A stretch of 55,488 nt of DNA from an uncultured Actinomycetes bacterium (lineage in GTDB: Bacteria; Actinomycetota; Actinomycetes; Nanopelagicales; Nanopelagicaceae). A model generated the notes under the pieces. It had not been told where the DNA came from. It saw only the letters and a list, made by a program, of their open reading frames with translations, and searched no databases. Both the position numbers and the translations under genes were made by a program. The stretch spans positions 1 through 55,488 of the forward strand of contig CALEGP010000025.1 in NCBI GenBank assembly GCA_937876245.1, given 5' to 3'. Positions 1-55,488 of this stretch are shown here, piece by piece; within the stretch, counting starts at the first letter, position 1; every line of letters starts with the position of its first letter.

Positions 1-390
1 GCACTTGGGACTCCTTTTGCAACGTTCTTAATGACTTCGTATTTTCGTGGGATTCCGGATGATTTAGTAGAAGCTGCGATTATTGATGGTCTGAGCTATC
101 CAAAAGTCTTCTCAAGAATCGCCCTACCCTTAGCTGTACCTGCGATTATTACGATAATCGTTCTGCAATTTATTCAGGTTTGGGATGACCTTCTTGTCGG
201 ACTCTTATTCATTCAAGATCCTACATATAGAACTATAACTGTTGGTTTGGGAGCGCTATCTGCCGGTCGCGTAACTGATATTCCGGTGTTAATGGCAGGC
301 TCGTTAGTTTCTGCTATTCCAGCTGTGCTTGTGTACTTAATCTTCCAGCGCCAATTAGTGAATGGCCTTACAGCCGGTATCGGAAAGTAG
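1..390 (+). CDS. Carbohydrate ABC transporter permease, MalG type (C-terminal part)
   Basis: This is the 3' part of a sugar ABC transporter inner-membrane permease of the CUT1 family (MalG/UgpE type). The reading frame is open from base 1, so the start lies outside the window. The visible part holds the cytoplasmic EAA loop (EAAIIDGLSYPKVFSRI followed by a proline-rich turn), which docks on the transporter ATPase, then two hydrophobic segments and the usual short basic C-terminus (GLTAGIGK). It ends 8 bp before the next gene, so the two are probably cotranscribed. The substrate cannot be told from this part. Confidence 0.9.
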   Translation, partial: ALGTPFATFLMTSYFRGIPDDLVEAAIIDGLSYPKVFSRIALPLAVPAIITIIVLQFIQVWDDLLVGLLFIQDPTYRTITVGLGALSAGRVTDIPVLMAGSLVSAIPAVLVYLIFQRQLVNGLTAGIGK

Positions 391-398
391 AGAAAACA

Positions 399-1274
399 TT
401 GAAAATTGTTGTCACGGGAGCCATTGGCTTACTTGGAAAAGCCACGGCAACACACCTTGTGGCCGCTGGCCATGAAGTTATTAGCGTTGATAAAAAAGCT
501 GGAGAATTTGCAGCAGGATCAGAGTTAATTGTTGGAGATCTAACCGATCTTGATTTTTGTGACAAGGTAATTAGTGGGGCAGATGCCGTAGTTCATTTAG
601 GTGCAATTCCAAACCCAACCGACGCCCGACAATTTAGTGTTTTTCAAAATAATTCAGTAAGCACCTTTGCCGTCTTTACGGCGGCGGCGCAGGCAAAAGT
701 TGAGTGCGTTCTATATGCATCAAGCTTATCTGCCTATGGTTTTGCCTATTCAGATGAATGGACCTCCCCGCTCTATGCCCCAGTTGATGAGGAGCACCCA
801 TTTATTTTTGAAGAGAGTTATGCCCTTTCCAAGGAAGTCAATGAGCGTTCAGCTCTGATGTGGTCGCGCAGGTGCGATACCGCTTTCGTTGGGATGCGTT
901 TTCCTTGGACCAATACTCCGGAAAAGACTCTGGAGTTAGCTCGCAGATTTGATGATGAGGATAATTTGCCACCTGACCCAAGATTTCCCAAGGGAATTGT
1001 CGCGAAGATTTTATGGACCTACCTTGACTTGCGAGATGCGGTTCGGGCAATCGAGGTCGTTATCAATTCAGATATAAAGGGTTCATCGGTCTATAACTTT
1101 GCGGCTCCAGACACTATGGCCAAGGCCACAACAGCAGATTTGATGATGAAATTTCACCCTAAGACCCAAATGCGTACCCCTCTGCTGGGCCACACTGCCC
1201 CGCTTTCCAGCCAAGCTTTTATCGATAAGTTCGGATATTCACCCCAATTTCTAATCAATCGCGAGGATATTTAG
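399..1274 (+). CDS. NAD-dependent epimerase/dehydratase (extended SDR)
   Basis: A 291-residue extended short-chain dehydrogenase. The N-terminus has the Rossmann glycine motif (TGAIGLLG, residues 6-13), then an acidic residue after beta-2 (SVDKK) that suggests NAD preference. The active-site pair is visible as a serine region (YASSLSAYG) and YALSK, the YxxxK motif, near residue 143. The start is TTG, 8 bp after the permease stop, with a purine-rich GGAAAG upstream. Members of this family include sugar-nucleotide epimerases and uronate dehydrogenases. Position behind a sugar permease favours a free-sugar or sugar-acid dehydrogenase, but the substrate is not readable. Confidence 0.85.
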   Translation: MKIVVTGAIGLLGKATATHLVAAGHEVISVDKKAGEFAAGSELIVGDLTDLDFCDKVISGADAVVHLGAIPNPTDARQFSVFQNNSVSTFAVFTAAAQAKVECVLYASSLSAYGFAYSDEWTSPLYAPVDEEHPFIFEESYALSKEVNERSALMWSRRCDTAFVGMRFPWTNTPEKTLELARRFDDEDNLPPDPRFPKGIVAKILWTYLDLRDAVRAIEVVINSDIKGSSVYNFAAPDTMAKATTADLMMKFHPKTQMRTPLLGHTAPLSSQAFIDKFGYSPQFLINREDI

Positions 1275-1318
1275 CCTCTCTCTTCGCATTTGAGCACAAA
1301 TTCGGTAACAGAATTGTT

Positions 1319-1393
1319 ATCAAGATTCATCCAATCCACCTTGATCTTATTTGGGCGTAGTACAAGAATTTGTCCAGTGCAGCCGATCTGCAC
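1319..1393 (+). promoter_or_regulatory. Two inverted repeats upstream of the sugar-binding protein gene
   Basis: ATCAAG (1319-1324) and CTTGAT (1340-1345) form an inverted repeat with a 15-bp spacer, about two helical turns centre to centre. A second perfect repeat, GTGCAG-5-CTGCAC, occupies 1377-1393. Both lie in the 150 bp before the binding-protein gene, where its promoter and operator should be. The second could also be an RNA hairpin. No regulator gene is nearby to pair with them. Confidence 0.4.
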
Positions 1394-1424
1394 ATTTTCT
1401 TATCTTCGTAGAGAATGGATATAA

Positions 1425-2684
1425 ATGTTAAAGAAATCAAAACTAGTAGTAGCGCTTGCTGCTGTTGCACTTGTTGCATCAACAGCACCAGCAGCTCCTG
1501 CCGCAGGATCGCTAGAAATCTTCACCTGGTGGGCTTCAGGCGGAGAAGCAGCGGGCCTTGAAGGAATGACAACTGAATTCACAAAGCAGAATCCAGATAC
1601 AGAGTTTGTAAATGCTGCCGTAGCTGGTGCAGCTGGTACAAATGCAAAAGGCGTTCTTGTTTCTCGTATGGAAGCAGGAAACCCACCTGATACTTTCCAG
1701 GCTCACGCCGGTGCAGAACTTTCATCATATGTGAAGGCTAAGCAGATCGAAGATCTAACTTCACTTTACAAGTCAGAAGGTTGGGACAAAGTATTCCCAG
1801 CTGACTTAATCAAGACTCTTACAACTAAGGGAAAGATCTACTCAGTTCCTGTAAATATCCACCGTGCAAACGTTCTATGGTGGAACCCAGCAGCTGCAAA
1901 GAAGGCTGGAATTACTTCAGCTCCTACATCACTTGATGGAATGATTGCTGACCTTGCTAAGTTCAAGAAGGCTGGAATTGACGGAATTGCACTTGCAGGA
2001 CAAGGCGACTGGGCGATTGCTCACTTGTTCGACTACGTACTACTTGCTTCAATGGGTCCAGATAAGTTCAATGGCCTTTGGAACGGTAAGACAAAGTGGA
2101 ATAAGAAAGACGTTAAAACTGCAATCAAGAAGTTCGCAAAAATCCTTTCTTATGGCAACTCAAGCAAGTCACTTGACTGGCCAGATGCTGGAAAGCTTGT
2201 TACAGAAGGTAAAGCCGGATACTTCATCATGGGCGACTGGGCTTCATCACAATGGCAATCAGAAGGCCTAAAGCTTGGTAAGGATTACACATGGGCTCCA
2301 GGTCCAGGAACAAGTGGCATCTACCAGTGGCTTTCAGATTCATTCACATTGCCTGTTGGTGCTCCAAACCGTGAGGCAGGTATTGCCTGGTTGAAGGTTG
2401 CTGGATCTCTTGCTGGACAAGATGCTTTTAACCCTAAGAAGGGTTCAATTGCAGTCCGTACAGACTCAGATCCAAAGCTTTACGACAGCTACCTAAAGGC
2501 AGCTATGAAGTCATGGAAAGTTGACCGCCTAGTTGGCTCAACAGTTCACGGCGTTAACTACGGAAATGCTGGAATGTCAGCCTATAACTCAGTAGTTGGC
2601 AAGTTCTACGCTGGAAATGCAAAAGACAAAAAGGGATTCGCAAAGGGTCTTGTCGCTGCATACAAAACTAATAAGGCTGCATAA
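1425..2684 (+). CDS. Extracellular sugar-binding protein of ABC transporter (CUT1)
   Basis: A 419-residue extracellular solute-binding protein, family 1, that captures a carbohydrate for the permeases that follow. It has a typical signal peptide: basic MLKKSK, a hydrophobic stretch, and an alanine/proline-rich AxA-type cleavage region near residues 22-28. There is no lipobox cysteine. The mature part starts SLEIFTWWASGGE, a first strand common in this family, with GDWASSQW and other aromatic patches typical of sugar clefts. A strong hairpin follows the stop, and the two permeases come 258 bp downstream. The substrate is unknown; mono- or oligosaccharides are usual. Confidence 0.92.
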   Translation: MLKKSKLVVALAAVALVASTAPAAPAAGSLEIFTWWASGGEAAGLEGMTTEFTKQNPDTEFVNAAVAGAAGTNAKGVLVSRMEAGNPPDTFQAHAGAELSSYVKAKQIEDLTSLYKSEGWDKVFPADLIKTLTTKGKIYSVPVNIHRANVLWWNPAAAKKAGITSAPTSLDGMIADLAKFKKAGIDGIALAGQGDWAIAHLFDYVLLASMGPDKFNGLWNGKTKWNKKDVKTAIKKFAKILSYGNSSKSLDWPDAGKLVTEGKAGYFIMGDWASSQWQSEGLKLGKDYTWAPGPGTSGIYQWLSDSFTLPVGAPNREAGIAWLKVAGSLAGQDAFNPKKGSIAVRTDSDPKLYDSYLKAAMKSWKVDRLVGSTVHGVNYGNAGMSAYNSVVGKFYAGNAKDKKGFAKGLVAAYKTNKAA

Positions 2685-2718
2685 GCCCAATTAGATAGCA
2701 ATAACTAAGTTGCAAATG

Positions 2719-2751
2719 ATTCTGGTGAGGCCTTATCGGTCTCACCAGAAT
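2719..2751 (+). terminator. Strong hairpin after the binding-protein gene
   Basis: A 14-bp stem with one G-T pair (left arm 2719-2732, right arm 2738-2751) and a 5-nt loop, 34 bp after the stop codon. The stem contains CTGGTGAG / CTCACCAG. It has only a short T-rich tail, so it may act as a partial terminator or a 3'-end stabiliser. That would give more binding protein than permease, a usual arrangement in sugar ABC operons. Confidence 0.75.
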
Positions 2752-2942
2752 TAGCAATTTAAAGTGAGTAATTCTTCAAAATTGATTGATGATTTTGGTA
2801 ATAAATAGTCAGCGTCGACTAGAGTTCGTGAATTAGCCCGAGCCCAGTGTTTAAGGTTTAGCAAGATTAAGTTTTTCGAGAGGTGCGTGTAGCGGTGGCC
2901 GTAGCCAGTTTAAAGAACTTAAAGAATTTGAATGACGGCAGA

Positions 2943-3845
2943 ATGCCAAAGAGAAAAAAGAAAGTTAACAGCCCTTGGGGTGGTTTCTTCTTCGTTCTTC
3001 CTTCGATCATCGCTATGGCAATTTTTGTCTATGGAATGATTGGCTGGACGGTTCGATATTCGTTTAGTAATCGCACTAGCGCATGGAAAAAAGATATGAG
3101 CTTTGCTGGAATGGCTCGATATACCGAGCTCCTGCAAGATCCAGAATTTACTCACGCATTTTCAAACTTATTGAAGTTCACCATCGTTTTCATGATCGGT
3201 ACTTTAATTTCTGGATTGATTATGGCGCTCTTGCTCGAAAAGGGAATTAGAGGCGAAGGCTTCTTCCGTTCGACTTATTTATACCCGATGGCAATTTCCT
3301 TTATCGCAATGGGAACTTCATGGCGCTGGCTCATGGACTCTGCAAAGGGCGATAGAGCGACTGGTTTGAATTTAATTTTTGACCGCATCGGACTTGGTTT
3401 CTTAGAGAATACTTGGTACACCTCGATTAAAGGTTCCATGTTTGCAATGGCTCTTCCTGCAATCTGGCAGATGTCTGGTTATGTCATGGCGCTCTTCTTG
3501 GCAGGATTTCGGGGAATTCCAGATGACCTTCGTGAAGCTGCTCGCGTCGATGGCGCCTCAGAATTTAAGATTTATCGCCATATTCTCTTCCCACAACTAA
3601 GCCCGACTTTCCTTACAATTCTTATTATTTTGGGCCACATCTCGATGAAGGTCTTCGACTTAATTTACGGAATTGCATCAAAGGGTTATGTGACCAAGGT
3701 GCTGGCGATTTACATGTGGCAAGTGATCTTTGATTTCCAGAACTATGCGAAGGGAGCTGCCATCGCAATAGTTATCCTGTTGATGATCGCGGTCGTGGTT
3801 ATTCCTTACCTAATTTATGTAAATAAGACAGAGGAGGCGAAATAA
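2943..3845 (+). CDS. Sugar ABC transporter permease, MalF/UgpA type
   Basis: A CUT1 inner-membrane permease of 300 residues. I chose ATG 2943 (MPKRKKK), which gives a short basic N-terminus leading directly into the first membrane segment. GTG 2883 and GTG 2895 would add 20 or 16 residues with no hydrophobic or conserved content, though a GAGAGG lies before 2895. About six membrane segments are visible, with the EAA loop (GIPDDLREAARVDGAS) in the second half, the contact to the ATPase. The next gene follows without a gap. Pairs with the MalG-type permease to form the channel. Confidence 0.92.
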   Translation: MPKRKKKVNSPWGGFFFVLPSIIAMAIFVYGMIGWTVRYSFSNRTSAWKKDMSFAGMARYTELLQDPEFTHAFSNLLKFTIVFMIGTLISGLIMALLLEKGIRGEGFFRSTYLYPMAISFIAMGTSWRWLMDSAKGDRATGLNLIFDRIGLGFLENTWYTSIKGSMFAMALPAIWQMSGYVMALFLAGFRGIPDDLREAARVDGASEFKIYRHILFPQLSPTFLTILIILGHISMKVFDLIYGIASKGYVTKVLAIYMWQVIFDFQNYAKGAAIAIVILLMIAVVVIPYLIYVNKTEEAK

Positions 3846-4742
3846 ATGAGTTTAGATCTCGCATCCCGCGCAACTCAATCTAAAGATATTTCTCGTAATA
3901 AGAAGAAGCTCGGTGGCGTTGGCCAATTCTGGCTGATTTTTCGCTATATCTCACTAAGCATCCTCTTTGTTATTGCAGCGCTTCCGATCTATGTCATGGT
4001 GATCAACTCGGTGAAGGGCATCACTGGTGTTAACCAATCTGCTGCATTCTTACCGCCATCAAGTCTTGATTTTGGCGCGTGGGGCCCAACATGGGAGATT
4101 TTGCGTGAGCCAATGTTTAGAACTCTTGGCTTCGTACTTCAGTCTTCAATTATCTCGGCAATTATCGGATCAATAAATGGTTTTGTCTTCGCCAAGTGGC
4201 GCTTCAAAGGCTCGACGTTTATTTTCACAACATTCTTGTTTGGTATGTTTATTCCATATCAAGCAATCATGATTCCATTAACCCAATTCAACAAGTGGGC
4301 CGGAATTGGTGGGACTATTTATGTACTTGTTTTCGCACATGTGATTTATGGAATTCCAATCTGTACCTTGATTTTCCGTAACTATTACCAGGCAATTCCT
4401 AATGAACTTATCGAAGCAGCTCGTGTCGATGGCGCAGGAATGGTAAGAATTTTCCGAACCATTATTCTGCCTCTTTCCATACCAGGCTTCGTCGTTGTTC
4501 TAATTTGGCAGTTCACATCCGCATGGAATGACTTCCTCTTCGCAATCTTCCTAACTGGCGGCTCACCTAAATTGGCAGTTGCGACAACAGCGCTTAACTT
4601 TATTACTGGATCTGGAAATCAGGTTTATTACGGAAACAATATGACAGCATCGCTGATCGTTTCGATTCCAACGCTGCTTGTCTATATGTTCCTTGGACGA
4701 TACTTCTTGCGCGGCTTATTATCTGGCTCGTTAAAGGGCTAA
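3846..4742 (+). CDS. Sugar ABC transporter permease, MalG/UgpE type
   Basis: The second CUT1 permease, 298 residues. Its ATG follows the stop of the previous gene directly, behind a strong ribosome-binding site (GAGGAGG) located inside that gene's last codons, so the two are translationally coupled. An N-terminal cytoplasmic tail of about 30 residues precedes about six membrane segments. The EAA loop (NELIEAARVDGAGMVRI) lies near residue 190, and the C-terminus ends LLSGSLKG as in MalG-like proteins. No ATPase gene follows; the transporter must use an MsmX/UgpC-type shared ATPase from elsewhere. Confidence 0.93.
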   Translation: MSLDLASRATQSKDISRNKKKLGGVGQFWLIFRYISLSILFVIAALPIYVMVINSVKGITGVNQSAAFLPPSSLDFGAWGPTWEILREPMFRTLGFVLQSSIISAIIGSINGFVFAKWRFKGSTFIFTTFLFGMFIPYQAIMIPLTQFNKWAGIGGTIYVLVFAHVIYGIPICTLIFRNYYQAIPNELIEAARVDGAGMVRIFRTIILPLSIPGFVVVLIWQFTSAWNDFLFAIFLTGGSPKLAVATTALNFITGSGNQVYYGNNMTASLIVSIPTLLVYMFLGRYFLRGLLSGSLKG

Positions 4743-4755
4743 TCAGAGGCAAGTA

Positions 4756-5406
4756 TTAAAGAACGCCATATTTCGCAAAGGCGGCGCTGGGGGACATCCC
4801 CTCTTTAACTGCCTTGCGGAATAGGTTTTCGCCAGAATTCTTCTCGATTACTGCTGCTACGACTTGGTCAATCGCTGCTTTAGGCACGATTGTTACACCA
4901 TCGCTATCGCCAATAATTAAATCACCAGGGTGAATTTTGACCCCATCTATCTGGCATGGAACATTGTGTTCGACAACTTCATATCGACCATTGATATCCA
5001 CTGGCAAAGTACCGGTTGCAAAAACTTTAAAGCCCATTGCATCTGTCCGAGATAGATCACGCGTCGGACCATCAGTTAGAGCACCAGCCACACCTTTAAA
5101 GGCGCACGCGGTGGAGAGTAGTTCGCCCCAAAGAGCGGCAAGACCAGTGCGATTTGTTGGGGTCACATAGACCTGATCTTTACCAACTTCGTCCAGCGCC
5201 TTCAATAGGCCAACGTATGGAACTTCGGGAAATGAATTAACTATTTCCAAGCGAACCGGGAAGGCATATCCCATCATAATTCCAGAGCCCGAAATCATTT
5301 TGATGTCTTCATTTAGCACCTGGCGGCCATAGCCCAATTTGTCTAGGGAATCTGAAGCAAGCGCTGATGTGAAAATCTTTCGTAGTTCTACTAAGTCGTG
5401 ACCCAT
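4756..5406 (-). CDS. RraA-like protein (HMG/OAA aldolase-decarboxylase superfamily)
   Basis: A 216-residue member of the RraA / 4-hydroxy-4-methyl-2-oxoglutarate aldolase superfamily. The family signature is visible as GALTDGPTRDLSR, where an Arg and Asp bind the metal-keto acid complex, followed by GFKVFATG and GDSDGVTIVP near the C-terminus. Family members act as class II pyruvate aldolases or oxaloacetate decarboxylases, or as RNase E inhibitors. In a five-gene sugar-acid operon, as the last gene, an aldolase or decarboxylase role is more likely than RNase control. GGGGAG lies upstream of the ATG. It converges with the transporter operon, 13 bp apart. Confidence 0.8.
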   Translation of the reverse strand: MGHDLVELRKIFTSALASDSLDKLGYGRQVLNEDIKMISGSGIMMGYAFPVRLEIVNSFPEVPYVGLLKALDEVGKDQVYVTPTNRTGLAALWGELLSTACAFKGVAGALTDGPTRDLSRTDAMGFKVFATGTLPVDINGRYEVVEHNVPCQIDGVKIHPGDLIIGDSDGVTIVPKAAIDQVVAAVIEKNSGENLFRKAVKEGMSPSAAFAKYGVL

Positions 5407-5410
5407 GGTT

Positions 5411-6307
5411 TTATTCTCCCCAGTGTTTGCTGATTTTTTCCTTCAAGAATTCCGCACTATCAATCATGTTTTGCATGCCATCGACGCCATCTTCAATACT
5501 AACCCACCCAGTAAATCCGACGCTCTTTAGGGTTCTGAAAATCGCATCGTAATCATTTAGCCCTTGCCCGATCACGCCATGCTTAAAGAATGATACGTAG
5601 CCAGCAGTACCACCTTCGGCTTTACGTAAATCTTCAATACTTCCGCCGGCAAGGTGTCTGTCGCTTGCACCAACTGTCAATACCCGGTGCTTTACTTTTT
5701 CCAGGAGTTCCAGCGGTTCTTCACCTGCGGCGATAGCATTTGATGGGTCGAATTGCACGCCAAATCTTGGAGAATCGATACGAGATACCAGATCAACAAA
5801 GACATCCATCATCTGAGCAAATTCTGGTTCAGTCCAAAAATCATCCTTGTAGTGATTCTCAATCACTAAAATCATGTCCAACTTTTCAGCCTCAATCAAA
5901 CATTTTTCAATTGAGTCAACGACATACCCCATGCCCTCTTCACGCGTTATATCTTTGCGGCGTTGGCCAGATAGAACTCGGCAATATTTGGCACCTAGCT
6001 CGGCCGACATTCTGATGCTATGTATTTCGTGGTCGACTTCCTTTTGGCGCAGAACTGGATCAGGAATTGTGAAATCAGGGGAGCAGCACATCATTGGAAT
6101 TACCATGCCAGTGGCTTCGACATACTTGCGAATCTTCGGCCAATTCGCCTCATCCTTAAAATCTGCAAAATTGTTATACATCTCCAGGCCCTCGATGCCC
6201 ATGGCTTGAGACATATCAATCCACTCGTAAATACTCATCTTATTTGGTTCAACTAAATCGCGAATCCAACCTTTGGGGAATGCTGCAATCTTTGGCTCTG
6301 TGCTCAC
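5411..6307 (-). CDS. Sugar phosphate isomerase/epimerase (AP endonuclease 2-like TIM barrel)
   Basis: A 298-residue TIM-barrel protein of the xylose-isomerase-like superfamily. Metal-binding residues are suggested by VIENHYKDD (Glu and His), the GVQFDPSNA strand (Asp), and the C-terminal VSIEDGVDG strand (Glu). Family members isomerise or epimerise ketoses, keto-acids or inositol derivatives. GTG is the start, behind GGAG. It sits between an SDR gene, which ends 1 bp upstream of its start in transcription order, and the RraA-like gene, so it belongs to the sugar-acid operon. The exact substrate cannot be read from the sequence. Confidence 0.82.
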   Translation of the reverse strand: MSTEPKIAAFPKGWIRDLVEPNKMSIYEWIDMSQAMGIEGLEMYNNFADFKDEANWPKIRKYVEATGMVIPMMCCSPDFTIPDPVLRQKEVDHEIHSIRMSAELGAKYCRVLSGQRRKDITREEGMGYVVDSIEKCLIEAEKLDMILVIENHYKDDFWTEPEFAQMMDVFVDLVSRIDSPRFGVQFDPSNAIAAGEEPLELLEKVKHRVLTVGASDRHLAGGSIEDLRKAEGGTAGYVSFFKHGVIGQGLNDYDAIFRTLKSVGFTGWVSIEDGVDGMQNMIDSAEFLKEKISKHWGE

Positions 6308-7078
6308 TTATAGTTTCTCCGGATTTCTTCCAATTATGGTGAATTGTTCCAGTTCAACGACTGAACCAGTAAATGGTCTTGATTCATCGCCCAACCAATA
6401 AATCGCTGCTTCCGCCATCTGTTCTGGCGTTGTCATCGCACCAAATGGAATGTCAGTACGAGACAAGGTCTTGGGCCAACCAGGTTTCATGCCAGATGCA
6501 ATCTTGTCACGCTCTTCGCGTTCGGTAAGAACCCAACCCGGATTAATTTGATTGACCCTGATTCCATGAACGCCATTGGCATTGGCCAAATTTCGCGTCA
6601 TGGTCTGCATGCCACCTTTGCTAATGCTGTATGCAAGAAGCTTGGATTCTCCAGCGTGTGCGTTGATGGAGCCAATATTTAAAATCGCCCCACGGCTTTT
6701 CTTTAACTCCTCAAAGGCAGCCTTAATCAAGAATAAGGGCGCAGTTAGATTCACTTGAAGCACTGCACGAAAGTGCTCAATATCTTGCTCAGAAATATTT
6801 GTGCCGCCAAATAGGGCTGCGTTGTTTACCAAGCCATCAATCTTTCCAAATGCTTTAAGTGCGCTCTTAACAATGATTTCGGGCGCGCTATCCTCGGCTA
6901 AATCTGCAATACAGAGAACAGCGCCCTGGCCCAAGCGAGCTACGGTTGCCTTGCCCTCTTCCTCATTGATCCCATGAACTAGAACTTTGGCACCTTCGCG
7001 AATTGCAGCGGTTGCGATGGCAGCGCCAATTCCAGATGTTCCACCAGTGATGATTATTGCTTTATCTTTAAGGCGCAT
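6308..7078 (-). CDS. Short-chain dehydrogenase/reductase
   Basis: A 256-residue classical SDR. It has the cofactor motif TGGTSGIG (residues 11-18), NNAA in place of NNAG, the catalytic serine in LNIGSINAH, and YSISKGG as the YxxxK motif, followed by an NPGWV substrate-loop motif. It is likely an NAD(P)-dependent sugar or sugar-acid oxidoreductase. Its ATG follows the stop of the zinc dehydrogenase gene by 1 bp. Together with that enzyme it could oxidise and re-reduce different positions of one substrate, a common arrangement in epimerising sugar-acid pathways (inference). Confidence 0.87.
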   Translation of the reverse strand: MRLKDKAIIITGGTSGIGAAIATAAIREGAKVLVHGINEEEGKATVARLGQGAVLCIADLAEDSAPEIIVKSALKAFGKIDGLVNNAALFGGTNISEQDIEHFRAVLQVNLTAPLFLIKAAFEELKKSRGAILNIGSINAHAGESKLLAYSISKGGMQTMTRNLANANGVHGIRVNQINPGWVLTEREERDKIASGMKPGWPKTLSRTDIPFGAMTTPEQMAEAAIYWLGDESRPFTGSVVELEQFTIIGRNPEKL

Positions 7079-7079
7079 T

Positions 7080-8114
7080 TCAAGCCGGCTTAATTACAGA
7101 TTTAATAAATTCGCCGGACTGCATTTTCTTAAATGCAATTTCCCAATCTTCTAGCGGAAAAGTACCACCAAGAACCGGAGTCAAATCTAACTTTCCAGTA
7201 CCTAGCATTCGCAGTACTCGCTCCCACATCGGCCAGTTATGGCTGAAGGAGCCCTCTAGCCTGACATTTTTCTGCACCAATTGGTCGAGAGAAAAATTAA
7301 CTGGTTGTGGTCCCCAACCCACTTTTGAAATCCAACCGTTTGGTCGAATTACATCGAGGGCAATTTTGAGCGTGGCCGAAACTCCAGCGGCATCAACCAC
7401 GCCATCCGCACCTAGGCCATCGACCGCCTTAGCCCAATCGGTTACATCGCCAATAACAACTTCGCAACCATATTTCTTCGCAACGTCTAACCGCGCCTTA
7501 TCGCGCTCTAGGCCAACGATTGCAACTTCAGCACCAGCAAGTTTTGCCATGGCCGCCGATAAAATTCCAATCGGGCCAGGCCCCAAAATAACGACTCGAT
7601 CACCGGGGCGAATATGCCCCGGAGCAATTGTTGCGGAATATGCAACAGAGCACGGCTCAGTCATCGAGGCATGGTCAAAAGAAACGCTATCTGGGATTGT
7701 ATGAAGCAATCTTGAGGCAACTTTTACATACTTAGTCATTGCGCCATTTACGCCATAACCAAAACCTTTGCGACTTGGATCCAAGTTATATAGCCCCTGA
7801 CGAGACATTGCACCGGACATATCCACAACGGCAGCAGTCTCACTTACGATCCGATCACCATCTTGCCATTTTCCGCCTGCCACAACGCTCTTTCCCAGTT
7901 CGACAACGCGCCCAGCAAATTCGTGTCCAAGGACAACAGGGTAATTAACGGGCCAAGAGTTTGTGCCCTCCCATTGATGTAAGTCTGAGCCGCAGACACT
8001 AGCTGCCTCGACTTGAACAATTACATCTTCATCGCCACAGCTTGGCCGGGGAACTTCGCGCACTTCTACGCTGTGAGGTTCGGATGAAAAATTAACTACT
8101 GCAGCGGAATTCAA
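7080..8114 (-). CDS. MDR-family alcohol dehydrogenase lacking structural-zinc cysteines
   Basis: A 344-residue medium-chain dehydrogenase, close in layout to sorbitol / threonine 3-dehydrogenases. Catalytic-zinc ligands are present: C41 (VCGSD), H64-E65 (GHEFAG). The Rossmann motif is GPGPIG. The structural-zinc lobe at about residues 96-112 has lost all four cysteines, while its flanks (SET before, GLYNL and RKGFGYG after) are kept, so the fold continues without that zinc. Start is TTG 8114 with AAGGGG upstream. It probably oxidises a secondary hydroxyl of a sugar acid or polyol. Confidence 0.87.
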   Translation of the reverse strand: MNSAAVVNFSSEPHSVEVREVPRPSCGDEDVIVQVEAASVCGSDLHQWEGTNSWPVNYPVVLGHEFAGRVVELGKSVVAGGKWQDGDRIVSETAAVVDMSGAMSRQGLYNLDPSRKGFGYGVNGAMTKYVKVASRLLHTIPDSVSFDHASMTEPCSVAYSATIAPGHIRPGDRVVILGPGPIGILSAAMAKLAGAEVAIVGLERDKARLDVAKKYGCEVVIGDVTDWAKAVDGLGADGVVDAAGVSATLKIALDVIRPNGWISKVGWGPQPVNFSLDQLVQKNVRLEGSFSHNWPMWERVLRMLGTGKLDLTPVLGGTFPLEDWEIAFKKMQSGEFIKSVIKPA

Positions 8115-8825
8115 TTATTTTTCCCCTTTAACTTTTACATCGCCAAAACCATGAACCGCTTCACATATTTTGCGCAAAACTTCTTCAACATCACCAGCAC
8201 CTTGGCTAAAAGAGTCAGCATCAATTGCGAGCGGAGCACCAATTACGACTAGCGGAGCGCCATATGAAGGACAAGCAATCGCTTGTTCGAGAGATAACCC
8301 ACCGACGGCTTGCACTGGAACACTCACTGCATCGACAACTTCACGTAATTGATCAAGGGGATTTGGCCAGGGTTTGCCGGAAGCTGCAATTCCTCGGCGC
8401 TCGTCATATCCGATGTGATGAATCACCATGTCACAACCAAGTTCCTCTAATTCTCGCGCTCCGGCGACCATATCTGGACAGCCTAAGTTGTCGCCCATAA
8501 CGCTCACGCCATAATCTCGCCCAGCCTGAACAACACATTTAATTGTTTCTGGGTGTGATCTAGCCATAACAACAACATGCGTTGCGCCAGCTTTAGCCAT
8601 CATTTCGGCTTCAAGGTAACCGCCATCCATCGTTTTTAAATCAGCAATGATTGGATGATTTGGGAATTCTTTTCGAAGTGCTCTAACGCCATGCAGGCCC
8701 TCGGCCAAAATAAAAGGTGTTCCTGCTTCTAGCCAATCAACGCCGGCTCGAACTGCAGTGTGTGCCATTTCCATTGCTTCTTTGATATCGGTTAGATCTA
8801 GTGATACTTGAACGATTGGTTTCAT
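8115..8825 (-). CDS. HPS / 3-keto-L-gulonate-6-phosphate decarboxylase-like protein
   Basis: A 236-residue protein of the orotidine monophosphate decarboxylase suprafamily, group of 3-hexulose-6-phosphate synthase and 3-keto-L-gulonate-6-phosphate decarboxylase. The ADLKTMDGG strand (D62, K64, D67) carries the DxKxxD metal and catalytic set; VSLDL at the N-terminus and AVGGLSLEQA near the C-terminus match the phosphate-binding strands of the barrel. It is the first gene of the leftward operon, and its ATG stands 6 nt after TAAACT, a leaderless -10 pattern. No kinase is in the operon, so a phosphorylated substrate would have to be made by another locus. Confidence 0.8.
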   Translation of the reverse strand: MKPIVQVSLDLTDIKEAMEMAHTAVRAGVDWLEAGTPFILAEGLHGVRALRKEFPNHPIIADLKTMDGGYLEAEMMAKAGATHVVVMARSHPETIKCVVQAGRDYGVSVMGDNLGCPDMVAGARELEELGCDMVIHHIGYDERRGIAASGKPWPNPLDQLREVVDAVSVPVQAVGGLSLEQAIACPSYGAPLVVIGAPLAIDADSFSQGAGDVEEVLRKICEAVHGFGDVKVKGEK

Positions 8826-8869
8826 GTTCGAAGTTTAGTTGAAAACGAGAAAATTAGCCCCTTCCCTAA

Positions 8870-9961
8870 ATGAAGGTTTCTTGGTTAGATTGTCACAAGA
8901 TGTTGAGAGATTTGGGAAGTTTCGCCGACTTAGAAAAAGTGCTCGACTTTTCTCCACCACAGCTTCCAAATATTGATATGGCCGGCTTATTTACGATATT
9001 TGGCCGATTGCCAAAATTTCCAGATGATTTTCAGATTATTCGGGGCAAGAGTTGGGCTCATGATGGCGTGCAAATTACCGAGCTAAGTTGGTCAACTGGT
9101 TTTGGGCCAAGAACCCAGGCACTTTTATTGCTACCAGAAAATGCGACGACACCACTTCCTGGGGCACTCTTCCTCCACAGCCATGATGATGTCAAAGAGT
9201 TCGGGAAAGAGAAATTGGTAGACGGAGCTGGGAAACTGCCGGAAAGCCTCTCTTGGGTAAAGCGAGAGCATTACGGCAATCGCTCAGCAGCGAACGAACT
9301 TGCAAAGCGGGGTTTTGCTGTCCTGGTCTTTGATTGTTTCATGTGGGGATCGCGCAGATTTACTCTAGAAAATATGCCCGCCCGTTTGAAAGAACTTTTC
9401 GGTAAACAAGATTACGAGCTCTTAGCTATTGCGCATGAATCCGTAGTGTTGGCTAAATATTTAAGTTTATTTGGTGCCACTCTTGCGGGCTTAGTAAATT
9501 TTGATGATCGCATCGCCTTTGAAATTGCGAAAACTTTGCCTGAAATTTCAGATTCAATTTCAACGATAGGCCTTTCCGGTGGCGGAGCTCGCGCCATATA
9601 CCTTCACGCAACCCAGCCGGAATTAAAGACAGTTGTTTCTATTGGTGCCATGGCAACCTATAGGTCGATGCTCCCAGAACACATTTCGCCACATTCTTGG
9701 CTCATTTTTCCGCATGGTTTAGCTGCGAAAAGTGATTGGCCGGCTCTTTGTCTTATAAACAAGGCAACGCCTCTTTATGTTCAATTCTGTGGAAATGATC
9801 AATTATTTACCAAAGCGGGCATGGCTGAAGCAGATGCCATACTTCAAAGCGCCTTTGAGAGCGGTGGCGGCCAATATCGATCTGGTACTTATCCGGTCCG
9901 CCATTCATTCACTGTTGAAATGCAGGAAGATGCATTTGATTGGCTGGTAGAAAATGCCTAA
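8870..9961 (+). CDS. Alpha/beta hydrolase (dienelactone hydrolase / acetyl xylan esterase-like)
   Basis: A 363-residue alpha/beta hydrolase. The nucleophile elbow is GLSGGG near residue 236, and a C-terminal His is in VRHSFT. Long N-terminal extension and the strand FLHSHDD with RGFAVLVFDCF resemble the abhydrolase/acetyl xylan esterase group. No signal peptide is seen, so it acts in the cytoplasm. It overlaps uxaC by 8 bp and opens the uronate operon, which suggests it removes acetyl or methyl esters or opens a lactone of an incoming uronate (inference). Divergent from the leftward operon, 44 bp apart. Confidence 0.75.
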   Translation: MKVSWLDCHKMLRDLGSFADLEKVLDFSPPQLPNIDMAGLFTIFGRLPKFPDDFQIIRGKSWAHDGVQITELSWSTGFGPRTQALLLLPENATTPLPGALFLHSHDDVKEFGKEKLVDGAGKLPESLSWVKREHYGNRSAANELAKRGFAVLVFDCFMWGSRRFTLENMPARLKELFGKQDYELLAIAHESVVLAKYLSLFGATLAGLVNFDDRIAFEIAKTLPEISDSISTIGLSGGGARAIYLHATQPELKTVVSIGAMATYRSMLPEHISPHSWLIFPHGLAAKSDWPALCLINKATPLYVQFCGNDQLFTKAGMAEADAILQSAFESGGGQYRSGTYPVRHSFTVEMQEDAFDWLVENA

Positions 9962-11330
9962 CGCATATGCCGATCGCTATCTAGGGGCGAGTGAAAACTT
10001 GGAACTTGCACGGCAAATTTTTGGCGAGATGAATAAATATCCAATTATCTCACCTCATGGCCACGTAGCAGCCTCAATGATTCTGGAGAATAAAAATTTT
10101 AGCGACCCCGTCGCTCTTTTGCTCACTCCAGATCATTACATACTTCGCATGTTGTACAGCCAAGGCGTCTCTTATGAAAAATTGGCGATGAACTCTCCGG
10201 AAGATAATTTCAAATTATTGGCGGAAAATTGGCGGCTATTTCGGTCAACGCCTTCACGCATCTGGTTTCACGAGATCTTGGCAACGCTATTTGATGTGAG
10301 CGAAATATTGGCGCCGGAAAATGCCATGAAAATCTACGATCAAATAGCTGCAAAATTACAGAGCCCTGAATATAAGCCGCAAGCCTTATTTAAGAGATTT
10401 AATATCGAACTTCTGGCTACTACCGATTCCACGGCAGATTCATTGTCCTCACATATTGAATTAGCCAAGATTGATCTTGGCGGAAGGGTGATTCCAACTT
10501 TTAGGCCAGATGACGTTAGCGATCCAGACCGTCCCGATTGGAAAGCGAGTTTAGAAAAACTGGGCGAGGTATATGGAATTGAAATTGATTCATTCGCTCG
10601 CCTTCTTGAAGCACTTAGAAAAGCCCGAGCGCATTTTAAAGATTGTGGGGCAACGGCCACGGATCATGGAACTTTTAGCGCACGAACTTTAAATCTTATT
10701 GATAGTCAGTGCGACTCTCTTTTTCGCAAAGTGATTTCTGACGGTGCCACGGCATTGGAGAAAGATGATTTCAGAGCCGTGATGCTTTTTAGCCATGCGC
10801 TAATGGCTGCCGATGATGGCTTAGTCATGCAATTACACCCAGGTTCACTTCGCAATTATGATGCCAATATTTTGGCGAAATTTGGTGGGGACAAGGGCTT
10901 TGATATCCCAGTAGCGACAACTTATACGGAGGAGCTACAGCCCTTATTAAATGCGGTGGGAAGTCACCCTAATTTTCGTATGGTTATCTTTACCTTGGAT
11001 GAATCCACCTACTCCAGGGAGCTTGCGCCACTTGCGGGGGCTTATCCATCGATCCGACTTGGACCACCTTGGTGGTTTAACGATTCGCTAAATGGTCTCG
11101 AGCGTTGGCGAGATGCAATTACCGAAACTGCCGGTTATTACAACACGGTCGGCTTCATTGATGACACCCGCGCCTTTGCCTCAATACCGGTACGACATGG
11201 TGTGGCCCGGCGATTTGATGCAGGTTATCTGGCCCGCGAAGTTTCGCGCCAACGAATAACAGAGAGTGAAGCGATGGAGCTTGCTGGAGATTTGGCATAT
11301 AACCTTTCTAAAGAATTCTTTAATCTCTGA
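9954..11330 (+). CDS. uxaC: Glucuronate isomerase
   Basis: Uronate isomerase, 458 residues, near the usual 465-470. It converts D-glucuronate to D-fructuronate and D-galacturonate to D-tagaturonate. The N-terminal motif PIISPHGHV carries the metal-binding HxH pair of this amidohydrolase-superfamily enzyme. DHYILRMLYSQGVSYE and RPPWWFND-like GPPWWFNDS, plus FIDDTRAFASIPVRHGVARR near the C-terminus, are conserved blocks. It overlaps the hydrolase gene before it and its stop overlaps the start of the next gene (TGATG), so the three are translationally coupled. Confidence 0.95.
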   Translation: MPNAYADRYLGASENLELARQIFGEMNKYPIISPHGHVAASMILENKNFSDPVALLLTPDHYILRMLYSQGVSYEKLAMNSPEDNFKLLAENWRLFRSTPSRIWFHEILATLFDVSEILAPENAMKIYDQIAAKLQSPEYKPQALFKRFNIELLATTDSTADSLSSHIELAKIDLGGRVIPTFRPDDVSDPDRPDWKASLEKLGEVYGIEIDSFARLLEALRKARAHFKDCGATATDHGTFSARTLNLIDSQCDSLFRKVISDGATALEKDDFRAVMLFSHALMAADDGLVMQLHPGSLRNYDANILAKFGGDKGFDIPVATTYTEELQPLLNAVGSHPNFRMVIFTLDESTYSRELAPLAGAYPSIRLGPPWWFNDSLNGLERWRDAITETAGYYNTVGFIDDTRAFASIPVRHGVARRFDAGYLAREVSRQRITESEAMELAGDLAYNLSKEFFNL

Positions 11331-12571
11331 TGGCGAACTCGATTGAGTTTCTGCATCTAGGTTTGGGTGCATTTCATCGCGCTCACCAAGCTGTATTTAT
11401 CAAGAACAATATTGCGAGCGTATCAATGCGAAAACCAGATGTTGCTGATGCGTTACGAGCAAGCGGGAATAAGTATGAAGTAGTTTCAAGGGATGCCGGC
11501 GGTGAGAGCGCAATTCTTATCGACTCAATCAAGGAGGCACTTTATTATCCGCGGGATATCGCAAGAATTACTGAAATTGTTCAAGCCCCAGAATTACAGG
11601 CTATAACTCTTACGGTAACGGAGAAGGCCTATCGAAATGATGGGGTTGACGGTGTTCCTGCCAGAATGGCCTATTTGCTGGGAGAGAGATTTAAAATAGG
11701 CGGCAGTTCAATCGCGATAATTTCATGTGACAATGTTCCAAGCAATAGTAAGTTTTTGCGCAGCCTAGTTCTTGAAGTTATCAGTGCTTCTGGCAATACA
11801 GAGCTCTTAACATGGGTCACCAACGAGATTCGTTTTCCAAATTCGATGATTGATCGCATCGTCCCAGCAATGACAAGTGATGCAATTATGACCGAGCCAT
11901 TTAACCAATGGGTAATTGAAAATGATCCCATTGAGAAATTATTTGTGGACTCGAGTGTGCAATTTGTACCAGACGTAAAACCATTTGAGTTAGCAAAAAT
12001 TAGGTTATTTAATGGTGTGCACTCGACCCTGGCATATATTGGCGAGATAGTCGGAATTGAATTTGTGGCAAATGCAGTAACTCAACCAGTTGTAGCTGCC
12101 TATATAAAAGCCATGCAGGAGAATGAAATCGTGCATTCAATTCAGGAAAACGGCGGAATTGATTTGAGAGATTATGCGGCGACTATTCGACAAAGAATTT
12201 CCAATCCAACCCTGAAGCATCGGGCACATCAGATTGCGATGGATGGTTCGCAGAAAATGCAACAACGAATTTTTGATGTGCTAAACGACTTAGCCGAGCA
12301 GGACAGAGACTCCCCACTTCTCGTTGCTTCAGTTGCTATCTGGCTGCATTTTCTAGCAGTCAATAATGAAGTGGATGATCCACTTGCTGATATTTTGACT
12401 CCACTTGCTAAGTTACCGAGCGCCATTGATGCCGTAAGTGGCTGTCTAACGCTGGCAGAATTTAGCCGAAAATTGAGCCCAGGGTATTTCGGCGATGTCG
12501 CAGCTGATTTAGAAACAATTCGCAATACTTCCGTTATGGAACTACTTGAAGCTAAAATATCGGCCTTATGA
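11330..12571 (+). CDS. uxuB: Mannitol dehydrogenase family; fructuronate/tagaturonate reductase
   Basis: A 413-residue polyol-specific long-chain dehydrogenase, shorter than the 480 or so typical of UxuB. The opening HLGLGAFHRAHQA is the classical motif of mannitol dehydrogenase and fructuronate reductase, and LFNGVHSTLAYIG corresponds to the conserved N-G-x-H-S catalytic region. Directly behind uxaC, it should reduce fructuronate to mannonate or tagaturonate to altronate with NADH. Start ATG overlaps the uxaC stop by one base, and its end overlaps the next gene (ATGA). The downstream dehydratase and KDG kinase are not in the window. Confidence 0.87.
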   Translation: MANSIEFLHLGLGAFHRAHQAVFIKNNIASVSMRKPDVADALRASGNKYEVVSRDAGGESAILIDSIKEALYYPRDIARITEIVQAPELQAITLTVTEKAYRNDGVDGVPARMAYLLGERFKIGGSSIAIISCDNVPSNSKFLRSLVLEVISASGNTELLTWVTNEIRFPNSMIDRIVPAMTSDAIMTEPFNQWVIENDPIEKLFVDSSVQFVPDVKPFELAKIRLFNGVHSTLAYIGEIVGIEFVANAVTQPVVAAYIKAMQENEIVHSIQENGGIDLRDYAATIRQRISNPTLKHRAHQIAMDGSQKMQQRIFDVLNDLAEQDRDSPLLVASVAIWLHFLAVNNEVDDPLADILTPLAKLPSAIDAVSGCLTLAEFSRKLSPGYFGDVAADLETIRNTSVMELLEAKISAL

Positions 12572-13584
12572 AAGCCTTTGTCGTAACAGGGCCCCAAATA
12601 TTCGAATTGCAAGAGGTGGCCTCGCCAGTTGCAGGTACTGGAGAAGTTGTTGTTGAAGTAAATCGGGTTGGCGTATGCGGAACGGATGTCGAATTTTTTA
12701 ATGGCACTATGCCATATCTTCATGATGGCCAAGCGAAATATCCAATGCGTATTGGCCATGAGTGGACAGGAAGAGTTATTCAAGTAGGTGAGGGTGTCGA
12801 CTCGAAATTGATCGACCGCAGATTTATCGGCGATGTGATGCTTGGGTGTGGCACTTGCAAACGTTGTCAGAGCGGGCGCCAACATACTTGCGCTACCCGC
12901 TTTGAGGTAGGGATCCGAAATGGTTGGAGCGGAGCGCTAGCCGAACAACTTGTAGTACCTGCGCGTTTTTTACATGAAATTCCAGATTCATTTGATGACA
13001 CGATCGGCGCACTTGTGGAACCTGGCGCAAATGCTTGGCGAGTTGCTGATGCGGCCCAGGCGCAACCGGGCAAAAATATTTTAATTTGGGGGACTGGCAC
13101 AATTGGGCTTCTGACTGCGCAATTTTGCCTGGCCATGGGGGCGAATGTGCACATGGTTGGTAAAGACCCAGTCACTATAAAACTGGCGTTAGAAATTGGC
13201 GTTGCATCTGCTGGCGAGAGCGTGATCGAAATCGCGGGTGGGTATGACGCAGTAATCGATGCGACTTTTGATAACAAAGTGCCGAGTAAGTTGGTCGATT
13301 TAGTCGAACCGGGCGGTCGAGTCGTATTGATAGGGGTGGATAACAACCCCGCTCTTCTAGATTCGCGCACGTTAGTATTTAAGGATTTAACTGTTCTTGG
13401 AATTCTCTCGGGCTCACCCGGCCTTGCTCATTCGATTGAATTTATCAAGAGCGGACGAATTGATCCACGAATTATCGTTGGGGCAACCGTTGGTCTGGGT
13501 GAAGTTGGTAAAGTCTTTCTGGGGACGCGTCCAGTAGGTGCTGGGCCCGGACCAAAAATTCTGGTCGATCCTAAGAAGTTTTAA
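12568..13584 (+). CDS. Zinc-dependent sugar/polyol dehydrogenase (MDR)
   Basis: A 338-residue zinc alcohol dehydrogenase of the sorbitol / L-idonate 5-dehydrogenase type. Catalytic-zinc ligands are C37 (VCGTD) and H64-E65 (GHEWTG). Unlike the MDR gene at 7080-8114, it keeps the four structural-zinc cysteines, C94, C97, C100 and C108. The Rossmann glycine motif is GTGTIG. Its ATG overlaps the uxuB stop, so it is part of the uronate operon and probably oxidises an aldonate or related intermediate at C5 or C3. It ends in a 14-bp convergent overlap with nagA. Confidence 0.88.
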   Translation: MKAFVVTGPQIFELQEVASPVAGTGEVVVEVNRVGVCGTDVEFFNGTMPYLHDGQAKYPMRIGHEWTGRVIQVGEGVDSKLIDRRFIGDVMLGCGTCKRCQSGRQHTCATRFEVGIRNGWSGALAEQLVVPARFLHEIPDSFDDTIGALVEPGANAWRVADAAQAQPGKNILIWGTGTIGLLTAQFCLAMGANVHMVGKDPVTIKLALEIGVASAGESVIEIAGGYDAVIDATFDNKVPSKLVDLVEPGGRVVLIGVDNNPALLDSRTLVFKDLTVLGILSGSPGLAHSIEFIKSGRIDPRIIVGATVGLGEVGKVFLGTRPVGAGPGPKILVDPKKF

Positions 13585-14476
13585 TAAGGCGTTGGTAATC
13601 AATTCCAATTAATTGACAAGGCCGCGTAGTGACACTGGCAAGCGCATCTTCTTTAGAAATTCCAATTCGCGCCATAATTTCAAGTGATTCTTCCAAGGTC
13701 CCGATGCCACCGGCTAAGGTTCCATCGCTGCGCCGAGCTTGACCATTCTCAATAGTTATCTCCATGCCGCCGAATGGATAGGTACCAGCGCCCAGGCCAG
13801 CTGCGGCAATCGGATCATTAGTGACAATAAATCGTTCGCTAACATTGGAAAGAGTTCTTTTTACTAAGTCATTAGGCAGATGCACTTCATCAATAATTAT
13901 TTGAATAAGAATCCCATCTCGTTCAATTGCGACTTGAGCCAGGCCATCTAGAGGCGGCTTGGCCATTGCATTAAATAGGTGAGTCACAGTCTTGGCTCCA
14001 GCATCGAAACCGGCAATTGCCTGCGCCCGAGTGGCATTGGTATGGCCAAGTGAAACGACGATGTCGATACTTGTTAAATATTGAATCAATTCTAGGGCGC
14101 CAGGAAGTTCAGGAGCAATTGTTACTATCTTAATTAACCCGGCCTCTAACAGGGACTTCAAATGGCTTAAATCAGGAGTACGAATATGCTCTATTGGATG
14201 TACGCCGCACTTTTCTTTTGAGATAAAGGGACCTTCTAGGTGGATGCCTAGGATTACCGCCTCGCCCGGAAGCGGATCGGCACGTACTTCTTCGATCAAT
14301 TTAATAGCACGAAGGGCATCGCCAAGGGCAGAGGTAATGATGGTCGGCAAATAGCCGACCACGCCATTTCGATAAAGAGAGTTAGACACCCTACGCACTT
14401 CGCTCGCATCTCTAGCGGTAAGCAAGTCAATACCACCGTGGCCATTTACTTGTAGGTCAATATATTTTGGCTTCAT
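13571..14476 (-). CDS. nagA: N-acetylglucosamine-6-phosphate deacetylase, short form
   Basis: Removes acetate from N-acetylglucosamine 6-phosphate. At 301 residues it is well below the usual 380 or so. Catalytic residues are all present: E81 (HLEGPF), H145 (LGHTNA), H166 (THLFNAM) and D221 (VTNDPIAAAG), plus the DGTLAGG block. It starts directly at DLQVNGHGG, where the barrel begins, and stops soon after TTRPCQLIGI, so both halves of the beta-sandwich domain seem missing. ATG overlaps the kinase stop by 4 bp. The start is not likely to lie further upstream because the kinase gene occupies that DNA. Confidence 0.88.
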   Translation of the reverse strand: MKPKYIDLQVNGHGGIDLLTARDASEVRRVSNSLYRNGVVGYLPTIITSALGDALRAIKLIEEVRADPLPGEAVILGIHLEGPFISKEKCGVHPIEHIRTPDLSHLKSLLEAGLIKIVTIAPELPGALELIQYLTSIDIVVSLGHTNATRAQAIAGFDAGAKTVTHLFNAMAKPPLDGLAQVAIERDGILIQIIIDEVHLPNDLVKRTLSNVSERFIVTNDPIAAAGLGAGTYPFGGMEITIENGQARRSDGTLAGGIGTLEESLEIMARIGISKEDALASVTTRPCQLIGIDYQRLIKTS

Positions 14477-15414
14477 TGCGCCACATACGTTCGAATTAGG
14501 GGAGCATAAATTCCAGGCACCTCTAGCTTTGCCAGGATTCCGGCTCCATCTAGTGAACTCCTATTGGTAACATGAATCTTGAGACCATGGATCAAAAGTC
14601 TTTCTTCCACTAATTTAGTAAGTAAATTGTCTGGAGCGAGAACGCCGCCAATCAGGGCAACCTGAAAATCAGGTCCACCTTTGCACTGCAGTTTTGCGGT
14701 TGTAGCGATCAAGACTATTTCATCAGCAGCAGCTTCGAGGATTGCATAGGCAGCTTGATTTCCCGAATGCGCTAACTGACTTACCTCTTTTGCAAATGCT
14801 GCGATTGCATGAACTGGCCGATCTAGTTGATGAATTGTGTGTGCCAATTGATATGGCTGCGAATTAAAATACTTACCGGCAACTTCCAGTAATTGTTTAT
14901 CACCGCCACGGCCATCGCGAGCACGGAGCGCTGAATTTATCCCCATCTTTCCAATCCAGTAACCACTGGCCTCATCTCCCAATAAAAAGCCATCGCCGGC
15001 AAGGGAATGCACCATAGTTTGATTCATTCCGACAGCTAAAGCAGTTATTCCAGTCCCTGCCGCGATCACAACGCCATCTTTTTCGATTGCAGCGGCGCAA
15101 GCACTGACTGAATCGCTGCATATCCACAATTCTTGAATCCGAGATTTAGCAAATACCGACTCGCTAATCTGGCCATACTGTTCATTATTTGCAGGCAGGG
15201 TAGCCACCGCCAGTATTGCCCGATCAATAGGACCTCCTACCTCACCAGCAAAATTAATTATCAGGTTTGCTAAGTAGCCCACTAAAGGCAATTCGCCGGG
15301 AGTGAAGCCGGCAAACTCTCGGCTTAAAGTATTGCCATCAGCGCTCTCTGACTTGGCCCGAATCCCAGAACCACCACCATCGAAAAATATGAGGTTTCGT
15401 TTTGTTGCGCTCAT
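14473..15414 (-). CDS. N-acetylglucosamine kinase (BadF/BadG/BcrA/BcrD ATPase family)
   Basis: A 313-residue ASKHA-fold kinase. The phosphate-1 motif FFDGGGSGIRA opens the protein (variant of DGGGTKT), and VIAAGTGITALAVG is the phosphate-2 region, with a further glycine-rich ALIGGVL near the C-terminus. In this family GlcNAc kinases phosphorylate C6. It sits between the SIS-domain gene and nagA, overlapping both by 1-4 bp, which gives a complete route from GlcNAc to fructose 6-phosphate. Muramic acid or glucosamine are other possible substrates. Confidence 0.83.
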   Translation of the reverse strand: MSATKRNLIFFDGGGSGIRAKSESADGNTLSREFAGFTPGELPLVGYLANLIINFAGEVGGPIDRAILAVATLPANNEQYGQISESVFAKSRIQELWICSDSVSACAAAIEKDGVVIAAGTGITALAVGMNQTMVHSLAGDGFLLGDEASGYWIGKMGINSALRARDGRGGDKQLLEVAGKYFNSQPYQLAHTIHQLDRPVHAIAAFAKEVSQLAHSGNQAAYAILEAAADEIVLIATTAKLQCKGGPDFQVALIGGVLAPDNLLTKLVEERLLIHGLKIHVTNRSSLDGAGILAKLEVPGIYAPLIRTYVAQ

Positions 15415-16448
15415 TAGCGAGTCAGAGTTACCTTGCTTAGTCCTTCGGGACTATCAGGGTCCAAGCCATTCTTACGTGCAAATTCCAAAGCAAAAGTTTG
15501 TAGCAATATCGAATCTATGACACTTGCATAAATTTCATTCTTGCAAATTGCGCCAGAGAGAATATTTTCACCCGGTATCGCAAGTTCGCCAGAGCCAAAC
15601 CAGAATATTTTAGGTTCACTTTTTCGAATCTTTGCCAGATCATCTTTTAGGGAATCAAGTGGCATGCCATTTGGCACCATAATGAAAACTTGTGTCTTAT
15701 TTGTCAGCGCAGAAATCGGGCCGTGCATGTAATCAGCGATTGAGAGCCCCTGAACCGAAATCTTGCTCGTTTCTTGAATCTTAAGCGCAGTCTCTCTGGC
15801 GTTGGGGTAGGAAAACCCTCGCCCTAAAACTACGATTTCATTTTCTCTTTCACATAGATTTACCGCTAAGAGAACGTTACCTCTTCTGGCTAGCAATTCT
15901 TTACTTGCCTCTACTATCGATTTAAAATCCGCAAAATTTGACGTCCAAGCATTTACGAGTAGCAAAGCCCCAAACAACTGAGCTGCATAAGTCTTGGTCG
16001 CCGCGACAGCAAGTTCTCTGCCTGCCATTAGATCTATGTGATGGTGAGCCAGGCGAGCCAAGGGAGAGGCGCCATCATTTGTCATTGAAATGATTACTGC
16101 TCCTGCCAACTTTGCGGCAGTTGCATACTCAAGCAAATCCGTTGATTGGCCACTCTGGCTTATCGCAACTACTAAAGTATTTTTAAAGCGTAATTCTGTG
16201 TGATAAATCGTGACGGAGGAAGGTGAAGTAAGTCCTACGGGTAGTCCTAGTTGAGTCTCAATCAAATATTTCAGAAAATGCGCTGCATTATCAGAGGTTC
16301 CTCGGGCTAGAATTAAAACTGACTTAATTTCACTGTCTTTGAGCAAGTTAGCGACATCACCAAATTGTTTACTGGCTTCAGATAATCTGCTCAAAACCTC
16401 AGGAATCGCGGATATCTCTGATTCCATTATTGTTCCGATTTGATTCAC
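15414..16448 (-). CDS. nagB-II: SIS-domain glucosamine-6-phosphate deaminase (NagB-II / AgaS type)
   Basis: A 344-residue protein with two SIS domains, matching the isomerase half of GlmS without its glutaminase half. Sugar-phosphate motifs are LARGTSDNA and VVAISQSGQSTD in the first domain; VLGRGFSYPNA and EFARKNGLDPDSPEGLSKVTLT, the usual GlmS-like C-terminus, in the second. This form acts as a glucosamine-6-phosphate deaminase/isomerase, giving fructose 6-phosphate and ammonia. First gene of the operon. Start is GTG 16448; ATG 16427, behind CGGAA, would be an alternative but would cut the conserved IGTIMESEI segment. Confidence 0.85.
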   Translation of the reverse strand: MNQIGTIMESEISAIPEVLSRLSEASKQFGDVANLLKDSEIKSVLILARGTSDNAAHFLKYLIETQLGLPVGLTSPSSVTIYHTELRFKNTLVVAISQSGQSTDLLEYATAAKLAGAVIISMTNDGASPLARLAHHHIDLMAGRELAVAATKTYAAQLFGALLLVNAWTSNFADFKSIVEASKELLARRGNVLLAVNLCERENEIVVLGRGFSYPNARETALKIQETSKISVQGLSIADYMHGPISALTNKTQVFIMVPNGMPLDSLKDDLAKIRKSEPKIFWFGSGELAIPGENILSGAICKNEIYASVIDSILLQTFALEFARKNGLDPDSPEGLSKVTLTR

Positions 16449-16482
16449 GTCCTATTTTGGCATGAAAGTTAGGACTTTCCTA
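16449..16482. promoter_or_regulatory. Candidate operator between the nag and D-amino-acid operons
   Basis: The 67-bp divergent region has three copies of the same half-site: TCCTA (16450-16454), TAGGA (16470-16474) and TCCTA (16478-16482). The first two form an inverted repeat with a 15-bp spacer (GTCCTA / TAGGAC) and the last two a tight palindrome with a 3-bp centre. This may be the binding site of a regulator serving both operons. No regulator gene lies beside it. Confidence 0.4.
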
Positions 16483-16515
16483 GCGGAAGGGATGTGAAAT
16501 TGGTAGCGTGGGCAT

Positions 16516-17763
16516 GTGCCAACCGGAAAAATTGATTTAGCGACCAGTGAAATCTCGGTATTTCACAAAGGAATGCCAATTTCGGCTCACGGGAAAAGCG
16601 TCAAAGATTTTTTGGCGACTAATGTGAATTTATTTAGCGCCGGATTTCAATTTCCGATTATGGTGCTCCGTGAGAGCGCACTAGAACACAACATAACCAG
16701 GATGGCCAATTACTGTAAATCCCTCGGATTTGAATTAGCGCCACATGTTAAGACACCTATGGCGCCTCAGATAGCCGCACGCCAAATCGCAGCTGGAGCG
16801 TGGGGTCTTACCGTTGCAAACTTTAATCAGGCAAATATTATGTTCGAGTTTGGCTTTAAACGGCTGATAATTGCAAATGAAGTAATGGAGCCGACTTCGA
16901 TTGCCGAAATTGCAAAGATAAATGGAGCTGGAACTGGAGAGATTCTTTTCTATCTAGATTCTAAAGCTGGGCTAAAGATTGCCCAAGAAGCTATCGCAGG
17001 AATATCTGGGGCCAAATTGCCAGTCTTGATGGAAATTGGAGCCAGTGGCGGGCGTGCAGGTATTAGGGATTTGGTTGTTCTCGAAGAGTTGATAACTGAA
17101 ATTACCAAGGATGAGCGTTTTTATATCCGCGGAGTTGCAGGATTTGAAGGAGCAGTACCGGGAGGCGATCGAGTCAGTGGCGGCATTGAAAAGCTGCGAA
17201 TTTTTCTAGGTCAGATCGTTGAAGCGGCAAGGATCGTAGAACCTGTAATTCGTGGCGAAAGAATAATTATTTCTGCCGGCGGAAGTTCTTATTTTGATTA
17301 TGTTGCTGAAGAACTTGCAAAATACGAAGGCGATGCTCTGCGAATTTTGCGAAGTGGCGGATATGTTAGCCACGATCATATTCACTACGAAGATTTGTAC
17401 CCATTTATGGATGCCCCAGATAGCGAGCGTTTCCAGCCTGCGCTGCAACTCTGGTCTCGAGTCTTGAGTGTTCCTGAACCCGAGCTTGCGATATTGAACT
17501 TCGGAAAGCGCGATGCCGGAAATGATCTGGACGAGCCGCTCCCAATCCTCAAGTTGGTGGGCAAGGTCCAGCCATTTAAGGCCGAGATTGCAGCGCTAAA
17601 TGATCAACATGCCTTCATGAAAATCGCACCCAATACTGTTCTTGTAGGAGATCTCATTGGTTGTGGTATTTCACATCCATGCACCAACTTCGACAAATGG
17701 CGTATCTTGCCATTGGTAAATGATGATTACGATGTAATAGATTTGATCCATACCTTCTTTTAG
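16516..17763 (+). CDS. D-serine dehydratase-like / D-threonine aldolase-like PLP enzyme
   Basis: A 415-residue fold-type III PLP enzyme of the eukaryotic-type D-serine dehydratase family. The PLP lysine is K79 in PHVKTPMAP. GGYVSHDHIHYEDLYPF and the C-terminal ISHPCTNFDKW supply the His and Cys zinc ligands of this family, with the usual IHTFF end. It should deaminate or cleave a D-hydroxy amino acid. The start is GTG 16516, which stands 6 nt after TAGCGT, a leaderless pattern; no ribosome-binding site is seen. The next gene encodes RidA, which hydrolyses the imine that such enzymes release. Confidence 0.88.
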   Translation: MPTGKIDLATSEISVFHKGMPISAHGKSVKDFLATNVNLFSAGFQFPIMVLRESALEHNITRMANYCKSLGFELAPHVKTPMAPQIAARQIAAGAWGLTVANFNQANIMFEFGFKRLIIANEVMEPTSIAEIAKINGAGTGEILFYLDSKAGLKIAQEAIAGISGAKLPVLMEIGASGGRAGIRDLVVLEELITEITKDERFYIRGVAGFEGAVPGGDRVSGGIEKLRIFLGQIVEAARIVEPVIRGERIIISAGGSSYFDYVAEELAKYEGDALRILRSGGYVSHDHIHYEDLYPFMDAPDSERFQPALQLWSRVLSVPEPELAILNFGKRDAGNDLDEPLPILKLVGKVQPFKAEIAALNDQHAFMKIAPNTVLVGDLIGCGISHPCTNFDKWRILPLVNDDYDVIDLIHTFF

Positions 17764-17795
17764 CAGAGTTCGTTAACACAAACAGAAAGGTCATA

Positions 17796-18173
17796 ATGAC
17801 TATCAAGCACGTAACAGCAAAGGGCGCACCAGCACCAGGCGGATCTTATTCTCATGGCGTTATTGCGAATGGATTTCTCTATACCTGTGGCATGGGTCCA
17901 GTCGATCCCGCCACTGGAAAAATAGTTGAAGGCGGAGTCGGTCCCCAAACTCGCCAAACTCTAATTAACCTAAAGGCAATCCTTGATGAAGTAGGCGCTG
18001 ATTTTAGCCAAGTCGTTAAGACAACAGCACATCTACAAAATGTAGTTGCTGATTTTGCCGAATACGACAAGGCGTATTGTGAATTTTTATCTGCGCCATT
18101 CCCAGTTCGTACAACTGTCGGATCTGATTTAATAAGTATTCTCGTTGAGATTGATTTTGTGGTGGCACTTTAA
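17796..18173 (+). CDS. RidA family imine/enamine deaminase
   Basis: A 125-residue RidA/YjgF protein, the normal length. The family blocks are present: GGSYSHGV near the N-terminus, YTCGMGPVDPATGKIV, and QTRQTLINLKAILDEVGADFSQVVKTTAHL. The usual catalytic Arg region is replaced here by FPVRTTVG, where the Arg is kept. It clears 2-aminoacrylate and related imines by hydrolysis to 2-oxoacids and ammonia. AAAGG lies 7 nt before the ATG. Its place right after a PLP D-amino-acid dehydratase gene is a functional match. Confidence 0.92.
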   Translation: MTIKHVTAKGAPAPGGSYSHGVIANGFLYTCGMGPVDPATGKIVEGGVGPQTRQTLINLKAILDEVGADFSQVVKTTAHLQNVVADFAEYDKAYCEFLSAPFPVRTTVGSDLISILVEIDFVVAL

Positions 18174-18174
18174 A

Positions 18175-18978
18175 ATGACCTATCAATTTGCAGCAGAGCT
18201 AGCAGGGCGCACAATCGTCATAACTGGCGGTGGTCGCAGTATTGGTCGTGAGATGGCTACTGCAGCTGCTGCTGCAAAGATGAAGATCGCGATTCTAGAG
18301 ATCAACAAGGCCAATTTAGATGAGACCGTAAACTCACTTCGAGCCAACGGCGCCGATATAACTGGCTACCAGGTTGATCTTCAAGTTGAAGATCAGATTG
18401 TTAACACAATCAAGGAGATTGAGCGAGACTTTGGAAAGATTGAAGTCTTTGTCAATAATGCCGCCTTCCATGACTCTGCAGATCTAATTGCGAGTTCACT
18501 TGAAATGTGGAATAAGACTTTAGATATAAATATCACGGCGCCATTTCTCTGCATTAGGGCGATACTTCCGGGAATGATTGAGCGTAAATTTGGTGCAATC
18601 ATTAACATCGGAACTGTAAATTCAAAGATGATGATTGGAAGTGATTCATACACTGCATCAAAGGCCGCTCTGCATGCACTTACTCGCACAGTTGCAGTCA
18701 GATATGGCGGGCACGGAATTCGTTGTAACACGATTGTTCCGGGAACAATTGCTACTGAGGTCTGGCAAGAACGGATCGATCGAAATCCAAGTGTCTTTGA
18801 AAATCTTAAGAGTTGGTATCCGATGGGCCGCGTCGGCAAGCCATCAGATATTGCAGCAGCGGTTCTCTATCTTGCATCAGATCAGGCGCCATGGATGACT
18901 GGAACTGAATTCGTAGTCGACGGTGGATTATTAGCGGGCTTTGCTCCGATGTATCCAGTTGTAGAAGGCACTGATTAA
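18175..18978 (+). CDS. Short-chain dehydrogenase/reductase
   Basis: A 267-residue classical SDR. It has TGGGRSIG as cofactor motif, NNAA, a catalytic threonine/serine region INIGTVNS, and YTASKAA as YxxxK motif. The C-terminus has MTGTEFVVDGG, the typical last strand. ATG 18175 is 1 bp after the ridA stop; upstream in-frame codons would overlap ridA and add no conserved sequence. It probably reduces or oxidises a hydroxy or keto acid made from the D-amino acid, such as a 2-oxo acid from the dehydratase (inference). Confidence 0.87.
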   Translation: MTYQFAAELAGRTIVITGGGRSIGREMATAAAAAKMKIAILEINKANLDETVNSLRANGADITGYQVDLQVEDQIVNTIKEIERDFGKIEVFVNNAAFHDSADLIASSLEMWNKTLDINITAPFLCIRAILPGMIERKFGAIINIGTVNSKMMIGSDSYTASKAALHALTRTVAVRYGGHGIRCNTIVPGTIATEVWQERIDRNPSVFENLKSWYPMGRVGKPSDIAAAVLYLASDQAPWMTGTEFVVDGGLLAGFAPMYPVVEGTD

Positions 18979-18980
18979 AG

Positions 18981-20576
18981 TTGGAGGATAATACTTTTAC
19001 AGTTCGTGGGGCCAGCGTTATTGATGGATCAGGAAAAGCTGGCACCAGAGAAGATGTACTAGTAGTTGAAGGAAGAATTGCTGAAGTTGGGCGAATTATC
19101 AAAGGTAATGAGCGTGGCAAGATTGTTGATGCGACGGATTTAACTCTTAGTCCAGGCTTTATCGATATGCATGCGCATTCAGACTTGGCCGTGATCTCTG
19201 ACCCCGAACATTTAGCAAAGGTAACTCAAGGCGTAACGCTAGAAGTTGTAGGCCAAGATGGCCTGAGCTATGTACCTTCGGATGAATCAACTCTTGCCGT
19301 ACTGCGCGATCAACTATTTGGCTGGAATGGTGATCCGTCGGGAATCGATTGGAAATTTAGATCAGTAAAAGATTATTTAGAAATTGTTGACAGAGGTGCG
19401 GCGGTAAATGTCGCCTATCTAATCCCGCACGGAAATGTCAGAATGCTCGCTTGTGGCAATGAACCGGGAAGTGCCAGCCCAGAGCAACTCAAACATCAAA
19501 TTGCTCTAGTAGATGAGTCAATGCGCCAAGGCGCCGTCGGGATGTCTGCTGGGCTCACTTATGTACCTGCTATGTATGCAAGTGATAGCGAAATCTCACA
19601 ACTTGCTGCCGTTGTTGCCAGGTACGGTGGATTTTATGCTCCTCATCACCGCAACTATGGCGCACAGTTCCTGGACGCAGTGGATGAATGTATTGAAATT
19701 TCCAGATCTTCAAACTGTGCCTTGCACCTAACACACTGCCATATGAGTGCACCAGTTTTTCAGGATAAAACCGATCTGCTCTTTGAGAAATTAGCAAAGG
19801 CCGAGAGCGATAATTTAGATGTAACCCTAGATTCCTACCCATATCTTGCAGGATCAACCTACTTACACGCTCTACTTCCTTCATGGTGCCAAGCTGGCAG
19901 CAAAGAGGCAACGCGCGCCCGAATCAGTGACCCCCAAAGTCGGTTGAAAATTATTAATAATTTAAATGTTTCAGGATCTGACGGCAATCAAGGTGGCGTG
20001 GTGAATTGGCCAAGCATTGTTATAGCTGGTGTTACTCAGCCACAAAATGAGAAATATGTCGGTGAAAAATTAATTGAGCTTGCGGCAGCGGAAGAAATGG
20101 AGCCCGCTGAGTTTTATCTTGATTTAATAATGGCAGAGGATTTTAAAGTTTCTTGTATTTTACATTCTGGCTATGAGCCTAATGTTCGTGCGATTATGAA
20201 GCACCCTAAACATATGGTTGGAACAGATGGCATCCTCGCGGGCAATAGGCCACATCCTCGGGCTTACGGAACTTTCGCACGCTATCTTGGCGTTTATGCC
20301 CGGCAGGAGGCGGTACTTACTATGGAGGGGGCAATTAACCGCATGACTGGAAGGCCAGCAGCTCGCCTCTCTCTCAAAGATAGGGGATTAATTCGCCCAG
20401 GATTTTTTGCGGATTTAACTTTATTCGATGCGACAACTGTCAAGGATCTAGCAACCTATGAAACTCCTAGAGTTGCCGCCGCAGGATTTGAAAATGTTTG
20501 GATTGCTGGAATTAAAACACTGAGTGGCGGTAAACGTACTAGTGATCTTCCGGGTCGGGCAATTCGTTCTAATTAA
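18981..20576 (+). CDS. N-acyl-D-amino-acid deacylase-like amidohydrolase
   Basis: A 531-residue amidohydrolase of the D-aminoacylase group. N-terminal FTVRGASVIDGSG is the beta-sandwich strand, followed by GFIDMHAHSDL with metal ligands H64 and H66, APHHRNYG and LHLTHCH with further histidines, and MVGTDG with the catalytic Asp. The zinc-bridging Cys of classical D-aminoacylases (GNCGFS) is replaced by Asp: VVGQDGLS, D93. TTG is taken as start because it places the first beta-strand at residue 6; there is no ATG nearby. It should release free D-amino acids that the first gene of the operon can then use. Confidence 0.82.
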   Translation: MEDNTFTVRGASVIDGSGKAGTREDVLVVEGRIAEVGRIIKGNERGKIVDATDLTLSPGFIDMHAHSDLAVISDPEHLAKVTQGVTLEVVGQDGLSYVPSDESTLAVLRDQLFGWNGDPSGIDWKFRSVKDYLEIVDRGAAVNVAYLIPHGNVRMLACGNEPGSASPEQLKHQIALVDESMRQGAVGMSAGLTYVPAMYASDSEISQLAAVVARYGGFYAPHHRNYGAQFLDAVDECIEISRSSNCALHLTHCHMSAPVFQDKTDLLFEKLAKAESDNLDVTLDSYPYLAGSTYLHALLPSWCQAGSKEATRARISDPQSRLKIINNLNVSGSDGNQGGVVNWPSIVIAGVTQPQNEKYVGEKLIELAAAEEMEPAEFYLDLIMAEDFKVSCILHSGYEPNVRAIMKHPKHMVGTDGILAGNRPHPRAYGTFARYLGVYARQEAVLTMEGAINRMTGRPAARLSLKDRGLIRPGFFADLTLFDATTVKDLATYETPRVAAAGFENVWIAGIKTLSGGKRTSDLPGRAIRSN

Positions 20577-20577
20577 G

Positions 20578-21771
20578 TTAGTGCTTTAAAGCAGCGGCCA
20601 CCCATTGCAAATCACGGGGTCGCCAGGTATCTAACAAATAGAAATCAATAGCGCCAACTCCAGATTCTTTCATTGCGGCGACTTTTGCCAAGAGAGATTT
20701 TGCATCGTTATTATCTGGAAATGTAGGCCGTAAAATTGCAAAGACCTCACAAGTTAATTTTTTCTTGTAGTGACCAATTATTGCAGCACTGTCGCCAGCT
20801 GTCTTACGATAAACCAGAGGCTGGAAGGCACTAACGCTTTTTGAAATTAGATCTGGGTCGATGCCAATTAACCAGCTTAGATCAAGGGGAGTTTTTGAGT
20901 CTAGGTCGAGTAAGGTTGATTGATCGACATAATTTATTCCAACCCCATGCTCTGAAGCGGTCTGAAATATTTCATTGTACAAGTTTGCAAGATTTTGCTC
21001 TCGGGCCGACAGGTAGTCAAGGACTTGAATACCCAATATCTCTGCAAGAAAATCTTTGCTAACGGTGTTATCAAGCCAAGGATCACTTTCAGTTAAAACT
21101 GGTTGTAGAGCGGCAACTACCTTTGTTTGTAGAGCCAAAGCGTCCCCCCCATTTTGACTAAAATTCGTAATACATGGCTGGCAGAAGCAAAGGGAGAGCA
21201 AGAATTCAGAGGTCGAACTTAACTCCATAAAAAATCGCTCGTGATGCTCGCCGTGACGGGCCCCATGCCAGTGCAAAGATTCCATTGCGATGGAGTTGAC
21301 CCCGCGAGAGCAAAGATCAGTGACTAAACCAAGGGCATAGTTGCGAAATCGGGGATTGGCTGGACAAAGTTCGGAAAGGAAATTATTCCCCAATGCATTA
21401 GTTACGGTGGCTGAAGGTTCACCCTTACCAAGAGCGGAATTGTGCGCAAAGACAGCCCAAGCATCAACTGACATTTCCCTGCTCGTTGCTGCGGCAATAA
21501 CACTCTCCACCATAGAGTTGTCTGCGAGGTGATCAGAGGGTCCAGGCAGCAATGAATTCTTCGGATAATTACTTAGATCGGGCGAGTAATAATGGAAGCC
21601 ATCATTTAGATACTCAAGCTGGGCGCCCTGTCGAAGAAGAAAGTCGCGCGAAGCATGGTAATTAAAGGCCAGATTTACACCGGTAAAACCAGCTTCAGCG
21701 AGTTCAGCCAATACTTCCGCAGGTTGCTGGCGAAAGAAAGTGAATGGAAGGGCAAATGCGTGAGCGCGCAT
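20578..21771 (-). CDS. Uncharacterised TIM-barrel protein, glycoside-hydrolase-like
   Basis: A 397-residue cytoplasmic protein that I cannot assign to a characterised family. The layout is that of a TIM barrel: AEAGFTGVNLAFNYH at strand 1, SVDAWAVFAH at residue 101, GVNSIAMESLHWHG at 157-170 and FLLSLCFCQPC at 190-200. The Glu in AMESLHW lies where clan-A glycoside hydrolases place an acid/base or binding residue. C195, C197 and C200 form a CxCxxC cluster that could bind a metal. It is the last gene of the second CUT1 transporter operon, so it probably handles the imported sugar. Convergent with the deacylase gene, 1 bp apart. Confidence 0.6.
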   Translation of the reverse strand: MRAHAFALPFTFFRQQPAEVLAELAEAGFTGVNLAFNYHASRDFLLRQGAQLEYLNDGFHYYSPDLSNYPKNSLLPGPSDHLADNSMVESVIAAATSREMSVDAWAVFAHNSALGKGEPSATVTNALGNNFLSELCPANPRFRNYALGLVTDLCSRGVNSIAMESLHWHGARHGEHHERFFMELSSTSEFLLSLCFCQPCITNFSQNGGDALALQTKVVAALQPVLTESDPWLDNTVSKDFLAEILGIQVLDYLSAREQNLANLYNEIFQTASEHGVGINYVDQSTLLDLDSKTPLDLSWLIGIDPDLISKSVSAFQPLVYRKTAGDSAAIIGHYKKKLTCEVFAILRPTFPDNNDAKSLLAKVAAMKESGVGAIDFYLLDTWRPRDLQWVAAALKH

Positions 21772-21778
21772 TCTAAAT

Positions 21779-22642
21779 TTACTTAACGCTGCCTGCGGTT
21801 AATCCGCCAACTAAGTATTTTTCAATACTTATGAAGAGAATTACAACCGGAATAATTGCAATTGCTGTAGTCGCAAATAAATACTCCCAAGCCACGTCAT
21901 ATTGCCCAACGAAGGTAGTAATTCCGGTAGAGATTGGTTGCCGTTGTGGCGAGCTCATGATGGTAAGAGCAACAGTAAATTCGTTCCAAGTCGAGACAAA
22001 GGTGAAAATTACAGCTGTAACCAACCCAGGCAAAGTTATCGGCAGAACAATTCGGCGCAGAGCGGAGAATTTTGTGCAGCCATCAACCATTGCCGCTTCC
22101 TCGATTTCAACAGGAACGCTGGAAAAAAATCCAGAGAGCAACCAAACAGCGAATGCCAAGTTAAAACCGGCATTAACGATAATTAGAGCTGGCCAAGTAT
22201 CTAGCCCACCAAAGAATTTAACTTCACGAAAAATTCCAATAATCAGCGCCGTTGGTGAAAACATTTGGGTTGCAAGGACCAGAAGTAAGAAGGCTGCGCG
22301 ACCCTTAAAACGGTGACGTGCTACGTAATAAGCTGCTGGAACTGAAACTAGTAGAACCAGGGCAGTTGCACATATTGATACGACGATACTTGCCCGCAAG
22401 AAGTTTCCGATTGGAGCTTTTGACCAGACATCTAAGTAATTATCAAATTGCCAAGAGACGGGAAGTCTCTTGGTTGGACTGCTGTAGAGCTCGCCATGGG
22501 GTTTGAGCGAAGTCAGAAGCATAATAATGTACGGATAAATGAAGAAGAGCCCGATCATGTAGGCGCTGATCATCGTTGCGGCCTTCTTGGGAGTGAAGAC
22601 AAACTTCTCTCGCATTAGTTTTTTTCTTGTTAGAGTCCTCAT
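21779..22642 (-). CDS. Sugar ABC transporter permease, MalG type
   Basis: A 287-residue CUT1 permease. A basic N-terminus (about 18 residues) precedes about six membrane segments; the EAA loop is VEIEEAAMVDGCTKFSAL around residue 187, and the C-terminus ends YLVGGLTAGSVK as in MalG homologues. Its ATG overlaps the stop of the upstream MalF-type gene by 4 bp. Third gene of the leftward operon: binding protein, MalF type, MalG type, TIM-barrel protein. No ATPase gene is present. Confidence 0.92.
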   Translation of the reverse strand: MRTLTRKKLMREKFVFTPKKAATMISAYMIGLFFIYPYIIMLLTSLKPHGELYSSPTKRLPVSWQFDNYLDVWSKAPIGNFLRASIVVSICATALVLLVSVPAAYYVARHRFKGRAAFLLLVLATQMFSPTALIIGIFREVKFFGGLDTWPALIIVNAGFNLAFAVWLLSGFFSSVPVEIEEAAMVDGCTKFSALRRIVLPITLPGLVTAVIFTFVSTWNEFTVALTIMSSPQRQPISTGITTFVGQYDVAWEYLFATTAIAIIPVVILFISIEKYLVGGLTAGSVK

Positions 22643-23559
22643 GCTTGATCCCTCGTAGCTTTTGTAACTCGCAGATAAATCAAAACAATCGCCATAATAA
22701 AGGCAAAGTTAATTACGCCAAGCGCAGTAGAAGGTCCCATGTTGTACTCCACAAAAGCCATTTTGTAAGCAAAGGTAATAGTCGTATCAGTGTTGTATCC
22801 GGGCCCACCTCGCGTCAGCGCCCAAATAATTGGGAACGAATTAAAAACATTAATTAAGTTGATAATCGTTGCAATAAGCAATGCATTGCGCAGAAGAGGA
22901 AATTTAATTCCGCGATAGATCTGCCATGGGCCAGCACCATCGACTTGGGCGGCCTCAACGATATCGTTGGGGATTGATTGCAATCCAGCCAAAATAACAA
23001 ATGTAGTGAATGGAATAGAAACAAAGACAGCGACCCAAATCAAAACATACATTGAGTACCTTGGATCGCGTAGCCAATCCACTGGTTGATCTTGAAGCCC
23101 CAGCTGTTGCAAAGTTAAGTTAAATTCCCCGGAAGTAAGTTCAAGTATCCATTTCCAAATGATTGAAGTCATGACAACCGATGCAGCCCAGGGAACGATC
23201 ATCGCCCAGCGAACAAATTTGCGGCCTGGGAATGACTGATTTATTAGCTGTGCAAGTGGCAATGAGAGAAGGACGGTTAAGAGAACAACGGAGAAAACCC
23301 AAAAAATGGTGCGAATCGCAACTGTTCTAAGATCCGGATTTTCGAATAGCTTTCTGAAGTTTTCTAGTCCATTAAAACCATCGAGTGTGCCTGCTGAGGA
23401 AATTTCTGTCATAGAAATTTTTATCAATTCAATGGCTGGCCAAACTACGACAAATAAAATTAATGCGATTGCCGGACCAATCCACGGCAGTGCATTCAAA
23501 ATTGAATTTGCAGGGCGACGTTTCTTTACTTTTCGCACTACCAAATCTGTTGCGTTCAC
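22639..23559 (-). CDS. Sugar ABC transporter permease, MalF type
   Basis: A 306-residue CUT1 permease with about six membrane segments. The N-terminal cytoplasmic part is short and basic (VRKVKKRRPA). The EAA loop is NDIVEAAQVDGAGPWQIY, preceded by AGLQSIP. The start is GTG 23559, with AAGGAG about 10 nt upstream. It follows the binding-protein gene after 122 bp that hold a hairpin, and overlaps the next permease gene by 4 bp. With its partner it forms the membrane channel of the second CUT1 transporter. Confidence 0.92.
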   Translation of the reverse strand: MNATDLVVRKVKKRRPANSILNALPWIGPAIALILFVVVWPAIELIKISMTEISSAGTLDGFNGLENFRKLFENPDLRTVAIRTIFWVFSVVLLTVLLSLPLAQLINQSFPGRKFVRWAMIVPWAASVVMTSIIWKWILELTSGEFNLTLQQLGLQDQPVDWLRDPRYSMYVLIWVAVFVSIPFTTFVILAGLQSIPNDIVEAAQVDGAGPWQIYRGIKFPLLRNALLIATIINLINVFNSFPIIWALTRGGPGYNTDTTITFAYKMAFVEYNMGPSTALGVINFAFIMAIVLIYLRVTKATRDQA

Positions 23560-23606
23560 CCTAAGTGCTCCTTAAAGATTCGTTCTCGTTACTCTACTTA
23601 ATAAAT

Positions 23607-23641
23607 AGGGCCTTGGCGGTTTTTATTCCGACCAAGACCCT
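23607..23641 (-). terminator. Hairpin after the second binding-protein gene
   Basis: Arms at 23607-23619 and 23628-23641 pair over about 13 bp with one single-base bulge. One position is a C-A mismatch on the + strand but a G-U pair in the - strand transcript, so the structure is better in the RNA of this operon. It stands between binding-protein and permease genes, as in the first CUT1 operon, and probably limits read-through or protects the upstream mRNA end. Confidence 0.65.
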
Positions 23642-23681
23642 AATTTATTGCTTATTTTAGATATTCAGTTGCACTTACTAG

Positions 23682-24920
23682 TTACTTGGTACCCGCTGCA
23701 ACTGCAACCTTTTGGATCTTAGCTAGGGCTGCTTTTGGATTACCGATTACGCCAGTTCCTAGTTGAGTTTGTAGAGCACCAGCAACCTTTGGCCAAGCGG
23801 CTAGGTCTCCTGGATAGAAGATAGCATTTGGAAGTTGCTCGATGAATGGAAGCAATGAAGAGTCCACAGAACTTGATGCTGATTTAGTTGCTGGGATAAA
23901 TCCACCAGCAGCCTTTAGGAATCCAGCATAGTTTGAAGGTGAGAACAGGAAGTTCATCCACGCCTTAACTGCCGCTTCGTTTCCTGGCTTCTTGAATGCC
24001 ATGAAGTAGTCCTGAACGCCAAGAGTGATTGACTTTCCGGTCTTTGAGTGTGGGAATGGAGCGATGCCATAATCGACCTTGCTCTTGTAATCCTTAAGTG
24101 TTGATGGGAAGAACACAGAAGCATTGATCATCGCAACTTTGCCTTGGCTAAATAGCTTGAAAGCATCGGTACGGTTTGTTGATGCTGGGCTTGGCTGTGT
24201 AAGTCCGGCCTTCACCAAAGACGTCAAGTATTTCATTGTCTTGACGTTTGCCTTTGAGTCGATAACCCATTTTTGTGAAGCGTTATCGAAGTAGCGACCA
24301 TTGTTGCCACCTGTCCAGATTGCGAATTCTGCTTGAGCTTCTTCAGAGCCAAGTGGAAGTGCGATTGGATAAACAGATGGGTACTTTGCCTTGATCTTTT
24401 TTGCAGCTTTTTTAACTTGAGCCCATGTTGAAGGAACCTTGTTCACACCAGATGTGTAAAGAAGTTTCTTGTTGTAGAAGAACATGCGAGCTGAGGCTAA
24501 GTCAGGAACGGCATATGCAGTTCCGTTGTACTTTGAGTTGTTGATGAAAGCTGGAACAAAGTCAGCAAGTGTTGCTGCATCGAAGATATCAGTTGCCTTG
24601 TATAGAAGATCTGCAGCTGCATAGTCTGAGAAAGTGTTTAGGTTCATGATGTCTGGTGTTGAGTCAGTTGCGACCAAAGTACGGCCCTTAACGAGAATGT
24701 CATCCCATGAAAGGTTTGTGTGCTCTACCTTGATATCAGGATTTGCTGCCATAAAACGAGCATTCAAGTCTTCGTAGTATGCAGGCATTGCATCGGTGTA
24801 GTTAGGTGTGATGATTTTGATTGTTACACCAGCAGCATGAGCCGGAATTACGGCCAAGACTGTTGCTGAAAGTGAAACCGCTGCGATCGCGCTTAGGCGA
24901 CGTAGACCGATCTTCTTCAT
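23682..24920 (-). CDS. Extracellular sugar-binding protein of ABC transporter (CUT1)
   Basis: A 412-residue family-1 solute-binding protein. The signal peptide is MKKIGLRRL, a hydrophobic stretch and an AHA-AG cleavage region near residue 30; there is no lipobox cysteine. The mature part opens TIKIITPNYTDAMPAYYEDL and has the family's FNDIL-like strand as LSWDDILVKGRT, then APFPHSKTG. AAGGAG precedes the ATG, with a small hairpin just upstream. First gene of the leftward transporter operon. The substrate is not readable; the neighbouring D-amino-acid and amino-sugar operons make cell-wall-derived sugars a possibility. Confidence 0.92.
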   Translation of the reverse strand: MKKIGLRRLSAIAAVSLSATVLAVIPAHAAGVTIKIITPNYTDAMPAYYEDLNARFMAANPDIKVEHTNLSWDDILVKGRTLVATDSTPDIMNLNTFSDYAAADLLYKATDIFDAATLADFVPAFINNSKYNGTAYAVPDLASARMFFYNKKLLYTSGVNKVPSTWAQVKKAAKKIKAKYPSVYPIALPLGSEEAQAEFAIWTGGNNGRYFDNASQKWVIDSKANVKTMKYLTSLVKAGLTQPSPASTNRTDAFKLFSQGKVAMINASVFFPSTLKDYKSKVDYGIAPFPHSKTGKSITLGVQDYFMAFKKPGNEAAVKAWMNFLFSPSNYAGFLKAAGGFIPATKSASSSVDSSLLPFIEQLPNAIFYPGDLAAWPKVAGALQTQLGTGVIGNPKAALAKIQKVAVAAGTK

Positions 24921-25048
24921 ATATATGTCTCCTTACTCAAGATAAATCTCGAGTTGTAGTAGGGGGTTAGGTGAATCGAACAGGACAAACCCACTCTTTT
25001 CAGTAGTGCTAGCCCACCATGTAAGCCTCTCGAAATCAAGCAGGAGTA

Positions 25049-25070
25049 GGTAACAAATTGGTAACAAATT
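25049..25070. repeat. Tandem 11-bp direct repeat upstream of the SnoaL gene
   Basis: GGTAACAAATT occurs twice without a gap (25049-25059 and 25060-25070). The 11-bp period places both copies on the same face of the helix, as in a tandem operator. It lies in the divergent region between the second CUT1 operon and the SnoaL-like gene, 27 bp before the latter's chosen start and just upstream of its CATAAT element. Confidence 0.5.
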
Positions 25071-25096
25071 CTCACGACACAAGCATAATTAGCCAT

Positions 25097-25516
25097 ATGA
25101 GTAATGCAGAGGATAGAGAAGAAATTCGCCAAATTGCAAGGGATTTTTTCGAGCAAATTTGGAATCAAGGTGATCCGAATGCAATCGATAAATTTATCTC
25201 TCCAAATACGATAGGAAATGATCCTCAATTTGGAACTGGTCGTGAAAGTTTTAGAAAGAAATGGCGCGAATGGCAGGTGGCCTTTCCGAATATTCATTTC
25301 CGCGTTGATGAAGTGATTGTTGAAGGAAACCAAGTCGTAACTAAGTGGCATTTAACCGGAACGCAGAGTGGGCCACTTGAGGGTTTGCCTGCTTCCAATA
25401 AAGAGGTATCGGTTGATGGCGTCAGCATTGATCAAATTGAAAATGGTCAAGTCGTTTCTGGTTTTGACGCATGGGATTCTCTTAATTTCCGCAAACAGCT
25501 TGGGTTGCCCCTCTAG
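25097..25516 (+). CDS. SnoaL-like / NTF2-fold protein
   Basis: A 139-residue small alpha+beta barrel protein of the SnoaL-like polyketide cyclase family. Conserved features are the early helix (ARDFFEQIWNQGDPNAIDKFISPN), the FRKKWREWQVAFPNIHFRVDEVI block and VVTKWHLTGTQSG, followed by DGVSIDQIENGQVV. Such proteins are hydrolases, isomerases or ligand binders and often have unknown roles. I chose ATG 25097, which stands 7 nt after CATAAT; an upstream TTG at 25058 would lie inside the tandem repeat. Stand-alone gene. Confidence 0.82.
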   Translation: MSNAEDREEIRQIARDFFEQIWNQGDPNAIDKFISPNTIGNDPQFGTGRESFRKKWREWQVAFPNIHFRVDEVIVEGNQVVTKWHLTGTQSGPLEGLPASNKEVSVDGVSIDQIENGQVVSGFDAWDSLNFRKQLGLPL

Positions 25517-25537
25517 CCCCTACTACTTAATCCAATG

Positions 25538-25558
25538 TACTTAACTTCTCGTTAAGTA
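25538..25558 (+). terminator. Small hairpin after the SnoaL gene
   Basis: TACTTAAC (25538-25545) and GTTAAGTA (25551-25558) pair perfectly around a 5-nt loop, 22 bp after the SnoaL stop. It is AT-rich and lacks a T tract, so it is only a possible terminator. Confidence 0.4.
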
Positions 25559-25729
25559 AGCGAAGGAATAGGTCCATCGCTGGCCCGTTGCGATTGATCG
25601 CGCGCAGTGTTCAAAACCACATCGCGATTAGTTAGATCCATACTGGAAATAAAGTCCTTGCTTGGCAGACCATCTCTATCGCGACTTGGGCGGAGCTAGT
25701 ATTTGTAATTACTAATCTAATTTAAAAAT

Positions 25730-26557
25730 ATGGATGGTCTACTCTTAACCATGGCCAAAATTAAGAGTTATCTAGTTGCATCTCACATCGGTCCAACTCT
25801 CTTGGTTACATTCGTTACCTTTCTTCTCGCAGCTAAACTCTGGTGGGAAGGACCGGCCTTTGTTATTGCGCTAGGAATCTTCCTAGGTCAATTGATTGTT
25901 GGATGGACCAACGATCTCTACGATTTCCGTGATGATTTAAGACATAACCGACTGAGAAAACCCTTGGTGAGTAGCGATTTAAAACCGGCAGAATTAAAAC
26001 GAGCAATTTTCATTGTCTTGCCAATCGCGCTCTTAGTTAATATCACTGGCCCACTTGGTTTGAAGGCGGGCTCAATCTCACTTCTTGGCATTGGAATTGG
26101 GGTTACATATAACTTTTACTTAAAACCCACCGCGCTCTCGCCAATTGCATATGCACTAGCCTTCGCTCTTCTTCCAGCAGCTCTTGTGATCTCTACTAAT
26201 CGAACACCCCCATATTGGTTGCTCTGGTCAGGAGCACTTCTTGGAATGGCCGCCCATTTCGCAAATGTTTTAAAAGATTTCAGAGAAGATAAATCAAGTG
26301 GAATTACGAGTTTGCCAATAACTTTAGGTCGCATCCCATCACGGATTATTGCTTCCGGCATGCTAATTGCAGCAACGGTGGTACTGCATAGCGCCAAGGC
26401 GAACACGACGGTTTTGGTCATCGGAATAGTCGCTGGAACATTGAGTATCTTTATGCCGCGATCGCTTCTCTTCAAGCTATTTATGTTCGTGGCACTTCTA
26501 GATGTCCTTCTCATGGTGACTGCCACCGGAGATCTCATTGGCTCGAATTCGATCTAG
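25730..26557 (+). CDS. UbiA-family prenyltransferase
   Basis: A 275-residue membrane prenyltransferase with about eight or nine hydrophobic segments. The first aspartate-rich motif is NDLYDFRDD (N61, D62, D65, D69 region), which binds the prenyl diphosphate through magnesium, and the second is DFREDKSSG near residue 184. Relatives transfer prenyl chains to aromatic acceptors in quinone or heme synthesis. The acceptor is not clear from this sequence. The start ATG stands 6 nt after TAATTT, the leaderless pattern; ATG 25751 is an alternative. The next gene's promoter lies inside its 3' end. Confidence 0.85.
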   Translation: MDGLLLTMAKIKSYLVASHIGPTLLVTFVTFLLAAKLWWEGPAFVIALGIFLGQLIVGWTNDLYDFRDDLRHNRLRKPLVSSDLKPAELKRAIFIVLPIALLVNITGPLGLKAGSISLLGIGIGVTYNFYLKPTALSPIAYALAFALLPAALVISTNRTPPYWLLWSGALLGMAAHFANVLKDFREDKSSGITSLPITLGRIPSRIIASGMLIAATVVLHSAKANTTVLVIGIVAGTLSIFMPRSLLFKLFMFVALLDVLLMVTATGDLIGSNSI

Positions 26558-26566
26558 TTCTATCCT
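26538..26566 (+). promoter_or_regulatory. Promoter of the DUF167 gene inside the UbiA 3' end
   Basis: TTGGCT (26538-26543) and TATCCT (26561-26566) are separated by exactly 17 bp and match -35 and -10 elements of the housekeeping sigma factor. Transcription would begin at about the ATG at 26573, 6 nt after the -10, giving a leaderless mRNA. There is no ribosome-binding site before that ATG. Confidence 0.6.
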
Positions 26567-26572
26567 GATCCC

Positions 26573-26881
26573 ATGGCCACGCCAAAAAATTCTGTGACAG
26601 AATTTATCTTCGAGATTCGAGTACGTGCCGGGGCATCTAAAAATAAGGTCGGCGGCACAGCAGGAGATCCGCCCAGGCTGATAGTTGCAGTCCAAGCCCC
26701 TGCAGTAGATGGTAAAGCGAATGCAGCAATCCGTAAGGAACTAGCTAGAGCATTTTCCCTTCGACAACGCGATTTCACAATACTTTCAGGCGAGACATCC
26801 CGAGATAAAAGGATCCAAGTGATAGGCGATATCAATGAAATAAGTGAGAGATATAGAGAGCTCTCCACCAACGTCCTGTGA
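26573..26881 (+). CDS. DUF167 (YggU) family protein
   Basis: A 102-residue DUF167 protein of standard length. The family signature is clear: RVRAGASKNKVGG, then VQAPAVDGKANAAIRKELARAFSLRQRDFTILSGETSRDKRIQV. The function of the family is unknown; structures show a small alpha/beta fold. It is expressed from its own promoter located within the UbiA-like gene's 3' end. The ATG is leaderless by pattern. The 103 bp that follow, before the convergent SDR gene, hold only a weak inverted repeat. Confidence 0.9.
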   Translation: MATPKNSVTEFIFEIRVRAGASKNKVGGTAGDPPRLIVAVQAPAVDGKANAAIRKELARAFSLRQRDFTILSGETSRDKRIQVIGDINEISERYRELSTNVL

Positions 26882-26984
26882 AAAGTTCGTCGCCCCCAAA
26901 TGTCAGAAATTTACGGTCCTTGTAGATCCAAATGGGATTCTAAATCCAGGAAAAATATTTAATTAACTACTCCACAGTTAGTTA

Positions 26985-27725
26985 TTAGCCGCGACCTATG
27001 TACGGCATCTTTGTAGCAAGCACCGTCATAAATTGTACATTTGCGTCGAGGGGCAACTCTGACATATACAAGACTGCATCGGCGACTATTTGCGGATTGA
27101 TTGTGGGTTCAACCATGGTCATCCCATTTGCCTGGATGGCTCCTTCGCGTTGGGAGGTTGCCATATTTGTATCGGCATTTCCAATATCAATTTGTCCACA
27201 TGCAATATTAAATGCACGTCCATCTAAGGAGGCAGACCTCGTCAGTCCAGTTACAGCATGCTTTGTTGCGGTATACGGTCCAGAATTTGGCCTTGGGACA
27301 TGAGCCGAAATTGAACCATTATTTATTATTCGACCGCCCTGTGGGTTCTGCGCCTTCATGACTCTAAATGCCTGTTGGACGCAATAGAAAACTCCACTGA
27401 TATTTGTATCTACAACCTTGCGCCATTCATCAATGCTCAGCTCCTCAATTGGAACACTGCGCGAGGGGATTCCAGCATTATTGAAAAGTAAATCTAGGCG
27501 ATCGAACTTACTTTCAACCTCTTCGAAGAGGGATAGAACGGACTCCGGGTCGCTAACATCACACACGATTGCCAGCGCATCATTTCCAGCCTCTTTAGCG
27601 ACTAGTGCAATCGCATCCTTATCTCGCCCAGTGACAATCACAGTCCAACCTTTTGTTGCCAGTGTAATTGCTGTCGCCCTGCCGATTCCACGGCTCGCCC
27701 CCGTAACTATGGCAATTTGCTTCAT
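26985..27725 (-). CDS. Short-chain dehydrogenase/reductase
   Basis: A 246-residue classical SDR with TGASRGIG (cofactor), [14 protein letters not shown] (catalytic Ser) and YTATKHA (YxxxK). The sequence [17 protein letters not shown] after the active site and the C-terminal MPYIGRG are shared by a group of uncharacterised SDRs in bacteria and fungi. Its ATG overlaps the end of the DenD-like gene by 4 bp, so both are made from one transcript. The pair probably works on one sugar acid or tetronate, but the substrate is an inference only. Confidence 0.87.
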
Positions 27726-28720
27726 TTTTCTAACCCTGGAATTCTTCCACCAAGTTCATCATTGATATGGACTTGAATTATTTCATCAAAAGTTGATTCA
27801 CATTTAAAACCAAGTGCTTTAGCCCTCTTACTGGCAAATGGTGGTGGATTCCAATTTGCCACCATCTTTTCTACAAACGGATCTCGCTCCTCCTTTATCA
27901 GTGCAACAATTTCATCTCCTGCAATACGACGAAGCGATTCAATCTCATCACCAAGCGATGCCGCAACTCCTGGCATCATTAAACATCTTCTATCCTCGAG
28001 CAGAGAGGTGTCTAGAGTGGCCGCATTAATTAAGAAACCTACAGCCGATCGTGGTGATACGAAAATATTTGTCACTTCTTTACCTGCTGGAAGAATCGCC
28101 TTTAGTCCGAGAAGTGGTTCGCGGATGATGTTTGAAAATAAACCTGATGCAGCTTTATTAGGCAGACCAGGGCGAACACAAATTGTCGGGAGGCGAATGC
28201 CGATTCCGTCCAAAAAATCACGTCTGCTGTAGTCGTTTAATAGAAGTTCACTCATCGCTTTTTGAGTCCCGTAGCTCGTCTTTGGCTGGAGATGAAAATC
28301 ATCACTGACTACATCTGGGTAAGGTCCACCGTAAACCGCGACCGAGGAAGTAAATACAACTTTTGGGCAGTAACTATTCCCAATGTTTCTAATGGCTTCA
28401 AATAGATTACGAGTACCATCGACGTTTACTCGGTAGCCCTTTTCAAAATCTGCCTCCGCCTCCCCAGAGACTACTGCCGCCAAATGAAAAATTAAATCAG
28501 GTCTATTTGAAACCAGAGAGTCTGCGACTTCTTGGGACGTAATATCTGCAATTTTAATGACAGTTTCGAAATCAGCATTTGCCGGTACTTTGGGTTCGAT
28601 AAAAACATCTGCGAGGGTAACTTGATTAATTTTGGCATCGAGCAACTTATTATTCTGCGCAAGCTCATTTACAAGTTTTTGACCTAGCATTCCGCCGCCA
28701 CCAATGACGAGAATATGCAT
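27722..28720 (-). CDS. NAD-dependent epimerase/dehydratase, D-erythronate dehydrogenase (DenD)-like
   Basis: A 332-residue extended SDR. The cofactor motif is IGGGGMLG (residues 6-13), the serine region TSSVAVYG and the YxxxK motif YGTQK. The block [30 protein letters not shown] is typical of the DenD group, which oxidises D-erythronate to 2-oxo-tetronate; other members act on nucleotide sugars. No tetronate kinase or isomerase gene is next to it, so the assignment stays at family level. The start ATG stands 6 nt after TATCGT, a leaderless pattern. Confidence 0.78.
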
Positions 28721-28858
28721 ATCGCAACGATAATCTATTTCATTGGATATGTGAAGAGAGCGAGAAGGCCTTGCTTCTGAGGCGACAATTAATTATGTTC
28801 TTCCGCTCTGTTGGAGCCGACTCAATTCGTGCCACCCGGAGTTCATGACCTTTGCTTA

Positions 28859-29758
28859 TCATTTCCACCAATTTTTTCCATTTCGGTAATGGCAGGTCAA
28901 TATGTTCTTACACATCACATCCAGCGTTATTGCTCCATTGTATTGCTCCCTAATATCGCCCCAGGTAATCATTCCTAGAACTCTTCCTTCGTTATCGACC
29001 AGTGGTCCGCCGCTGCTGCCATGAGAAACATTGTTTGTAAAGAAAATGTCTCGATAGGTTGTATTAACTACATTGCCAAATGCAACAGAGCCTTCATAAC
29101 CATCGGCACTGCCATATGCCATAACCCAATACCCCGGGAAAGGGTAATTATCGGAGAGAGGAAGGGTTGGGACTTTCAGTTTCGTTGCCAAAACTGCGAG
29201 GTCATTTTTCTTATCCCACTTAACTAAAACCGCTTTCCTAGGTTTTTCATACAAGAGAGCCACTGATATTTTTCCATCAACATTGATGCACTTCTTAATT
29301 ACATGGTGGTTGGTAATAAGAGTCGTTGGGTAAACAAATTGCACATTGGTCTCAAGCTCAATCGCGAAAGCAGTACCTTGAATCCCTGATTTTGGCCCCG
29401 TCTCACACCAAACTGTCACAGTCGATGCCTGAGTCTTGTTGACTAAATCTTCAACACTTCTTGGTTGCACATAACCATCGTGCACAGGATCGGAGTTCTG
29501 ATAATTAAGATATGGTCCAATTCCTAAATATACTCCGGTGCCACCAAGCAGGACCGCAACCAATGCAAGGCCACCAGCAAAACGCTTCAGTACTCGATTA
29601 AGAAAAGAGAATGGCCTTCGTATTAAGGAAAATACAATCTGCAATCGAGATCGCCAATTAGATCTGCGAAGTTTCTGCACGGCATCGGCTTCGACAGCCA
29701 AACCTTCACCACTTGGTTCGGGGGCCGGCACAGCATTTGCTACCTCATCCTCGCTCAT
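28859..29758 (-). CDS. Membrane-anchored trypsin-like serine protease
   Basis: A 299-residue HtrA/S1C-like protease without a PDZ domain. A basic cytoplasmic N-terminus of about 60 residues is followed by one membrane segment (AGGLALVAVLLGG), then an extracytoplasmic protease domain with H152 (TNHHVI), D186 (NDLAVL) and S249 (GSSGGP). I chose ATG 29758, which overlaps the stop of the zinc-ribbon gene by 14 bp and has AAGG about 8 nt upstream; ATG 29818 would add 20 residues but overlap that gene by 74 bp. Likely role: surface protein quality control or stress sensing. Confidence 0.85.
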   Translation of the reverse strand: MSEDEVANAVPAPEPSGEGLAVEADAVQKLRRSNWRSRLQIVFSLIRRPFSFLNRVLKRFAGGLALVAVLLGGTGVYLGIGPYLNYQNSDPVHDGYVQPRSVEDLVNKTQASTVTVWCETGPKSGIQGTAFAIELETNVQFVYPTTLITNHHVIKKCINVDGKISVALLYEKPRKAVLVKWDKKNDLAVLATKLKVPTLPLSDNYPFPGYWVMAYGSADGYEGSVAFGNVVNTTYRDIFFTNNVSHGSSGGPLVDNEGRVLGMITWGDIREQYNGAITLDVMCKNILTCHYRNGKNWWK

Positions 29759-29960
29759 GCCACCTACCTTGCCATTCACACTTCCTGCATGCAATTTCTG
29801 GATCACTTCCATCGCCATTCATACAACACCCACCCACCGCGTACTTCTCGAAGTCAAAGCCATCTCCTGGCATGCCATAGAGAATCTTTCGAATATTTCC
29901 TTTCTCTCCGCATTGCGGACAGATAAGAGAGCCAAGGGTTGGCCGACGTTTAGTGCGCAT
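29745..29960 (-). CDS. Small zinc-ribbon protein
   Basis: A 71-residue protein with a zinc ribbon: C14-x2-C17 (CPQCG) and C58-x2-C61 (CRKCEW), plus adjacent C45-C46 in the middle (GGCCMNGDGSDP). The rest is polar with no membrane segment. The ATG is 7 nt after TATAGT, so a leaderless transcript is likely; a GTG 9 bp further upstream is the alternative. Its 3' end overlaps the protease gene start, which suggests joint expression. It has the look of a conserved small zinc-ribbon family; no function can be assigned. Confidence 0.7.
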   Translation of the reverse strand: MRTKRRPTLGSLICPQCGEKGNIRKILYGMPGDGFDFEKYAVGGCCMNGDGSDPEIACRKCEWQGRWHERG

Positions 29961-30069
29961 AGTCAGCACTATAGAAGGGGGGACTGACAGCTATCCGGTG
30001 ATTAAGAGTGAATGATGACGTTTCCGCCGAGAATCATTGATTTCCTAATGCGAGTGCTAGCGTTGACAA

Positions 30070-31275
30070 ATGTTGAATTCAACACCGGGGCGAATTAATC
30101 GACCCAAACGCGCTATTTTTGCCATCGCAATCCTGGTACTTATCCCTTCGATTAGTTATGGGCTTTTATTTGCTTCGACCGGATTCTTGCAACTCTCTAG
30201 GGCGCTAGTCTGGCGCGATGCCGATGTCGGCGATATCAACCGGTTTCCTGCCCGTGTGATTAAGGCATCGATCCCTTCTAAATTCGCAACGGTATTGGAC
30301 GAAAAAACCACGCAGGCATTTGGTTTACTTGATATGTCCCACATCGGATTTCCAGGCCTAATTATTAATTCAAAAGAAGCGCTGGGTAGTTTTCTGACCA
30401 GCTCTGACACAACTGCGTTTCTAGTTGTGCGCAAGGGAGTTCTAGTGCATGAATGGTATGGCGAAGGGATAAAACGAGAAACTTTACAGACTTCCTTCTC
30501 TGTCTCCAAGTCCTTCCTCTCAACATTGATTGGCATAGCGATTCATGATGGAAGCATTGGGTCTTTGGATGATCCAATAACGGAGTACATTCCAGAATTG
30601 CTTAAAAAAGACCCACGTTTTGGGGCAGTCACTCTTAAACACCTCATCACCATGACATCAGGTCTGGCGTATATTGACAAAAAGACACCTTTCAGCGACG
30701 CCGCAGACACTTACTATTCACCCAATCTGCGATCGACCGCCCTTTCAGCAGTAATAACTGAGCCACCAGGAAAGACTTTTTTATATAACAACTACAATCC
30801 ATTATTAGTTGGGATGGCCTTAGAAAGAGCGACCGGTCAAAAAGTTGCTGACTATATGAGTAAAGTTTTGTGGGCACCACTTGGAGCCGAGTCTGATGCA
30901 TCCTGGAGCTTAGACAGTACATTTAGCGGTTTTGAGAAAATGGAAAGCGGCCTGAATGCGCGAGCAATCGACTTCGCTAGGTTTGGAACGATGTTCTCTC
31001 ATGGAGGGGTCGTCGATGGTAGGCAGGTTGTTCCTGAAAAATGGATTAGCGAAGCCACTGCCATGGACACAACAAGTGACCCTAGCGAAAATTATCAATA
31101 CTTCTGGTGGACATATCAGAATAACCAATTCGCAGCACAGGGAAATAAGGGGCAATATATTTTGGTCGCACCTGAACAGGACACGGTAATAGTGCGATTA
31201 GGTCGGAAGGAAACTTTTTTCTGGCCAACTCTAATGATGGACCTAACTCATGCACTAGAAATAACAACTAGGTAG
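30070..31275 (+). CDS. Serine hydrolase, class C beta-lactamase family
   Basis: A 401-residue penicillin-binding-protein-like serine hydrolase. An N-terminal membrane anchor or signal segment (residues 14-34) places the enzyme outside the membrane. The SxxK motif is S144-V-S-K147 in TSFSVSKSF, and YNNYNPLL provides the Tyr-x-Asn element. GTMFSHGGVVDGRQVVPEKWI is a typical block of this family, which includes esterases, D-aminopeptidases and beta-lactamases. The true substrate is unknown. The ATG stands 6 nt after TAGCGT (leaderless pattern). No partner gene is adjacent. Confidence 0.87.
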   Translation: MLNSTPGRINRPKRAIFAIAILVLIPSISYGLLFASTGFLQLSRALVWRDADVGDINRFPARVIKASIPSKFATVLDEKTTQAFGLLDMSHIGFPGLIINSKEALGSFLTSSDTTAFLVVRKGVLVHEWYGEGIKRETLQTSFSVSKSFLSTLIGIAIHDGSIGSLDDPITEYIPELLKKDPRFGAVTLKHLITMTSGLAYIDKKTPFSDAADTYYSPNLRSTALSAVITEPPGKTFLYNNYNPLLVGMALERATGQKVADYMSKVLWAPLGAESDASWSLDSTFSGFEKMESGLNARAIDFARFGTMFSHGGVVDGRQVVPEKWISEATAMDTTSDPSENYQYFWWTYQNNQFAAQGNKGQYILVAPEQDTVIVRLGRKETFFWPTLMMDLTHALEITTR

Positions 31276-31696
31276 TTAGTAACTAAGTAAGCTAGATCAA
31301 GCGCAAGATATTTTGGATCGTGCGGGGCCATCGGCGATGTTTTGGATGACGGATATTGCGGCACAACTTGCTTTCTTGGCTGCGGCACAAGTCAATGGAA
31401 TTTCTACCAATGTTGGCGTGGAGGTAGGCGAGAGCGCTACCCCTGAGGCGATCATTAATGTTGTGGTTCTGGGTTATGGCAAGTACTCAAAGCGGAGACT
31501 GAATTTTTCATTGCTTAATCCTTGCCTTTAGCATCTGCCGTAGGTAAAGCGGGAGCGAAGTACAAATCAGTTGGACAAATAACGGTGACTATATTTCGAT
31601 CACTAATTGAGCGTCGAAAAATATGCAGATTTGATAGACATTGCGTAGTAGGTATGTTCTCCAATATTTTCTCGGTTTCTGATTACAATGAATTTT
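31276..31696 (+). other. Gene-poor 421-bp stretch, possible gene remnant
   Basis: I see no convincing gene here. One frame is open from about 31283 to 31531 with gene-like composition (for example the residues WMTDIAAQLAFLAAAQVNG and VGESATPEAIINVVVLG) but has only a TTG (31313) as start and no ribosome-binding site, and it ends in a low-complexity tail. It may be the decayed remains of a gene. The last 30 bp hold TACAAT, the probable -10 of the next gene. Confidence 0.35.
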
Positions 31697-32596
31697 ATGA
31701 ATCTGTCGACCAATAAGAGCAAGTCATGGCTTCCCTATTTTATCGCGCTTTCATTCGCCTGGGGCTCTACATTCATATTCATTAAGGTGTGTTTAGAATT
31801 TTTAACTCCAATTGGTGTGGCATTTGCGCGATTTGGGTTAGGCGCGCTCTTTATGTTGTTATACAGCACAAGACTTAAACTGAAGTTTCCTCGCGAAAAG
31901 AAGATCCTAATTCATCTTTTTGTGCTCTCTTTATTTTTTAATTCTCTATTTGGCATCTTACTTGCTCTTGCAGAGACTGGGATAAGTTCTGTGCTCGCGG
32001 GTTTAGGAGCATCAATCGTTCCCCTAATGACCCTCTTCTTTGTTGCCCTAGTTTTTAGAAGTGAGAAATTAGGTACTGATCAAATAGCTGGTCTGGTTAT
32101 TGGCTTTCTTGGGGCCTTGATGATTGTCGGTGTGTGGAAGGGGATAGGAGATAGCCCATGGTGGGCAATGCTTGCCTTACTAGGTGCCACTATGTGTTAC
32201 GGAGCTTCCTACCCATACACAAAGAAGTACATTCTGCCCCATGGAATAAGACCAGAGGTAATGGCAACGACGCAGCTTTGTTTTTCAGCCGCGACGCTCT
32301 TGCCACTATTTATATTTTTTGGTGTAAAGCAAGCACCAGAAAATTCGGGACAAATAGGTGCAGCAATCTGCATTGGTGTTATTTGTAGCGGCATTGCCTA
32401 TGTGTGGAACTTCAAAATCCAAGCCGCCGCTGGTTCTATAGTTGCCTCAACCACCATGTATGTAATACCTATCGTTTCAACCATTCTAGGAATTACGGTT
32501 TTAGGCGAATCTATTACCTGGAATGAACCAGTTGGATGTGCAATCGTTTTGCTGGGAGCGGCAATTAGCCAGGGCCGGATAAATCTCAAATCGTAA
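31697..32596 (+). CDS. DMT-family transporter (EamA)
   Basis: A 299-residue drug/metabolite transporter with about ten membrane segments in two EamA repeats. FAWGSTFIFIK in the first helix and TPIGVAFARFGLGALF in the second are typical; the second repeat holds ICSGIAYVWNFKIQ and VLGESITWNEPVGCAIVLLGA. Members export amino acids, metabolites or nucleosides. I chose ATG 31697 because it stands 6 nt after TACAAT; ATG 31688 would lie inside that element. Stand-alone gene; the substrate is unknown. Confidence 0.88.
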   Translation: MNLSTNKSKSWLPYFIALSFAWGSTFIFIKVCLEFLTPIGVAFARFGLGALFMLLYSTRLKLKFPREKKILIHLFVLSLFFNSLFGILLALAETGISSVLAGLGASIVPLMTLFFVALVFRSEKLGTDQIAGLVIGFLGALMIVGVWKGIGDSPWWAMLALLGATMCYGASYPYTKKYILPHGIRPEVMATTQLCFSAATLLPLFIFFGVKQAPENSGQIGAAICIGVICSGIAYVWNFKIQAAAGSIVASTTMYVIPIVSTILGITVLGESITWNEPVGCAIVLLGAAISQGRINLKS

Positions 32597-32627
32597 AATA
32601 TGGGCGTTTCGGCATTTTCGGGCAATT

Positions 32628-32641
32628 ACCAGAGCTCTGGT
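32628..32641. repeat. 14-bp palindrome after the transporter gene
   Basis: ACCAGAGCTCTGGT is a perfect palindrome, 32 bp after the EamA stop. As RNA its loop would be too tight for a normal terminator, so a protein-binding site is as likely. Confidence 0.35.
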
Positions 32642-32717
32642 GAGTTGTTACGGGCAAGGCCCTCGGGCCCAGTGATTGCGGTTTAACGGAAACTTCTAAC
32701 GCGCACTTCCTACTCTT

Positions 32718-32735
32718 GCTCGATACGATTCGAGC
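32718..32735. promoter_or_regulatory. Inverted repeat upstream of the CDGSH-like gene
   Basis: GCTCGA (32718-32723) and TCGAGC (32730-32735) flank TACGAT, which may itself be a -10 element. The site is 28 bp before the small gene's start, where an operator would act. Confidence 0.4.
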
Positions 32736-32762
32736 CTTCAAAACTAGAGAAAGAAGGAAATC

Positions 32763-32912
32763 ATGGGAGCTTGTCAGTGCGGTTACACAACGGATCCAGA
32801 GAAGAACTGCAACGGAACTCATAAAGTGGTCCAGGCAGTGAAGGCAGATATTGCTGAGCAGCTGGAAGCTGCTGGCTTTCCACATGCATCTGAATTTGTG
32901 AAGAATAAGTAG
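32763..32912 (+). CDS. 49-residue CDGSH-like iron-sulfur miniprotein
   Basis: A short gene of 49 codons. The ATG has a good ribosome-binding site (AAGGA, 6 nt upstream). Residues 4-20 read C-x-C-G-x-T, six residues, then C-N-G-T-H, which resembles the CDGSH iron-sulfur motif (C-x-C-x2-S/T-x3-P-x-C-D-G-S-H) with C4, C6, C16 and H20 as possible 2Fe-2S ligands. It differs by one extra residue before the third Cys and by Asn for Asp. The rest is one amphipathic helix (AVKADIAEQLEAAG) and a short tail. Possible redox or cluster-carrier role; no partner is seen. Family membership is my inference from the motif. Confidence 0.65.
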   Translation: MGACQCGYTTDPEKNCNGTHKVVQAVKADIAEQLEAAGFPHASEFVKNK

Positions 32913-33043
32913 ATACTTTGCTTTTGCCGCTACTTTGAAGAGCTCTTCAGATGGTGCCGGGCTTAAGGTAACTCACATATACCAAGGTGGCCACTGAAGG
33001 GTTTTAGGAATAAAGTCATAGGTAAGAGAAAAGAGAAGTTACG

Positions 33044-33667
33044 ATGCAGATCAACATAGATAAGAAATCGGGAATATTTATTGCTGTGATTGCCGTCTTA
33101 TTAATAATAATTATGGCGATGGGGATGTCAGGAAGAAGTGATAGTAGCTTCTTTGGAATGGACCACAATGACGGATATATGATGAATGAGAATGGTTCTT
33201 CTTCTGTAAGTGATTTAACAGGATCCGACATTATGTTTTTTCAGATGATGATTCCTCATCACCAACAGGCTGTCGAAATTTCTGATCTTGCACTAGCCAA
33301 GAGCAAAGATTCCGAACTGCTTGCCTTAGCTAGAGAAATTCGAGATGGCCAAGCTTCTGAGATTATTACAATGAGGGCATGGCTAGATGCTGCGAATGCC
33401 GAGATAGATATGGGCCATCATATGGAAGATGCCATGGGCGGAATGTTGGATGATTCAGAACTTGCCCAGTTAGACGCTGCAAATGGAAAAAGTTTTGATC
33501 TCTTGTGGCTGTCAGGAATGACCGAACACCATGATGGTGCACTTCATATGACATCAATGATTCGAGACTCCAACAGTGCACAAATTAAGAAGTTTGGTGA
33601 GGCCATAGTTATCACCCAGAGCGAACAGATTACTCAAATGACTGCAATGATGAAGCGAATGGGCTGA
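33044..33667 (+). CDS. DUF305 domain protein, membrane-anchored
   Basis: A 207-residue protein with one N-terminal membrane segment (residues 12-29) followed by an extracytoplasmic, ferritin-like helical DUF305 domain. The two signature His pairs are MMIPHHQQAVEIS and MTEHHDGALHM; methionine- and histidine-rich stretches around them (DMGHHMEDAMGGM) suggest copper or other metal binding. AGAGAAG lies upstream of the ATG. DUF305 proteins are often found with copper-handling genes, though none is recognisable here. The DoxX-like membrane protein follows 116 bp later. Confidence 0.9.
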   Translation: MQINIDKKSGIFIAVIAVLLIIIMAMGMSGRSDSSFFGMDHNDGYMMNENGSSSVSDLTGSDIMFFQMMIPHHQQAVEISDLALAKSKDSELLALAREIRDGQASEIITMRAWLDAANAEIDMGHHMEDAMGGMLDDSELAQLDAANGKSFDLLWLSGMTEHHDGALHMTSMIRDSNSAQIKKFGEAIVITQSEQITQMTAMMKRMG

Positions 33668-33677
33668 ATTCGGAGCA

Positions 33678-33694
33678 CCAGAATTCTCTTCTGG
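33678..33694 (+). terminator. Hairpin after the DUF305 gene
   Basis: CCAGAA (33678-33683) and TTCTGG (33689-33694) form a 6-bp stem around a 5-nt loop, 10 bp after the stop. Without a T tract it is only a weak terminator candidate. Confidence 0.35.
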
Positions 33695-33783
33695 AGCAGG
33701 AGTCGGTTTCAGAGTTGAGAGAATTTCAAGATCGGCATCGAAATCAAAAGTTGGTGAACGGATGCTAACAAAGTGAAAATAAG

Positions 33784-34218
33784 GTGAATACTTACCTCAT
33801 GCAATGGCTTCGAAGAGTGCCCCAGATAGTTCTAGGGATTGCACTTGTCTATGCAGGGCTGGGACATCTGACTACAAGCCGTCTAGAGTTTCAGGCACAG
33901 GTACCGACAGTGCTACAGGATTATGCAGATTTTGTTGTACTGGCATCCGGAGTACTTGAAATACTTTTGGGAATTGGTTTGATCATACTGTGGGGGTATC
34001 GAACACAGATCGGTTTATTGGTTGGAATTTTCTTTGTTGCAGTTTTCTGGGGAAATATCTCGCAGTATGTGAATGGTGTTGATGCCTTTGGATTGAATAA
34101 CGACAGAGCTAGATTTACCCGGTTGCTCTTTCAGCCCTTATTGGTTGCGTGGGCATTGGGTAGTACGGGGGCGTGGCGTGAAATCAGGGCGTTTGTGGAA
34201 TTACACTTAAAAAGTTGA
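33784..34218 (+). CDS. DoxX-like membrane protein
   Basis: A 144-residue DoxX/DoxD-type membrane protein with four hydrophobic segments. The first, VPQIVLGIALVYAGLGHL, is characteristic of the family; the others are VVLASGVLEILLGIGLIILW, IGLLVGIFFVAVFWGNIS and a weaker last one near LLFQPLLVAWAL. The family is linked to redox or stress functions but is poorly defined. The start is GTG 33784; ATG 33799, 6 nt after AATACT, is a fair alternative. It has the same direction as the DUF305 gene, separated by a hairpin. Confidence 0.78.
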   Translation: MNTYLMQWLRRVPQIVLGIALVYAGLGHLTTSRLEFQAQVPTVLQDYADFVVLASGVLEILLGIGLIILWGYRTQIGLLVGIFFVAVFWGNISQYVNGVDAFGLNNDRARFTRLLFQPLLVAWALGSTGAWREIRAFVELHLKS

Positions 34219-34268
34219 AAGCAGTCGCCCAATCTATGACGACTGCTTCCACAATAACTTCTGATTAA

Positions 34269-35000
34269 TTAAGAATCTTGCTGCATGGACCACATGGTCC
34301 AAATATGAGTACGAACGCTGCGGGGTTGTCGCATAATTGTTGTGATTTGGAATGCGACATCTTCAGGGCGTAAATAAGTTTTAAGTTTTTCTTCACCTGC
34401 AGTGCGACCGACACCAAGTGCAAATTCGGTTTCAACACCGGCAGGACAAACAAGAGCAACTCGAACGCCCTTTGCGCGAAGTTCGCGATCAAGTCCGCCA
34501 GCGAAACCAACTTGAGCATGTTTCGTTCCGGTATAAATTGCCTCGATATCGCCACCGCGGAATCCTGCAACTGATGCAACGATTACTACATCGCCCTCTT
34601 TTTTAGCCAACATAGTTGGCAGAGCCGCGCGAATCATATGGACAGTGCCTTCATAGTTTGTGCGCATCATGCGGTTTACGTCATCGTCGCTATGATCGAG
34701 AATCGAACCGTAGAAGCCGATGCCAGCATTAGGAACAACTGTGTCGATAGTGCCAAAGGTATCGATAGCTTTCTTAGCGACAGCTCTTGCAACGTCAGGA
34801 ATCGAGCAGTCACCAGCGAAGTAAGTGGCGCTTTCACCAAGTGAGGACACCATTTCCTTGAGGCGATCTTCGTTTCTGGCATTTAGAACGACTTTGCAGC
34901 CTTGTTCAACCAAAGTTTTGGCGGCGGCGGCTCCGATACCTGAAGTAGCGCCAGTGATAATTACAACTTTCCCAGTGAGGTCACGCAATTGATATGTCAT
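34269..35000 (-). CDS. Short-chain dehydrogenase/reductase
   Basis: A 243-residue classical SDR: TGATSGIG (cofactor), PNAG in place of NNAG, VIVASVAGFRGG (catalytic Ser), YTGTKHA (YxxxK) and VCPAGVETEF afterwards. It resembles short oxidoreductases of broad specificity such as YdfG-like serine/3-hydroxy acid dehydrogenases. The ATG stands 6 nt after TAACCT, a leaderless pattern, and the divergent HNH gene has the same arrangement 68 bp away. Stand-alone gene. Confidence 0.87.
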   Translation of the reverse strand: MTYQLRDLTGKVVIITGATSGIGAAAAKTLVEQGCKVVLNARNEDRLKEMVSSLGESATYFAGDCSIPDVARAVAKKAIDTFGTIDTVVPNAGIGFYGSILDHSDDDVNRMMRTNYEGTVHMIRAALPTMLAKKEGDVVIVASVAGFRGGDIEAIYTGTKHAQVGFAGGLDRELRAKGVRVALVCPAGVETEFALGVGRTAGEEKLKTYLRPEDVAFQITTIMRQPRSVRTHIWTMWSMQQDS

Positions 35001-35068
35001 GGTGGAAGGTTAGTCGAGAGAACCCGGTTTCACTATTCATTGCGCCAAACTCTCGGTAATCTTTCATC

Positions 35069-35707
35069 GTGCGAAGTATTTGGGAGTTTCGAGTAATTGG
35101 GTTGCTCGCCGGTGCAATTGTGGTAGCTGCAATATCGATAGTTCCTGTGAATGCCGCCGAGAAACTAACTCTGTTAGTGACAGATGATTATGAAGGTGGA
35201 TATGCCAGAGCTCTATTTAAGCATTGGATTGATGAAGATAAAGATGGCTGTAATACCCGATATGAAGTTTTAATTGCGGAGGCGATTGTTAAACCGCAAG
35301 TCGGAAAAGGTTGTTATTTGACTGGTGGGAAATGGCGCAGTCCATATGATCGAAAGATTTTTTATTCTCCAAACGGGCTGGATATCGATCACCTGGTACC
35401 TCTGGCCGAAGCGTGGCGTTCTGGGGCGTGGGCATGGGATTCGGCAAAACGGATGGCTTATGCAAATGACTTGGATGATAAGCAGACGTTGGTTGCTGTG
35501 ACAGCAAGTTTAAATCGGTCGAAGGGTGATAGAGACCCGGCGCATTGGATGCCACCAAAACGAAAATGTCGTTATCTTTCGAATTGGATTGCTGTGAAAT
35601 GGCGCTTTGATTTAACTGTAGATTGGATTGAAGCAGATTATCTGCGCACAGAAATAGGTGCATGCAATATTACAAATGTGGTGATTAAGGAAGCGGTAAG
35701 CAGTTAG
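35069..35707 (+). CDS. Secreted HNH nuclease (DUF1524 / GmrSD-like)
   Basis: A 212-residue secreted protein. It has a signal peptide (residues 1-30, ending VNA-A), then an HNH endonuclease domain of the DUF1524 type: LDIDHLVPLAEAWRSGA with the metal-binding His, and LVAVTASLNRSKGDRDPAHWMPP with the Asn and following His. Proteins like this are common in actinobacteria and may scavenge nucleotides from environmental DNA. The start is GTG 35069, 6 nt after TAATCT, a leaderless pattern. Four cysteines in the mature part could form disulphides, in keeping with export. Confidence 0.9.
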   Translation: MRSIWEFRVIGLLAGAIVVAAISIVPVNAAEKLTLLVTDDYEGGYARALFKHWIDEDKDGCNTRYEVLIAEAIVKPQVGKGCYLTGGKWRSPYDRKIFYSPNGLDIDHLVPLAEAWRSGAWAWDSAKRMAYANDLDDKQTLVAVTASLNRSKGDRDPAHWMPPKRKCRYLSNWIAVKWRFDLTVDWIEADYLRTEIGACNITNVVIKEAVSS

Positions 35708-35759
35708 CTAAAACCTGGTGCGCTATATCTCTTATTCTAGATTCTACTAAGTCGCCTAA

Positions 35760-36122
35760 CTATAGCGAGAGTGCGACAAATAGATTTACTAGGGCCAGCG
35801 CAATCATCGATGCCCAGATTCGGGTTGAGACAGCTGGCTTCTTTGTATTTTTATAACCCAGTACCAGAATGATTACTAGGAAAATTAATTTAATTCCGAC
35901 CTTGGTGTGATCCGGGGCATCCCAATTTGCAGCATCAGAGGAGTGCAACGAGGTACGAATTCCGACTAGAGCGATTCCAGAAATCAATGAAAGCAGTGCG
36001 CTGTGAAGGGCGCCACCAAGAATGCGTTTCTCTGGCTTTGGGATCTGAGAGAGCAGGACTCCGAGAAGGCCAAGGAATCCGAGAATGTGAAGGAGTAGGA
36101 AAATATTACGGGCTAGTGTCAT
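35760..36122 (-). CDS. Small four-helix membrane protein
   Basis: A 120-residue protein with four hydrophobic segments: NIFLLLHILGFLGLLGVLL, SALLSLISGIALVGI, VGIKLIFLVIILVLGY and WASMIALALVNLFVALSL. The first includes a His (LLHILG), and the general shape matches small actinobacterial membrane proteins of unknown function; a heme-binding or DUF2871-like role cannot be excluded. The ATG stands 6 nt after TACCCT (leaderless pattern). No partner genes. Confidence 0.65.
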   Translation of the reverse strand: MTLARNIFLLLHILGFLGLLGVLLSQIPKPEKRILGGALHSALLSLISGIALVGIRTSLHSSDAANWDAPDHTKVGIKLIFLVIILVLGYKNTKKPAVSTRIWASMIALALVNLFVALSL

Positions 36123-36193
36123 AAGTAGAGGGTAGCCGATAGGTTCTACTTAGGCACTCTTCGAGGCTATGTCTTCTTGAGGTTTGAAACTCT

Positions 36194-36227
36194 CCCTATT
36201 TAATTCCGAGTGATGATTTAAATAGGG
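36194..36227 (-). terminator. Terminator hairpin overlapping the end of the kinase gene
   Basis: CCCTATTTAA (36194-36203) and TTAAATAGGG (36218-36227) form a perfect 10-bp stem with a 14-nt loop. It covers the stop codon of the leftward FGGY kinase gene and should end that operon's transcript. Confidence 0.6.
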
Positions 36228-37524
36228 AATAGCTTGCTTCAAGAACTTCTACTTCAGATTGGACTGGGTAGAACATCTCCCCGATAGCGAGTTTTATTGA
36301 ATTAATTCCCTTGGCAATATCTAATGGTGAATTGACTGCGGCAATTGCCATTAAGGAAGCGCCAAAATCGGATCCCGAATTTTTCAGCGTTGCAATAGGG
36401 CGATTCATCACCGAAGCACGAATTTTGCACCAAATGGCTGATTTGGCTCCGCCACCGGCAGTCTTTAAATCGCCAGTAAGTGGAGCCCCTGCGGCAGCAA
36501 GGATTTCATAGGCATATTTTTCAGCAAAGGCGATTCCCTCAAGAATTGCGCGATATTGGTCGGTGCCATCGCGGGATGTGCCAGATGAAAATAATTCGAG
36601 ATTCTTATCTGCGATAGGAAAGCGCTCACCCTTGGCAACAAGAGGATACGTAACAAATGAAGCTGGTCCATTTTTCTCTGCCTCTCTATCCCAAGTTTTA
36701 ATGTCCCTCGAAAACTTTCTAAAAGAGATACCACCAAGATTTGAGGCTCCGCCGACTAACCAGTTATTGGTCGGGAGAAGGTGACTGTAGAACCCTGGAC
36801 CAGAGACTTCTTTATCACTAACTAATTTAATAACCATGGTTGTGCCGAGAATGGTAACGGCCGATCCAATTTCGGAACCACCAACAGAAATCTGAGCCGT
36901 GCAGCCATCAGTCATTCCGGCATAAATACGTATGTCGCCCATCTTTCCAAGTTCCGTGCCAGGAGCAACAACTTGTGGCAGGGAAATATTTGCATTCTTG
37001 GCACTTTCCAATACTTGCGAATCCCAATTTTTGCTTTCAAGATTGACGCCTGTTTTCAGGGCGTGGCTCCAGTCCGCTGGAATTTCCTGTGGTTTCTTTC
37101 CTAGTAAAGCTGCGATAACAAATTCTGGGGTGTGAACCAGTGAAAGATTTCCCAGCAATTTTGCTTCATTTCTGATAAATATTGCACGAGCAAGGGGCTT
37201 ATCAGCTCTGGCATCGTTGTACATCACAGCAGGTGCTGCCGGAGATCCATAATCATCGACAAGCGTAAAAGTTCCGGAGGTAGCAGAAATTACCAATGAA
37301 ATTGGTTTCACATTTATAGTTTTCGAAATTTTTTCGATCTGGGTAATCAGATTTTTTGCGGCAAGAACCCAGCTTTGGGAGTCTTGGGTTACGGCGCCAT
37401 TGGGAGCACGAATTACTGGTGCCAGTTTGACTGAAGCACTTCCAAGAATATTTCCTTCCTCATCCATTAAGAGCGCGCGAGCTGACTCCGTTGCGATATC
37501 AAGACCGATATATGCTGATTTCAT
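36196..37524 (-). CDS. FGGY-family carbohydrate kinase, D-ribulokinase-like
   Basis: A 442-residue FGGY kinase. The phosphate-1 motif is YIGLDIATESARA, and VISATSGTFTLVDDYGSPAAPAVMYNDAR plus TDGCTAQISVGG and VTILGTTMVIKLV resemble the cyanobacterial SePSK / plant XK-1 group that phosphorylates D-ribulose. The second domain holds KTAGGGAKSAIWCKIRA. It is the last gene of the leftward operon, and its ATG directly abuts the HAD gene's stop. It is clearly a different subfamily from the two rhamnulokinase-like genes in this locus. A pentulose or tetrulose substrate is my inference. Confidence 0.82.
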   Translation of the reverse strand: MKSAYIGLDIATESARALLMDEEGNILGSASVKLAPVIRAPNGAVTQDSQSWVLAAKNLITQIEKISKTINVKPISLVISATSGTFTLVDDYGSPAAPAVMYNDARADKPLARAIFIRNEAKLLGNLSLVHTPEFVIAALLGKKPQEIPADWSHALKTGVNLESKNWDSQVLESAKNANISLPQVVAPGTELGKMGDIRIYAGMTDGCTAQISVGGSEIGSAVTILGTTMVIKLVSDKEVSGPGFYSHLLPTNNWLVGGASNLGGISFRKFSRDIKTWDREAEKNGPASFVTYPLVAKGERFPIADKNLELFSSGTSRDGTDQYRAILEGIAFAEKYAYEILAAAGAPLTGDLKTAGGGAKSAIWCKIRASVMNRPIATLKNSGSDFGASLMAIAAVNSPLDIAKGINSIKLAIGEMFYPVQSEVEVLEASYSLFKSSLGIK

Positions 37525-38187
37525 TTATAAACTTGCGATCAATTCTGCGAGTCCCTCAAGAGAATTCGCCACGATATCTGGAATCTCAAGATCCGATCTT
37601 GAAGGAACTGGGTTTGCTTCACCGCGCAAGATCCAAACAGTTCGGAATCCGAGGGATTTCGCTGGTATGACATCGGTATCTAAGCGATTGCCGATGTGTA
37701 TGGTGTCTCTTGCCACGCTGCCAAGTTCGTGCAGCGCCATCTGAAATATCTTTGAATCAGGTTTTTCAACGCCAAGGAGAGCGGAAATCCCAAGAAATTT
37801 TATATGTTCTAAAATTCCATCACGCTCGAGACTCTTGACTACAGATTTGGGTTGGTTGGCCACCAGCCCTATTTTTACGCCCTGACTCTCGAATTTTTGG
37901 ATTAAATCTTTGGCATCCAAATACAAATCACTCTCTTCAAAATTCCACTGAGACGTAGCAATTTCCATTACCTGACTCCTTAAGTCAAGAGAACCAAAAA
38001 ATTCCATACAGAGTTTGCTTCGAAGAGAACCAGAGTGCGACTTTAAATGGTCTTGATAAACTTTTTCAAAACGCTCAGGATCAATTTCGTCAACGAAATT
38101 TTCGATGGCGCCGTATATAGCTCTCTTAAATACCTCGTCAGAATAAATTATCCCGCCAACATCGAACGTGACTGAATCTGGTTTCAT
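37525..38187 (-). CDS. HAD-family phosphatase
   Basis: A 220-residue haloacid-dehalogenase-type hydrolase with a helical cap. Motif I is TFDVGGIIY: the nucleophile Asp is kept and the second Asp is Gly, as in YihX-like sugar phosphatases. Motif II is IGLVANQP, motif III the Lys in GVEKPDSKIF, motif IV HIGNRLDTDV. It lies between the class II aldolase and the D-ribulokinase-like gene with gaps of 6 and 0 bp. Likely a sugar-phosphate phosphatase that either completes the pathway or clears dead-end phosphates (inference). Confidence 0.85.
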   Translation of the reverse strand: MKPDSVTFDVGGIIYSDEVFKRAIYGAIENFVDEIDPERFEKVYQDHLKSHSGSLRSKLCMEFFGSLDLRSQVMEIATSQWNFEESDLYLDAKDLIQKFESQGVKIGLVANQPKSVVKSLERDGILEHIKFLGISALLGVEKPDSKIFQMALHELGSVARDTIHIGNRLDTDVIPAKSLGFRTVWILRGEANPVPSRSDLEIPDIVANSLEGLAELIASL

Positions 38188-38193
38188 TACTAT

Positions 38194-38985
38194 TTAGCTA
38201 CTAAGTTTTTCGCGTTCAAGTAGCCGCTTTCGAAGAATTTCATCGGGACGAAACGCGATTGCCTCTGCTGCATCTTTAGGAACAAATTCAATTCCACCAG
38301 CGCCTAGGGCGCCAAGTCGGATTTTTGCTGCCTTCACTGCAATTTCTGTCGTGCCAAGGGCATCGCTTGCGCCAACACCGAAGGTAGCTAGTCCATGATT
38401 TCCAAGAATTATCTGTCCTGGATTTCGGCCATACTTCCCTTGGTATTCAAGGACTCCTTCATAAACGCCAAGCCCCAGGTCTAGTCCGGGGTTAGCAAAT
38501 GGTAAAAATAGTGGAACTGGGCCACACATGACAGCTTCATCTGGGAAAACTGTTCCGCTGTAGTGACTGGCTCCGTCCTTACTGGCGGCGAGGGCTACCA
38601 CTGGGGTTGGGTGAGTGTGAAGTGACCAATCGACTCCCATTGAATGAAACGCAACAACATGCACCAAGGTTTCAATACTGGCTTTACGAACTTGGCCATC
38701 AGAATTTTTCGAAGAAGCAAGAATTGCATTGAGCGCTGCCGTTAGTTTTTCACTTGAGCCATTTTTGCGGGCATCTTCTAAAATTTCTACGCACGGCCCC
38801 AGCTCTAGCCAAACCCAGTCTTCTTCTTTAGCATTGCCCATGACTACACCACTTGCCTTAACTAAGAATCTATTATTTGATCGGTCAAATACCGCAGCGT
38901 TTCCTTCCGCCTGAATCGTTAAATCAGCAAGAGGTGAACCGGCTTTGCGGGAGAGTTCAGTTAAATCTCTGGCTAAATTCGACAT
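38194..38985 (-). CDS. Class II aldolase/adducin family protein
   Basis: A 263-residue class II aldolase, the group of L-fuculose-1-phosphate and L-rhamnulose-1-phosphate aldolases. Zinc ligands are visible in SLHTHPTPV (two His) and later in the LGNHGL segment (His); the N-terminal glycine-rich phosphate loop is less clear, with NRFLVKASGVVMG in its place. Placed directly after the rhamnulokinase-like gene (9 bp) in one operon, it should split a ketose 1-phosphate into DHAP and an aldehyde. The rhamnose operon on the other strand has its own aldolase, so this one probably serves another sugar. Confidence 0.83.
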   Translation of the reverse strand: MSNLARDLTELSRKAGSPLADLTIQAEGNAAVFDRSNNRFLVKASGVVMGNAKEEDWVWLELGPCVEILEDARKNGSSEKLTAALNAILASSKNSDGQVRKASIETLVHVVAFHSMGVDWSLHTHPTPVVALAASKDGASHYSGTVFPDEAVMCGPVPLFLPFANPGLDLGLGVYEGVLEYQGKYGRNPGQIILGNHGLATFGVGASDALGTTEIAVKAAKIRLGALGAGGIEFVPKDAAEAIAFRPDEILRKRLLEREKLSS

Positions 38986-38994
38986 TCGAGCCTC

Positions 38995-40518
38995 CTAGTT
39001 TTCGGTTTCGCCAATTAATAAATCGTATCGTAATTGAAGTGCGGCAACCTCACTACGTATTTTCGAAGTTTGGTCCGGCAAGTAACTCTTAATCTTTAAG
39101 TCACTAGCTTTGACGATCTTGCGACCCTCCTCTATTGAACTGATTTCACCAAGCGCAATGGCTTGAACTATTGCATTTCCCATTGCCGTAGCCTCGATCG
39201 GGCCTGCAATAACTTCTAGTCCGGATATATCTGCGGTTAGCTGAGAGAGAAGTGCATTTTGTGAACCGCCACCAATTATCTGAATCGCGGGCATCGGCAG
39301 TCCGCTGCACTCTTGAAGAATCCTCGCAATCAGGGCGTATTGCAAAGCTAATGAAGCAAAAATGCACTGCGCTAATTCGCCAGGAGTGGTTGGGATTGAC
39401 TGTCCAGTGCTCTTCGCAAATTGCTGAATTCGAGCAATCATCTCACCAGCATGAATAAATACCGGATTGTCTACATAAATTAAAGTTCGCCACTTCTTAT
39501 CTTGGGCTTGTTGCTCCTCCGCTAATTCCACTAATTGCGCATATGTCAATTCAACGCCTTGGAGTTTTAGATCCCGCCGAACTTCCTGAATTAACCAGAG
39601 GCCAACTATGTTGCACAGCAAACGCGTATTCCTGCCGAACCCGCCCTCATTAGTCAATCGATATTTTAGAGTTAGCTTATTTATCACTGGCTTATCTAGC
39701 TCAACTCCCAGCAGTGACCAGGTTCCAGAAGAGATATAAGCATTTCCGGGTGACTTAAATGGCGTAGCGACGACAGCCGATGCGGTGTCATGGCTTGCCG
39801 TTGCAATACAGGGAATAGGTCCGATACCAGTTTGCTCCTGAATTTGCCTACTCAATGCTCCGCGAATGGTTCCGGCATCTTGAACTGGGCCCAGAATATT
39901 AGTCGGAATTCCTAGATCATCTGCCAATTGAGTTGCCCAACGATTATTGAATACGTCATAAAGTCCCGTTGTCGATGCGATTGTGTACTCAGTTCCGATA
40001 GTTCCTGTCAGTGCATGTAGGACTAAGTCAGGCATTAACAGAAGGTGATGCGCAATTGCTAATTCATCTGGAGTCTGCTCGGTTATCGCAAGAAGTTGGT
40101 AAATAGAATTAACTTCGAGCAACTGTGAACCAGTGTCACCGTGCAATCTTTCCTTTCCGACAGTGGCAGACGCTTTCTTTAAGTAACCATCAGTTCGGTG
40201 ATCACGGTGACTAACGGGTAGCCCAATTAACTTTCCATTTATATCCAACAAACCAAAATCCAAACCCCAAGTGTCAACGGCGATTGAGAGAAAAGGGCCA
40301 TCGGGCGCTGCAATTTTTAAGGCGGAAATAATTTCCTGCATTATTTTTGGAAAGTCCCAACAACGGCGACCACGGACATCATTGACCACGGGGGTAGCAA
40401 AGCGATAAATCTCGCGAGTAGAAATCTCGCTGCCAATTTCAACAGCCATCAGCCGCCCTGATTCTGCTCCCAAATCCAATGCCAGGTATGAGCCCATATT
40501 TTGAGAAAACCCCTCCAT
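38995..40518 (-). CDS. Rhamnulokinase-like FGGY kinase
   Basis: A 507-residue FGGY kinase of the rhamnulokinase group. The phosphate-1 motif is LALDLGAESGRLM, followed by VDTWGLDFGLLD, SHRDHRTDG and TASHDTASAV, and YISSGTWSLLGVE; the second domain has QIIGGGSQNALLSQLTAD. The start may be ATG 40518 or ATG 40497, with a GGAGGGG between them. The protein differs clearly from the rhamnulokinase at 49055. As first gene of an operon with a class II aldolase it may act on another 6-deoxyketose such as fuculose. Divergent from the rhamnose transporter. Confidence 0.88.
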   Translation of the reverse strand: MEGFSQNMGSYLALDLGAESGRLMAVEIGSEISTREIYRFATPVVNDVRGRRCWDFPKIMQEIISALKIAAPDGPFLSIAVDTWGLDFGLLDINGKLIGLPVSHRDHRTDGYLKKASATVGKERLHGDTGSQLLEVNSIYQLLAITEQTPDELAIAHHLLLMPDLVLHALTGTIGTEYTIASTTGLYDVFNNRWATQLADDLGIPTNILGPVQDAGTIRGALSRQIQEQTGIGPIPCIATASHDTASAVVATPFKSPGNAYISSGTWSLLGVELDKPVINKLTLKYRLTNEGGFGRNTRLLCNIVGLWLIQEVRRDLKLQGVELTYAQLVELAEEQQAQDKKWRTLIYVDNPVFIHAGEMIARIQQFAKSTGQSIPTTPGELAQCIFASLALQYALIARILQECSGLPMPAIQIIGGGSQNALLSQLTADISGLEVIAGPIEATAMGNAIVQAIALGEISSIEEGRKIVKASDLKIKSYLPDQTSKIRSEVAALQLRYDLLIGETEN

Positions 40519-40537
40519 TTGATGATAAATGCAATCA

Positions 40538-40570
40538 TGTTACAGATTGTTATAAAAAATAACCTGTTAC
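40538..40570. promoter_or_regulatory. Candidate operator, deoxysugar divergent region (left)
   Basis: GTTAT (40549-40553) and ATAAC (40559-40563) form a perfect inverted repeat with a 5-bp A-tract centre. It is flanked on each side by the same hexamer, TGTTAC (40538-40543 and 40565-40570). It lies 20-50 bp before the leftward kinase start, where a repressor would block its promoter. Confidence 0.45.
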
Positions 40571-40600
40571 TTAAACACTCCCTTAATCTTTTCTTATAAA
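40571..40600 (+). promoter_or_regulatory. Possible promoter of the rhamnose transporter operon
   Basis: TTAAAC (about 40571-40576) and TATAAA (about 40595-40600) are spaced by 18 bp and could be -35 and -10 elements for the rightward operon. The spacing is acceptable; the -35 match is modest. Confidence 0.35.
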
Positions 40601-40620
40601 AGCTCTAGTTTCAAGATGTT

Positions 40621-40646
40621 TCTATGATTAGAATCCCAAACATAGA
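40621..40646. promoter_or_regulatory. Candidate operator, deoxysugar divergent region (right)
   Basis: TCTATG (40621-40626) and CATAGA (40641-40646) are an inverted repeat with a 14-bp spacer, 21 bp before the ATPase gene and just downstream of its probable promoter. It may be a regulator site for the rightward rhamnose operon. Confidence 0.4.
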
Positions 40647-40666
40647 TTTTCATTTCAAATAATTAA

Positions 40667-42187
40667 ATGAGTGGAGTCATAGTGGCACAACAGGGCGATC
40701 TACTTCTGCAGATGAAAGGCGTTCAAAAGCGCTTTGGTGGTGCGATTGCACTTAGCGGTACCGACCTTTCAATTCGCGCTGGAGAAATTCACGCATTGCT
40801 TGGAGAGAACGGTGCGGGTAAATCTACAATGTTAAAAATTCTTGCAGGTGTTCATGTTAATGATGGAGGAACAATCTCAATGGCTGGCAGGTCATTTCAA
40901 ACCGGTTCACCACAAGCCTCAATCGAGCAAGGCATTGCAGTTATCTATCAAGAACCTTCACTATTTTTGGATTTAACTTTGGCAGAAAATGTTTTTATTG
41001 GGCGCCAACCAATGAAGGGCGCGGCTATTGACTGGACTTTGGTCCAGAACGAAGCAGCGCGGCTATTCGATGAATTGGGAGTTCCACTCGATCCTAAGCG
41101 TCTAGCAAGGGGATTATCGATTGCAGATCAACAAGTTGTTGAAATTGCAAAAGCGCTTTCCATGAATGCAAATATTATCTTGATGGATGAGCCAACTGCT
41201 GCACTTTCCGCTTCTGAAGTGGAACGCTTAATGACCGTAATGCAAAGTTTGAAGGCAGCAAACAAAGCAGTTATTTTTGTAAGTCACCGACTCGACGAGG
41301 TGTTTATGATATCTGATTTCATAACTGTAATGCGAGATGGGGCAACGGTCAGTGAGAATTCTGTTGAACAAACGGACATGCAGAAGGTCATTAAAGAAAT
41401 GGTCGGGCGCGAACTTACTGAGCTTTTTCCAAAAACCGAACATGATATAGGCGATGTCGTGCTTGAAGTTAAGGACATTACCAACCCAGCATATTTCCGT
41501 AACATTTCATTTAAGGTTAGAAAGGGCGAGATCGTTGCACTCGCTGGCTTAGTCGGCTCAGGACGTTCTGAAGTTGCTAGAGCCATATTTGGGATTGATA
41601 AGTATGACAGCGGCAGTGTGGAAGTTAATGGCGAGCTGTTGCAAAAGGGTTCACCGATAGTTTCCATGGAACGAAAGATTGCGCTGGTTCCCGAAGATCG
41701 CAGGCAGCAGGGTTTATTCATGATCGCAGGAGTTGATCGGAATATTGCAATGGAGTCATTTGATCGATTGAAAGGAAAGATTTTTTTAAATTTTAAAAAG
41801 GAGCGTACTTTAACTGAAACCTGGCGAGATAAACTGAGCATCAAATTTGAATCTGCTTCAGATCCTGTTGACAGTCTTTCGGGAGGTAATCAGCAGAAGA
41901 CGGTCCTAGCGAAATGGCTAGCCACTAATCCTGACATTCTGATAGTTGATGAGCCAACTCGTGGAATCGATGTTGGAACAAAGGCAGAGGTACACAAATT
42001 GATTGATGCCGCCGCCGGCGAAGGCAAGGCAGTTTTAATGATTTCTTCTGAACTTCCAGAAGTTTTAGGAATGGCTGATCGCATTATCGTTATGCGCGAG
42101 GGTCACCAGGTTGCCGAACTTTCTCGGAAAGATGCTACTCAGGAAAAAGTAATTGCTGCAGCTACTACCGGAAGTAAAGGTGCCTAA
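40667..42187 (+). CDS. rhaT: Rhamnose ABC transporter ATP-binding protein (CUT2, RbsA-like)
   Basis: A 506-residue tandem ATPase of the CUT2 family. The first domain has Walker A GENGAGKST (about residues 46-54), LSIADQQVVEIAKAL, and ILMDEPTAAL as Walker B. The second has the degenerate Walker A of this family (GLVGSGRSE), LSGGNQQKTVLAKWL, and ILIVDEPTRGIDVG. It powers import through the two permeases that follow. Context (rhamnose mutarotase, isomerase, aldolase) gives the rhamnose assignment; in rhizobia this gene is rhaT. GTG 40682, behind GGAG, is a credible alternative start. Confidence 0.87.
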   Translation: MSGVIVAQQGDLLLQMKGVQKRFGGAIALSGTDLSIRAGEIHALLGENGAGKSTMLKILAGVHVNDGGTISMAGRSFQTGSPQASIEQGIAVIYQEPSLFLDLTLAENVFIGRQPMKGAAIDWTLVQNEAARLFDELGVPLDPKRLARGLSIADQQVVEIAKALSMNANIILMDEPTAALSASEVERLMTVMQSLKAANKAVIFVSHRLDEVFMISDFITVMRDGATVSENSVEQTDMQKVIKEMVGRELTELFPKTEHDIGDVVLEVKDITNPAYFRNISFKVRKGEIVALAGLVGSGRSEVARAIFGIDKYDSGSVEVNGELLQKGSPIVSMERKIALVPEDRRQQGLFMIAGVDRNIAMESFDRLKGKIFLNFKKERTLTETWRDKLSIKFESASDPVDSLSGGNQQKTVLAKWLATNPDILIVDEPTRGIDVGTKAEVHKLIDAAAGEGKAVLMISSELPEVLGMADRIIVMREGHQVAELSRKDATQEKVIAAATTGSKGA

Positions 42188-42189
42188 AA

Positions 42190-43191
42190 GTGAATTCTTT
42201 CATATCTCGTCTTAAGCCTCGTGGGCGCGAAGGAAGTCTTGGAATTATTCTTTTGGTCACAGTAGGCATTACTGGCCTCATTAATCCACGTTTCCTAACT
42301 GGAGATGGGACCCGAGACCTATTCACTTCGACAGCCGTTGTTGCACTTCTTGCAATTGGCATGGCTCCAATCATAATTATGCGCCACATTGATCTCTCGG
42401 TTGCTTCGACCGTTGGATTAACGGCCTGGTTCATCGCTGACATATCCGCAAAAAATCCGGACTTTACTTGGGTTCAATGTTTCATCATCGGACCACTAAT
42501 TGGAATGATAGTTGGAGTCCTAAATGGACTCCTGGTTGCCGGCCTGCGTCTTCCTTCACTTGTAGTAACTCTTGGCACTCTCTACATAGTTCGTGGTGCC
42601 GTATATGTAATTTCCAATTCAGTTGATTACAACGCTCAGGAGATGCCACCAAGTCTTTTAGACCTTGGACAAAAAGTTTTCTTCGGTGTCATGCCTTTCA
42701 CATTCTTGTTGGTGATTTTCGCGATGTTGATTACAGCATGGTTTATGAAGTATCGGAAAGCAGGGCGTGACTGTTATGCAATTGGGTCGAATCCACATGC
42801 GGCTGACTTAGTAGGTCTGAAAGTATTTCGTCGCACCTTCCTAGCATTCGTCTTCTCAGGAGCGATGGCTGGGCTTGCAGGTGTCTTCTATTTAATGCGT
42901 TTTGCACAGGTTGACTCCACTGCCTTTTATGGTCAGGAACTTGCTGTTGTTGCGGCTGCTGTGATTGGTGGCGTAACCATTGCTGGTGGATCTGGAACAA
43001 CGATTGGTGCAACTATCGGTGCACTTCTTGTTCAGACAATTCAAGGTGGTTTGGCAGCGATAGGAGTGGATGCATTTTGGAAATCAGCAATTAATGGTTT
43101 GCTATTGATCGTAGCAATTTACGCGGATCGCACATTGGCACGGAAGAGTGAACGCACCTTACTCGCACAACGAATAAAAGAAAGGGCGTAA
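42190..43191 (+). CDS. rhaP: Rhamnose ABC transporter permease (CUT2, RbsC-like)
   Basis: A 333-residue CUT2 permease with about ten hydrophobic segments. Family blocks are MAPIIIMRHIDLSVAST near residue 65, GLRLPSLVVTLGTLYIVRG, YAIGSNPHAADLVGLKVFR and AAAVIGGVTIAGGSGTTIGATIGALL. The start is GTG, 2 bp after the ATPase stop. The next gene encodes a second permease of the same family; the pair probably forms a heterodimer, as in RhaPQ of rhizobia. Confidence 0.86.
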   Translation: MNSFISRLKPRGREGSLGIILLVTVGITGLINPRFLTGDGTRDLFTSTAVVALLAIGMAPIIIMRHIDLSVASTVGLTAWFIADISAKNPDFTWVQCFIIGPLIGMIVGVLNGLLVAGLRLPSLVVTLGTLYIVRGAVYVISNSVDYNAQEMPPSLLDLGQKVFFGVMPFTFLLVIFAMLITAWFMKYRKAGRDCYAIGSNPHAADLVGLKVFRRTFLAFVFSGAMAGLAGVFYLMRFAQVDSTAFYGQELAVVAAAVIGGVTIAGGSGTTIGATIGALLVQTIQGGLAAIGVDAFWKSAINGLLLIVAIYADRTLARKSERTLLAQRIKERA

Positions 43192-43197
43192 ACCGCT

Positions 43198-44169
43198 ATG
43201 AAATTTAAATTACGTTTTACTTGGGATACTTCAATTCTGATTCTTTTAGTGGTTGTGTGGATACTGGCATCTCTTACGACCGATAATTTCCTGAGTAGCA
43301 TCAACGTCTCTCAAATATTTTCTAATACCAGTGAAATTACCATCATGGCCTTCGGCGTTATCTTCCTCATTATTACGGGTGAGATTGACCTTTCAGTAGC
43401 CTCGGTATTGGCTCTTAGCTCTTCAATGCTGGGTTGGTCTTATGCGCACGGGGCACCAATTTGGCTAGCAATTATAATTGCTATGGTAGTTGGATCGTTA
43501 TGCGGCTTTATTAACGGCTTCCTTGTGACCAAAGTTGGTCTTGGTTCTCTCGCGGTAACGATTGGAACGCTTGCATTGTATCGAGGTATAGCGAATGGAA
43601 TTTTGGGAACAAATACAATTAATGAGTTTCCAGAATTCTGGACGGGCTTTGGTTTCGACACAATCGGCACGTCCTTTATCCCACAGAGCCTTCCAATAAT
43701 TGTAATTTTCGGAATAGGTTTCGCCCTATTACTTCACAACACGCCCTTCGGACGACGGACACTTGCCATTGGTCAAAGTCCTGAAGCTGCGAGGTTTGCT
43801 GGTATTAATGTGGTTAAGCATAAAATTATTGTCTTTACTTTTACTGGTTTTATGGCCGGCGTTGCCGGCGTTATCTATACCTTTAGATTCTCGACTGCTC
43901 AGGCAGATAACGGCGTAGGACTAGAGCTCTTAGTGATTTCTGCTTGCCTACTGGGTGGTGTCTCAATATTTGGCGGTATTGGAACCATGTGGGGGGTAAT
44001 TGCCGGCGTACTACTTGCAGGTAGTGTCGAATCTTGGTTAACACTGCGAGAAATAAATGCCCAATGGAGAACAATCGTAACTGGAATTTTGCTCCTAACA
44101 TCTGTGGCAGCACCGGTCTTAATTAATAAAGCGAAGGCCGCAAAGATTAGAGCCGGTAATAGGAGCTAG
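43198..44169 (+). CDS. rhaQ: Rhamnose ABC transporter permease (CUT2, RbsC-like)
   Basis: The second CUT2 permease, 323 residues. Typical segments are ITGEIDLSVASVLALSS, KVGLGSLAVTIGTLALYRG, LAIGQSPEAARFAGINVVKHK and LVISACLLGGVSIFGGIGTMWGVIAGVLL. Its ATG is 6 bp after the first permease stop. A 120-bp region rich in inverted repeats separates it from the binding-protein gene. Partner of the permease before it in one transport channel. Confidence 0.86.
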   Translation: MKFKLRFTWDTSILILLVVVWILASLTTDNFLSSINVSQIFSNTSEITIMAFGVIFLIITGEIDLSVASVLALSSSMLGWSYAHGAPIWLAIIIAMVVGSLCGFINGFLVTKVGLGSLAVTIGTLALYRGIANGILGTNTINEFPEFWTGFGFDTIGTSFIPQSLPIIVIFGIGFALLLHNTPFGRRTLAIGQSPEAARFAGINVVKHKIIVFTFTGFMAGVAGVIYTFRFSTAQADNGVGLELLVISACLLGGVSIFGGIGTMWGVIAGVLLAGSVESWLTLREINAQWRTIVTGILLLTSVAAPVLINKAKAAKIRAGNRS

Positions 44170-44187
44170 AAAATCATTATAGAAAAA

Positions 44188-44290
44188 GCCTTGCGAGGCG
44201 GGCTGAATCCCCAATAGATTCAGAGAATTGATTTAGGAAGGGTAGCTACATTTCTAAATCGATTAACAGAACCAAAAATTGTTTCTGTTA
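44188..44290 (+). promoter_or_regulatory. Cluster of inverted repeats before the rhamnose-binding protein gene
   Basis: Four inverted repeats follow one another: GCCT/AGGC (44188-44199), CTGAATC/GATTCAG (44203-44223, 7-nt loop), GATTTAG/CTAAATC (44230-44260) and TAACAGAA/TTCTGTTA (44264-44290). They may form successive RNA hairpins that protect or uncouple the binding-protein message, or the last may be an operator. The final arm ends on the A of an ATG at 44290. Confidence 0.5.
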
Positions 44291-44313
44291 TGGAGAGAAA
44301 GAGAGGAACTACT

Positions 44314-45327
44314 TTGAAGAAAAAAATACTTGCAGTAATTGCAATTGGTGCATTGATGGCAACAGCCTTCGTAGCACCAGCTTCAGCAAAAACAAAGTTG
44401 AAGATCGCTCATATTCCTAAACTAGGAACAATCGGCTACTTCCAAGCGGCTGATAAAGGTGTGCAGCGTGCATGTAAGGAACTGAAGGCAACTTGCGCAT
44501 ACAAGGGCCCTACAGAAATTACTGCAGCTGCTCAGGTTAAGGAAATCAACGCGGCAGTACAAAGCGGATACAACGTTTTGATAATCGCAGCTAATGACAA
44601 AGATGCACTTGTGCCAGCTCTAAAAGCGGCACGTAAAAAGGGCGTGACAGTTGTTACTTACGATTCTGACGTTGCAAAAGCTGGTCGTTCAATATTTGTT
44701 AACCAAGCTTCATCAGAAGGAATTGGTAATGCACTTGCAGATTCAGCAGCTGATCTAGCTGGCGACTCAGGCGAAATCGCTGTTCTCTCAACTACACCTG
44801 ATGCGACAAATCAGAATGTATGGATTGATTACATGAACAAGCGTCTAGCATCTGCGCATCCAAACGTAAAGGTTGTTGCTACAGCTTACGGGCTAGATAA
44901 GCCAGAAGAGTCAACAACTGAAACTCAAGGACTTATTCAGAAGTATCCAAACATCAAAGCAATTGTTGCTCCAACTTCGGTAGGTATTGTTGCAGCCGCG
45001 AAGTATGTAAGTGGATCTTCTTCTAAAGGCAAGGTATTCGTAACCGGCCTTGGTCTTCCAAATGATATGAAGACATACATCAAGGACGGCTCTGGAGCTC
45101 AAGCATCTCTATGGGATGTAGAAAACTTCGGATACGTGGCAGTACAAATTGCTAACTCAATAGTTAACAAGAAGCAGTCAGTCAAAGTCGGAAAGAAAAT
45201 TAAGTCCGGCAAGGGTGACCATGGCTTGAAGAAGCGTGTAGTTATCAAGGGTGCTGTAGGAAACGAAGTTATCCTCGGACCAGCTACTGTCTTCACAGCT
45301 GACAACGTAGATAACTACGACTTCTAA
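44314..45327 (+). CDS. rhaS: Rhamnose-binding protein of ABC transporter
   Basis: A 337-residue periplasmic-binding-protein-like domain protein (RbsB/XylF type 1 fold). The signal peptide is MKKKILAVIAIGALMATAF with an ASA cleavage region near residue 26, and no lipobox cysteine. Mature protein: KLKIAHIPKLGTIGYFQAADKG, VLIIAANDKDALVPAL and GLIQKYPNIKAIVAPTS are typical strands. TTG 44314 is chosen since GAGAGGAA is 6 nt upstream; ATG 44290 has no ribosome-binding site and lies within a hairpin arm. It delivers the sugar to the two CUT2 permeases. A strong hairpin follows. Confidence 0.88.
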   Translation: MKKKILAVIAIGALMATAFVAPASAKTKLKIAHIPKLGTIGYFQAADKGVQRACKELKATCAYKGPTEITAAAQVKEINAAVQSGYNVLIIAANDKDALVPALKAARKKGVTVVTYDSDVAKAGRSIFVNQASSEGIGNALADSAADLAGDSGEIAVLSTTPDATNQNVWIDYMNKRLASAHPNVKVVATAYGLDKPEESTTETQGLIQKYPNIKAIVAPTSVGIVAAAKYVSGSSSKGKVFVTGLGLPNDMKTYIKDGSGAQASLWDVENFGYVAVQIANSIVNKKQSVKVGKKIKSGKGDHGLKKRVVIKGAVGNEVILGPATVFTADNVDNYDF

Positions 45328-45348
45328 GTAAGTAGTTAAAGAGAAATC

Positions 45349-45388
45349 AGGAGTGCGACATTTTCCATAAGGGGCTTGTCGCACTCTT
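45349..45388 (+). terminator. Strong hairpin after the rhamnose-binding protein gene
   Basis: GAGTGCGACA (45351-45360) and TGTCGCACTC (45377-45386) pair perfectly, extended by two further pairs to 12 bp (45349-45388), with a 16-nt loop. It separates the transport genes from the catabolic genes and should end or reduce transcription and stabilise the upstream message. Confidence 0.7.
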
Positions 45389-45465
45389 CCCTTCAGACTA
45401 AGTGATTCGGACTTGAATTACGCCGTCAGATTCGATAAAAATATATAGAAAGTTGCGAAGATTAA

Positions 45466-45789
45466 ATGGAACGCGTTTGTTTCCGATTGCAGGTCAAAAA
45501 AGAGCTGATGCCTGAATATATTCGGCGCCATGGTGAAGTTTGGCCGGATATGTTAGATGCGCTACGCGCGACAGGATGGACAAATTATTCGCTTTATTTG
45601 GATGAGTCGGATGGGACTCTGATTGGATATCTAGAAACGCCAGACTTGAACGCCGCTAAAGAGGGAATGGCAAAAACTGATGTTAACGGCAGATGGCAAG
45701 CTGAGATGGCGATGTTTTTCGTCGCCCTAGACGGTAAGGCGCCTGATCAAGGATTTTTACAGTTAGAAGAAGTTTTCCACTTAGATTAA
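45466..45789 (+). CDS. rhaM: L-rhamnose mutarotase
   Basis: A 107-residue L-rhamnose mutarotase, matching the normal 104 or so. It interconverts alpha- and beta-L-rhamnose to feed the isomerase. The catalytic His is H22 in RRHGEVWPDM, a position shared with the E. coli enzyme; NYSLYLDESDGTLIGYLE and MAKTDVNGRWQAEMAMFF follow as in the family. It stands first among the catabolic genes, 40 bp before rhaI. No clear ribosome-binding site is seen before the ATG. Confidence 0.95.
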   Translation: MERVCFRLQVKKELMPEYIRRHGEVWPDMLDALRATGWTNYSLYLDESDGTLIGYLETPDLNAAKEGMAKTDVNGRWQAEMAMFFVALDGKAPDQGFLQLEEVFHLD

Positions 45790-45828
45790 TTCTATTTCCT
45801 GCTAAATAAATAAATAAAGGGGCAAAAA

Positions 45829-46995
45829 ATGGCAAGCAAGAATGAAGCAAAGGATGTTTTAAAGCGTTTCGCAATTGAAGTTCCATCGTGGGCTTATGGA
45901 AACTCCGGAACACGCTTTAAGGTTTTTTCGTCTGCTGGAGTTCCTCGAGATCCCTTTGAGAAAATTGCTGATGCCGCTCAAGTGCATAAATTTACAGGTG
46001 CGGCTCCGACTGTTGCGATGCATATTCCTTGGGATCGCGTATCAGACTATAAAGAACTAGCAAAGTATGCCAATGATTTGGGTGTAAAACTTGGAACTGT
46101 TAACTCAAATACTTTTCAAGATAATGATTATAAGTATGGATCTGTATGTCACCCCGATGCCAAGGTCCGCCAGAAAGCCGTAGATCATCTCTTTGAATGT
46201 GTTGACATTATGGATGAAACAGGAGCGCAAGATATAAAGCTCTGGTTTGCCGATGGTACAAATTATCCTGGGCAAGATGACTTAAGAGGGCGCCAAGAAA
46301 GATTGGCGCAATCACTTCGAAAACTTTATGAACGCCTGGGCGCAAATCAGCGCATGCTCCTTGAGTATAAATTTTTTGAACCAGCGTTTTACTCTACGGA
46401 TGTTCCTGACTGGGGAACGTCATATGTGCATTGCTTGGAACTTGGGCCAAAGGCATCAGTGTGTGTCGATACTGGGCATCATGCGCCAGGCACCAATATT
46501 GAATACATCGTTGCATTCCTCTTAATGAAGAAGCGTCTAGGCGCATTTGATTTCAATTCCCGATTTTATGCCGATGATGACCTGATTGTTGGAGCTGCAG
46601 ACCCCTTTCAATTATTTAGAATTATGCATGAAGTAAATCAAGGTGGCGGTTTTGCAAAGGACACCACGGTTTCCTATGTTCTTGATCAATGCCACAATAT
46701 TGAAGATAAGATTCCAGGCCAAATACGTTCAATTACTAATGTGCAGGAAGCTGTCGCGAAAGCTCTTCTGGTTGATGCCATTGCACTCAAAAAAGCACAA
46801 ACTGATTGCGACGTGCTTATGGGTAATGACATTTTGATGGACGCATATAACACTGACGTTCGCCAACTACTTGGTGAAGTTCGGACCGAACAAGGCCTAG
46901 ACCCTGATCCAAAAGCGGCTTTTGGTCGCAGCGGCTACATGGAAAAAATTGCGATTGATCGGGTCGGCGGCGCGCAGGCTGGTTGGGGAGCTTAA
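45829..46995 (+). CDS. rhaI: L-rhamnose isomerase (Pseudomonas/RhaI type)
   Basis: A 388-residue xylose-isomerase-like TIM barrel of the RhaI family, which interconverts L-rhamnose and L-rhamnulose with manganese. Recognisable blocks are EVPSWAYGNSGTRFKVF near the N-terminus, VAMHIPWD, and KLGTVNSNTFQD; metal and substrate residues lie in LLEYKFFEPAFY (Glu), VCVDTGHHAPGTN (Asp and His) and AFDFNSRFYADDDLI (Asp). AAGGGG stands 8 nt before the ATG. Its last codons overlap the region before the fused aldolase gene, which follows by 2 bp. Confidence 0.93.
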   Translation: MASKNEAKDVLKRFAIEVPSWAYGNSGTRFKVFSSAGVPRDPFEKIADAAQVHKFTGAAPTVAMHIPWDRVSDYKELAKYANDLGVKLGTVNSNTFQDNDYKYGSVCHPDAKVRQKAVDHLFECVDIMDETGAQDIKLWFADGTNYPGQDDLRGRQERLAQSLRKLYERLGANQRMLLEYKFFEPAFYSTDVPDWGTSYVHCLELGPKASVCVDTGHHAPGTNIEYIVAFLLMKKRLGAFDFNSRFYADDDLIVGAADPFQLFRIMHEVNQGGGFAKDTTVSYVLDQCHNIEDKIPGQIRSITNVQEAVAKALLVDAIALKKAQTDCDVLMGNDILMDAYNTDVRQLLGEVRTEQGLDPDPKAAFGRSGYMEKIAIDRVGGAQAGWGA

Positions 46996-46997
46996 TA

Positions 46998-49037
46998 ATG
47001 ACGACACCCAAACCAGTAAAAGATCTTCTTGCTCGGAGCAACAAACTTGGATCGGAGCCTCGTTTTACAAACTTTGCTGGGGGCAATACCTCAGCCAAAG
47101 GTTTGCTCGATAATCCAGCAACCGGCAAACAGAGTCCTGTTCTCTGGGTAAAAGGATCTGGCGGAGATTTGGGCACGTTGAAGGAAAACGGCCTGGCGGC
47201 ACTTGATTTAGATCGCTTCCAAATGCTTACAAATGTCTATCGCGGCGTAGAGCATGAAGACGAAATGGTTGCACTCTTTGATTACTGCAGGTTCGGGGGT
47301 TCTGGAGCTGCACCGAGTATCGATACTTCAATGCATGGGTTGGTTGAATTTGATCACGTTGATCACTTGCATCCTGATTCGATAATCGCTCTTGCAACTT
47401 CAATCGATGGTGAGAAATTGACTCGTGAATGTTTTGGCGATGAAATTCTTTGGGTCGAATGGCGTCGTCCGGGTTTTCAATTAGGACTGGATATGGCGGC
47501 GATTGCAAAAAATAATCCTAAGGCAAAGGGATGCGTGCTGGGGGGCCATGGACTTACTACGTGGGGGAACACCAGCGATGAATGCGAAAAGCGTTCGGTT
47601 GAGGCGATTGAAAAGGCGGAGAAATTTATTATCGAGAAGGGCAAAGCTGAACCATTTGGAGAGAAAGTTGCGAAATTTGCTCCTTTAGATCCAAAAGTAA
47701 GAAGTACAAAAGCTTCGGAATTGGCTCCTTATCTTCGAGGAATTGCATCAAGAGATTCGAAAGCGATTGGCCACTTTACGGACGCTGATGTTGTTTTGGA
47801 CTTCTTGCAAGGTAGTGAGATGCCTAGGTTGACCGGACTGGGAACTTCCTGCCCGGACCATTTTCTGCGAACAAAGGTTCGACCTATGGTTATTGACATC
47901 GATCCAAGGGCTGCGACCGAAGATGTAATTGCTCTGGCTAATGAGAAGCACGAGCAGTATCGCAAAGATTATGAGGCTTATTACAATAAATTTGCCACCA
48001 AAGATTCACCTCCCATGCGTGGTGCCGATCCAGCGATAATTTTGGTTCCAGGGATTGGAATGTTTGCCTTTGGTAAAGATAAGCAAACGGCGAGAGTCGC
48101 TTCAGAGTTCTATATAAATGCAATCAATGTCATGCGAGGGGCCGAGGCACTCTCTAAGTACACTCCAATAGCAGAATCAGAAAAATTCCGAATCGAATAT
48201 TGGGATTTGGAAGAGGCGAAACTAAAGCGCGCTCCGAAGCCCAAAGCCCTTGCAGGTCGAATCGCACTTGTAACTGGGGCAGCTTCAGGTTTGGGTAAGG
48301 CGACTGCAATTCGTCTTTGTGCAGAAGGAGCCTGCGTAATAATCGCTGATTTAAATTTTGATGGTGCAACAGAACTGGCCAAAGTTCTTGGCGGCCCTGA
48401 TAAGGCGATTGCCATTTCAATGGATGTCACTAGCGAAACGGAGGTTAGTGCGGGAATTGCCGCAGCATCACTTGCATTTGGTGGCGTTGATATCTTGGTT
48501 AATAATGCCGGTATTTCGATTAGTAAGTCGTTGGTGGAAACCTCTATAAAAGATTGGGATCTTCAACACGACATTATGTCGAGAGGTTCCTTCTTGGTTT
48601 CACGAGAGGGAGCAAAAGCTATGCTGGCACAGAAAATGGGCGGCGACATCATTTATATCTCTTCCAAAAATTCAGTTTTCGCCGGGCCAAACAACGTTGC
48701 TTACGGTGCCACAAAAGCAGACCAAGCTCATCAAGTCCGTTTGTTGGCTGCCGAACTTGGCGAGCACGGCATCAGAGTAAATGGAATTAATCCAGATGGG
48801 GTGGTTCAAGGTTCTGGAATTTTTGCATCTGGATGGGGTGCAAATCGTTCTGCACTTTACGGAGTTGAGGAATCAAAGTTGGGTGAATTTTACGCAAAAC
48901 GCACAATTTTGAAGAAAGAAGTGCTTCCAGACCACATTGCTGCTGCTGTATTTGTTCTATTGGGTGGAGATTTACCACTCACAACTGGTTTACATATTCC
49001 AGTTGATGGTGGCGTAGCTGCTGCATTCTTGCGATAA
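46998..49037 (+). CDS. rhaEW: Bifunctional rhamnulose-1-phosphate aldolase / lactaldehyde dehydrogenase fusion
   Basis: A 679-residue fusion. Residues 1-400 or so are a class II aldolase domain with FAGGNTSAKG as phosphate loop and zinc-binding histidines in FDHVDHLHPD (about 119-126) and LGGHGLTTWG. From about residue 418 an SDR domain follows: TGAASGLG, NNAG, ISSKNS and YGATK (Tyr near 568). It splits L-rhamnulose 1-phosphate to DHAP and L-lactaldehyde, and the SDR part oxidises the aldehyde, as shown for RhaEW of other bacteria. ATG 46998 is behind GGGGAG; TTG 46983 would run into rhaI. Confidence 0.92.
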   Translation: MTTPKPVKDLLARSNKLGSEPRFTNFAGGNTSAKGLLDNPATGKQSPVLWVKGSGGDLGTLKENGLAALDLDRFQMLTNVYRGVEHEDEMVALFDYCRFGGSGAAPSIDTSMHGLVEFDHVDHLHPDSIIALATSIDGEKLTRECFGDEILWVEWRRPGFQLGLDMAAIAKNNPKAKGCVLGGHGLTTWGNTSDECEKRSVEAIEKAEKFIIEKGKAEPFGEKVAKFAPLDPKVRSTKASELAPYLRGIASRDSKAIGHFTDADVVLDFLQGSEMPRLTGLGTSCPDHFLRTKVRPMVIDIDPRAATEDVIALANEKHEQYRKDYEAYYNKFATKDSPPMRGADPAIILVPGIGMFAFGKDKQTARVASEFYINAINVMRGAEALSKYTPIAESEKFRIEYWDLEEAKLKRAPKPKALAGRIALVTGAASGLGKATAIRLCAEGACVIIADLNFDGATELAKVLGGPDKAIAISMDVTSETEVSAGIAAASLAFGGVDILVNNAGISISKSLVETSIKDWDLQHDIMSRGSFLVSREGAKAMLAQKMGGDIIYISSKNSVFAGPNNVAYGATKADQAHQVRLLAAELGEHGIRVNGINPDGVVQGSGIFASGWGANRSALYGVEESKLGEFYAKRTILKKEVLPDHIAAAVFVLLGGDLPLTTGLHIPVDGGVAAAFLR

Positions 49038-49054
49038 CCAGGAGAGTGGAAGAG

Positions 49055-50494
49055 TTGAGTCTCTATGCCGCGGTCGACCTTGGTGCTTCAAGCGGTCGAA
49101 TTGCGGTGGGCCATATCCAAGACGAGAAGATAGTTGTTCGTGAAGTGCACCGTTTCACGCATGAAGCCCAGACACTTAGCGATGGTTCGATTCGTTGGGA
49201 ATGGGAAAAAATAGTTCATGAGGTGCTATTCGGTCTGAATAAGAGCTTGGAGCTAGGACCAATAAAATCGTTGGGAATCGACTCGTGGGCTGTTGATTAT
49301 GGATTATTGGGCTCCGACGGAAAATTGACTGAAATTCCATATACCTATCGTGACGGTCGGACCGATGGAGTAACGGCCCAATTGCAAAATGAAGTAGGAC
49401 GTGAATTCATTTATTCGAAAACTGGAATCCAATTCATCTTTCTCAATACAGTGAATCAACTTTATGCCGCAAAAGGTTCGACGCCGTTTAAAAAAGCAAA
49501 AGTATTTTTGATGCTTCCAGACTTATTGAATTATGTTCTTTGTGGCAAGAAGAGTAATGAAGTGACAAATGCATCAAGTACCCAGCTGTTAAATGCCAGA
49601 ACACAAGAATGGGACTGGGAACTCATTAAGAAAGTTGGAATTCCAAAGTCCCTCTTTCCAAAATTACATAAACCAAAATCAATTATTGGAAAAGTTAGGG
49701 GACATGGCGCTATTGATGGCATTAAAGTTGTGGCTGTTGGTTCACATGACACCGCTTCTGCAGTGGCAGGAACTCCACTTAATCCAAATGGTCGATCGGC
49801 ATATATATCTAGCGGAACCTGGTCGCTCGTAGGTTTGGAGTTGAATGAAGCTGTAACAACTCAAAAGGCAATGGATTACAATATAACAAATGAAGTAGGT
49901 GTTGATGGACGAATTCGATTTATTAGAAATGTAACTGGTATGTGGCTGCTGGAAGAATCGATCCGTTATTGGCGGGCAAAAGGTTTGGACTTTACGGCAG
50001 CGGAACTGGCAGCCGGGGCGATGAAGTGCGACTCGATTCAAATTATTGACACCGAAGATCCGATGTTTGCTAAGCCCGGCCCCATGCCAGAGACAATTGC
50101 AAAATTTTGCGATGAGACAGGTCAGGCAATTCCAGAAACACCATTCGAATTTGCTAGATGCATCTTCGACAGTCTTGCCCTTGCTTATTCCCGAACACTG
50201 AGAGATTTACAAGATGCTTCTGGAAAGGAAATTGACGAAATAAATATAGTGGGTGGCGGTTCAGCTAATGAATTACTAAATCAACTCACGGCTGATGCCA
50301 CAGGAAAAATTGTCTACTCGGGACCGGCGGAGGCGACAGTACTTGGAAATTTAGTTATTCAAATGGAGGCTGACGGCGTCATTTCCTCACTAGAAGCAGG
50401 ACGGGCAATGATTGCAAATTCAACCAATCGTGAGAAATACTCGCCACGAGTTGGAACAAATTGGGAAGCCTTATGGCACGGCATCAAGAGTTAA
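49055..50494 (+). CDS. rhaB: L-rhamnulokinase
   Basis: A 479-residue FGGY kinase that phosphorylates L-rhamnulose at C1. It has AAVDLGASSGRIAVG (phosphate 1), IDSWAVDYGLLGSDG, TYRDGRTDG, VGSHDTASAVAGTP and AYISSGTWSLVGLE; the second domain has NIVGGGSANELLNQLTADATG. TTG 49055 is taken as start because AGGAG lies 10 nt upstream; GTG 49046 is the alternative but is only 1-2 nt from that site. It follows the aldolase fusion by less than 20 bp in the rhamnose operon. Confidence 0.9.
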   Translation: MSLYAAVDLGASSGRIAVGHIQDEKIVVREVHRFTHEAQTLSDGSIRWEWEKIVHEVLFGLNKSLELGPIKSLGIDSWAVDYGLLGSDGKLTEIPYTYRDGRTDGVTAQLQNEVGREFIYSKTGIQFIFLNTVNQLYAAKGSTPFKKAKVFLMLPDLLNYVLCGKKSNEVTNASSTQLLNARTQEWDWELIKKVGIPKSLFPKLHKPKSIIGKVRGHGAIDGIKVVAVGSHDTASAVAGTPLNPNGRSAYISSGTWSLVGLELNEAVTTQKAMDYNITNEVGVDGRIRFIRNVTGMWLLEESIRYWRAKGLDFTAAELAAGAMKCDSIQIIDTEDPMFAKPGPMPETIAKFCDETGQAIPETPFEFARCIFDSLALAYSRTLRDLQDASGKEIDEINIVGGGSANELLNQLTADATGKIVYSGPAEATVLGNLVIQMEADGVISSLEAGRAMIANSTNREKYSPRVGTNWEALWHGIKS

Positions 50495-51447
50495 GTAAGG
50501 TAAGTAACACTGAACTCACATTGACAAAATTGAGTTTGGGAACGGCGCCTCTTGGCGGCCTCTTTGGATCTGTTTCGGAAGATCAAGCAGATTCAATGAT
50601 CGATTATGCAATCGGTACAGGAATTAATTACATAGATACGGCGCCACTTTATGGTTATGGCACTGCCGAACGTCGAGTCGGCCGCGCGGTTTCTGGCAGA
50701 CGTTCCGGATTAACCATCTCTACAAAAGTTGGGCGTCCACTAAGACCAGGTGTTAATTTAGAAATGGATAAATATCCGGATAGTGATCCTGGTATTGAAA
50801 CTTATTATGACTACACACCTAGTGGAATTAGAAGGGGTCTCGAAGCTAGTCTAGAGAGGCTCCAATTAGAGAGTATCGAGATTGCCTATATTCACGATGC
50901 TGAGGATCGAGTTAAGGAAGCAATTGACATTGTGTATCCAGTTCTTGATGAGATGCGTCGAGAAGGAACGCTAAAAGCCATCGGCATTGGGATGAATTGG
51001 TGTCCGGCATCTATTGAGATAATCAAAAACACAGAATTGAATATTGCGCTTATTGCAGGAAGATTTACACTTTTGGACCAGAGTGCGCAAGAGCAGCTAT
51101 ACCCATTGGCGCTTGCGAAAGGTGTTTCGATTGTGGCCGCAGGAGTTTATAACTCTGGGGTACTTGCGAATCCGGTTGAGGGAGCCCTTTTCGACTACTT
51201 GCCAGCGCCTCGAGAAGTGATAGAAAAGGCCCAAAAGATTCAAGAATTCTTAAAAGATTTTGATGTTCCACTTACCGCCGCAGCGATGCAATTCCCACTC
51301 CGCCACCCTGTCGTTGCCACAGTACTTACTGGTGCTGGAACCCTAGAGGAGCTTAAGGCAAATGTTGCGGCATTTGATCTCGATCTACCGTTAAATCTTT
51401 GGTCGGAATTAGAAAATGCTGGATTGATTCAACCTGTGAATACTTAA
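50473..51447 (+). CDS. Aldo/keto reductase
   Basis: A 324-residue aldo-keto reductase of the D-threo-aldose / L-fucose 1-dehydrogenase type. The catalytic tetrad region shows YIDTAPLYGYGTAERRVG (Asp, Tyr), TISTKVGRPL (Lys) and IAYIHDAEDR (His). LGTAPLGGLFG opens the barrel. ATG 50473 overlaps rhaB by 22 bp and is preceded by GGGAAG; TTG 50461 is possible. In this operon it may oxidise the sugar (a non-phosphorylated branch) or reduce lactaldehyde to propanediol; both are inferences. Confidence 0.86.
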   Translation: MARHQELSKVSNTELTLTKLSLGTAPLGGLFGSVSEDQADSMIDYAIGTGINYIDTAPLYGYGTAERRVGRAVSGRRSGLTISTKVGRPLRPGVNLEMDKYPDSDPGIETYYDYTPSGIRRGLEASLERLQLESIEIAYIHDAEDRVKEAIDIVYPVLDEMRREGTLKAIGIGMNWCPASIEIIKNTELNIALIAGRFTLLDQSAQEQLYPLALAKGVSIVAAGVYNSGVLANPVEGALFDYLPAPREVIEKAQKIQEFLKDFDVPLTAAAMQFPLRHPVVATVLTGAGTLEELKANVAAFDLDLPLNLWSELENAGLIQPVNT

Positions 51448-52224
51448 ATGAAATTGGCGCTAGTAACCGGAGCCTCAAGAGGGCTAGGAAAACAAATTGC
51501 CACCAGGCTTGCAGATTGCGGCTACAAAGTCATAGCGGTTTCCAGGACTCCAATGTCAGGGGCGCCCAATGTCGTGAATATTTGTGGGGATGTTGGCGAG
51601 ATTTCTTTTGTTAATTCACTTCAAGAAAATGTTGCGAAGGAACATGGCGTGGTTCAGGTTTTGGTGAATGCCGCTGGAATATTTGGGCCAATTGACCTAA
51701 TCAAGGATGCCGATCCCGCGGAATGGGTAAAAACCATAGTGATTGACGCACTTGCTCCGTATTTTACTTCGCGAGTCTTCTTGCCTGGGATGTTAGAAAG
51801 CAACTGGGGACGAATAATCAACTTGAGTTCGGCTGCCTCCTTACACCCACCTGGAAAATTAAATAGCGCATATGGAACTGCGAAAGTTGCCCTCAATCAA
51901 TTCACCAGACATTTAGCCGCTGAAATAGCTGGATCTGGTGTGACCGCAAATGTAATCCACCCTGGCGATGTCCGAAGTGATATGTGGGCTGATATAAAGA
52001 AGAAAGCGATTGCACTTGGCACGGATGGTGATGATTATAAATCTTGGGTTGATTGGGTTGAAGAAACTGGCGGTGATGACCCTGCGAAGGCGGCAGATTT
52101 AGTCTTGAAATTGCTCACTGATGAAAGCTCTGAAATCAATGGTCGTTTTTGTTGGATCGATAGTCCTCTTCAGGCACCAATACCAAGTTGGGAGGCTCCA
52201 ACCGATGATCGCCCCTGGCTTTAG
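51448..52224 (+). CDS. Short-chain dehydrogenase/reductase
   Basis: A 258-residue classical SDR: TGASRGLG, NAAG, INLSSAAS (catalytic Ser), YGTAKVALN (YxxxK) and VIHPGDVRSDMW. The last 20 residues (SPLQAPIPSWEAPTDDRPWL) form a conserved-looking proline-rich tail. It begins on the base after the reductase stop and ends the rhamnose operon; the convergent lexA follows 21 bp later. The reaction is probably on a rhamnose-derived keto or hydroxy acid, not readable in detail. Confidence 0.86.
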   Translation: MKLALVTGASRGLGKQIATRLADCGYKVIAVSRTPMSGAPNVVNICGDVGEISFVNSLQENVAKEHGVVQVLVNAAGIFGPIDLIKDADPAEWVKTIVIDALAPYFTSRVFLPGMLESNWGRIINLSSAASLHPPGKLNSAYGTAKVALNQFTRHLAAEIAGSGVTANVIHPGDVRSDMWADIKKKAIALGTDGDDYKSWVDWVEETGGDDPAKAADLVLKLLTDESSEINGRFCWIDSPLQAPIPSWEAPTDDRPWL

Positions 52225-52245
52225 GGAGCTGTCAAGAGTTAAGCC

Positions 52246-52908
52246 CTAGCGAATGCTGCGCAGAACTGCAGTGACGATGCCAAGAATCTCGGCGCCATCG
52301 CCTGGGATTGGTGCGTAGTTTTCATTTGCTGGAAGTAACCAATAATGGCCATCCTGTTTTGACCAGGTCTTAACGGTTGCTTCACCATCAATCATGGCGG
52401 CGACAATCTCGCCTTTATTCGCATCTTTCTGGGCGCGGATAACGACATAGTCACCATCGCAGATTGCGACATCAATCATCGAATCGCCTTTAACTTTTAA
52501 CATGTAAATATCGCCCTTGCCGACCAGTGACTCGGGCAATGGGAAAACTTCATCAAAACTTTGTTCGGCCAAAATTGGGGAACCTGCTGCGATCGAACCA
52601 AGGAGTGGAACATTACGAGTTTTTTCTGGCGTAATCACTTCGCCCTCACTTGGATATGTGATCTCTAAAGCGCGCCCCTTTGTGGCATCACGACGGATAA
52701 ATCCCTTTTCAACCAGGGTCTCCAATTGATAGGAGACCGAAGCCGGTGAGGCGAGGCCGGCGGCTTGGCCAATCTCGCGCATTGAAGGGGGATAGCCGTT
52801 GGTCTCAATAGCGCTCCTGATTACATCAAGAATCTTGGCCTGGCGGGGGGTCAGACCATGCTCATTAGCTGGGCCATCAGGAAGCTCGGTTACCTTCTTT
52901 TTACTCAT
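52246..52908 (-). CDS. lexA: LexA repressor
   Basis: The SOS repressor, 220 residues. Winged helix-turn-helix domain at about 20-80 (YPPSMREIGQAAGLASPASV, with recognition helix), Ala108-Gly109 self-cleavage site (SIAAGSP), and catalytic Ser143 (KGDSM) and Lys180 (EATVKTW). RecA-stimulated self-cleavage lifts repression. The ATG is 6 nt after TATCCT, a leaderless pattern, and a LexA box at 52941-52954 lies upstream, so the gene regulates itself. It is divergent from the LysM gene, as lexA and the LysM gene Rv2719c are in mycobacteria. Confidence 0.97.
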   Translation of the reverse strand: MSKKKVTELPDGPANEHGLTPRQAKILDVIRSAIETNGYPPSMREIGQAAGLASPASVSYQLETLVEKGFIRRDATKGRALEITYPSEGEVITPEKTRNVPLLGSIAAGSPILAEQSFDEVFPLPESLVGKGDIYMLKVKGDSMIDVAICDGDYVVIRAQKDANKGEIVAAMIDGEATVKTWSKQDGHYWLLPANENYAPIPGDGAEILGIVTAVLRSIR

Positions 52909-52940
52909 AGTTGAAGGATAAACCAGAAATCAAGAAAAAG

Positions 52941-52954
52941 CGAACATTTGTTCG
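52941..52954. promoter_or_regulatory. LexA box 1 (lexA autoregulation)
   Basis: CGAACATTTGTTCG is a perfect match to the GAACnnnnGTTC SOS-box core with flanking C and G, a 14-bp inverted repeat. It lies 33 bp upstream of lexA, over its probable -35 region, and also just upstream of the LysM gene's -35. Confidence 0.9.
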
Positions 52955-52962
52955 ATTTTGCC

Positions 52963-52991
52963 TTGCAAGTGTCAGCGCCTTAGCCTATAGT
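52963..52991 (+). promoter_or_regulatory. Promoter of the SOS LysM gene
   Basis: TTGCAA (52963-52968) and TATAGT (52986-52991) are separated by exactly 17 bp, a near-consensus housekeeping promoter. Transcription would start near 52998, at the edge of LexA box 2, so LexA bound there would block initiation. Confidence 0.8.
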
Positions 52992-52999
52992 TCTTTTTA

Positions 53000-53012
53000 G
53001 AACACTTGTTCG
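53000..53012. promoter_or_regulatory. LexA box 2 (LysM gene)
   Basis: GAACACTTGTTCG matches the GAACnnnnGTTC core and continues as CGAA on the right. It covers the predicted start of transcription of the LysM gene and so should make that gene strongly damage-inducible. Confidence 0.88.
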
Positions 53013-53064
53013 AATAGAGCGAATCCCCTCGCCCTTTAGAAGCAAGGTTAAGTTGGAGAAGCAG

Positions 53065-53370
53065 ATGAACCAGAGCCGCAGATTAGCCAGAACTTTTGTT
53101 GGCGCATCGCTATTGATAGTGATTTGCGCTGGTTTCAGCGCATCATTGAGCGATCACGGTAATGCAAGTGCAATCGGTGTGAAAACTGGAACTGCTGGTT
53201 ACATGCAAGTTGTTGTCGCATCAGGGGAGAGCATCTGGTCTATTGCGCAGATGCTAAATACGGGCGGTCGATCTGATCTTTCATCCGTCGTTGATCAGAT
53301 CGTTTCGGCCAATGCCTTGGTTTCAACCGAGCTCGCCCCCGGAACCAAGCTCTGGGTTCCAGCTAAGTAA
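53065..53370 (+). CDS. SOS-controlled LysM-domain cell-wall protein (Rv2719c/DivS position)
   Basis: A 101-residue protein with a basic N-terminus, one hydrophobic signal/anchor segment (about residues 11-28) and a LysM domain (about 47-98: VVASGESIWSIAQML ... LAPGTKLWVPAK). It binds peptidoglycan outside the membrane. Position next to lexA and its LexA box match mycobacterial Rv2719c and corynebacterial DivS, which halt division after DNA damage; it is the likely counterpart. There is no separate hydrolase domain. ATG 53065 is behind GGAG; TTG 53053 would overlap that site. Confidence 0.85.
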   Translation: MNQSRRLARTFVGASLLIVICAGFSASLSDHGNASAIGVKTGTAGYMQVVVASGESIWSIAQMLNTGGRSDLSSVVDQIVSANALVSTELAPGTKLWVPAK

Positions 53371-53400
53371 GCGCTAACTAGCGCTAACTAGGGCTAGCCC
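53371..53400. repeat. Tandem 10-bp repeat plus palindrome after the LysM gene
   Basis: GCGCTAACTA occurs twice in a row (53371-53390), followed at once by the palindrome GGGCTAGCCC (53391-53400). The block starts on the base after the LysM stop codon. It may be a transcript end structure; the palindrome has no loop. Confidence 0.5.
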
Positions 53401-53497
53401 ATAATTTCCTCCTTATATAAATCCACCGATAGGAGTAGTTTTCCCAGCAATTGGCTACCACCGTCGGTTGCCACTTATTGCAAATAAGGGGAGAGAA

Positions 53498-55021
53498 ATG
53501 ACTGATTTCGTTTCACCCGGCCAACCTGGAAGTAAGGCAGTTTTCTTGCCACGGTATGACCACTGGATTAACGGAAAGTTTGTAAAACCAACCTCGGGGC
53601 AATACTTCGAAAATATAACTCCAGTTACTGGAAAAGTTTTTTGCGAAGTTGCTCGTGGAAATGCCGCTGATATAGATCTGGCTCTAGATGCCGCTCATGC
53701 AGCAGCCCCGGCTTGGGGTAAAACGTCAGCGACCGAACGCGCAATTATTTTGAACAAAATTGCAGATCGCATGGAAGCAAATGTTGAATCAATTGCAGTT
53801 GCTGAAACTTGGGAAAATGGAAAACCAATTCGCGAGGCGCTTTATGTAGATATCCCACTCGCAATTGATCACTTCCGATATTTTGCTGCCGCAATTCGGG
53901 CGCAAGAAGGAAGTGCTGGTGAACTCGACCATGACACAGTTGCATATCATTTCCACGAGCCACTCGGTGTAGTCGGTCAAATTATTCCTTGGAACTTCCC
54001 AATCTTGATGGCGGTTTGGAAATTAGCGCCAGCGCTAGCCGCTGGAAACTGCGTGGTTTTAAAGCCAGCAGAACAGACACCGGTTTCAATTCACTTCTTA
54101 ATGGATCTCATTAAGGATCTGATTCCAGATGGTGTTCTAAACATCGTTAACGGTTTTGGCGTCGAAGCAGGTAAACCACTTGCATCTTCACCACGTATTG
54201 CAAAAATTGCGTTTACTGGTGAAACATCAACCGGTCGTTTGATCATGCAATATGCCTCAGAGAACATCATTCCGGTAACTCTAGAACTAGGCGGAAAGAG
54301 CCCAAATATCTTCTTCGCCGATGTTGCAGCTGAAAATGACGCCTTTTACGACAAGGCACTCGAAGGCTTCACAATGTTTGCAGTTAACCAAGGTGAAGTT
54401 TGCACCTGTCCTTCTCGCGGGCTTATTGATGCCAAGATTTATGACAAATTCTTGGGCGATGTAACTGCGCGAACCAACGCTATTAAACAGGGCCATCCAC
54501 TTGATCTTTCAACCATGATTGGTGCCCAAGCTAGCAATGATCAATTAGAGAAGATTCTTTCTTACTTTGATATCGGCAAGAAAGAGGGCGCAAAGGTAAT
54601 TACTGGAGGCGAGCGCTCTGATCTTGGCGGCGAACTTTCTGGTGGGTATTACGTTTTGCCTACAATTTTTGAAGGTAAAAATAATATGCGAATCTTCCAA
54701 GAAGAAATATTCGGACCGGTTGTATCCGTAACTAAGTTCGATGGTTTCGATAATGCGATGGAGATTGCAAATGACACCTTGTATGGACTTGGTGCTGGTG
54801 TTTGGACTCGAGACATGAATACTGCTTATCGCGCAGGTCGCGAAATTAAAGCAGGACGTGTTTGGACCAACTGCTATCACGCATATCCTGCAGGAGCCGC
54901 ATTCGGTGGTTATAAGGCTTCAGGTATCGGTCGCGAAAATCATAAAATGATGCTTGATCACTACCAACAGACAAAGAATCTGCTAGTTTCATATTCCCCA
55001 AATAAACTTGGATTCTTTTAA
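53498..55021 (+). CDS. NAD-dependent aldehyde dehydrogenase (ExaC/acetaldehyde type)
   Basis: A 507-residue aldehyde dehydrogenase. Catalytic residues are E263 (LELGGKSPN) and C302 in [11 protein letters not shown], a motif with a second cysteine at 304 that is typical of ExaC/AldB acetaldehyde dehydrogenases. FTGETSTGR is the NAD-binding loop, and the C-terminus ends [10 protein letters not shown], usual for this group. ATG 53498 lies behind GGGGAGAG. Followed 40 bp later by a DUF779 gene, its regular companion in actinobacteria. It may also take lactaldehyde from rhamnose breakdown (inference). Confidence 0.94.
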
Positions 55022-55061
55022 GCCCATCGACCAGTAATAGACCAGTTATAAAAAGGAAACC

Positions 55062-55463
55062 ATGGAGATCCCGTCACGAGTTGATTACACCGAGGCCGCA
55101 GCAGAGATGTTGCGCAAACTCACCGCAATCAATGGCCCACTGATGTTTCATCAATCAGGTGGTTGTTGTGACGGGTCTTCTCCAATGTGTTACTTAGAAG
55201 GTGAATTTAAAGTTGGCGCGCAAGATGTTTTAGTTGGCGAATTTGTAATAACTGGAATTGAAAAACCAATAAAAGTCTGGATGTCAGTTTCGCAATTTGA
55301 ATATTGGAAACACACCCATTTAACGATCGATCTGGTCGATGGCCGGGGTGGGGGATTCTCTCTGGAGGCCCCAGAGGGTAAGCGCTTCTTAACGCGCTCG
55401 CGCCTATTTACGGATAGCGAATGGGAGATATTGGAGATATCTCCGGTTTCAACCGGCGCTTGA
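55062..55463 (+). CDS. DUF779 family protein
   Basis: A 133-residue DUF779 protein. The conserved cysteine segment HQSGGCCDGSSPMCY is present at about residues 31-45, and the C-terminal part has LTIDLVDGRGGGFSLEAPEGKRFLTRSRLF, typical of the family. It is cotranscribed with the aldehyde dehydrogenase gene, a pairing seen in many actinobacteria (for instance Rv0458-Rv0459). The paired cysteines suggest a redox or metal role supporting the dehydrogenase, still undefined. AAGGAAA precedes the ATG. Confidence 0.92.
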   Translation: MEIPSRVDYTEAAAEMLRKLTAINGPLMFHQSGGCCDGSSPMCYLEGEFKVGAQDVLVGEFVITGIEKPIKVWMSVSQFEYWKHTHLTIDLVDGRGGGFSLEAPEGKRFLTRSRLFTDSEWEILEISPVSTGA

Positions 55464-55488
55464 CCGGGTAATTTCCCCGACACGCCGC

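Follow-up and report, generated by a model that had tools for sequence, protein, structure and literature searches.

CISD or NEET proteins (PF09360), among them the type 3 and type 4 prokaryotic CISDs and mitoNEET, hold a labile, redox-active [2Fe-2S] cluster in a four-ligand loop of the form C-x-C...C-[D/N]-G-[STA]-H. As described by Lin et al. (PMC3174974), CISD structures have in common an N-strand ahead of this loop and a P motif containing a lid-proline, which together form a beta-sandwich, and the same account describes known CISDs as requiring this dimerisation module around the loop. For the DoxX family, a membrane-associated complex of M. tuberculosis has been described, DoxX-SodA-SseA, in which DoxX, SodA and a thiol oxidoreductase form an oxidoreductase complex (PMC6930017).

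The gene and its CDGSH-like loop

The window, the whole stretch of 55,488 nucleotides that was analysed, corresponds to contig C25 in a genome of 1.52 Mb. A short gene in it encoded a protein, here called P0001, with the same four-ligand loop. The following features were located in the window:

31688..32596, + strand: EamA-family transporter, 302 aa, upstream of P0001 and not recurrent as a neighbour
32752..32758, + strand: Shine-Dalgarno-like AGAAGGA, purine-rich, 4 nt 5' of the ATG, read from the sequence
32763..32912, + strand: gene of the CDGSH-like minimal protein P0001, 49 aa plus TAG, translation MGACQCGYTTDPEKNCNGTHKVVQAVKADIAEQLEAAGFPHASEFVKNK
32772..32822, + strand: putative metal-binding module, codons 4-20, CQCGYTTDPEKNCNGTH, with C4, C6, C16 and H20 invariant
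32823..32909, + strand: C-terminal part of P0001, codons 21-49, with predicted helices at 18-37 and 40-48 and no beta strand
33044..33667, + strand: DUF305 / CopM-like protein, 207 aa (CopM 72 bits, cut-off 90), between the CDGSH-like and DoxX-like genes
33784..34218, + strand: DoxX/MauE-like small membrane protein, 144 aa (MauE E 3e-5, DoxX E 1.4e-3, both below cut-off), a recurrent partner

The earlier note had described a small gene with a proper ribosome-binding site, and this was borne out by the AGAAGGA stretch and by purine-rich stretches 5' of the start codons in relatives as well. Its reading of the motif was exact in the translation, namely C4-x-C6-G7-x-T9-x6-C16-N17-G18-T19-H20, which differed from the CDGSH consensus by one extra residue between Cys 2 and Cys 3 and by Asn in place of Asp. 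Only three residues preceded Cys 1. A six-frame search of the window gave a single match to the generic pattern C-x-C-x(8-12)-C-[ND]-G-[STA]-H, and 200 mononucleotide shuffles gave none. An antisense ORF of 99 aa (window 32586-32885, - strand) overlapped the P0001 gene and resembled shadow ORFs found elsewhere (cluster c11, 7 loci); such shadow ORFs are probably a by-product of conserved codons.

Distribution and conservation in bacteria

A search of related genomes for this pattern had been proposed, and P0001 was matched in 81 of the 296 genomes of the host family, at 83 places, with internal stops at none of them. The matches covered 37 of 108 high-quality family genomes and 6 of 17 genera, and two genomes had two copies each, G195 (on C38 and C17) and G227 (on C4 at 78642 and 86695, about 8 kb apart). 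A scan of 84,980 species with exact 8-residue query peptides, which detects close relatives only, returned 48 loci, all of them recorded under actinobacterial names. Many bins of freshwater actinobacteria, as well as Ca. Planktophila versatilis and Ca. Planktophila lacus, had relatives, which suggests that the host is a Nanopelagicales (acI) bacterium.

Across the phylum, the bacterial-only profile (A1) matched 4 of 396 genomes, that is the window genome and 3 of the 395 others. The match in G440 was clear (E 8e-31); those in G435 and G307 were weak (E 0.003) and were set aside as chance after their reading frames had been inspected. The G440 copy (L080) belonged, together with L056, L057, L064, L065 and L067, to a longer-tailed subgroup of 52-53 aa from another family of the phylum; the record names suggest hosts among the Acidimicrobiia such as Ilumatobacteraceae.

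The bacterial set comprised 78 loci and 45 distinct proteins, one of which was cut by a contig end, leaving 44 full-length sequences. C4, C6, C16, G18, T19 and H20 were invariant in all 44, and so were D11, E13 and K14. Conservation of the four putative ligands had been named beforehand as a point on which the proposal might be refuted, and all four were kept. Position 17 was Asn in 34 of the 44 and Asp in 10, while every one of the 44, like P0001, had the x9 spacing and Lys two residues before Cys 3. The median pairwise dN/dS (Nei-Gojobori NG86), also called for by the earlier note, was about 0.095 over 693 non-independent pairs of 52 genes with dS of 0.1-2.

The P0001 ORF is a real gene. A chance ORF or a non-functional relic might be proposed, because the ORF is short, its distribution is patchy (81 of 296) and no family model matches it. 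This explanation was refuted by the conservation: the ORF recurred in 81 of 296 genomes free of internal stops, with invariant ligands, low dN/dS indicating purifying selection, a conserved start and ribosome-binding site, and homologues in phages, which makes it close to inconceivable.

Relatives in viruses

With A1, 46 relatives were found on IMG/VR contigs, and with the mixed bacterial and phage alignment (A2) 47 viral relatives, mostly on the same contigs. A motif-based reading of both sets gave 32 distinct viral proteins of about 52-68 aa. The spacing between Cys 2 and Cys 3 was the canonical 8 residues in 20 of the 32 and 9 residues in 12, and the residue after Cys 3 was Asn in 31 and Asp in one. 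As these 32 proteins were picked by motif pattern, ligand conservation is better judged from the rows of A2, where the ligands were invariant in 31/31; the C-x-C pair was absent from the viral search patterns. The canonical-spacing phage copies fitted C-x-C-x2-[ST]-x3-P-x-C-[N]-G-T-H, for example C-G-C-G-F-S-T-E-Y-P-x-C-N-G-T-H, which is the published CDGSH consensus (PMC11138216) apart from Asn for Asp.

The viral nature of the contigs was supported by their membership in IMG/VR and by helicase, primase, polymerase and single-strand-binding genes flanking the CDGSH-like gene in L157 and L170. WhiB was matched in 26 of 48 viral records, including 14 of the 20 of at least 30 kb, and among 14 control genomes in Corynebacterium only. 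This points to actinobacterial hosts, and the contigs that bear the relatives are, judging from these genes, probably those of actinophages. Terminase PF03237 was matched in 0/31 viral records and Gp23 PF07068 in 0/20, where the control also gave no match anywhere. Searches of phage and plasmid records with P0001, and of INPHARED with two of the phage relatives, returned no match. Among PHROGs, no family was usable for P0001; weak similarity to phrog_27955 (65 positions, function unannotated) was seen over residues 1-34, at E 9e-4 for L094, a phage relative, and at E 0.11 for P0001 itself. A tree of 34 columns was poorly resolved and did not give the direction of transfer; bacterial and viral copies were mostly separate on it, so that recent exchange is not indicated.

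Genes for KatG, glutathione peroxidase-like proteins, AhpC or AhpD flanked 18 of 46 viral loci (L129-L174), mostly 2-6 kb away, a count made without a control set and including several contigs that nearly duplicate one another or stop a short way from the gene, so that no enrichment is claimed; the gene families were confirmed for representatives. In L131, L139, L140, L141, L142, L146, L153, L154, L155 and others the peroxide-removal genes lay 2-6 kb downstream. On the probable actinophage contigs KatG, glutathione peroxidase-like genes and AhpC with AhpD occurred as alternative combinations in a similar place. These neighbours are suggestive because cultures of Ca. Planktophila are reported to require added catalase (PMC7527133).

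Relation to CDGSH proteins

No match to P0001 was found among Pfam, NCBIfam and PDB sequences. The Pfam profile zf-CDGSH (PF09360) was matched by 5 of 9 scanned phage relatives at E 0.028 to 0.00019, below cut-off; the best reached 22 bits against a gathering cut-off of 29.5 bits, below which P0001 also fell, with no match. The phage matches covered profile positions 30-48, the last 17-19 of 48, which is the loop alone. L079 (described below) and actinobacterial loci supplied 19 canonical CDGSH domains for hhalign comparison, in which A2 scored 38.1 (probability 94) and A1 scored 26.3 (probability 75). Both exceeded all 100 of their column-permuted control alignments, the best of which reached 17.5 for A2 and 18.5 for A1. 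By profile, then, the loop of the P0001 family is related to CDGSH domains.

The proposal of the earlier note that the protein could define a variant family was upheld in its core, since the ligands were conserved and the profiles linked the family to CDGSH; neither of the two features that it had singled out proved to be a general mark. The Asn is not diagnostic, because Asp occupied this position in 10/44 bacterial and 1/32 viral relatives, a sampled canonical CDGSH domain (L182) reads CNGAH, and the mitoNEET variant D84N is reported to have kept its cluster signal (PMC11138216); by the same result Asn is compatible with a cluster. The extra residue marks only part of the family, as 20 of 32 viral relatives have the canonical spacing. 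Compared with CISD/NEET proteins, the P0001 family thus mostly has Asn for Asp, the bacterial branch has one more residue and P0001 has no Pfam match, while many phage members have the same spacing as CISD/NEET proteins and, like them, Pro at the second position before Cys 3. At the level of sequence, the CDGSH-like loop defines a variant family. No earlier description of CNGTH proteins and nothing titled on phage-encoded CDGSH proteins was found in the open-access literature, which does not prove absence, and nothing relevant was found in the literature on small Fe-S proteins of acI actinobacteria.

A canonical CDGSH protein was encoded in the same genome (L079, G000:C34:70006-70140, open frame of 69 aa), scoring 65.7 bits, above the Pfam cut-off. 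Its loop, CRCGHSKEKPFCDGSHK, is like that of P0001; it differs in having about 35 residues before the loop, Asp at the D position and canonical spacing. Since L079 is a separate gene, P0001 is no replacement for the canonical protein.

Predicted structure and bound metal

The AlphaFold model of P0001, which is metal-free and cannot show dimerisation, had helices at 18-37 and 40-48 (pLDDT about 80-86) and low confidence at residues 1-20 (pLDDT 53-56). The structure prediction suggested in the earlier note was therefore uninformative for the loop, after which the two helices lie. The model of a phage relative was similar, with helices only and a low-confidence loop, and Foldseek with this phage model found no PDB match.

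The N-strand and the lid-proline P motif of CISDs were missing in P0001, as three residues precede Cys 1 and the models are helical: the loop lies at the extreme N-terminus and the remainder is helical. For this reason P0001 is described as carrying a CDGSH-like module and not filed as a CISD member. The view that it is simply a CDGSH domain near the minimum size had to be given up, because the beta-strands of known CISDs, which are part of the full domain definition, are lacking.

CCCH sites are also able to bind zinc, and zinc is the main rival reading. The loop would then be a structural knuckle that binds one Zn2+ and props a helix contacting protein or nucleic acid, with the CDGSH resemblance a matter of ancestry or of convergence without Fe-S. 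The CCCH ligand set and the small size suit zinc, and the beta-sandwich by which CISDs are defined (PMC3174974) is absent. A PDB search with A2 returned the CDGSH entries 3tbo, 3tbn and 3tbm at E 0.011-0.065, which is at noise level, since the unrelated tissue factor scored equally well. However, the profile match was specific to the CDGSH loop, the canonical-spacing phage copies fit the consensus given above, and CDGSH proteins themselves were, according to PMC11138216, initially taken for zinc binders and proved to be Fe-S proteins. We consider zinc an unlikely reading that still deserves serious weight.

Gene neighbourhood and proposed function

In gene maps around 49 loci the surroundings were varied and certain partners recurred. 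A DoxX-like gene was present in 117 of 296 family genomes; both genes occurred in 59, the CDGSH-like gene only in 22, the DoxX-like gene only in 58 and neither in 157 (Fisher p 9e-13), and the table for the largest genus was, in the same order, 49/16/24/46 (p 2e-6). A DCC1-like thiol-disulfide oxidoreductase (PF04134) was present in 85 of 296 genomes, with a corresponding table of 41/40/44/171 (p 1e-6); these DoxX and DCC1 statistics ignore shared ancestry. Of the 83 loci, 50 had the DoxX-like gene on their contig, in 50/50 cases on the same strand; the distance was within 5 kb in 36/83, and in 17/83 the DoxX-like gene followed downstream at less than 100 nt. DCC1 and CDGSH-like genes shared a contig in 28 pairs, all 28 on the same strand, and in 10 the distance downstream was less than 100 nt. 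A same-strand gene cluster with DoxX-like and DCC1 genes is thus recurrent in bacteria.

At the window locus the DUF305 gene separates the CDGSH-like gene from the DoxX-like gene, and no DCC1 match was found in the window genome. In L038, L042, L047 and L048 the CDGSH-like gene was adjoined by a convergent photolyase-related DPRP gene, which is present in at least 177 of 296 family genomes. One example of the recurring cluster of CDGSH-like, DoxX-like and DCC1 genes with convergent DPRP is G256:C1:373121-375662. The arrangement recalls the mycobacterial complex (PMC6930017), which likewise has a DoxX-family membrane protein and a thiol oxidoreductase, whereas here the partners, by gene order and co-occurrence, are a CDGSH-like protein and DCC1.

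A thiol-redox switch or reductant, whose Cys disulfides are exchanged with the DCC1 oxidoreductase and which binds no metal, would also suit the close association with DCC1 and DoxX-like genes and the three conserved Cys. This is improbable, as it leaves unexplained both why G-T-H is invariant and why the profiles match a metal site.

The most likely reading, taken as a whole and held with slightly more belief than doubt, is that P0001 is a minimal CDGSH-type [2Fe-2S] protein and a working partner of a DoxX/DCC1 redox system. The loop of three Cys and one His (C4, C6, C16, H20) at the N-terminus, followed by a helix, would bind a metal, most likely as a labile, redox-active [2Fe-2S] cluster of the NEET kind. 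As P0001 has no beta-sandwich, helix-mediated dimerisation is proposed, which would perhaps complete the metal site. In freshwater actinobacteria P0001 may work with the DoxX-like membrane protein and the DCC1-type thiol oxidoreductase, and this system may cope with oxidative or iron stress by transferring electrons, clusters or iron. A version of the protein is also encoded by some probable actinophages. Iron rather than zinc, dimerisation and the redox role are what we infer. A broader and more doubtful possibility, held only tentatively, is a new CISD fold class, in which a stand-alone CDGSH loop plus helix would hold [2Fe-2S] without a beta-sandwich, would occur in freshwater actinobacteria as well as in their phages, would be coupled to DoxX/DCC1, and in phages would serve peroxide defence during infection.

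A conserved family of 49-68 residues, with hardly more than the loop, would put to the test how small a protein can hold a NEET-type cluster. For acI actinobacteria, whose cultivation is reported to depend on catalase (PMC7527133), the P0001 family offers a marker of redox stress and a candidate partner in it, and it links these bacteria to phages with peroxidase genes near their own copy.
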